Below, piece after piece: positions 1 through 37,413 of a DNA stretch of 37,413 nt (the stretch's first letter is position 1; the number at the start of each line of letters is the position of its first letter). The notes under the pieces are model-generated. The model made no database searches. It worked only from the letters and a program-made list of their open reading frames with translations, and was not told the DNA's origin. Position numbers and translations under genes: made by a program. Source of the stretch: Arcicella sp. (GTDB lineage: Bacteria; Bacteroidota; Bacteroidia; Cytophagales; Spirosomataceae); the NCBI GenBank assembly GCA_025354645.1, contig JANXML010000309.1, positions 1-37,413 on the forward strand, written 5' to 3'.

Positions 1-1
1 G

Positions 2-175
2 GGCTTAGCATATTCGGGTAATTCTGCCCTAATTGATTTTAAAGGGAATCAAGTTTTTTATCAAAAAGATTCAGAAGTTATTCATAATCAAATACTTAGC
101 AAAAAAGAATTAGAAGATTTTAGGATTAAATTTCCTGCATATTTGGATGCAGACGAATTTGAGATTATTCTGTAA
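2..175 (+). CDS. C-terminal fragment of a nitrilase-superfamily (carbon-nitrogen hydrolase / omega-amidase-like) protein, truncated by window edge
   Basis: Open frame 2 reads GLAYSGNSALIDFKGNQVFYQKDSEVIHNQILSKKELEDFRIKFPAYLDADEFEIIL*; YSGNSALID..G resembles the C-terminal region of YafV-like amidases. Confidence 0.65.
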   Translation, partial: GLAYSGNSALIDFKGNQVFYQKDSEVIHNQILSKKELEDFRIKFPAYLDADEFEIIL

Positions 176-190
176 AACAACCCAATAATT

Positions 191-814
191 ATGATTCACA
201 GATACCTCTTCACAATATCTATCATTCTGAATATCAGCTTATTGATTCTTGTATTTCAATTGAAGGACAAAATATTTTCCCAACTTTTCCCTGCTTCAAA
301 AATTAATATTTTATTGATTGGCGATTCTTTGTTAGCCCAAGAAAACTGGAATGATTTATTAAACAGAAGTGACTTGAAAAACGATGCTTTTGGTGGAGCA
401 ATTACTCAACAAATTTTGTGGAATATTGAACGTGGAGAATTAATTATTAATCCTAAAACTGTGATAATTAATGGAGGGATAAACGACTTACTTTCGGGCG
501 TGCCAACGCAGAGAGTGTTTAAAAATTATCAGAAAATAATTGAAGTTTTAAGAAAAAATAATATTGAAATAATTGCTCATTTAGTTATATATACGGCTGA
601 TAATGAAGCAATTAACAAAGAAGTCTTTGTGCTAAATTTTCTATTGAAAGAATATTTTGATAGCCAGAAAATTGAATTTATTGATTTGAATATTCAACTT
701 TCTGACCATAAAAAACTTAAATCAAACTTCTCAACCGACGGTATTCATCTCCAAAAAGAAGCCTATCAAATCTGGACAAATGAACTCAAATCTAAACTGC
801 CACAGGGGCTTTAA
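191..814 (+). CDS. SGNH/GDSL-family hydrolase with N-terminal membrane anchor/signal
   Basis: ORF 207 aa; GDS block (LLIGDSLL), NGGINDL block and DGIHL near the C-terminus. Confidence 0.8.
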
Positions 815-1586
815 TTCCTGGATATGGTTCATAATTCAACAATTCAAAATCTTCATATTTAAAGCTGAAAATATCCTTCACATCGGGATTAATCTTCATG
901 GTTGGTAATGCTTTTGGCTCACGGGCAAGTTGCGTTTGCACTTGTTCAAAATGGTTTGAATAGATGTGCGTATCGCCACCCGTCCAAATGAAATCACCTA
1001 AATCTAAATTGCAAACTTGGGCAATCATCATGGTTAAAAGTGCATAAGAAGCAATGTTAAAAGGCACTCCCAAAAACACATCTGCCGAGCGTTGATATAA
1101 TTGGCAAGACAACTTATTATTCGCTACATAAAACTGAAAAAGAGCATGACAGGGCATCAGAGCCATTTCTGATAATTCGCCTACGTTCCAAGCACTCACA
1201 ATTATCCTCCTCGAATCTGGACTTTTTTTCAACGTTTCAATGACTTCTTTTAACTGGTCAATCACTTTTCCGTCCCGAGTTGTCCAACTTCTCCATTGTT
1301 TTCCATAAACGGGTCCTAAATCACCATTTTCATTTGCCCATTCATCCCAAATTTTTACGCCATTATCGGTCAAATATTTGATGTTAGTATCTCCATTAAT
1401 AAACCACAATAATTCGTGGATAATTGATTTTAAATGTACTTTTTTAGTCGTAACCATCGGAAAACCATCGTTCAAATTGAATCGCATTTGATAGCCAAAA
1501 ATTGAGGTAGTTCCAGTGCCTGTACGATCGGTTTTTTGAACACCAGTTTCAAGAATATGTTTGAGAAGGGTTTGATATTGTTGCAT
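792..1586 (-). CDS. thyA: Thymidylate synthase
   Basis: 264 aa; [46 protein letters not shown]. Confidence 0.97.
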
Positions 1587-1591
1587 TTGGT

Positions 1592-1663
1592 TAGTTCTGG
1601 GTTCTTTGTTCTGAATTCTTGGTTTATAAAAACTTAGAACTTAGTACCAAGAACTAAGAACTA
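1592..1663. repeat. Imperfect inverted heptamer-type repeat (GTTCTTA / TAAGAAC) upstream of thyA
   Basis: tagttctgggttctttgttctgaattcttgg ... cttagaacttagtaccaagaactaagaacta; arms are imperfect reverse complements. Confidence 0.55.
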
Positions 1664-1680
1664 TTTTCAAAATTACATTC

Positions 1681-1719
1681 AAAAAAAGAATCCTGCAAGA
1701 TTTTAATTCTCACAGGATT
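1681..1719 (-). terminator. Putative intrinsic terminator of the 1749-1958 gene
   Basis: AATCCTG...CAGGATT stem (1689-1719); on the minus strand it is followed by CTTTTTTT; located just past the stop codon. Confidence 0.5.
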
Positions 1720-1748
1720 ATTAATTCTGATTCGTTATCTTTTAAAGA

Positions 1749-1958
1749 TTAAGCCGATTTCTTCACAACCTTCTTATCTGCTTTTTTATCCGCTTTCGCT
1801 TCTTTTTCCATATCAGCACAGCATTTCGCTTTTGATTTGTCGCACTTCATAGCGGCTTTATCTTTGTCTGCACAACATTTTCCTTTGTCTTTATCACCCG
1901 CAAAAGATGAGCTTGCAACGAATGCCAATAATGATAAACCTAAGATTAATTTTTTCAT
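1749..1958 (-). CDS. Small secreted Cys/Lys-rich protein with signal peptide
   Basis: 69 aa; MKKLILGLSLLAFVASSSFAG signal peptide; mature part KCCADKDKAAMKCDKSKAKCCAD. Confidence 0.65.
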   Translation of the reverse strand: MKKLILGLSLLAFVASSSFAGDKDKGKCCADKDKAAMKCDKSKAKCCADMEKEAKADKKADKKVVKKSA

Positions 1959-2029
1959 GTTATTATAATTTTTGATTGTTTGAAAATAACGTTAAATATA
2001 AAAGTTTTATTACAAAAATAATGCCTTTA

Positions 2030-2386
2030 TCAATACTGACCAGTTGCTAATAGAACTAATGTGCATGCTTCTTCAATTTCGATTCCTTTTGATTTTGCCA
2101 ATTTTTCAAATTCAAGATTTTCTGCTCCTGGATTAAAAATGATTCTTCGGGGCTTTTGTTTCAAAATATAATCCTGTAAATCAGGCTGATTTTTGGGTCC
2201 AACGTACATTGTTACTGTATCAATTTCATCAAAATCGGGATAAGTAGTATTAATTTTATTGCCCAGAATTTCTCCCTCTTTTTGCCCAACTAATTCAATT
2301 ATGTGTCCGTGTGCCAGCAAACTTTTTGCCGCTTTATAGGCATAGCGTTCAGGGTTTGTTGAAGCTCCTATGATTAAAGTTTTCAT
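2030..2386 (-). CDS. CoA-binding (Rossmann) domain protein
   Basis: 118 aa; LIIGASTNPERYAYKAAKSLLAHGH, YVGPKNQ, RRIIFNPGAEN, as in CoA_binding_2 family. Confidence 0.8.
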   Translation of the reverse strand: MKTLIIGASTNPERYAYKAAKSLLAHGHIIELVGQKEGEILGNKINTTYPDFDEIDTVTMYVGPKNQPDLQDYILKQKPRRIIFNPGAENLEFEKLAKSKGIEIEEACTLVLLATGQY

Positions 2387-2586
2387 GTATTAGTTATTTT
2401 TAGAAGGGTATTTCAATTATTGAGAAATGAATTTTTGGTGTATAATTTTCAACTACCATTCAAAATAGTTTGCAAACTTTTGCAAACTATTTCACGCTTT
2501 TTGCATATTTCTTCTTAATTTAAAACAATTTTTCAGGCACTTTTAGTTTCTTGATTAGTTGAAAAGACCATTTTTATAAAAAATTT

Positions 2587-4614
2587 ATGAATTTTCCTGA
2601 AACGTATGATGATTTTCGTTTATCATGGGCGAACAATCAGCAGACGGCTATATCATCGTATGTAGCTCAAAATCAAACATTTATTCCTAATTTACTTCCA
2701 GAACTTGCTGTACAAATGCCCGCTGTACAATTGGCGTATATTTTAGAAAAAAGATTTGGACAAGACAATTTTTTTCAAGCCTTAAATCCTGAAAATACGA
2801 TTGCAAGTCCCGTTCAAAATCATGAAAATGCGTCTTGGCTCAAAACTGTCAATATGGTTGGAATAAATGTTAGAACAATTGGAAGTTTTTGGAATGTTGT
2901 GAAATATTCACTTACCTTGCCTCAATCCCAATCTTCCATACATTTATTGCCGATTTGGGAATGTGGCGTAGTGGCAAGTTTGTATGGTATTGCCAGTTGG
3001 AATATTAATCCCGAGTTTTTTGACACCGAGTTCGCACTCGCTTTTCCTCATCTCAACACGGTCGAGAAACAGTTGAAAGTTGTAACAAATTTGCTTCATT
3101 TAATGGGAAAAACGGTTGGCATGGACGTGATTCCACACACTGATCGTTATTCAGAAATTACGTTGGCTAATCCTCATTTTTTTGAATGGCTTAAACGGAA
3201 AGAATTTGAAATTACTAATCATTCTGAGAATCTTCATGAAAAAGTACAAGAAGCAATTTTGGATTTTTTATATCAATACGGTGGGACATTTTCCGAATAT
3301 TATCCAAGACAAAAAGAGAAATTTTTCGACAATAACATTTTTTCGGAAGACAATCGTTTAAGATTCATTTTTGGCGAAAAATCTAATCTTACGGGACGAA
3401 CAGAAAGGCGAAATAAACTGATAAGTCATTTGTTTTCAATGGGTTATGAACCCGTTCCCGCCACAATGGCACCACCTTATAGAGGCTTGGAAGTTGACAA
3501 TCGAGAGGAGGCTAAAACGATTGATGATGATGGCAGAGTTTGGCGTGACTACGTAATTACAAAACCCGAAGGAATGTCAAGAGTATTTGGTCCTTTGGCA
3601 AGAGTAAAATTGTATGAATCTAAAAATGATAATGTCGATTGGGAAATAGATTTTACAAAACCACGTGTCGAAGTATGGGAATATATGTCCCAAAAATACC
3701 AGGGTTTTGCCAGTCAATATAACTTTGATTTCATGCGAGGGGATATGTCGCATGTGCAAATGAACCCTGCTGGAACTCCCTCAGAACTAAGTATTTACTA
3801 CGATATTCATAAATATATTAAAGAAAAAATTAATCAAGATAAACCTTATTTTGGATATTTTGCCGAGAGTTTCTTGGCACCACCCAACATCATGGCTTAT
3901 GGCAATGAAGAAGACCATTTGGAGGGTTCAGATACGGACACAACTTTGGGCGATTTACAATCAATGGCAGTGGGAACTGAAAGATTTGTTTCGGAATTTG
4001 CCAGGTATCATCATTTTTTAACCACTCGTAAGTTTGCCCCAAATTTTACCATAATGACTGCCGATAAAGATGACCCCCGTTTTGATGAGTTTTATCTTAG
4101 GGGTAATGAAATTAGGATTTTCATAGGATTGTTCTTAACGGATATGCCTTCTTATATGGCATTGGGGTTTGAACAACGAGACCCCCATCCAAACCCTGCC
4201 TCAAATGAACATTATACTAAATTATACGTTTTTCAATTTTCGGAAGGAGAAAAAGCAACTCATTCAAACTATCAATGGGGACAAAATGGCGGATTATTCA
4301 GTAAAATTTCTATCTTGAAATCCATTTCAGATAAAATTTATCCAACAATTGAAAATCAATCAATTGTATGGTTAATTAAACCAGATTTAACTGGTAAAAA
4401 CAAGATAATTGCATGGACTCAAAAGGAAAATCCCCAGTATATTTTTATGGTAAATCTAAATACTGAAGACGATGTTAAAATAGATACTTTAAAAATTATG
4501 GAAAAAACTGCTCAATTAAAGCCTTATTATTCAACAACTCAAAATAATAACGAAGAAGTAATATTTGATAAAGATATTATATCGAAAGGAGAATGTAGAA
4601 TTTACAAAATTTAA
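2587..4614 (+). CDS. Divergent GH13-like (alpha-amylase superfamily) protein
   Basis: 675 aa; region-I-like VGMDVIPHTDR, region-II-like YNFDFMRGDMSHVQM, region-III-like YFGYFAES, region-IV-like TIMTADKDDPR in the expected order. Confidence 0.5.
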   Translation: MNFPETYDDFRLSWANNQQTAISSYVAQNQTFIPNLLPELAVQMPAVQLAYILEKRFGQDNFFQALNPENTIASPVQNHENASWLKTVNMVGINVRTIGSFWNVVKYSLTLPQSQSSIHLLPIWECGVVASLYGIASWNINPEFFDTEFALAFPHLNTVEKQLKVVTNLLHLMGKTVGMDVIPHTDRYSEITLANPHFFEWLKRKEFEITNHSENLHEKVQEAILDFLYQYGGTFSEYYPRQKEKFFDNNIFSEDNRLRFIFGEKSNLTGRTERRNKLISHLFSMGYEPVPATMAPPYRGLEVDNREEAKTIDDDGRVWRDYVITKPEGMSRVFGPLARVKLYESKNDNVDWEIDFTKPRVEVWEYMSQKYQGFASQYNFDFMRGDMSHVQMNPAGTPSELSIYYDIHKYIKEKINQDKPYFGYFAESFLAPPNIMAYGNEEDHLEGSDTDTTLGDLQSMAVGTERFVSEFARYHHFLTTRKFAPNFTIMTADKDDPRFDEFYLRGNEIRIFIGLFLTDMPSYMALGFEQRDPHPNPASNEHYTKLYVFQFSEGEKATHSNYQWGQNGGLFSKISILKSISDKIYPTIENQSIVWLIKPDLTGKNKIIAWTQKENPQYIFMVNLNTEDDVKIDTLKIMEKTAQLKPYYSTTQNNNEEVIFDKDIISKGECRIYKI

Positions 4615-4706
4615 CTGTTTATATACAAATTTATATTTTTTCAAAACATTCCGAAAAAACAAAAAGTTTTTGTCGTATAGTAGTAACGTTCAAATAAAAT
4701 AATTGT

Positions 4707-5306
4707 ATGACGGAAAAAAAAGCAGGTTTTGGAATGAAAAAAAATATCAGTTTTTGGAATGAAAAATGGGTAGATATTCCCTTTCCAGAAGTTGAAATAC
4801 CGCCTTTCTATAAAGTATCAAATTATGGACGTTTAAAGAGTTTTCAGAACGACCCGCAAGAAGGAGATATTATCGGGGGGTCTAAAATTCAAGGGTATAA
4901 GTCATTGAATATCAGAGCGAAAGGCAATAAATCATTAAATCGATATGTTCACAAATTAGTTGCCGAATTTTTTATTTCAAGAGATGATAATCCAGATAAA
5001 AAGTTTGTTCTTCATCTTGACCACGATAAATTAAACAACTATTGGGAAAATTTGAAATGGGCTACTCGTGATGAAATGACACTCCACAACAGGGAAAATC
5101 CAGCCGTGATTGATAGAGTAATACCGAAAAGAACTAAAAATTATAAATTGACCGAAAGCAAGGTTATTATGATTAAAAAGATGCTTAAGTCAGACAAGAA
5201 TCGATTGAAAATGATTGCCAAACAATTTGGTATTACTCACACACAACTCAATCGTATCCGCTCGGGTGAAAATTGGGGTCATGTGAAATTGGAAGAAGAC
5301 AAGTAG
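4707..5306 (+). CDS. NUMOD4 / HNH endonuclease with C-terminal HTH-like segment (homing-endonuclease-like)
   Basis: 199 aa; NUMOD4 EKWVDIPF...FYKVSNYGRLKSF; HNH LHLDHDKLNNYWENLKWAT; C-terminal KLTESKVIMIKKML...IAKQFGITHTQLNRIRSGENWGHV. Confidence 0.85.
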   Translation: MTEKKAGFGMKKNISFWNEKWVDIPFPEVEIPPFYKVSNYGRLKSFQNDPQEGDIIGGSKIQGYKSLNIRAKGNKSLNRYVHKLVAEFFISRDDNPDKKFVLHLDHDKLNNYWENLKWATRDEMTLHNRENPAVIDRVIPKRTKNYKLTESKVIMIKKMLKSDKNRLKMIAKQFGITHTQLNRIRSGENWGHVKLEEDK

Positions 5307-5336
5307 TGATTTTATAAAATAATTTCAAGGCTCTTC

Positions 5337-5373
5337 AATAAAAAATCCATTCAACTTGAATGGATTTTTTATT
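5337..5373. terminator. Bidirectional terminator hairpin between convergent genes
   Basis: aataaaaaatccattcaa c ttgaatggattttttatt: perfect 18-nt arms with A/T tracts on both sides. Confidence 0.8.
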
Positions 5374-5408
5374 ATAATGGTACGAATAACTTTACAATTC
5401 TTTTCTGA

Positions 5409-6806
5409 TTAAAATTTCATTTCAGCAATATCTCCTTCAATGATTAATTTACCCTCAGTAGCCATCTGAATGTCTTCAACGCTTAGTCCAGGAGCTATTT
5501 CTAATAATTTAAAACCTCCTTCGGGTAGCACTTCCAAAACGGCTAATTCAGTTACAATTTTTTTTACACAATTGAGTCCAGTGATAGGTAATGAACATTT
5601 TTTGAGCAATTTCGACTTTCCATCTTTACTCACGTGTTGCATGGCAACGATAATATTTTTGGCAGAAGCCACTAAATCCATCGCTCCGCCCATGCCTTTA
5701 ACCATTTTTCCAGGAATTTTCCAATTAGCAATATCCCCATTTTCCGAAACTTCCATCGCTCCCAAAATCGTTAAATCAACGTGTTCTCCACGAATCATGG
5801 CAAAACTTTCGGCAGAACTGAAAATTGATGAACCCGCTTGCATAGTAATCGTTTGTTTTCCTGCATTAATCAAATCGGCATCAACGTTTTCTTCGATGGG
5901 AAATGGTCCGATTCCTAATAAGCCATTTTCTGATTGCAAAACAACATTTATGCCCTCAGGAATGAAATTAGCGACTAATGTTGGAATACCGATGCCAAGA
6001 TTTATATATTGATTGTTCTTCAAGTCATAACTTATTCGCTTTGCTATGCCAAACTTGGTTAAGCCTTTCCCAATCACGTAGAATTGACTATTATCATTTT
6101 CTTGCCGTTGATTGGCACTCACGGTTCTTTGTTCAATTCTTTTTTCGTAGTTTTTACCTTGAAAAACTCGCTGAACGTAAATTCCAGGGACATGAATATC
6201 ATTTGGATTGAGCATCCCGAGAGGTACTAATTCTTCTACTTCTGCAATTGTAATTTTACCAGCCGAAGCCATCATTGGACTAAAATTTCGGGCTGTTCCT
6301 TTGAAAACAAGATTTCCAGATGAATCACCTTTCCAGGCTTTCACGATAGAAAAATCAGCCCTCAACCATGATTCCATTAAGTATTTTTTGCCATCAAATT
6401 CTCGAATTTCTTTACCTTCTGCCACTTCCGTTCCCACTCCTGCGGGAGTAAAAAAAGCTGGAATACCTGCACCTCCCGCTCGGATTCTTTCGGCTAAGGT
6501 GCCTTGTGGAATTAATTCTACTTCTAATTCTCCAGAAAGTAATTGGCGTTCAAACTCCTGATTTTCACCCACATACGAAGAAATCATTTTTTTAACTTGT
6601 CGAGTTTTTAACATTAATCCAATGCCAAAATCATCGACACCAGCATTATTTGAAATACAAGTTAAATCTTTTACACCCGTGCGAAGTAAAGCTGAAATTG
6701 AATTTTCTGGAATACCACAAAGTCCAAATCCTCCTAACATCAAAGTTGAGCCATTTGGAATGTCAGCAACGGCTTCATCAGCATTTTTCACTACTTTGTT
6801 TATCAT
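5409..6806 (-). CDS. 3-oxoacid (succinyl-CoA-like) CoA-transferase, subunits A and B fused
   Basis: 465 aa; A part GSTLMLGGFGLCGIPENSI...; B part YINLGIGIPTLVANFIP...VVLQSENGLLGIGPFP (SENG catalytic motif). Confidence 0.93.
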   Translation of the reverse strand: MINKVVKNADEAVADIPNGSTLMLGGFGLCGIPENSISALLRTGVKDLTCISNNAGVDDFGIGLMLKTRQVKKMISSYVGENQEFERQLLSGELEVELIPQGTLAERIRAGGAGIPAFFTPAGVGTEVAEGKEIREFDGKKYLMESWLRADFSIVKAWKGDSSGNLVFKGTARNFSPMMASAGKITIAEVEELVPLGMLNPNDIHVPGIYVQRVFQGKNYEKRIEQRTVSANQRQENDNSQFYVIGKGLTKFGIAKRISYDLKNNQYINLGIGIPTLVANFIPEGINVVLQSENGLLGIGPFPIEENVDADLINAGKQTITMQAGSSIFSSAESFAMIRGEHVDLTILGAMEVSENGDIANWKIPGKMVKGMGGAMDLVASAKNIIVAMQHVSKDGKSKLLKKCSLPITGLNCVKKIVTELAVLEVLPEGGFKLLEIAPGLSVEDIQMATEGKLIIEGDIAEMKF

Positions 6807-6921
6807 TTTATGTTGTTTCAGTGTTAAATTTCACCAAATGTAATAAGTGCTAAGGCTATTGCCAAAACACTTAAAAATATTTAATCAGAAAATAAAACTT
6901 AGCATTAAATTTACAAATATG

Positions 6922-6929
6922 TAGTTTTG
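6922..6929 (+). promoter_or_regulatory. Candidate Bacteroidota -7 box (TAnnTTTG) for the 6986-7738 gene
   Basis: TAGTTTTG, 57 nt upstream of the likely ATG; only a weak -33 match (TTAG). Confidence 0.3.
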
Positions 6930-6985
6930 TGATTTTTGATTCATCGGTAAAATTTATACTTTTATCAAAAAAATATTTGTCTCTT

Positions 6986-7738
6986 ATGAAAAAACTTGTC
7001 CTACTTATCACGTTGATTTCAACTTCAACACTCACCACTATTTCTCAAAAACTAACTGCACTTGATGTTCTTAAAAAAGCAACAGAAATTGCAGGTGGAG
7101 ATACTTGGCAAAACCCTAAAACTTTGCTATTAAAAGGCAATGCCGATTTTACGCCTTATGGTTTAGCGGACGATAAAAATGCTATTCATTTTGATAAATA
7201 CACGATGCACCGCATTTTTCCTCCTTATAACGACGAAGCTCATAAAGCGAACGGAAAAGTGCGTTTTGATGCAGCCTACAAGGATTCTACCTTTTTTTTA
7301 TTAAATTTTGATGGCAAAAAACAGACTTTAAATCTTTCAGAACGAGCTAAACCCTATGCTAAACAATTCAATTTGAGCAATAACTTTGGGTTTAGTATTA
7401 TACGTTTTGCCGATAAACCAGCGTTTCAAACAACCCTTTTAGGCGATGATTTTGTGGACGGTTTCCCTTGTTATATGATTAAAATAATCGACCCAAAAAT
7501 GAATATGACCGTCTTCGGAATTGATAAAAAAGACTTCTATATTCGCCAAGTTGCTTTTTCGACTGAGGTTGGATTTCATCATAGAATTTATTCGGATTTT
7601 AAGAAAGCCAAAAATATAAATTTCCTTCAACCAACTCGCTTACGAATCTATTTTGAAGGTTTGAAATGGGTGGATATTAAATGGAAAGAATTTTATGTGA
7701 ATCAAGAAATTGATGATAAGGTATTTGTTGTTGAATAA
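6986..7738 (+). CDS. Secreted protein of unknown function, outer-membrane lipoprotein-sorting/DUF-like
   Basis: ORF 6929-7738; signal peptide begins at internal ATG 6986 (MKKLVLLITLISTSTLTTISQ). Confidence 0.6.
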   Translation: MKKLVLLITLISTSTLTTISQKLTALDVLKKATEIAGGDTWQNPKTLLLKGNADFTPYGLADDKNAIHFDKYTMHRIFPPYNDEAHKANGKVRFDAAYKDSTFFLLNFDGKKQTLNLSERAKPYAKQFNLSNNFGFSIIRFADKPAFQTTLLGDDFVDGFPCYMIKIIDPKMNMTVFGIDKKDFYIRQVAFSTEVGFHHRIYSDFKKAKNINFLQPTRLRIYFEGLKWVDIKWKEFYVNQEIDDKVFVVE

Positions 7739-7939
7739 TTAAAATATTTTAATTTGAGTCGTTAAGTCTTTGTATCAATGATACATAAACAAAACCTACG
7801 AAATGGAAAATAAATCATTAGTTCAAGTCGAATTGTTACGCTTACCGTTAATCCCGTCATTGATAAAAGCTCAAAATTTTCGGGCTAAGTTGCCGAACAA
7901 AAAATTATGCTAAAAAATATGACCAAAAATAAATACAAT

Positions 7940-7988
7940 AAATAAAGAAGGGTTAATTTCTTGGTAAGAAATTAACCCTTCTTTATTT
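7940..7988. terminator. Bidirectional terminator hairpin
   Basis: aaataaagaagggttaatttctt / ggt / aagaaattaacccttctttattt: perfect 23-bp stem, 3-nt loop, between convergent genes. Confidence 0.85.
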
Positions 7989-8013
7989 TACACTACTAAT
8001 TTAATACTGCCGA

Positions 8014-8655
8014 CTATTTAAAATTTCCTTTAAATTTCTCTTTAAATTCCAAAAATTCAGGGATTGAAACGCCAGAAACGTACCCATTATCTGGGTGATA
8101 TTGAATATATTCCTGATGGTATTTTTCGGCTGAATAAAACTTTTGAATTGGTTTTACCTCCGTAACAATTGGATTTTTATACATTTTTGCCTTATTAATT
8201 CTCTTGATTTCAGCTTCAATAATATTCTTTTCATTATCATTTCTGTAAAAAGCAATTGAACGATATTCCGTTCCAACATCATTGCCCTGACGATTCAAAG
8301 CTGTTGGGTCTTGACTCGCAAAAAATGCCTTTACCAGTGTTTCATAAGAAATTTTTGAAGGGTCATAATGTACCTCAACAGCCTCAGCATGACCTGTTTT
8401 TCCAGAAGCAACCTTTTCATAAGTAGGACTCGTGTCTGTACCTCCTGCATAGCCCGAAATGGCATCTCTCACGCCTACTAAACTTTGAAAAACAAGCTCA
8501 GAATGCCAGAAACAGCCTTCTGCAAATGTGGCAACTGCTTCATTGGAACTAATATTTTTAGTTGAACCCATTGGAAATTTGAAGGGTGGATTCTGAAAAT
8601 TGGCACTTATCGTCAGTGCACTCAATAGACCTAATATTACAAGGATATTTTTCAT
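8014..8655 (-). CDS. msrA: Peptide-methionine (S)-S-oxide reductase, exported
   Basis: 213 aa; GCFWHSE active site, GYAGGTDTSPTYEKVASGKTGHAEAVEV, DVGTEYRS; N-terminal signal sequence. Confidence 0.95.
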   Translation of the reverse strand: MKNILVILGLLSALTISANFQNPPFKFPMGSTKNISSNEAVATFAEGCFWHSELVFQSLVGVRDAISGYAGGTDTSPTYEKVASGKTGHAEAVEVHYDPSKISYETLVKAFFASQDPTALNRQGNDVGTEYRSIAFYRNDNEKNIIEAEIKRINKAKMYKNPIVTEVKPIQKFYSAEKYHQEYIQYHPDNGYVSGVSIPEFLEFKEKFKGNFK

Positions 8656-8957
8656 TTTCTTATTTTTATTTATGAATTTATTTTTAAAAACTGCTTCTTA
8701 TGAATTTAATATATACGAGAAAATTTGATTGCCAGTTTTGTTTTTGTTCTCCTTAAACATAAACAATTCTTGCAATTTTATAGTGCAATGTTAACAAACA
8801 ATTATTTTGTAGTTAGTAATATTGCCGACCAAATCATACTTTATTATTCAAAGAACTAATCCCCGAAATTTTTCCTAATAATTTTCTAAATACTGTTCAT
8901 AGTAAAACAATTCTTAAAATTAACTACATTTATAAAACATAAAATTTTTTGCATAAA

Positions 8958-10127
8958 ATGGAGAAAAAATTGCCCTATAACAAGGAGAATAATTATTCGG
9001 AAGACCTTGCCTGTCAACGAAGAACATTCATTTCTGAACAAACAAACGTAGAATTTAAGCATATTGATGAATATTCATTTGAGCCGTCTATACTGCCTGG
9101 AAACATTGAAAACTTTTCGGGAATAGCTCAAGTTCCCATTGGTTTTGCGGGTCCTTTGAAGGTTTTGGGCGAATTTGCACAAGGAGATTTTTATATTCCG
9201 TTGGCAACGACAGAAGGGACTTTGGTGGCAAGTTATAATCGGGGCATGAAATTACTTTCCGAGGCGGGTGGTGTTACTTGTACCGTTTTGGACGATTCAA
9301 TGCAAAGAGCTCCCATTTTTGTTTTTGAAAATGCTCGCTTTTCTAAGGTTTTTGGACAGTGGATTACAGATAATTTTACCCAAATAAAAGCCAAAGCAGA
9401 AGAGACAACCAAGTCTGGAAAACTGATTGATATTGAGCAATATACCGTTGGAAAATTACGGTGGTTACGTTTTAATTATACCACTGGTGATGCAGCAGGA
9501 CAGAATATGGTGACAAAAGCAACGCATCATGCTTGTCATTGGATGCTTGAAAAAGGGATTGAAGGGTTGGAACATTTTTCGATGGCTGCGAATTTGGATA
9601 CTGATAAAAAACATTCCCAAATCAATACGCTTCAAACTCGAGGAAAGCGAGTAGTTGCCGAAGCGACTATTCCAAGTGATTTATTAACAAAAATCATGCA
9701 CACTTCTGGAAAAGCGATGTATCGACAAAGGCAATTATCAAATATGGGAGCATTCTTGGCAAATTCGAGTAACAATGGTTCTCATTCAGCAAATGCACTA
9801 ACCGCCATGTTTATTGCCACAGGACAAGATGTAGCCAATATTGCCGAATCATCAGCGGCGTTAACTTATTCAGAATTAAAAGAAAATGGTGATTATTATT
9901 GGTCAATAACGATTCCTTCGCTCATTGTGGCAACTCACGGTGGTGGAACGGGTTTGCCAACCCAGCGAGAATGTTTGGAAATGTTGGGTTGTTTTGGGAA
10001 AGATAAAGTTAATAAATTAGCCGAGATTATGGTAGCGGTCGTGTTGGCAGGAGAAATATCTTTGGGTTCAGCGATTGTGGCAAATGAATGGGTAAGCAGT
10101 CATGAGCAGTTTGGTCGTAATCGGTAA
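8958..10127 (+). CDS. Hydroxymethylglutaryl-CoA reductase
   Basis: ORF 8949-10127, ATG at 8958; TTEGTLVASYNRG, TDKKHSQINTLQTRGKRVVAEATI, GGGTGLPTQRECLEMLG, C-terminal SSHEQFGRNR. Confidence 0.9.
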   Translation: MEKKLPYNKENNYSEDLACQRRTFISEQTNVEFKHIDEYSFEPSILPGNIENFSGIAQVPIGFAGPLKVLGEFAQGDFYIPLATTEGTLVASYNRGMKLLSEAGGVTCTVLDDSMQRAPIFVFENARFSKVFGQWITDNFTQIKAKAEETTKSGKLIDIEQYTVGKLRWLRFNYTTGDAAGQNMVTKATHHACHWMLEKGIEGLEHFSMAANLDTDKKHSQINTLQTRGKRVVAEATIPSDLLTKIMHTSGKAMYRQRQLSNMGAFLANSSNNGSHSANALTAMFIATGQDVANIAESSAALTYSELKENGDYYWSITIPSLIVATHGGGTGLPTQRECLEMLGCFGKDKVNKLAEIMVAVVLAGEISLGSAIVANEWVSSHEQFGRNR

Positions 10128-10177
10128 TGAAAATACAACATGGATTTTCGCAGATTTTTTAAGTAAAATTTCATTTA

Positions 10178-10291
10178 TTAGCTTTTTCCTAAATCAGACA
10201 AAGAGATTTCTGTTTGCTTGTCCAATATAAAATCAAGCCTATTTTGATTTGACTTTGAAGGTTTGAAAGCAATAACTTTCTCTGGTTTCAT
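10178..10291 (-). CDS. Possible small protein (37 aa), uncharacterised
   Basis: Minus-strand ATG...TAA reading MKPEKVIAFKPSKSNQNRLDFILDKQTEISLSDLGKS in an otherwise empty ~450-bp gap; below the ORF track size cut-off. Confidence 0.35.
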   Translation of the reverse strand: MKPEKVIAFKPSKSNQNRLDFILDKQTEISLSDLGKS

Positions 10292-10606
10292 ACTTATATA
10301 AAGTCAGCAACTTATACGTAAACAGTTTAAGTTACTTCGTTTTCTTTTTTAACAAAAAAATAAGTTTTTCATTTTTTTATCCTAACCCCAAAATACCGTA
10401 TCCGATTTTAACGAAAATAAAAGCAACTTTTTAACGTTTTTTTACTAAATTTGTATTCCCATTTTTATATAAAATTGATTTTACTGTTTGTTTTATTGCA
10501 AACTTTAAGAGCCAATCCATTCTTAACTAACAAGTAATTAAAACATTTTACAAAATTTAATTTACTGATAATCAGTGTTTTAAATTGTTTGAGTTGCTTT
10601 TTCATT

Positions 10607-11143
10607 ATGATTTTTAAAAGTGTTTATGTTACCGTATTTCTTGCTTTTGCTAAATTAACCAATCCCTCAACAGACGACAAAGCCAATTCAGGCACTGCTT
10701 CGTTTTATGCTAAAAAATTTGAGGGTAAACGTACCACAAGCGGACAACGCTACCGAGCCACTGAACGCACCGCCGCACATCGAACTTATCCTTTCGGAAC
10801 TTTACTGGAAATCACAAATCAAGACAATGGACGTAAAACCATCGTAAGAATTAATGACCGAGGTCCTCATGCAAAAACAAGATTAATTGATTTGTCGTAT
10901 TTAGCCGCAAAAGATTTAGGATTAATAAGCAGTGGCACTGCTGACGTTACGCTTAAAGTAATTTCATTGGGCAAACCATCTAATTTTCAAGAAGATGAAG
11001 TTGAAACAATAGAAACATCAACTGCTTCAATATTTCCCCAATTTAAAACTGATTTTTTAGAGAAAAAACATCAGTATATTAATGTAGTGAAACAATCAGA
11101 TGGCAATTCTAAGATTGTTTATTCGGATGTAAAACTTAAATAA
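10607..11143 (+). CDS. RlpA-like double-psi beta-barrel septal ring protein
   Basis: GTASFYAKKFEGKRTTSGQRYRATERTAAHRTYPFGTLLEITN...VRINDRGPHAKTRLIDLSYLAAKDLGL; ATG 10607 preferred over TTG 10589. Confidence 0.9.
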   Translation: MIFKSVYVTVFLAFAKLTNPSTDDKANSGTASFYAKKFEGKRTTSGQRYRATERTAAHRTYPFGTLLEITNQDNGRKTIVRINDRGPHAKTRLIDLSYLAAKDLGLISSGTADVTLKVISLGKPSNFQEDEVETIETSTASIFPQFKTDFLEKKHQYINVVKQSDGNSKIVYSDVKLK

Positions 11144-11160
11144 TTACAATTTGCAGGTTC

Positions 11161-11188
11161 GTGAGTTGTGATTTTAAACCACAACTCA
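11161..11188. terminator. Hairpin between convergent genes
   Basis: gtgagttgtg...cacaactcac inverted repeat between rlpA-like (+) and the protease gene (-). Confidence 0.55.
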
Positions 11189-11198
11189 CTAATCTAAA

Positions 11199-12560
11199 TC
11201 ATCGAATAGTTACATAGCTTCCCTTCACCCAACGCCCCGTTCCAATCCGATAAAAAGTATCTTTCTCTTCAAAAATCGTTACGGGTGTATTAATTTTCAG
11301 TTTTTCCAAACCCGCAAAATTTGTCCCTGCTCCTGCCCTAACGTTAACGCCTTCATAATTAATAATTCCTTTCCGTTGTGGTATTACAAAAATCAAATAA
11401 TCAGAACTTACCCAACCGCCTGTATTTAATTTAAACCAAATATTTGTTTGCTCTGTAAGCGTAACTTTTGTTCCAGTTTTTATTTTGGACAAAGAAGAAA
11501 ATGTAGTCCCAGGTCCCGACCTCACATTCAAATCAATGGGTGAATTTGTCGTTGCTGTCATGGGGAAAATTGCACTTGGAGTAACGGGTGTATCGTTGAT
11601 TTTGAAATGAACATTTAATTGTGCAAGCACATAATCAATATGATTTGCCCACGTCATTTGTGGTGAATTTGTTGTGGCTGGAACTCCCGCAAACAACAAG
11701 CCCACTACTTTATTTTGCTCATTTACAATCACAGAACCAGAGTCTCCTGAATTACTAAAAATAGCGTTTTTAGTAGTATCAGGCACGATAACTATCTGAT
11801 GTTGAAACATAATTGGCGTACCTTGAATGGCAGTTGTGGCATCAATGCCATCAATAATTCCATAGGTTAATTCGGTTGTTCGTCCACGCTTTCTGACCTT
11901 TGTTCCCAAAGTTGCTTTTGCCGAACCAGCAATTTTACCAATTCCCAAAATCTCTTCCGTGAAAGGTCTTGAACTTTGATATTCAATCACGGCTGCATCA
12001 ACGGTTGGATTAATAGCAAAGCGGGCTAATTTCCCAATATTTGCATTTGGAAAAGGTTTACCATCATCTCCTACCAAGTTAGGTTGGTCAAAGACATCAC
12101 CAACTTTTCCTGAGCGTTCTTCGGTTTGCGAAATCATCACTTTTGTCACGTGATGATTGGTCAAAAACATCGGTTTTCCCGTTAAATTATCACGAACAAT
12201 CGCTCCCAGAGTTCCTTGTTCTGAAATCAGAGCTACCGTTCCATCCGCTTCAATCAGCCTAAACTTTTCACTCTGTCCAAAACTAATCCCTCCCATGATG
12301 GGTGTATAAGGGCTGTCGTCGGCATGGAAAGAAGCACAAGCCTCAATTACATCCGTTTTAATTCCTCGAATGGTTTTAGGAATTTTACTCGCTTTTGGTA
12401 TATTAGTCTGTTTTTCAACCACATACACTCGAATAACAATTTGTTTTGTTCGTTTTCCGTTTTTGTATTTATACCCAACATCAACGCCCGTAACGCCTTC
12501 ACGAGTCAATAATTCAAGTTCAATTTCTCTTTTTTGAGTAATTATTTCTTCAATTTCCAT
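11199..12560 (-). CDS. Chymotrypsin-like (S1-type) serine peptidase with two C-terminal SH3 (SH3b) repeats
   Basis: 453 aa; FLTNHHV, PTVDAAVIEY, SNSGDSGSVI as H/D/S; LNVRSGPGTTFSSLSKIKTGTKV and VNVRAGAGTNFAGLEKLKINTPV SH3 repeats. Confidence 0.8.
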   Translation of the reverse strand: MEIEEIITQKREIELELLTREGVTGVDVGYKYKNGKRTKQIVIRVYVVEKQTNIPKASKIPKTIRGIKTDVIEACASFHADDSPYTPIMGGISFGQSEKFRLIEADGTVALISEQGTLGAIVRDNLTGKPMFLTNHHVTKVMISQTEERSGKVGDVFDQPNLVGDDGKPFPNANIGKLARFAINPTVDAAVIEYQSSRPFTEEILGIGKIAGSAKATLGTKVRKRGRTTELTYGIIDGIDATTAIQGTPIMFQHQIVIVPDTTKNAIFSNSGDSGSVIVNEQNKVVGLLFAGVPATTNSPQMTWANHIDYVLAQLNVHFKINDTPVTPSAIFPMTATTNSPIDLNVRSGPGTTFSSLSKIKTGTKVTLTEQTNIWFKLNTGGWVSSDYLIFVIPQRKGIINYEGVNVRAGAGTNFAGLEKLKINTPVTIFEEKDTFYRIGTGRWVKGSYVTIR

Positions 12561-12651
12561 GAGATAATAATGATAAAATTTCTAATTAAGCGAAATAAAT
12601 GTACGAAAATTTCCAACTTAATTACCTTAACTTTACGTAAAATAAGCAACA

Positions 12652-13401
12652 TTGGAAATAATAATTAACCATAATTTTGATGGAAAAATCTGGAATTCAA
12701 CATTTTCAAATGAATATTGTGTATTAGAAATTAGAGACGATTTGATTCGGCAAGTAAGTTTTTCGTGTTTTAATTTATTAACAGGACAGATTTTATGGGA
12801 AAATCTAAAACCCGAAAAATCTTGGTGGTTAAGTTTAGTGGGAATTTTCGATGAATATTTATTTTTACATAAATATTCATCGAACCAAAAACCACAGATA
12901 GAAAATTTATTTGTGATAGATATTACTACGTCAGAAATAATTTTGAAATTAGAAAAAGCTACTTTCTATAATTACCAACAAAATTTTTTAACTATTTCTG
13001 ATTTGAATAGTAATTTAAAAACCATAAAAATTGGCTCACCTCGAAAATCAACTGACAGTGTTGAAAATATTATAAAAGTCTTGTCAGAAAAAGTCAGTCA
13101 CTACCCAGAAGACAGTCCTCATTTTCCAACAATTTATAAGTTTTTGTATCGTTTATTGAAAGTTGATGCGGTAAAAGCAGTAGATTATCTTGAAATCAGT
13201 AACAAGATTATAATTTCTTACTATATTTACAGAGATAAATCGTTTCTAAATTATCTTTTGGTAACTAATCAGTCTCGTCAGATTTTATTAAATGACCTGA
13301 TTGCGGAAACCGAAGGCATTGGAATTGATACTTTCACTGTTAAATCCGATACTTTGTTATATGTCAAAAATCAAACTCAATTCGTCGGTTATAAGTTATA
13401 A
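12652..13401 (+). CDS. DUF4905-like hypothetical protein (TTG start)
   Basis: 249 aa; HNFDGKIWNSTF...LTGQILWENLKPEKSWWLSLVGIFDEYLFLHKY; beta-propeller-like repeat character. Confidence 0.6.
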   Translation: MEIIINHNFDGKIWNSTFSNEYCVLEIRDDLIRQVSFSCFNLLTGQILWENLKPEKSWWLSLVGIFDEYLFLHKYSSNQKPQIENLFVIDITTSEIILKLEKATFYNYQQNFLTISDLNSNLKTIKIGSPRKSTDSVENIIKVLSEKVSHYPEDSPHFPTIYKFLYRLLKVDAVKAVDYLEISNKIIISYYIYRDKSFLNYLLVTNQSRQILLNDLIAETEGIGIDTFTVKSDTLLYVKNQTQFVGYKL

Positions 13402-14341
13402 CCCGAAATCCGCCCTAAAAACTGCTCTTACTTGTGCATTATCAACCGTCGCTTTATCATCATTTTCGAATGGAATGATGAAGGATTCAGTAGGTATTAA
13501 AAAAGAGGCAGGCAAAACTTTTGTTTTGTTCAAAGTAGAACCTAAGCAAACGCTTTTCTCGATTGTGAAACGTTATGGAAGTTCGGTTGCAGAATTTAAA
13601 GCTGCCAATCCAGGACTTTCCGAAAGTGTGAATGTGGGTCAGACCATCAAAATTCCGTATAAAGGAATCGTTGTGGCTTCTGCACCTAAATATGTTCCGC
13701 CCGCTCCAACAACAACACCCGTGCCAACTCCTCCCACTGAAACTGTAAAAATGGTTTCGCACGTAGTTGAATCTGGACAAGGTCTATACGCAGTTGCCAC
13801 CAAGTATAAGATTACAATGGCAGATTTGCGTAAATGGAACAATCTTACAACCGATGCGTTGGCTTCGGGTCAGGTGCTTATCGTGGATGCTCGTGAATAT
13901 GAGCGTGCCAAAAAATCGGGTGAACTACCAGCAAAAGGGGAAGTTGTGAAAGTAGAAGATACCAATATGGGTAATAATTCTACTACTACCACACAAAAAC
14001 CTGCCGCAGAACCAGTTGATGCCAGCGAGGCAAAAACTTCAACGGAAACTTCAAAGACTTCTTCGGGATATAGAAAAACTGTTGAAACTGGTTTGGCTGA
14101 ATTAATTGATGTTGAAGATAAATCTGGAAAATATTTGGGTTTACATCGTTCTGCCCCTGCGGGAACGCTTGTAAACGTGAAAAATTCATCAAATGGTCAG
14201 AGCATTTGGGTGAAAATTGTGGGAAAATTGCCAGATATTGGCTCTGATAAAGTTATTATTAAATTATCGCCAAGAGCATTTGAAAAATTAAATCCTTCCG
14301 ACAAAAGAATAAGAGCGGAAATAAGTTATATGACCCCTTAG
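13361..14341 (+). CDS. LysM-domain protein with RlpA-like C-terminal domain
   Basis: Two LysM units (FKVEPKQTLFSIVKRYGSSVAEFKAANPG; HVVESGQGLYAVATKYKITMADLRKWNNL); C-terminal HRSAPAGTLVNVKNSSNGQSIWVKIVGKLPDIGSDKVIIKLS; ATG 13361 overlaps the upstream gene by 41 bp. Confidence 0.85.
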   Translation: MSKIKLNSSVISYNPKSALKTALTCALSTVALSSFSNGMMKDSVGIKKEAGKTFVLFKVEPKQTLFSIVKRYGSSVAEFKAANPGLSESVNVGQTIKIPYKGIVVASAPKYVPPAPTTTPVPTPPTETVKMVSHVVESGQGLYAVATKYKITMADLRKWNNLTTDALASGQVLIVDAREYERAKKSGELPAKGEVVKVEDTNMGNNSTTTTQKPAAEPVDASEAKTSTETSKTSSGYRKTVETGLAELIDVEDKSGKYLGLHRSAPAGTLVNVKNSSNGQSIWVKIVGKLPDIGSDKVIIKLSPRAFEKLNPSDKRIRAEISYMTP

Positions 14342-14348
14342 TTCAGTG

Positions 14349-14451
14349 AACAGTTATCAGTAAGCAGTTATAAAAATCAATAATCGTTATTTTTATTATG
14401 ATTTTGGCAACTATTTTTACTGATAACTGTTAATTGATTACTGATAACTGT
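14349..14451. repeat. Heptamer-type inverted/tandem repeat (AACAGTTATCAGTAA / TTACTGATAACTGTT)
   Basis: aacagttatcagtaa at 14349-14363; reverse complement at 14417-14431 and again at 14438-14451. Confidence 0.75.
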
Positions 14452-14457
14452 ACAAAG

Positions 14458-14622
14458 ATGCCCCGCAATAAGCGACAAATTACCTTCGGACATATTGTTT
14501 TTAATGTCCTATACACATTGGCTTTTCCTGCCATTGCCACCTTTGCCTTTTTATATACTGCTTTGGTTTGGCTGTTTTCAATTCCTTCAAGAATTATTGC
14601 TTTTTTTGCTTCCAAAATGTAG
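14458..14622 (+). CDS. Small hydrophobic membrane protein
   Basis: 54 aa MPRNKRQITFGHIVFNVLYTLAFPAIATFAFLYTALVWLFSIPSRIIAFFASKM; ATG just after the repeat. Confidence 0.5.
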   Translation: MPRNKRQITFGHIVFNVLYTLAFPAIATFAFLYTALVWLFSIPSRIIAFFASKM

Positions 14623-14669
14623 GACAGGTTTCTAACCTGTTAACAAAACAAGTTAGAAACCTGTTTTAC
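14619..14669. repeat. Nested palindromic intergenic repeat, copy 1 (GTAGGACAGGTTTCTAACCTGTT / AACAAGTTAGAAACCTGTTTTAC)
   Basis: 23-nt imperfect inverted arms; each arm contains ACAGGTTNNNAACCTGT or a near match. Confidence 0.8.
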
Positions 14670-14683
14670 AAAAAAAACTCAAA

Positions 14684-15454
14684 ATGACTTCCTACGTTGC
14701 TGATTTATTAGAACAAAAATATTTGCAATACAATCAGCCCAATTTTATTCCGAACGATCCAGTTTGTATTCCTCATCTTTTTACACAAAAACAAGACATC
14801 GAAATTATGGGATTTTGGTCGGCTGTTTTGGCTTGGGGACAACGCAAAACGATTATCAATAAATGTAAAGAATTGATAAATTTAATGGATAATGCTCCTT
14901 ATGATTTTGTGGTTAATCATCAAGATTCTGACTTGAAAAGGATGCTAAATTTTAAACATCGGACTTTCAATGATACCGATACACTCTATTTTATGGCATG
15001 GTTTAAAGATTTTTATAGTCGTCATGAAAGCTTGGAAGAGGCATTTTTAACTGAAAATTCAGAAATTGAGGTAAATACCAGACAAAACCTTATCATTTTT
15101 CACGACCGTTTTTTTAACTTAGAAGATTATCCCGAAAGAACACGTAAACACATTGCCACGCCTGTAAGAAATTCATCTTGTAAACGCATGAATATGTTTT
15201 TGAGATGGATGGTTAGGCAGGATGATAAAGGAGTAGATTTTGGTATCTGGACAAACTTGAAGCCTTCGCAATTGATATGTCCTTGTGATGTTCATGTGGA
15301 CAGAGTGGCACGACTTTTAGGACTTATTGAAAGACCAAAACCAGATTGGCAAACGGCAGTTGAACTTACTGAAAACCTAAAACAACTCGACCCAAACGAC
15401 CCCGTGAAATATGATTTTGCCCTTTTTGGGTTGGGCGTTGAAGGGGAAATGTAG
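14684..15454 (+). CDS. TIGR02757 / DUF2400 family protein
   Basis: 256 aa; GFWSAVLAWGQRKTIINKCKELI, KRMNMFLRWMVRQDDKGVDFGIW, CPCDVHVDRVARLLGL, DPVKYDFALFGLGV. Confidence 0.88.
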   Translation: MTSYVADLLEQKYLQYNQPNFIPNDPVCIPHLFTQKQDIEIMGFWSAVLAWGQRKTIINKCKELINLMDNAPYDFVVNHQDSDLKRMLNFKHRTFNDTDTLYFMAWFKDFYSRHESLEEAFLTENSEIEVNTRQNLIIFHDRFFNLEDYPERTRKHIATPVRNSSCKRMNMFLRWMVRQDDKGVDFGIWTNLKPSQLICPCDVHVDRVARLLGLIERPKPDWQTAVELTENLKQLDPNDPVKYDFALFGLGVEGEM

Positions 15455-15460
15455 TTTTTT

Positions 15461-15515
15461 GTAGAACAGGTTTCCAACCTGTCTTAATCGCTGACAGGTT
15501 GGAAACCTGTCCTAC
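15461..15515. repeat. Nested palindromic intergenic repeat, copy 2 (GTAGAACAGGTTTCCAACCTGTC / GACAGGTTGGAAACCTGTCCTAC)
   Basis: 23-nt inverted arms with one mismatch, 9-nt spacer; same family as 14619-14669. Confidence 0.85.
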
Positions 15516-15522
15516 TAAAACA

Positions 15523-16467
15523 ATGAAAATTACCAAAGAACCTTTTGGACAATTTACTGAATATGTCCTTACAAATCCTGAAACTGGTGAAGCTCTTTAT
15601 ATTTTGCCAGAATACGGTGGAATGATTCGTAGAATGACTTTGCACAAAGAGGGACATTTGCACCACGTTATTGATGTTGCTAATAGTCCTGAGCAACTTT
15701 TAGGAACCATGTCCGCTTATCCTTCGGCTCATTTATTTCCTTGGGGAAATCGTGTGAGAGATGGAAAATATAGTTTCCAAGATGCTGATTATCAATTATC
15801 TATCAATGAAATTGGCTTTAACAATGCTATTCACGGTTTTGTGAGTTTTGCTAATTTTGAAGTAGTTGAAGAGCAAGTGAATGAGATGGAAGCTATTTTA
15901 ACTTTAAGGTATAATTACAAGGGAACACAGTTTGGTTTTCCTTTTCCTTTTATCCTGGATATTCAACATATTTTTAGCTCCGATGAAGGATTAGAAATAA
16001 ATTATACCGTCAAGAATACTGGACATAAATCAATGCCAATGGTTTTAGGGTGGCATCCATATTTCAAAATTGAAGGCGAAACTGCCGACGACTGGCAAAT
16101 AGATTTCCCCGCAACGCATCAATATAAATCTGACAGTCAGATGATTTCGGCAGATAAGGTTGAAGTAGATTTTAAAGGGAATATGGAATTAAAAGGAAAG
16201 ACGTTAGATGCTGTTTTTGAGATTGAACCTTCCAGTAAAGTTGAAGCAAAATTACATTCTCCCCAAAAAAATATGACGATAAATGTGTGGCAGGAGGGCT
16301 TGAAGGGCGGTTTTACATTTATGGTTGTATATATTCCTGCTACACGAGATTGCATTGCAATTGAACCCATGACGGGAAATACGGATGCTTTCAATTCAAG
16401 CGATGGCTTATTGACTTTGGAAGCTGGAAAGACTTTTGAGATTGGTTGTGGGGTTTATATTTCTTAA
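15523..16467 (+). CDS. Aldose 1-epimerase family protein
   Basis: SAYPSAHLFPWGNRVRDGKYSF, NAIHGFVSF, VLGWHPYFKI, IAIEPMTGNTDAFN; ATG 15523 preferred over TTG 15499 within the repeat. Confidence 0.87.
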   Translation: MKITKEPFGQFTEYVLTNPETGEALYILPEYGGMIRRMTLHKEGHLHHVIDVANSPEQLLGTMSAYPSAHLFPWGNRVRDGKYSFQDADYQLSINEIGFNNAIHGFVSFANFEVVEEQVNEMEAILTLRYNYKGTQFGFPFPFILDIQHIFSSDEGLEINYTVKNTGHKSMPMVLGWHPYFKIEGETADDWQIDFPATHQYKSDSQMISADKVEVDFKGNMELKGKTLDAVFEIEPSSKVEAKLHSPQKNMTINVWQEGLKGGFTFMVVYIPATRDCIAIEPMTGNTDAFNSSDGLLTLEAGKTFEIGCGVYIS

Positions 16468-16486
16468 CCCCACAACTTTAAATACT

Positions 16487-19400
16487 TTACACCAAAGGCA
16501 AAGTAAAATAAAACGTACTCCCCACATCCTGCACAGTATCAAACCAAATGCTGCCTTTTGAATTATCAACAACCCACTTGGCAAGGGCTAATCCAACACC
16601 TGTTCCCTCAGCTTTTGTTGAAAAATCTAACATAAAAATCTTACTGGCATTTTCTTTTAAAACCCCCGTTCCGTTGTCCGTAATACTGAACGTTACTGCC
16701 TCTATATTGATTTCTACTTTGATTTTAATGGTAGGTTTTCTTTCAGATGGAACGGATTGAATGGCATTCATTAGCAAATTATTGATGATATTTCCAGTCA
16801 GTTGTCTATCGCCCCAAACCATTACAGGCTTTTGCGGAACGTCTTTTGAGAGATTAATTTTTTTATTTTCGGAATATAAATTAACAACTTTATTCACTTC
16901 GTAAATAAAATCAAAAACTTCTCGCTTTGGCACTGGTAAACGAGCAAAGTCTGAGAACGAATTAGCAATGTATGACAAATTATCAATCTGCCCAGTCAAA
17001 GATTCAATTTGGTCTTTTATTTGGGCAGTATCAATCGTTGCTCCTCGTGAAAGTTTATGTTGTAATAATTGCAATGATAACTTCATGGGTGTAAGCGGAT
17101 TCTTGATTTCGTGAACCACCTGTTTCGCCATTTGTTGCCATGCCGACTGTTTGGTTGTGTCTGCCAAAGCCACTTTGGATTCATCTAATTTAACCAACAT
17201 ATCGTTGTAGGCTTTAATCAATACGCCAATCTCATCATCCGACCGCCAAGCCAAAGGTTCGTTTGGTTTACTTAAATCTATTTTACGTAACTTGTTGGTA
17301 ATCAATCGCAAAGGAACTGTCAAGACATTTGAAGCGAAGTAAGAAAGCAATAGTAAGCCTAAGAAAATGGTTGTGAAAGTGTTCAACAATGAGCCAATTA
17401 CAACGCTAATTTCTTGTTCATTTGAAACCTTTGAATCATAAAATGGAATATTGACTACGCCCGCTAATTTGCCATCATTTGAATTTATTCCAACATAAGA
17501 CCCCATGAAATTAAGATTTCCCATGGTTTCAGCAATAATGGCATTATGTTCTTGTTCTTCAACAATTCTAATGTAAGCCTCTGGATTTAAGTAGGTCGAA
17601 ACGATGCCAGTTTCATAACTCAATTCTTTATTTGTTGCCAGTAATCTTCCCGTTACATCAAAAATACTTACATACTTTTTGGAATTAGAGGAAATATTTT
17701 TAAGTGTGTCCGTTAAGAACTGTTTGCTCATTTTGCCTTGGACGTATCTGTCAACCGCAGGCAAAAGACTAATTCCTGTATTTTCAGTTTGGGAAATGTA
17801 CGTTTGCTTTTGGCTTTCAGAAAGTTTTGTACCAATGATTTGGAGCGTAATACCAACTACTAAAATTAGCGGAAGTAGAAATGCAACATTGAGGTAAATT
17901 TGAATTTTTGTGGCAAAATTTACATTCAAATTAGAAAAACCATACCGAATGGCGTACATTATAACGACAAAAATTATGGTGATTACTAAGGTTAAAAACA
18001 GAAAAGAAAAGTTTGAATAAATGGTTGGTAAACTAATTTTCTCTGACGATACCACAATTTTTCTTCCGTTTCTGTTAACCGTTGCCACGTGATTAAATCC
18101 ATTATCAATGATTCCTTCTTGACCAATTTGTTTTCCTTCAACTAAACTGAGAGGCATTTTACGTTCATAATTATAACTCTTACCCCCTGTTTTTATAATT
18201 TTTCCATTTTCATACACTGCATAGCTATAATTGCCAGCTTCCAATTGCTCCTCTCCACTGGTGGGCGAGTCGGCGAGTGTTGCATCACGAATGGCATCAG
18301 TCCGTTTTTTTAATTCAATAATCACATAACCAACTGCTTTATTTTCTTTATTAATTAAAGGAATAAAATCAATATATTGTTTCTGGTAACCGTTTGAAGC
18401 ATCATTTATAAAGAAAATATTACTGTAATCGGTTTGATATTTAGATGTTTTGTAACGGTCTTCATATACTTGAAAACTCTGGGCATCAGACACATTATCT
18501 AATGATTTTCCGTTTACATCAAATGCTGAAACTTCCGTATCATAATAATCAAAATAGATGTCTAAAAGTGTTTTCCGTATGTAACCCTGAACTTGTTCAC
18601 GAGGAAGAAGAGCCGATTTTATTAACACTTTTACCATTGAATCCTTACTAATATCAAGGTTTGCTTTACTCAATTTAAACTCTCCAATTTCATCATTTTC
18701 GGATAAAAATTTCTGACCAAATTGTTGTTTTTGAACAAAATCTTTTCTAATTGCTTGATTGTAAACTACATACGTTCCTAAGCCAGCACAGAACAAAGCT
18801 CCAATAAAAAAATAAATGGAAGTTTGGTAGCGGAATGTATAAAAATATTTGGGGAGTTTAGTGAATAAAAGTAAGCCAATGTATAAGACATGAAATAGTA
18901 ATAGGAACATATTTTCATTCAATAGAAAAATGGCAAATATTCCCCAAATAAATAAACCTATCAACAATGAATAATTCGCCCAACGAGAATCTCGACGGTT
19001 CAATTTTATTAATAAATTAGTCAGTAGATGAGTGGATAAAAAATAGACAATGGAGATTAAAACAAAAGTAATTAATGTTGACAATTTCAAGGATTTATCC
19101 AAGAAATCTATACTCATTGAAATGTCTAATTGGAAAGTTGATTTTTCATAAATATTAAGTAATTGACCACAAAAACCTTGAAAAACGATGAAGCTAATCA
19201 CTACTGCAATCACTGAAAGTATCTTTTTTACTTCAATTGGCAAATGAAGTAACCAAAAGTATTTCTTCATTTTATAATAATAATTCACCAAATAAATCAG
19301 CAGTATAATAATTACTGAAAGATTTATTATAAAATCCCCCAAAGAGGGCGTAATAAAAGAAGAATGATAAAATTTGGGGTTAAAAAGGTTGGATTCATAA

Positions 19401-20272
19401 AAAATGAAGGGAATATTATAGAAAAGCATAATTGCTCTGAACAAAATAAAATATCCCATTAGCAATAAAAACGCTCTTCCATATCGGTGCGTTTTATTTA
19501 AAAACCAAATCCAAGCCAATAAATAAACCACTAAAAAAAACATACTCAAAAGTCCCAACAAAATTACGTTTTCAGGAATTGATTGATTTTTGAGATTATC
19601 GGCTTTTGAAGGAGTTACGGAAAACAAGAATTCTTTCGTATCCGCATACATATTTAGATGCGTTGCCGCCACGGGCGAAGTATCAATTTGTTGGGGGTCA
19701 GAAGTAAAGATTATAGAATTGTAATTTGTCTTCAAATGAGTACTTTCAGACTCATATTGGCGAAAGAGCGTTACTATTGAAAATACCTCAAAGTTGTCTG
19801 GTTTTGCATATACAACTCGTCTATTAACCACAAATTTTCCTTGCGATGTACTAACAGATTTTAGATTATAATTGCCCTCAACTAATTGATAATCAGGCAC
19901 AAATTGATAATCAGACCAGAAAACCAACTGACCATTTTTGAAAATAAAATAAGGATAGTTTGTAGGCGTTTTGAGGTGCGAGAAAGTAGAATCTTTTGAT
20001 TGGGAAACAAGCGTTACAACTTTTGCTAAGTCTTCACTCGAAGCTTTGATTTCATCTTGAATCTTGGTTTGAATATTATACAAATACTTGTCTTCAATGG
20101 CACTAACAGGACCTTTTTTTGTGATTATTAAGAGAATTAATGCTAATCCAAAAGCCGCAATTGCCAGTGTTAAGAATATGTTTTTATTCAAAAATATTAT
20201 TTTCAGTAAGGAAGTAAATCGTTTAGACATTAGGGTTTGGTTATTTGTTAATAATGGTAAGGCAAATTTCAT
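16487..20272 (-). CDS. Large multi-TM sensor histidine kinase (HAMP, HisKA, HATPase_c)
   Basis: 1261 aa; H-box VHEIKNPLTPMKLSLQLL, N-box NIINNLLMNAIQS, ITDNGTGV, FSTKAEGTGVGLALAKWVV; possible alternative start at 20230. Confidence 0.93.
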   Translation of the reverse strand: MKFALPLLTNNQTLMSKRFTSLLKIIFLNKNIFLTLAIAAFGLALILLIITKKGPVSAIEDKYLYNIQTKIQDEIKASSEDLAKVVTLVSQSKDSTFSHLKTPTNYPYFIFKNGQLVFWSDYQFVPDYQLVEGNYNLKSVSTSQGKFVVNRRVVYAKPDNFEVFSIVTLFRQYESESTHLKTNYNSIIFTSDPQQIDTSPVAATHLNMYADTKEFLFSVTPSKADNLKNQSIPENVILLGLLSMFFLVVYLLAWIWFLNKTHRYGRAFLLLMGYFILFRAIMLFYNIPFIFYESNLFNPKFYHSSFITPSLGDFIINLSVIIILLIYLVNYYYKMKKYFWLLHLPIEVKKILSVIAVVISFIVFQGFCGQLLNIYEKSTFQLDISMSIDFLDKSLKLSTLITFVLISIVYFLSTHLLTNLLIKLNRRDSRWANYSLLIGLFIWGIFAIFLLNENMFLLLFHVLYIGLLLFTKLPKYFYTFRYQTSIYFFIGALFCAGLGTYVVYNQAIRKDFVQKQQFGQKFLSENDEIGEFKLSKANLDISKDSMVKVLIKSALLPREQVQGYIRKTLLDIYFDYYDTEVSAFDVNGKSLDNVSDAQSFQVYEDRYKTSKYQTDYSNIFFINDASNGYQKQYIDFIPLINKENKAVGYVIIELKKRTDAIRDATLADSPTSGEEQLEAGNYSYAVYENGKIIKTGGKSYNYERKMPLSLVEGKQIGQEGIIDNGFNHVATVNRNGRKIVVSSEKISLPTIYSNFSFLFLTLVITIIFVVIMYAIRYGFSNLNVNFATKIQIYLNVAFLLPLILVVGITLQIIGTKLSESQKQTYISQTENTGISLLPAVDRYVQGKMSKQFLTDTLKNISSNSKKYVSIFDVTGRLLATNKELSYETGIVSTYLNPEAYIRIVEEQEHNAIIAETMGNLNFMGSYVGINSNDGKLAGVVNIPFYDSKVSNEQEISVVIGSLLNTFTTIFLGLLLLSYFASNVLTVPLRLITNKLRKIDLSKPNEPLAWRSDDEIGVLIKAYNDMLVKLDESKVALADTTKQSAWQQMAKQVVHEIKNPLTPMKLSLQLLQHKLSRGATIDTAQIKDQIESLTGQIDNLSYIANSFSDFARLPVPKREVFDFIYEVNKVVNLYSENKKINLSKDVPQKPVMVWGDRQLTGNIINNLLMNAIQSVPSERKPTIKIKVEINIEAVTFSITDNGTGVLKENASKIFMLDFSTKAEGTGVGLALAKWVVDNSKGSIWFDTVQDVGSTFYFTLPLV

Positions 20273-20372
20273 ACCATTGATAAATAAATTATCTTAAATC
20301 ATTGAAAATCAGCATATTAAAAATATATAGTGTTAGTACATTGATAAATTTACGAAGAAAATTATTAAGAAA

Positions 20373-20666
20373 TTATTTACTGAGTTCATCATTTACTAAA
20401 AAAATCCATTCATCTTCCAAACTCAAATTCGGCATAATAGTATTTGCTTTTCGATACCAATAATTTGCATTCCAATTATCGCCTTCTTTTCTGTGCAAAT
20501 ACGCATGAAGACGGTCGTAGGATTGTACGCCTTCTTGAGTCTGAGCAATATTATGAGCAGCTTCCCAATCGTCTTTTGCATCATGCCAAAGGGCTTCAAG
20601 AATTTCTGAAAGTGTTTTCGGAAGGTTGTTATCTGAAAGCGTTTTGTTGAATTCTGTAAATGTCAT
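20373..20666 (-). CDS. Conserved hypothetical protein
   Basis: 97 aa; LWHDAKDDWEAAHNIAQ...YDRLHAYLHRKEGDNWNANYWYRKA is a widely conserved uncharacterised signature. Confidence 0.75.
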   Translation of the reverse strand: MTFTEFNKTLSDNNLPKTLSEILEALWHDAKDDWEAAHNIAQTQEGVQSYDRLHAYLHRKEGDNWNANYWYRKANTIMPNLSLEDEWIFLVNDELSK

Positions 20667-20801
20667 AGCTTTTGAATTTTATTACTAAATTAGGGAAATT
20701 AACGTTAAATAATTTATCCTTAAAGCCTTGAATGATAAGATATTGTGAATACAAACAAAATTTATAACTTGCGAATATAAAACTACTTAACACATAAATA
20801 T

Positions 20802-21551
20802 ATGAGAAAATTTACTTTATTCGTACCAATTTTACTAATCCTAATGAGCTTATCTCCCGACCCTTTAAACTTCTATCAAGCTCAATTACATTTCCCCAGA
20901 GTTCGAGAAGCCCTTAAAACCAAAGGCAAAATTGTGGATGAAATGCTTATTAAGAAAGGCATTAGCACCACCAATTTCGAGGTGTTTTTTAGAGCTTTTA
21001 AGAAAGAACAAAAATTTGAAATGTGGGCAAAAAATAAAGGAGAAACTGCTTTTAAACTTTTGAAAACTTACGATTTCTGTGCTTCAACTGGAATATTAGG
21101 ACCTAAAAGACGTTCGGGCGACCGTCAAATGCCCGAAGGGTTTTATGTCATTGATGGCTTTAACCCAACGAGTAATTATTACCTATCTTTTCGAGTTAAT
21201 TATCCAAATAATTCTGACAAAAAGTTTGCCGACCCATTAAATCCTGGTGACAATATTTTTGTGCATGGCTCTTGCATTTCAATCGGATGTATTCCATTGG
21301 GTGATGAAAATATTAAAGAAATCTATCTTTTAGCGGCTCGTGCAAAAGGAATTGACCAAGAGATTCCGATTCATATTTTTCCTAATAAAATGACGGATGA
21401 AAACTATAATGCTTTGAAAACAGAATTTGCTTCGAATGATACCTTATTAAAATTTTGGTCGTGGTTAAAACCAGGTTTTGATGCTTTTGAGAAATCTAAT
21501 ACTGTTCCAACTGTCTCGGTTGATGATTCTGGCAAATACACGATAAAGTAA
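20802..21551 (+). CDS. L,D-transpeptidase (YkuD/YafK-like) family protein
   Basis: 249 aa; DNIFVHGSCISIGCIPLGDENIKEIYLL catalytic block; MPEGFYVIDGFNP; N-terminal signal. Confidence 0.88.
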   Translation: MRKFTLFVPILLILMSLSPDPLNFYQAQLHFPRVREALKTKGKIVDEMLIKKGISTTNFEVFFRAFKKEQKFEMWAKNKGETAFKLLKTYDFCASTGILGPKRRSGDRQMPEGFYVIDGFNPTSNYYLSFRVNYPNNSDKKFADPLNPGDNIFVHGSCISIGCIPLGDENIKEIYLLAARAKGIDQEIPIHIFPNKMTDENYNALKTEFASNDTLLKFWSWLKPGFDAFEKSNTVPTVSVDDSGKYTIK

Positions 21552-21557
21552 ATATTA

Positions 21558-21774
21558 CTGATGTTACGCAAGAGAAGCCTGAAAGGCTTAAATATGAATA
21601 GCCGTAGGTGCAACCTACGGAAAAATAACGTCACGACCACAACCCTGACAGGGTTAAATCAACCAGTATAACAAGTTATTCATCCCCTTCGGGGGTTATT
21701 TACTCGATTTTACTTTCCGTAGGTTGCACCTACGGTTATTCATATTTAAGCCCTTTGGGCTTGCGTAACATCAG
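21558..21774. mobile_element. MITE-like palindromic element, copy 1 (217 bp)
   Basis: TIRs CTGATGTTACGCAAG / CTTGCGTAACATCAG; perfect AATATTA flanks at 21551-21557 and 21775-21781; internal hairpins incl. CCGTAGGTGCAACCTACGG (21602-21620) and CCGTAGGTTGCACCTACGG (21717-21735). Confidence 0.75.
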
Positions 21775-21813
21775 AATATTACTTAGATTAAGAGCATTAA
21801 TATTAAGCATAAG

Positions 21814-21866
21814 AGACATTATGACCGTTTTTGTTAATATAAACGGTCATAATGTCTTCTTTTTTG
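21814..21866 (+). terminator. Rho-independent terminator
   Basis: agacattatgaccgttt (21814-21830) / aaacggtcataatgtct (21841-21857), 17-bp stem followed by T-rich tract. Confidence 0.8.
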
Positions 21867-21941
21867 TGCTGGTACAAGATTTGAATAATACTTAATACTT
21901 CGACAAATGAAGTCAAAAAAAGCAAAACCTGCACACATTAC

Positions 21942-22337
21942 ATGGAAAAGAAAATAGTGATTCCGAGAGAAATTTTAGCAAATATAGATTTTAGCAACAC
22001 CTTAAACGGGGGACGAGTTGAACCCAAAATTGAAGTTAATCAAACACCTGATTCGTATGAAATTTTTGTAAAAGTAGCGGGATTAGAAGCTGACCATTTG
22101 AAGTTAAATATCGAAGATAATCGTTTGTGGTTATACGCTTTGCAACCCGTTTTAAAGACAGCGGAGCAAGAAGTTCACGAGAATTTTGTGCCTCAAACCA
22201 TTGGACAGCTAATGTTACCAAACTTTGTGGATGTGGATAATATTTCAGCCCGTTACCACAATCATCAATGGAAAATTGTTATGCCTTTTGATGATGCCAA
22301 AAAAGGATTTAAGAAAGATATTGAAGTTCAGTTTTAA
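21942..22337 (+). CDS. Hsp20/alpha-crystallin family small heat-shock protein
   Basis: 131 aa; YEIFVKVAGLEADHLKLNIEDNRLWLYA...LPNFVDVDNISARYHNHQWKIVMPF. Confidence 0.75.
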   Translation: MEKKIVIPREILANIDFSNTLNGGRVEPKIEVNQTPDSYEIFVKVAGLEADHLKLNIEDNRLWLYALQPVLKTAEQEVHENFVPQTIGQLMLPNFVDVDNISARYHNHQWKIVMPFDDAKKGFKKDIEVQF

Positions 22338-22374
22338 TTTATTTTGCAATATAACCAACTGAATATATGCATTG

Positions 22375-22407
22375 CCCTGCCAGGTACGCCTGTGTAGGGT
22401 TTTTTTT
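22375..22407 (+). terminator. Rho-independent terminator of the Hsp20-like gene
   Basis: CCCTgcCAGGtacgCCTGtgtAGGG followed by TTTTTTTT. Confidence 0.75.
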
Positions 22408-22461
22408 GTGGTTCATTAGAAATAACTTAAATTGTGTGTTCAAAATTTAATCAAATTTCAA

Positions 22462-23604
22462 ATGAAAACAATGTATTCCTTTGTCATAGCGTTTTTAATA
22501 ATCGCTAACACATTCTTAAACGCACAAAATAAACCTAAAAACAACATGAACAACGATTTTCACCTTTTAGTAGGGACTTATACTTCTGGAAAAAGCGAGG
22601 GTATTTATGTCTATAAATTTAATGTCAAAACGGGCGAATTTGAAGCAGAAAGCATTGCCAAAAACGTCAAAAATCCTTCTTATTTAGTGGTTTCTCCCGA
22701 TGAAAAATACGTGTATTCTGCGGGTGAAATTGATAAGAACGGGGCGGTTTATGCCTTTGCTTTCGACAAAAAAACGGGTAGCTTGAAACAATTAAGCACG
22801 CAATCTTCTAACGGAAATTATCCTTGTTTTGTTGACATTGATAAAACTGGAAAGTGGGTTTTTGCGGGTAATTATGGTGCTGGAAATTTAACGGTTTTGC
22901 CCGTTGAAGCCAACGGAGGATTAGGAAAACCAACCCAAACAATTCAACACGAAGGCAAAAGTGTGAACCCCGAACGCCAAGAAGGACCTCATGTTCATTC
23001 AGTAAATGTTGCTCCAAACAATGTTGATGTTTTTGTACCAGATTTGGGTTTGGATAAAATTTTTACGTATGCTCTGGATGCGAAAACGGGGAAATTGACG
23101 GCTGGAAATCCCGCCTTTACGAAAGTTCAAGACGGTTCGGGACCCAGACATTTTACGGTGCATCCTAATGGTAAATTTGCGTATGTAATTCAAGAAATTT
23201 CGGGCGATGTCACGGCTTTTGATTACAAGAAAGGGGCTTTAACGGCAATTCAGACTATTTCTGCTAAACCTGCGGGTTTCTCGGGCGACTTTAATTGTGC
23301 AGATATTCATATCTCGCCCGATGGTAAGTTTTTGTATGGTTCAAACCGTGTGCATGACAGTTTGGTAATTTATTCTATTGATGCCAAAACGGGCAAATTA
23401 ACGTACATAGCTCATCAATCAGTGATGGGTAAAAAGCCGAGAAATTTCATGATTGACCCAACTGGAAATTTTGTTTTAGTAGCAAATCAAGACTCGGATA
23501 ATATCACAATTTTTAAACGTGACATGAAAACAGGAATGCTTACTTCCATTGGAAAAGAAATTGCAGTGCCTAATCCTGTTTGTTTGAAAATGATTAGTTT
23601 TTAA
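22462..23604 (+). CDS. Lactonase (6-phosphogluconolactonase-like, seven-bladed propeller), exported
   Basis: LLVGTYTSGKSEGIYVYKFN, GPHVHSVNVAPN, VPDLGLDKIFTYALD, GPRHFTVHPNGKFAYVIQE, SNRVHDSLVIYSID; ATG 22462 starts the signal peptide. Confidence 0.92.
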   Translation: MKTMYSFVIAFLIIANTFLNAQNKPKNNMNNDFHLLVGTYTSGKSEGIYVYKFNVKTGEFEAESIAKNVKNPSYLVVSPDEKYVYSAGEIDKNGAVYAFAFDKKTGSLKQLSTQSSNGNYPCFVDIDKTGKWVFAGNYGAGNLTVLPVEANGGLGKPTQTIQHEGKSVNPERQEGPHVHSVNVAPNNVDVFVPDLGLDKIFTYALDAKTGKLTAGNPAFTKVQDGSGPRHFTVHPNGKFAYVIQEISGDVTAFDYKKGALTAIQTISAKPAGFSGDFNCADIHISPDGKFLYGSNRVHDSLVIYSIDAKTGKLTYIAHQSVMGKKPRNFMIDPTGNFVLVANQDSDNITIFKRDMKTGMLTSIGKEIAVPNPVCLKMISF

Positions 23605-23614
23605 AATTTACTAA

Positions 23615-23832
23615 CTGATGTAACGCAAGTAAAAGCCTAAAAGGCTTAAATGTGAATAGCCGTAGGTGAAACCTACGGAAAATTAACGTTCTAACTATAA
23701 CCCTGAAAGGGTTAAATAAATCATTGTAATAAGATATTTAACCCTTTCAGGGTTTATTTGTCCAATTACATTTTCCGTAGGTTTCACCTACGGCTATTCA
23801 AATTTAAGCCCGTTGGGCTTACGTAACATCAG
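23615..23832. mobile_element. MITE-like palindromic element, copy 2 (218 bp)
   Basis: CTGATGTAACGCAAG ... CTTACGTAACATCAG ends; near-duplicate flanks TTACTAA / TAACTAA (6/7); internal hairpins CCGTAGGTGAAACCTACGG (23660-23678), AACCCTGAAAGGGTT (23699-23713), AACCCTTTCAGGGTT (23740-23754), CCGTAGGTTTCACCTACGG (23775-23793). Confidence 0.75.
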
Positions 23833-23897
23833 TAACTAATATGGGCTACACTCTTTCTTCTTTTTAGATTAATTATCTTTTTGTTGTCAAAATTCAA

Positions 23898-23905
23898 TAA
23901 TTTTG
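23898..23905 (+). promoter_or_regulatory. Candidate -7 box TAATTTTG (TAnnTTTG) for the BNR protein gene
   Basis: 46 nt upstream of ATG 23951; no convincing -33 box at standard spacing. Confidence 0.3.
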
Positions 23906-23950
23906 AGTTGATAATTCTCGTTTATCACAATTATTCAAATCAATAAAATC

Positions 23951-25228
23951 ATGATAAAATTACTTATTTCGTTTCAATTATTTCTGTTTGGAATTGGGGC
24001 GTTTTTCATTACAAACAAAAACAAAAAAATATCTAAAATTTCGGAAATAGCGGTTTGTAATTCAAAGGTTATGGAAGAAATCAATCTTTCTAATATCAAT
24101 CCAGACGATTCAACGAAAGCCTATTCGATGCCTTTGCTTGCTCAAACCAAGAAGGGTGATGTGATGCTTACTTGGACAGAAAAAAATTCGGAAGGCATTA
24201 CTTCCTTCTGTTTAGCATTTTCGAAAGACAAAGGCAAAACATTTTCAGATAAGAAAGTGATTTTTGCAGGAACGGGCGTGGGTAATAGTCGTATGATGAG
24301 AGCAAAAGTGCTTACTAAAAAAGACGGAAGTTTAGTAGCTGTTTTCTCGAATCGTGGAGAATCTGCAACTGCTTCAACTGCCGCAACTCCTCCGCAGGGT
24401 GGGAAGCGTTCTTCAAACATTGTTTTCTGTGTTTCAAAGGACAATGGCTCAACCTGGACAAGTCCCGTCTCAGTGGATTCAGACCCAAAACAGGGAATAG
24501 TAAGAGGCTTTTTTGATGCCGTTGTTTTGCCAAATGATGAAATTGCCGTAGCTTATTTAAAGGACGTAGCCAATAGTACTAAACACGAAGAGCGTGATTT
24601 AAGAATGGTTGTAACGAAAAATGGTTCGTTTCAACCCGAGAAAGTGATTGACCCTGTTGTTTGCGATTGTTGTCCAATAAATATGTTGATTGATGTTAAT
24701 GGTGCTTTAAACATCGTTTATCGTGACAATAACGACGATATCAGAGATATGGCAAAAATGGTTTCAACTGACAATGCCGAAACGTTCACGAAGCCCCAAA
24801 TTCTTCATAACGATGAGTGGAAAATAAATGGTTGTCCTCACAGTGGTGCAGTTTCGAGTACATCAGGTAAAGGAGCATTATTTGCTTGGTTCTCGGGTAC
24901 AGAAAAAGAAAGTGGCATTAGGTTGGTGAATAATGACGGCAAAAAATTATTGGTACTAAGTGATGCTTCCGCAAAAAATGCTTTTTTAGTGGACGGTTCA
25001 CAGAATCAGGTTTTGCTTTGGGAACAGAATAAACCAGAAAATAAGTTAACAGAAATCGCCTTCAAGAAAATAAATAACGATAAAGCTTCTGAAACTATTT
25101 GGGTAAATGGTTCCGTAAACGGGATTAATTCAACAGGCTTAGTGCTTGATAATCAATTAGTTGTAGCTTATGAAGTGAAACAAGCTAATAAGCGTAATAG
25201 CTTGAAGGTGACTACTGTTCGCTTATAA
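23951..25228 (+). CDS. BNR-repeat / sialidase-like propeller protein, exported
   Basis: 425 aa; FSKDKGKTFSDKKVIF, VSKDNGSTWTSPVSVDSD (Asp boxes), VVCDCCPINMLIDVNG. Confidence 0.75.
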   Translation: MIKLLISFQLFLFGIGAFFITNKNKKISKISEIAVCNSKVMEEINLSNINPDDSTKAYSMPLLAQTKKGDVMLTWTEKNSEGITSFCLAFSKDKGKTFSDKKVIFAGTGVGNSRMMRAKVLTKKDGSLVAVFSNRGESATASTAATPPQGGKRSSNIVFCVSKDNGSTWTSPVSVDSDPKQGIVRGFFDAVVLPNDEIAVAYLKDVANSTKHEERDLRMVVTKNGSFQPEKVIDPVVCDCCPINMLIDVNGALNIVYRDNNDDIRDMAKMVSTDNAETFTKPQILHNDEWKINGCPHSGAVSSTSGKGALFAWFSGTEKESGIRLVNNDGKKLLVLSDASAKNAFLVDGSQNQVLLWEQNKPENKLTEIAFKKINNDKASETIWVNGSVNGINSTGLVLDNQLVVAYEVKQANKRNSLKVTTVRL

Positions 25229-25242
25229 TTCAAACTATTTTC

Positions 25243-25282
25243 AAAAAGAGTGATAGTTTTTAGAAACTGTCACTCTTTTTTA
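25243..25282 (+). terminator. Terminator of the BNR gene
   Basis: aaaagagtgatagtttttagaaactgtcactctttttt inverted repeat ending in T-tract. Confidence 0.75.
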
Positions 25283-25497
25283 TGCTTAAAATTTGAATCT
25301 GTTTAAGCTTTTCGTTTTAAAAATAAATTGAATTCATTTTGAGTTATTAGGCTTAAAAGGAAACTATTTATATCGAAAGGAATAAGTTTAAACAGGTTCT
25401 TTATTATAATAGGATAAAACCTATCAGATTAGACATTAGATTTTAGTATATTGCTATCTTTAATCGTTCATACAATTATCCAATAATAAATCAAAAA

Positions 25498-26019
25498 ATG
25501 CAAAGACGTTCCGTAGTTAAAAATATAGCTTTAACGATTGGTGCAGCCATCGTTTTACCTGCTTGGGCTAATGCTTGGAATAGAGAATCTTTCCAAAATA
25601 GTTTTTTAAAAAATCCAATTTCTCAAGAAAATTTATTAGCTGAAATTGTAGAAACAATCATTCCAAAGACCAATACACCAGGGGCAAAGGAGCTAAACGT
25701 TCAACAATTTGTCCCTGTAATGGTCATGGATTGTTACGATAAAAATGCCCAAGAAATATACAAAAAGGGATTCGATTTAGTAGAAAACAATGCGAAGAAT
25801 ACATACTCAAAATCCTTCGCAGATTGTGATGCAAAACAAAGATTGGAAGTATTGAATAAAATGTCAAAATCTGAAAATTCAGACGAAAAGAAATATATTC
25901 AGTTGGTAAAAGGGCTGACAATTCAAGGCTATTTGAATTCTGAATATGTCATGACAAATCTAAGAGTTTATGAATATGCACCCGCTCGTTATCATGGTTG
26001 TGTACCTGTAAAAATATAG
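25498..26019 (+). CDS. Gluconate 2-dehydrogenase subunit 3 family protein with Tat-like signal
   Basis: 173 aa; MQRRSVVKNIALTIGAAIVLPAWANAW; LLAEIVETIIPKTNTPGAKELNVQQFV; adjacent to GMC oxidoreductase. Confidence 0.85.
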   Translation: MQRRSVVKNIALTIGAAIVLPAWANAWNRESFQNSFLKNPISQENLLAEIVETIIPKTNTPGAKELNVQQFVPVMVMDCYDKNAQEIYKKGFDLVENNAKNTYSKSFADCDAKQRLEVLNKMSKSENSDEKKYIQLVKGLTIQGYLNSEYVMTNLRVYEYAPARYHGCVPVKI

Positions 26020-26070
26020 GTAAAACATTTTCTCAATCACTCATCATATCATTCATTTACTGAAAACAAA

Positions 26071-27786
26071 ATGTCAAATCTCAATATAAATTCAATAAAA
26101 AATCAAACGTATGATGCCATTGTTATAGGCTCGGGAATTAGTGGCGGTTGGGCGGCTAAGGAACTGACTGGCAAGGGATTACGAACATTAGTTTTGGAAC
26201 GTGGACGTGAAGTTAAACACGTTACAAACTATCCAACAACCACCAAAATGCCTTGGGAGTTTGAGCATAGAAATCAACTCAAAAAAGAAGTAATTGATGC
26301 AAATCCTGTGATAAGTAAGTGTTACGCTTTTTATGAAGGAACTGAACAATTTTTCGTAAAAGATGCTGAACATCCTTACGTTCAGGAGAAGCCTTTTGAC
26401 TGGATTCGAGGCTATCAAACAGGTGGAAAATCTTTGATGTGGGCGAGACAAACCCAACGTTGGTCGGAGTATGATTTTGAAGGTCCTGCCCGTGATGGAT
26501 TTGCCGTTGATTGGCCCATTCGCTACGCTGATATTGCTCCGTGGTATAGTTACGTTGAAAAATTTGCGGGTATTTCAGGTAATAAAGATGGCTTGGCAAG
26601 TTTGCCCGACGGTGAATTTTTGACACCTCATGAAATGAATTGTGTTGAAAAATATTTTAGCCAAGAAACTGCCAAAAATTACAAAGACCGACATATTATT
26701 ATCGGTAGAGCGGCACATTTGACCAGCCCAAAACAGATTCATTTTGACCAAGGACGGGCATCTTGCCAAAACCGAACCATTTGCGAAAGAGGTTGTCCTT
26801 ATGGAGGATATTTTAGTAGTAATTCTTCCACTTTACCTTGGGCGGCAAAAACGGGTAAAATGACTTTACGTCCACATTCGGTGGTGCATTCGATTATTTA
26901 TGACGAAAAGAAAAATAAGGCAACGGGCGTTCGAGTAATTGATTCAAATACGAAACAAATGACTGAATATTACGCCAGAATCATCTTCGTAAATGCCGCC
27001 GCCATTAATACCAATTTGGTTCTATTGAATTCTACTTCGCATCGTTTTCCAAATGGTTTGGGAAATGATAACGATTTGTTGGGTAAATATGTAGCTTTCC
27101 ACAATTATAGAGCAACCATAAATGCTGATTATGAAGGCTTTTTAGACAGTACAACCGATGGTCGTCGTCCGAACTCTGCTTATATTCCTCGATTTAGAAA
27201 TGTATTCAAACAAGAAACTGACTTTTTGCGTGGATATGCCTCTGGGTTCAATGCAGGGCGTTATCAGCACGAAGACCGAAGCGGAATGGGCGAAGATTTA
27301 AAGAATAATATATTGAATCCACAGTACAATAATGTTTGGAGTGTGGGTTCACACATGATGGGCGAGACGATTCCGAAAGCGAGTAATTTTGTGGCTTTAG
27401 ATAAAACCTTAGTTGACCCTTGGGGAATTCCTCAATTGAGAATAAATGTTGATTATGATGATAATGATGTTAAAATGACCAAGGATTTCTTCGAGCAATT
27501 GACCGAAATGTACACCAAAGCAGGTTTCAAAAATATAAGGACTAACGATTCAAATCGTACTCCAGGCTTAGATATTCACGAAATGGGCGGTGTAAGAATG
27601 GGCAAAGACCCGAAGACATCTATGCTCAATAAATGGAATGCTTTGCATAATTGCAAAAATGTGTTTGTAACAGATGGAGCCTCGATGACTTCAACTTCAA
27701 CTCAAAATCCATCTTTAACTTACATGGCTCTGACAGCTCGTGCGGCTGATTATGCGGTGAAGGAAATGCGGAAAGGAAATTTGTAG
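26071..27786 (+). CDS. GMC-family FAD oxidoreductase
   Basis: 571 aa; DAIVIGSGISGGWAAKELTGKGLRTLVLERGR; RTICERGCPYGGYFSS; C-terminal HEMGGVRMGKDPKTSMLNKWNALHNCKNVFVTDGASMTSTSTQNPSLTYMALTARAADYA. Confidence 0.95.
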   Translation: MSNLNINSIKNQTYDAIVIGSGISGGWAAKELTGKGLRTLVLERGREVKHVTNYPTTTKMPWEFEHRNQLKKEVIDANPVISKCYAFYEGTEQFFVKDAEHPYVQEKPFDWIRGYQTGGKSLMWARQTQRWSEYDFEGPARDGFAVDWPIRYADIAPWYSYVEKFAGISGNKDGLASLPDGEFLTPHEMNCVEKYFSQETAKNYKDRHIIIGRAAHLTSPKQIHFDQGRASCQNRTICERGCPYGGYFSSNSSTLPWAAKTGKMTLRPHSVVHSIIYDEKKNKATGVRVIDSNTKQMTEYYARIIFVNAAAINTNLVLLNSTSHRFPNGLGNDNDLLGKYVAFHNYRATINADYEGFLDSTTDGRRPNSAYIPRFRNVFKQETDFLRGYASGFNAGRYQHEDRSGMGEDLKNNILNPQYNNVWSVGSHMMGETIPKASNFVALDKTLVDPWGIPQLRINVDYDDNDVKMTKDFFEQLTEMYTKAGFKNIRTNDSNRTPGLDIHEMGGVRMGKDPKTSMLNKWNALHNCKNVFVTDGASMTSTSTQNPSLTYMALTARAADYAVKEMRKGNL

Positions 27787-27810
27787 GAAAAGTTTTTTAA
27801 GATTATTACT

Positions 27811-27850
27811 TAAAGTCCAAGTTAATTTTAAAGCAAAATTAACTTGGATT
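27811..27850 (+). terminator. Terminator of the GMC oxidoreductase gene
   Basis: tccaagttaattttaaagcaaaattaacttgga then TTTTTATTTTTAT. Confidence 0.75.
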
Positions 27851-27900
27851 TTTATTTTTATACGAAAATAAATATTATAGTTTTTTGAACGCAAATCAAT

Positions 27901-27908
27901 TATTTTTG
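27901..27908 (+). promoter_or_regulatory. Candidate -7 box TATTTTTG for the sterol-desaturase-like gene
   Basis: Matches TAnnTTTG, ~30 nt upstream of ATG 27939; -33 element unclear. Confidence 0.3.
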
Positions 27909-27938
27909 TTCTATAATTTATCAACAAAACCACATTTT

Positions 27939-29201
27939 ATGGAAACTTACGGACAAATTCTAATGATTGCCAGCCCTGCTTTTTTAGTTTTAGTAATGGC
28001 TGAAAAACTGTATGGTTGGCTGTATAAAAAGGAGCCTTTCCGCAATATGGATATGCTTTCAAGTTTGAGTTCGGGTTATACAAATTCAATAAAAGATGTT
28101 TTAGGAATCGGTGTTTCCATCATAACCTATAAATGGATGGTGGATCATTGGGCAGTTTTTGAGATAAAATCGACTCCACTTGTTGCCTTAATTGCCTTTA
28201 TTGTGCTTGATTTGGCAGGCTATTGGGGACATAGACTCAATCATCAAATTAATTTTCTTTGGAATCAACATCTTATTCATCATAGTAGCGAGGAATTTAA
28301 TTTGGCTTGTGCATTACGCCAAAGTATTTCTTCGCTGATTAATTTTTTCACGATATTTCTTTTGCCCGCCGCCATTTTGGGCGTGCCTGCCCAGATTATT
28401 GCCATCATTGCTCCAATTCATTTATTTGCTCAATTTTGGTATCATACCGTGCATATTGGAAAAATGGGATTTCTGGAATCTTTCCTTGTAACGCCTTCGC
28501 ACCACCGTGTTCATCATGCCATTAATCCAGAATATATTGATAAAAATCATGGACAAATTTTTATTATTTGGGATAAACTTTTTGGGACTTTTCAAGAAGA
28601 ACTACCCAACGTTCCGCCTGTTTATGGAATAACGGTTCCAGTTTCTACTTGGAATCCAATTAAGATAAACTTCCAACATATATGGCTTTTAATGAAAGAT
28701 GCTTGGCGAACAAAAAACGTTGGAGACAAGTTTAAAATCTGGTTTAAACCAACGGGGTGGCGACCTGCAGATGTAATTGAGCAATATCCACTGCATAACA
28801 AAATAACTAATCCATACAGTTTTAAAAAGTATAATCCCTTGACAACCAATAGTTTAATCGTTTGGACTTGGATTCAATTTCTTTCTACTTTTGGACTTTT
28901 ATTGTTTTTCTACGGAAATATTGCCAAATTAGGCATTCCAAATATGTTTGTTTATGGAGGCTTTCTAATGTTAAGTATATATGCGTATTCTGAACTGATG
29001 GACAGAAATTCAAACGCAATTTGGTGGGAATTAGTAAAAACAGTTGGGGGATTTGCCCTAATTTTTCAGATGGGAAATTGGTTTGGGGGCAATCAAACTC
29101 AAACACTATTAGTAGTCGCCTACTTGATAATGTCATTCGCAGGAACAGCTTATTTTGTCATGAAAGAATTTCAAAGCCCAAAAATGGTACAGGTAACTTA
29201 A
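27939..29201 (+). CDS. Sterol desaturase / fatty-acid hydroxylase superfamily integral membrane protein
   Basis: Histidine boxes HRLNH, HLIHHSSEEFN, HHRVHHA plus multiple TM segments; ATG 27939 preferred over TTG 27885. Confidence 0.93.
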   Translation: METYGQILMIASPAFLVLVMAEKLYGWLYKKEPFRNMDMLSSLSSGYTNSIKDVLGIGVSIITYKWMVDHWAVFEIKSTPLVALIAFIVLDLAGYWGHRLNHQINFLWNQHLIHHSSEEFNLACALRQSISSLINFFTIFLLPAAILGVPAQIIAIIAPIHLFAQFWYHTVHIGKMGFLESFLVTPSHHRVHHAINPEYIDKNHGQIFIIWDKLFGTFQEELPNVPPVYGITVPVSTWNPIKINFQHIWLLMKDAWRTKNVGDKFKIWFKPTGWRPADVIEQYPLHNKITNPYSFKKYNPLTTNSLIVWTWIQFLSTFGLLLFFYGNIAKLGIPNMFVYGGFLMLSIYAYSELMDRNSNAIWWELVKTVGGFALIFQMGNWFGGNQTQTLLVVAYLIMSFAGTAYFVMKEFQSPKMVQVT

Positions 29202-29220
29202 TTTTTAAGTTACCTGTACC
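29184..29220 (+). terminator. Terminator overlapping the stop codon of the sterol-desaturase-like gene
   Basis: ggtacaggtaactta atttt taagttacctgtacc, 15-bp stem spanning the TAA at 29199-29201. Confidence 0.6.
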
Positions 29221-29258
29221 AATAATTTTTCTACTTCTGTTGATATTGAATGTAAAAT

Positions 29259-29669
29259 TTATAAACACCTAAATAATCTTCCTGACACATTTTTGGAAAC
29301 TGTGTAAGAACCAATTAATGTTTTGCCATCTTCAGATTTAATATCTAAATTAATGTCATTTCCTGTAACTTTCGCTTCATATAGCACATTTTGAGGCTTT
29401 GGATAATCCTCCGTTATGGGTCTATTCCCTGCCAAAGGAGTAAAAGTTCCTCTCTCTGAAAGTTGGTTCCCATTCATCATTACTTTCCGATTTATCAAAC
29501 CCGAAGCACAATCAAAATCAAAAGTAATTTCTTTATCAGAAGCAACAATCTGAATTCCTTTTCCGCCCCATTGACCAATCAATGGAACACTTGAGGTTAA
29601 ATTATCATCTTTTTTACAAGCAATTAATAAAACCAACATAATTGGTAATGTTATTAATATAGTTTTCAT
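29259..29669 (-). CDS. Putative lipoprotein, unknown function
   Basis: 136 aa; MKTILITLPIMLVLLIACKKDD lipobox. Confidence 0.65.
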   Translation of the reverse strand: MKTILITLPIMLVLLIACKKDDNLTSSVPLIGQWGGKGIQIVASDKEITFDFDCASGLINRKVMMNGNQLSERGTFTPLAGNRPITEDYPKPQNVLYEAKVTGNDINLDIKSEDGKTLIGSYTVSKNVSGRLFRCL

Positions 29670-29888
29670 AATGATTTTGTTTATTTATAACAAAGACAAA
29701 TTTTTAACTCAAATGGTTGTAATACTATCTACGTTCAAAGAATTATTTATTATGAGAATCAACTTATTAAATTTACAAATAATTTTAATCAAAAACCAAT
29801 TTACGTAAAATAGTGAAACCATAAGTTATTAAAAATCAATACATTATAAATCTAATCTTGTATGTATGTCTTCATTTTAAATTATTAA

Positions 29889-30800
29889 TTACTGAAAAGT
29901 CCAAGCAATAATTCTACTTATTTTTTGTCCTTGAGCCATTTCAATCGTCTGAAATTTAGCTACTTTTACTTGTTTTAAAATCTTATAAATAGTAGGTAAA
30001 TGGTCTTTCTTCGAGATTAAACTTGTAAACCACACGCACTTTTGAGGGATTAATGCAGACTCATGAATCATTTTTCTAACGAAGTCCTCCTCCCCTCCTT
30101 CACACCATAATTCAGCATTTTGACCTCCAAAATTCAAGGTAGGTTTCTGAAAATTATTACCAGTCAAATTTTTAATTTTTCGTAAAGAACCTTTAGTTGC
30201 TTCTTCAAACGAAGCATGAAAAGGTGGATTGCAAATGCTTACGTCAAAAACCTCATCTGGCATCACAATTCCTTTGAAAATATCAGTGGGTGATGTTTGC
30301 AATCGAATCTCAATCTTCTCTGCAAGCGACTCATTATTGGCAACAATCTTCTCTGCTGAAAGTACTGCCAAAGGGTCAATATCAGAACCAACAAAATTCC
30401 AACCATACGAATTACTTCCAATAATTGGATAAATACAATTTGCCCCAACACCAATATCAAGTACTTTCACAGCATTACCTTCGGGGATAATTCCTCTATT
30501 ATTTAAAGCCAAAAGGTCAGCAATGTAATGAATGTAATCTGCACGCCCAGGAACAGGTGGGCAAAGATAATTATCAGGAATATCCCAATAAAAAATGCCA
30601 TAAAAATGCTTCAAAATAGCTATGTTCAGCATTTTTACAGCCTTAGGGTTGGCAAAATCAATCGTTTGGGAATCGTATTTATTAATGAAAACAAAAGTTT
30701 TAAGTGCTGGGCAAACCTCAATCAATCGTTCAAAATCATAGCGAAAACGGTGAAGATTTCTTGGATGAAGATTGTTTTTTTCAGTTAGAATATTTTTCAT
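29889..30800 (-). CDS. rlmF: 23S rRNA (adenine(1618)-N(6))-methyltransferase
   Basis: 303 aa; VLDIGVGANCIYPIIGSNSYGWNFVGSDID, ICNPPFHASFEEA, ELWCEGGEEDFVRKMIHES, CVWFTSLISKKDHL. Confidence 0.95.
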   Translation of the reverse strand: MKNILTEKNNLHPRNLHRFRYDFERLIEVCPALKTFVFINKYDSQTIDFANPKAVKMLNIAILKHFYGIFYWDIPDNYLCPPVPGRADYIHYIADLLALNNRGIIPEGNAVKVLDIGVGANCIYPIIGSNSYGWNFVGSDIDPLAVLSAEKIVANNESLAEKIEIRLQTSPTDIFKGIVMPDEVFDVSICNPPFHASFEEATKGSLRKIKNLTGNNFQKPTLNFGGQNAELWCEGGEEDFVRKMIHESALIPQKCVWFTSLISKKDHLPTIYKILKQVKVAKFQTIEMAQGQKISRIIAWTFQ

Positions 30801-31156
30801 TTTTTACTGATAAAAAAAGCCCAAGCAATCAAAACAAATTGAATAGGCAATCGAATTAAAGCTACTTCATGCTTTCCAATGGCAGGTTTTTCTCTGAAAA
30901 CATCCCATACATGCAAAGGAAGAAATATTATCATCATTAAAAGTATTCCCAAAGTTGCCCAACCTCGAAACGGTGGTATAAAGACTCCAACCCCACAAAT
31001 AATTTCAACAATTCCAGTTAAATAATTAACAAATTGATCGGGCAAAAAATCAGGAATAAAGGGAAAATACATTTCTGGTTTTATGAAGTGATTAACACCA
31101 GCAAAAATCATGATTGCTCCGAAAATAAAGGTTATGATAAGTTTAAATATTTTCAT
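30797..31156 (-). CDS. DoxX-family membrane protein
   Basis: IFGAIMIFAGVNHFIKPEMYFPFIPDFLP...LTGIVEIICGVGVFIPPFRGWATLGILLMMIIFLPLHVWD; start moved to ATG at 31156; 4-bp overlap with rlmF. Confidence 0.85.
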   Translation of the reverse strand: MKIFKLIITFIFGAIMIFAGVNHFIKPEMYFPFIPDFLPDQFVNYLTGIVEIICGVGVFIPPFRGWATLGILLMMIIFLPLHVWDVFREKPAIGKHEVALIRLPIQFVLIAWAFFISKK

Positions 31157-31239
31157 TTTAATTGTTTTAGTTTTGTAAATATAGCTAAGATATTCTACTG
31201 TACCGTTCCAACAATTGAAAATCCAGAAGGCACTCAAAA

Positions 31240-32046
31240 TCAATATCTCCACAATTTTTTATAAAATCCATTTCCCAATGAATCTATCATACCCAATTCA
31301 ATAAAATATTTTAGTTGTATCTCTATTTTATCAGGAATATTTTTTTGAGATGGAAAGATTTTTTTAAGATGATTCTCGAACAAATAAACTTCTTCAAGGG
31401 CAAAAACTGATTGCTGGGTTAAATTTATACAATTAAATACTTCCAACTGCCAGCCTTCAAAAACACTTGTGATGGCATCAATTGGCACATCTACTACATC
31501 AAAACTCTCTTTAATATGTTCAATTTCAAAAGCTGATAATTTTAATTTTTTCTGATTCGTATTTTTGTGAGCTACTAAGAGCATTTTTCTAATAATTTCA
31601 GAATCGGCTTTTTTGATAACCCGTATATCTTCATTTTTGGCAACAGTGTTGTAGTCTGAAAGCACCTTTTCTACCTCCAATTTTTCATCTAAATAAATAC
31701 CGTAATGATAATTATCCAATAGCCCTCTGTCGGTCAAATTTCCAGACGAAATAATCACTTTTTTATCATCAAAAATATAAATATTCGCTTCGAGGTTTTG
31801 GTAAATTTTCACTTTCCCATTGACCGCAAGTATTTTATCAAAAGCCGTTAAATCACTTTGCCCCGAACAATAGTAAGAGAATTTAAAAGTAGTAATGATT
31901 TCAATTTTTGCTTGGCTTTGCTTCTTCAAAAGTAGTTCTTGGCATACGTTTTCTTTTATAAATGGGGTAATAATTTTTATGGATTTTTTTGCATTTGAAA
32001 CCAATTCAAGTAACTCATTTTTCCAAGGTGTTGTGATTATTCTCAT
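31240..32046 (-). CDS. Phospholipase D-like domain protein with degenerate HKD motif
   Basis: 268 aa; ELLELVSNAKKSIKIITPFIK and LEANIYIFDDKKVIISSGNLTDRGLLDNYHYGI. Confidence 0.7.
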   Translation of the reverse strand: MRIITTPWKNELLELVSNAKKSIKIITPFIKENVCQELLLKKQSQAKIEIITTFKFSYYCSGQSDLTAFDKILAVNGKVKIYQNLEANIYIFDDKKVIISSGNLTDRGLLDNYHYGIYLDEKLEVEKVLSDYNTVAKNEDIRVIKKADSEIIRKMLLVAHKNTNQKKLKLSAFEIEHIKESFDVVDVPIDAITSVFEGWQLEVFNCINLTQQSVFALEEVYLFENHLKKIFPSQKNIPDKIEIQLKYFIELGMIDSLGNGFYKKLWRY

Positions 32047-32195
32047 TGTTGCGGATTTTTAAAATTTACTCATTAGGATAATAATAATCTCGTTTATCAT
32101 TAAATTTAATAGGGAAATAAATAAATATCTCCTCATTATTAAACGAAATTTAAGGCATACTATTATACTAAATTTGCACAAAAATAGGCATAAAA

Positions 32196-32224
32196 AAAGA
32201 CAGTAAGCATTTGCTTACTGTCCA
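32196..32224 (-). terminator. Terminator of the 32247-33485 gene
   Basis: gacagtaagcatttgcttactgtc hairpin; A-tract on + strand = U-tract on the minus transcript. Confidence 0.75.
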
Positions 32225-32246
32225 TTATTTAAGAAACATTTAAAGA

Positions 32247-33485
32247 TTATTCACTAACTCTAAATTGCAAGTCTTTTACTACAATTGGAGTAGTGTTCGC
32301 ATTATTTTTGATAAAAACTTCCAGATAATCCCCTTGATTTAAATCAGCAATTGTTTCAAGGGTCAGTTGAAAACCTTCATTTTTTAAACCTACTGAAATG
32401 GACGAATTTGGAGCAACTTGAATTAACCCATTTTTATAAACTGCTACTGAGAAATCCGAGTTTGGTTCAGGCGTTTTTCCACCTACATTTATGTATATTC
32501 GAGCATTCAAAGGTCGCTTACCTGTATATGTAATTTTGTTTGAAGCAATCGTGAATCCATCAGATTTTATGGTTGTTGTTTCACCACCAATTTTGGTAAA
32601 TAAGTTTGGTGAAATTATTTTTGTGGCGATTGGATTATCATTCATATACAAATAACCATAAGGTTTTGTATCGGGTAAACCTGCACCATTTTGACGCATT
32701 TCCCAACCAGGTGTGTAGGAATTAAAACCACTAATTAATACGGCTGGTCCTCTAAAAAGGTTGCCATTCATTCTTGCTTGGTCAACTTTCGCTTTATCAT
32801 TAAATTTTACCGCTGTACCTCCAGAAAATACGAAATAATTATTAGATAAATCTATATCACTCGCATCAAAATCAGGCATAAATTCAATTCCCACTCCCGA
32901 AGAAATACCCGTGATATAATTGAAAGCACTACAAAACTTTCCCGTTGAACCTGAAAGTTTCAAACCGTCTCGGCATCTCCAGAAGTTTGCAGTGATATAC
33001 ATTGAATTAAAACCACTAAATCTTCCAACGCCCCCGCTTACCATCCGTGGAGCTTCAACCACTGAATTTCCAGCTAATAAATTGAGCGTTTTTGTTCCTG
33101 TGTTATCTTCAAAATCATAAGCGGTAGTGGTAGCACCCAATGGAATTACGCACACTTTTTCTAAGTAAACATCCAAATCTTGACTTCTTAAAACAGCTCC
33201 TTTCACTGCAGAAATAATTCTATCCTTGGTTGGGTCAAGACCTCTGATGCCCGCTCCATTCATATTGATATAATTTTGACCAATATCAACGCTTCCAGAA
33301 ACAATGTAAACCTTAGATGAATTTAGGGTAATTCCACCATTTTGTTGAGCAGGAAAATCCCCGATTGCATCAACATAAACGATATTAGCGGGTAATGTAT
33401 TTTGCGAATCTTTTTGAGAAAATGCTTGTATTACAAAAAAAGTAAATAAAAATAATACCTTTAATAATAAGTTAAAATGTTTCAT
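32247..33485 (-). CDS. Secreted protein with phage-appendage-like (beta-helix plus C-terminal beta-sandwich) sequence
   Basis: 412 aa; signal peptide LLKVLFLFTFFVIQAFSQ; NIVYVDAIGDFPAQQNGGITLNSSKVYIVSGSVDIGQNYINMNGAGIRGLD...ISAVKGAVLRS; C-terminal FTKIGGETTTIKSDGFTIASNKITYTGKRPLNARIYINVGG. Confidence 0.55.
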   Translation of the reverse strand: MKHFNLLLKVLFLFTFFVIQAFSQKDSQNTLPANIVYVDAIGDFPAQQNGGITLNSSKVYIVSGSVDIGQNYINMNGAGIRGLDPTKDRIISAVKGAVLRSQDLDVYLEKVCVIPLGATTTAYDFEDNTGTKTLNLLAGNSVVEAPRMVSGGVGRFSGFNSMYITANFWRCRDGLKLSGSTGKFCSAFNYITGISSGVGIEFMPDFDASDIDLSNNYFVFSGGTAVKFNDKAKVDQARMNGNLFRGPAVLISGFNSYTPGWEMRQNGAGLPDTKPYGYLYMNDNPIATKIISPNLFTKIGGETTTIKSDGFTIASNKITYTGKRPLNARIYINVGGKTPEPNSDFSVAVYKNGLIQVAPNSSISVGLKNEGFQLTLETIADLNQGDYLEVFIKNNANTTPIVVKDLQFRVSE

Positions 33486-33787
33486 GTTTTATAAAGAATT
33501 ATTGAAATTAATTAAATTAAAAATGTGTATATTAAAATAAATTAGTGAGCAAAATCATGTTTTCGATACAAAATGATGAGTATCATTTTTTCATATCTGA
33601 AAAAACTATCCAATCAAGAAAGAAGATATTGTATTTTATTGGGAAGGCTTTTGGGAAGTAATTGAAGTAAAAATACTAATTGCAATTACAAAAGAAACAG
33701 AATAAGAATAAAAATGTTTGTTTTATTTTATAAAATTGCTTTAAACATTTTCAATGCAGATTATTACATTTTTAACTAATTAAATTA

Positions 33788-33826
33788 TTTCTTCGGAATA
33801 GGTTTTGAAAACCTATTCCGAAGAAA
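33788..33826 (-). terminator. Terminator of the 33865-37200 gene
   Basis: tttcttcggaataggttttgaaaacctattccgaagaaa, near-perfect 18-bp stem. Confidence 0.75.
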
Positions 33827-33864
33827 TTTACAGTGGTAAATAATAGACAATTTTATCCATGAAC

Positions 33865-36800
33865 TTACTTTCCTTCACCGATTGGAGAATAATCTTTAAA
33901 AGTTTTCATTGGCATTGCTTCCACTTTTTTACGGTACGTTGTCCAAGTAGTCTCAAAAAAATTGTTAATCTTTTCGATAGAATCTTTTGTTAAAGTTTCT
34001 AATTGAGCAACTAAACTAATATCATCTTTTGTTGGAGTAATTTGCTTTGAACTTATGTAACTCATGGCTTCTCTGATTTTTCCTTGCGGAGTTAATTGAT
34101 AGGGTCTGCCATAGCCTTGTTTTTCCATTTTTTTGCCAACAATAATTTCTCTTTTCACTTTAATGGAATCCTGAATTATTTTACTTGCTTTTCCCAAATC
34201 CTCAAATTCTTTTCCTTCTTTTTCTTTGGCTTGATTCTGAATCATTTTAGCAATATCTTCAGCCTCAGTTAATCGGTCGGTGGCTTCGGTAAGTTGATTA
34301 ATTGACTTTGCCATACGTTCGTACAAAGCCTTTTGAGCTTGTTTTATTTCTTTGGAAATCAGTACTCGTGGGTCATCTTTTACTTCAATCATTGTCGAAT
34401 CTTTTGCATCACCACTCTCGAAAACGACTTTATATTTCCCCGCTAAAACATCTATTCCATTCGCATCTGGAACATTTTTTTTTGGTTTTGGTACGCCTGG
34501 ATTACGAATCCCCTTTTCGGTCATATTCCACATAACTGATTGATAACCAACTGAATCAGGCTTATGTTGAAGCGTTCTGATAAGTTTATTTTCAGCGTTA
34601 TAAATTTTGACATAGACGGTGTCATACTTTATGGTTACCTTTTTTATGGTATCAGTTGAAATAGTTGCTACTGTAATTGGAAAATCTTCTTTTCCAACTT
34701 CATCCAATTTCTTTTTACCCTTTTCAACATTTTTAGCATTCAAATTCTGGGTTTTATTTTCTACTTGATTCAGACCATTTTTCTTATTTGAAGTAGTATC
34801 TTTTTTCGGAGGATTATAGAAATAATTCAACTTAAATCCTTTTTTCCGATTCTCCCCTGAATAATTAGCATCGCCCGTAAAACTTGCCCCTGGTGCATCT
34901 CTATAATTTGCCATGTACCCCATTTGTTGGTCGAAAGCGGCAATTTTTTTATCTAAAATTTTACCATTGTTTGCTGCAATTTGTCTTAGGGGTCGAATAT
35001 CATCTAAAATATAAATTGCTCTTCCAAAAGTGGCAATTACTAAATCAGCTTCTCTTTCTTGAATCGATAAATCCATCGTTGAAACGGGTGGAAATCCAGC
35101 TTTCCATTGCGTAAAATTTGTTCCTTCGTCCACACTTACCCAAAGCCCTTGTTCAGTACCAACGAACATTAATTTTGGTTCAACAATATCCTGCTGAATT
35201 GCTAAGGCATATCCCACAACTTTTTTATCATCCACTAAACGAGTCCACGTTTGTCCGAAATCTTTTGTTCTGAAAATGTAAGCACTCATATCGCCTTGAC
35301 GGTAATTATTTGCCACAACGAACGCCTCTGAACCATTGAAAGATGAGGCACGAATTTGCGGAATCCAAGATTCTTTTGGTAAACCAATGATTTTGGGGGT
35401 AATATTAACCCATGTTTTTCCACCATCTTGGGTTATTTGCACATTACCATCATCCGTTCCAACCCAAATTACCCCTTGTTTCACTGGCGATGGAGCAATA
35501 CATAAAATTGTGTTATGATTTTCCGCCGAAGTTAGGTCAATCGTTAATCCTCCGCTTTCATCTGATGCTTTTTGTTGGGTTTTATTATCAGTTGTTAAAT
35601 CGGGTGAAATTGTTTCCCAATTCATGCCTTTGTCCATTGATTTATGCAAAAATTGAGAACCATAATAAATTGTTTTTTTATCAATCGGGTCAATGGCAAT
35701 TCCTGCATTCCAGTTGAAGCGTAAACGAGTTTTGAGGTCGGGTGCGGTTGGTTTAATCGTAATATCAGCCCCAGTTTCAGAATCATATCTTGCCAAACTC
35801 CCTCCCTGCGACATAGCATATCCATACCTAACATTCTCATTATCAGGAATTACGTCGAAACCATCACCTCCCAAAACGGTTTGCCAATGCCAACTTCTGA
35901 TATCGCCATTTTGCCAAGTATAAGCAGGTCCTCGCCATGAACCATTGTCCTGCAAACCTCCATAAACATTGTAAGGAATCTCATTATCGACATTAATATG
36001 ATAAAATTGACCCAACGGAAGGGTTTCTGTATATGCCCATTTTCTACCTCTATCTCTCGAAATTGCCACACCGCCATCATTACCATTGATAATAAAAGAA
36101 GGATCTTCTGGATGAATCCAGAAAGCGTGATGGTCGGGATGAACGCCTTCGTAAGGAACAATTACTTTGAAGGATTTACCACCATCCTCACTCATCGAAA
36201 TCATTTGAAAAATGCCATAAACACGATTTTCATTTTTAGGATCAACGGCAATATCCCAGAAATAAAAAGGGCGATTACCTTTAATGGTTTCGGCATCATC
36301 ATCATTAATTTTTTCCCACTTAAATCCCCCATTATCAGAACGATACAAGGCATTTTTTGATGATTCGATTAAGGCATAAACTCTGTTAGGGTCTGATTTG
36401 GAAACGGCAATTCCAATTCTACCTAAATCGCCTTCTGGAATGCCATTAACCTTATTGTTAAATTTTGTCCAATTTTTACCACCGTCGATAGTAACATAAA
36501 AACCAGAGCCTTTTCCTCCCGATTTAAAATCGTAGGTTGTGCGATGATGATCCCACATGCCAACAAATAATTTATTTGGATTTGTGGGATCCATAACCAT
36601 ATCCCCCACGCCTGAATGTTCGTTGGTAAAAAGGATTTTCTCCCACGTTTGTCCGCCATCAATGGTTTTGAAAACGCCCCTTTCTGGATGGTCGGTGAAT
36701 GGATTTCCAATTACGCCAACATACACAACGTTCGGGTTTGTAGGGTCAATAATTACACGGTGAATATTTTTTGTCTTTTCCAAACCCATTGATTTCCAAG

Positions 36801-37200
36801 TCTTTCCACCATCTAAAGACTTAAAGATTCCCGCTCCTAAATTGATAGAATTTCGTGGATTCCCTTCTCCCGTTCCTACCCAAACGACCGATGGATTTGA
36901 TTGTTGAATCGCTATTGCTCCAATATTAATGATAGGATTTTCGTCAAAAATGGAAGTCCAAGTTGTGCCTCCATTTTCTGTTTTCCAAACTCCACCCGAT
37001 GCTGCTCCTGCATAAATTATATCAGGATTTGAAACAACTGCATCAATTGCTGTAATTCGACCTGACATGGCAGCTGGACCAATGGCACGGGCTTTCATAT
37101 TTTTGAATAAATCGGTTTTGAGCTTTTGAGCTTTTGTTTGAAATAACGGAGATAAAATAGCGATACAGATTAGTAGCGTTTTAATAAAATTTAATTTCAT
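33865..37200 (-). CDS. Large exported BNR/VPS10 (sortilin)-like propeller protein, glycosyl-hydrolase-like annotation
   Basis: 1111 aa; AIGPAAMSGRITAIDAV...IYAGAASGGVWKTENGGTTWTSIFDE; repeated Asp-box motifs (SLDGGKTWKSM, TIDGGQTWEKI, TQDGGKTWVNI). Confidence 0.9.
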   Translation of the reverse strand: MKLNFIKTLLICIAILSPLFQTKAQKLKTDLFKNMKARAIGPAAMSGRITAIDAVVSNPDIIYAGAASGGVWKTENGGTTWTSIFDENPIINIGAIAIQQSNPSVVWVGTGEGNPRNSINLGAGIFKSLDGGKTWKSMGLEKTKNIHRVIIDPTNPNVVYVGVIGNPFTDHPERGVFKTIDGGQTWEKILFTNEHSGVGDMVMDPTNPNKLFVGMWDHHRTTYDFKSGGKGSGFYVTIDGGKNWTKFNNKVNGIPEGDLGRIGIAVSKSDPNRVYALIESSKNALYRSDNGGFKWEKINDDDAETIKGNRPFYFWDIAVDPKNENRVYGIFQMISMSEDGGKSFKVIVPYEGVHPDHHAFWIHPEDPSFIINGNDGGVAISRDRGRKWAYTETLPLGQFYHINVDNEIPYNVYGGLQDNGSWRGPAYTWQNGDIRSWHWQTVLGGDGFDVIPDNENVRYGYAMSQGGSLARYDSETGADITIKPTAPDLKTRLRFNWNAGIAIDPIDKKTIYYGSQFLHKSMDKGMNWETISPDLTTDNKTQQKASDESGGLTIDLTSAENHNTILCIAPSPVKQGVIWVGTDDGNVQITQDGGKTWVNITPKIIGLPKESWIPQIRASSFNGSEAFVVANNYRQGDMSAYIFRTKDFGQTWTRLVDDKKVVGYALAIQQDIVEPKLMFVGTEQGLWVSVDEGTNFTQWKAGFPPVSTMDLSIQEREADLVIATFGRAIYILDDIRPLRQIAANNGKILDKKIAAFDQQMGYMANYRDAPGASFTGDANYSGENRKKGFKLNYFYNPPKKDTTSNKKNGLNQVENKTQNLNAKNVEKGKKKLDEVGKEDFPITVATISTDTIKKVTIKYDTVYVKIYNAENKLIRTLQHKPDSVGYQSVMWNMTEKGIRNPGVPKPKKNVPDANGIDVLAGKYKVVFESGDAKDSTMIEVKDDPRVLISKEIKQAQKALYERMAKSINQLTEATDRLTEAEDIAKMIQNQAKEKEGKEFEDLGKASKIIQDSIKVKREIIVGKKMEKQGYGRPYQLTPQGKIREAMSYISSKQITPTKDDISLVAQLETLTKDSIEKINNFFETTWTTYRKKVEAMPMKTFKDYSPIGEGK

Positions 37201-37322
37201 GTATTTTTAGTTTATGATGAATATCCAATTTCGTAAGAATTTGGGGTAATGCCAAATAAATCCTTTTTTTGAATTAATTAATGTAAGTTGCGTAAAATTA
37301 AAACTGTCTATCAAGGATATAC

Positions 37323-37413
37323 ATGATAATAAAACAGAGAATTTTCAGTAGAAATCCTTTTGCCGTTACAGCGTGGATTTTCCTTGGAAACTTAGCGGTA
37401 ATATCGGCAAACG
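37323..37413 (+). CDS. N-terminal fragment of an unidentified CDS, truncated by window edge
   Basis: ATG-started open frame MIIKQRIFSRNPFAVTAWIFLGNLAVISAN running off the window; hydrophobic segment suggests membrane protein. Confidence 0.4.
   Translation, partial: MIIKQRIFSRNPFAVTAWIFLGNLAVISAN

Follow-up and report, generated by a model that had tools for sequence, protein, structure and literature searches.

A probable Y1-type repeat cassette within ISAba11-type ends: a non-autonomous transposon of Arcicella

MITEs are usually viewed as shrunken relatives of a single parent transposon. Two short elements in the genome of Arcicella sp. raise the question of whether ends and interior need share one origin, and of which enzyme moved them. 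They lie in a window (the whole stretch of DNA analysed, 37,413 nucleotides) that is contig C267 of a fragmentary assembly of 5.36 Mb in 392 contigs. A sequence-only reading had described them as MITE-like, with candidate 7-bp target duplications and a mobilising enzyme that it left unknown. We favour, with a probability of roughly 0.85, the reading that both are copies of a non-autonomous transposon, a Y1-type repeat cassette inside ISAba11-type ends, spread by an ISAba11-group transposase acting in trans. The MITE part of this reading is near certain, and the Y1 origin of the core, which is drawn from sequence comparison, is well supported. The element appears to be a hybrid, with a double-strand-cutting IS framing the repeats of a single-strand-processing transposase.

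Element copies in the window and in the genome

In the boundaries of the sequence-only reading, copy 1 occupies 21558-21774 (217 bp) and copy 2 occupies 23615-23832 (218 bp). Both elements are where that reading had placed them and carry the 15-bp inverted ends that it gave; they can be aligned end to end and have the same internal order, and neither contains an open reading frame of at least 80 aa. A scan of the window for the end motif with up to 3 mismatches gave 6 matches where 1.16 were expected, and the only matches with 0-1 mismatch are the four element ends. The element is thus short, carries no transposase gene and has terminal inverted repeats, as MITEs do. Copies 1 and 2 are sited 6 and 10 bp past the stop codons of genes ending at 21551 and 23604, respectively, and both insertions are intergenic, between same-strand genes. 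With the boundaries revised as explained below, the features are as follows.

21552-21556, unstranded: copy 1 left 5-bp target duplication, ATATT (from the sequence; length fixed by Polaromonas copies)
21557-21570, + strand: copy 1 left inverted repeat ACTGATGTTACGCA, ISAba11 type (same end in L284, L285, L057, L056 and many other loci)
21575-21620, + strand: copy 1 left two-hairpin module, AAGCCT-GAA-AGGCTT, linker AAATATGAATAG, then CCGTAGGT-GCA-ACCTACGG (sequence, covariation)
21641-21655, + strand: copy 1 third palindrome AACCCTGACAGGGTT (sequence)
21682-21697, + strand: copy 1 fourth palindrome ATCCCCTTCGGGGGTT (sequence)
21717-21762, - strand: copy 1 right two-hairpin module, in reverse orientation, its foot overlapping the right inverted repeat by one base
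21762-21775, - strand: right inverted repeat of copy 1, TGCGTAACATCAG, with its terminal base, which is A in place of the expected T (sequence)
21776-21780, unstranded: copy 1 right 5-bp target duplication, ATATT (sequence)
23609-23613, unstranded: copy 2 left target duplication, TACTA (sequence)
23614-23627, + strand: copy 2 left inverted repeat ACTGATGTAACGCA (sequence)
23633-23678, + strand: copy 2 left two-hairpin module (sequence, copy alignment)
23775-23820, - strand: copy 2 right two-hairpin module
23820-23833, - strand: copy 2 right inverted repeat TACGTAACATCAGT (sequence)
23834-23838, unstranded: copy 2 right target duplication, AACTA, a 4/5 match to TACTA (sequence)

A search of the full genome, which the sequence-only reading had proposed, added two full-length copies, C186:4553-4769 and C388:25786-26003, for a total of four, all with different flanks and so at unrelated sites. 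The C186 and C388 copies are 85% and 84% identical to copy 1. Despite lying at unrelated loci, the C388 copy and copy 2 are 98.6% identical, with 3 mismatches in 218 positions, which makes the spread recent when set against how far the other copies differ from one another. The element was not found in plasmid and phage records, and viral contigs held no paired CTGATG ends 120-150 bp apart, though this spacing is shorter than the element's own and makes the test a weak one.

Ends, target duplications and the mobilising enzyme

The flanking repeats AATATTA/AATATTA (copy 1) and TTACTAA/TAACTAA (copy 2), read earlier as 7-bp target duplications, are both present, and the C388 copy has TTAATAA on either side. 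The duplication itself is nevertheless 5 bp long. Its boundary is fixed by a related IS with 30 near-identical copies in Polaromonas sp. CG9_12 and P. glacialis, whose alignment sets the element at ACTGACCTTACGCAG...CTGCGTAAGGTCAGT; with the boundary at ACTGA..TCAGT and 5 bp duplicated, the 7-bp length is rejected. Among the 30 copies the duplication is exactly 5 bp in 25 and 6 bp in 4, with T before it in 28 and A after it in 26, a T-N5-A context. The 7 bp of the earlier reading therefore resolves into one repeat base, the 5-bp duplication and the preferred T/A. Seven-bp flanking repeats may, as a caution, mask a 5-bp duplication wherever target preference and outer repeat base match. In Polaromonas sp. 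CG9_12 (L108-L132, L145-L155) the IS is 1,103 bp long and of ISAba11 type, with about 30 copies and a clear T-N5-A preference.

Under the revised boundary the duplications are ATATT/ATATT for copy 1, TAATA/TAATA for the C388 copy and TACTA/AACTA for copy 2 (5/5, 5/5 and 4/5), and C186 shows TAATA/TAATA (5/5) only on the assumption that its right end has lost one T. The flanks are 77-85% A+T, and the sequence-only reading had asked that a chance match be excluded. Where this genome is AT-rich, sites at the same spacing match 5/5 with p = 0.0032 and at least 4/5 with p = 0.030, and the joint chance for copy 1, C388 and copy 2 in equally AT-rich DNA of the same genome is ~3e-7.

Empty orthologous sites, a further check proposed at the outset, were found at all three of the neighbouring sites tested in sister species. 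At copy 1 the flanking genes adjoin each other with no element between them in four genus relatives (G005, G004, G001 and G007). Three relatives (G003, G005 and G006) have an empty copy 2 interval. The C388 interval is likewise unoccupied in G006 and G005, and no element was seen there in G001 or G007. The intergenic spacers have diverged among sister species, so these sites are read as intervals rather than as base-exact pre-insertion sequences. Further copies, consistent duplications, empty sites and an autonomous IS bearing these ends together bear out the earlier description of a non-autonomous, MITE-like transposon.

The mobilising enzyme can now be assigned to the ISAba11-group (IS701-like) DDE transposases. 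A genome pattern search with the element end led to C26:4053-4067, the end of a transposase gene relic whose protein is IS701/IS4-like. Relics of this IS in the same genome comprise C26 (the 3' part of the transposase gene, 294 bp, plus the end; 85% identical) and C77; no intact ISAba11-type transposase was found in the 392 contigs of its incomplete assembly. A search of relatives with the C26 relic yielded a 372-aa open frame in an Arcicella sister genome (L056, in G006), bounded on one side by CTGATGTTACGCAGG and on the other by CTTGCGTAACATCAG, at which point the contig runs out, and a complete IS in Pseudarcicella (L057) of 1,146 bp with terminal A/T, a 355-aa transposase and CTGATGTTACGCAAA at both ends. 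The L056 and L057 transposases score 321 and 333 bits against NCBIfam IS701_2 (NF049921; cut-off 250). The search for full-length ISs bearing these ends, which the earlier reading had recommended, thus succeeded in Pseudarcicella, in Acinetobacter and elsewhere: ACTGATGTTACGCA ends occur on complete ISs annotated 'group ISAba11 transposase' in Acinetobacter (L284, 1,114 bp) and Cyanobacterium (L285), as well as on L057 and others, and the closest plasmid-borne relative has the same annotation. The Acinetobacter relative has ACTGATGTTACGCAG ends and a TATTT/TATTT duplication, again in a T-N5-A context. ISAba11 is 1,101 bp long with a 'characteristic 5-bp direct repeat' (PMC12893667, PMC7885321), and classical IS701 members make a 4-bp duplication (PMC2266710). 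Allowing up to 2 mismatches, CTGATGTWACGYAAG occurs 46 times in the genome and a reversed control 12 times; this excess, inspected in part, suggests further solo ends or relics of the IS.

The 14-bp ends ACTGATGTTACGCA are those that an ISAba11-group DDE transposase (NCBIfam IS701_2) recognises, and the element would have entered AT-rich intergenic T-N5-A sites by the DDE strand transfer of this family, giving rise to the 5-bp duplications. We infer both that the enzyme was supplied in trans and when it acted.

The C26 relic has a neighbour of another class: directly beside it (L018, ~420-1210) is a Y1 gene of 184 aa, bordered by palindromes of a different kind, CTGGTCGTAGGTTTAGCGAAGCGTTCCTACGACCAG and GCGAGACGCTCTATGCG.

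The interior cassette and its association with Y1 genes

The element resembles the available ISs over its terminal 14-16 bp only, and its interior gives no sign of derivation from the IS by internal deletion; it thus works as an ISAba11-group MITE and is not a deletion derivative of the IS. The 187-bp interior alone has matches in 17 of 223 Spirosomataceae genomes and 7 of 36 genera, and in this family survey paired ends at element-length spacing occur in this genome only, the interior copies elsewhere lacking these ends. Degenerate IS ends may border two other core copies, C369 (p = 0.08) and C291 (p = 0.012), values that are single-test among ten tests and hence suggestive only; the core copy C170 and the G003 copies showed none. 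One core copy, at C291 27906-28181 (L010), has the second hairpin enlarged in both arms by one and the same sequence, in perfect reverse complement, which looks as though some process such as gene conversion holds the arms identical.

The cassette consists of a module in forward orientation at the left, the same module reversed at the right, and two further palindromes between. Each module is a triloop hairpin, a 12-nt linker with the consensus AAA(T/C)NTGAATAG, and a second triloop hairpin. Alternative stems, such as CCACGATT/AATCGTGG beside CCGTAGGT/ACCTACGG, are plain in the module sequences. Across 36 distinct modules 98% of cells are paired, and in 13 of 14 pairs both partners have changed (0 of 500 shuffles), values to be read knowing that rows were picked partly by pairing, which inflates the percentage paired and biases toward compensated over broken pairs; shifting the partner column by one lowers pairing to 45-53%. 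The single-strand fold lies far beyond shuffles (z = -15.7). An RNA family search gave nothing past gathering score, and an RNA family reading of its sub-threshold microRNA matches to the hairpins was rejected. A literature search with the repeat's letters found no paper. The GTAG that marks the foot of one hairpin in classical REPs is absent; the foot here is AATAG/AATAA, in the conserved linker.

In five other genomes (G147, G151, G153, G184 and G119) the modules adjoin a Y1 transposase gene. A family search with the 148-aa Y1 protein found correctly oriented modules at 8 of 13 distinct loci in the nearest clade (identity of 56% or more) and at none of the 15 Y1 loci that are more distant (Fisher p = 4e-4), a count that leaves out the weak match L266, takes three orthologous loci as one, and includes some loci with weak modules (L262, L265) located by a module finder tuned on the core. 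In three genera the upstream module starts at -192 to -203 from the Y1 gene. The order at these loci (module, palindrome, Y1 gene, palindrome, reverse module) mirrors that of the cassette minus the gene. The same modules flanking a Y1 gene, together with covarying stems, are what a Y1 repeat should show, and both are found here.

The linked Y1 protein scores 61.5 bits against the IS200 model (cut-off 55) and has EDHIH, WQ and Y---Q--HH in 148 aa. By motifs it agrees with TnpA_Y1 subclass 1.2 as given in Table 1 of PMC6006769 (DH[IV]H, WQ, Y---Q--HH, ~148 aa), a subclass generally without typical terminal secondary (IS200) structures (Quentin et al. 2018, PMC6006769). The Y---Q--HH signature is also present in the distant Y1 controls that have no modules, so our claim about modules is confined to one clade and does not extend to all bearers of the signature. 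The genome under study has no linked-clade Y1 match at E <= 1e-20. Its own Y1 genes were considered as the source of the core and rejected: they lack the modules, and those that are readable are class 2 (NHIH, NP motifs) or unresolved.

Because the same modules flank Y1 genes in other genera, the 187-bp cassette most likely represents the two terminal structures of an IS200-like Y1 (HUH) element minus its transposase gene. The Y1 protein would process the modules, cleaving or moving them. The cassette may have come to lie between IS ends by inserting into degenerate IS ends or by becoming enclosed between them; it is also possible that the ends arose by chance convergence. We propose tentatively, and at somewhat less than even odds, that the modules are previously unrecognised cis-substrates of a TnpA_Y1 subclass 1.2 clade, and that the cassette, orphaned in an Arcicella lineage without a visible clade enzyme, was re-mobilised via DDE IS ends, which would have carried it from one transposition system into another of unrelated mechanism. 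For subclass 1.2 this offers a lead, since one clade would then have a candidate covarying two-hairpin substrate that is directly testable.

Module copies are further amplified at two Y1 loci. In G119 (C1 ~770000, L250) the modules by the Y1 gene are tandemly repeated, with three copies at 257-bp spacing upstream, and in G184 (C2 ~68900-69200, L243) module copies recur at 75-bp spacing downstream of the Y1 gene.

Alternative explanations and comparison with known systems

That the 7-bp repeats match by chance, in AT-rich DNA around an element that does not move, is already refuted: their base composition favours it, but the joint chance was computed with an independently fixed boundary, orthologous sites are empty, and a nearly identical copy sits at an unrelated locus. 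Nor do we think it probable that the element is an ordinary internal-deletion MITE, left when an ISAba11-type IS shed its transposase gene but retained its native ends and the subterminal DNA. Ends and duplication length are indeed those of the IS, but similarity stops after the first 14-16 bp, and the interior instead matches a repeat family that occurs without these ends in other genera. Very improbable, too, is movement of the whole element by a Y1 (HUH) transposase via single-stranded DNA, with the 15-bp ends belonging to the repeat family. The interior does belong to a Y1-associated family, but its copies elsewhere lack the ends, identical ends are found on DDE-type ISs, and 5-bp duplications are present. 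Y1 transposition is not known to make a target duplication.

An unlikely reading, though one that deserves some weight, is that the interior is a conserved array of regulatory or terminator RNA, unrelated to transposition and captured between IS ends. Strong covariation is equally expected of an RNA, and both window copies are located just past stop codons. It is opposed by the RNA family search, in which no known family passed its gathering score, by modules that keep a fixed orientation and distance at the genes of one Y1 clade and do not occur at more distant Y1 genes, and by a cassette whose two arms are inverted copies and which is found at unrelated sites.

The element shares with ISAba11-group ISs (IS701-like, NF049921) the terminal repeat ACTGATGTTACGCA and the 5-bp duplication in T-N5-A; it differs from them in having no transposase gene, a length of 219 bp against ~1.1 kb, and an unrelated interior. 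Like the bacterial MITEs MITEAba12 (PMC6382973) and TIMEs (PMC4133298) it is short, non-coding and intergenic, with IS-type inverted ends and parent-like duplications, but its interior consists of recognisable, independently dispersed palindromic repeats of another transposase class. The linked Y1 proteins have the motifs and the length of TnpA_Y1 subclass 1.2; whereas that subclass is described as generally lacking terminal structures, the clade seen here has cognate-looking two-hairpin modules. With the REP/BIME sequences of TnpA_REP (RAYT) the modules have in common that they are hairpins scattered through intergenic DNA in opposite orientations, that their stems covary, and that in some genomes a Y1 gene lies adjacent. 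They differ in comprising two hairpins and a 12-nt linker in place of a GTAG-footed hairpin, and in being linked to a Y1 protein of class 1 (Y---Q--HH), not class 2 (Y---NP).

Between the two elements, at 21813-21890 and upstream of an Hsp20-like gene (21942-22337), the window also contains a palindrome, GACATTATGACCGTTTT...AAACGGTCATAATGTC, followed by TGGTACAAGATTTGAA, which resembles a sigma-54 -24/-12 site. The segment is possibly an activator-controlled heat-shock promoter; palindrome and TGGTACAAGATTTGAA are kept in several other Arcicella genomes.
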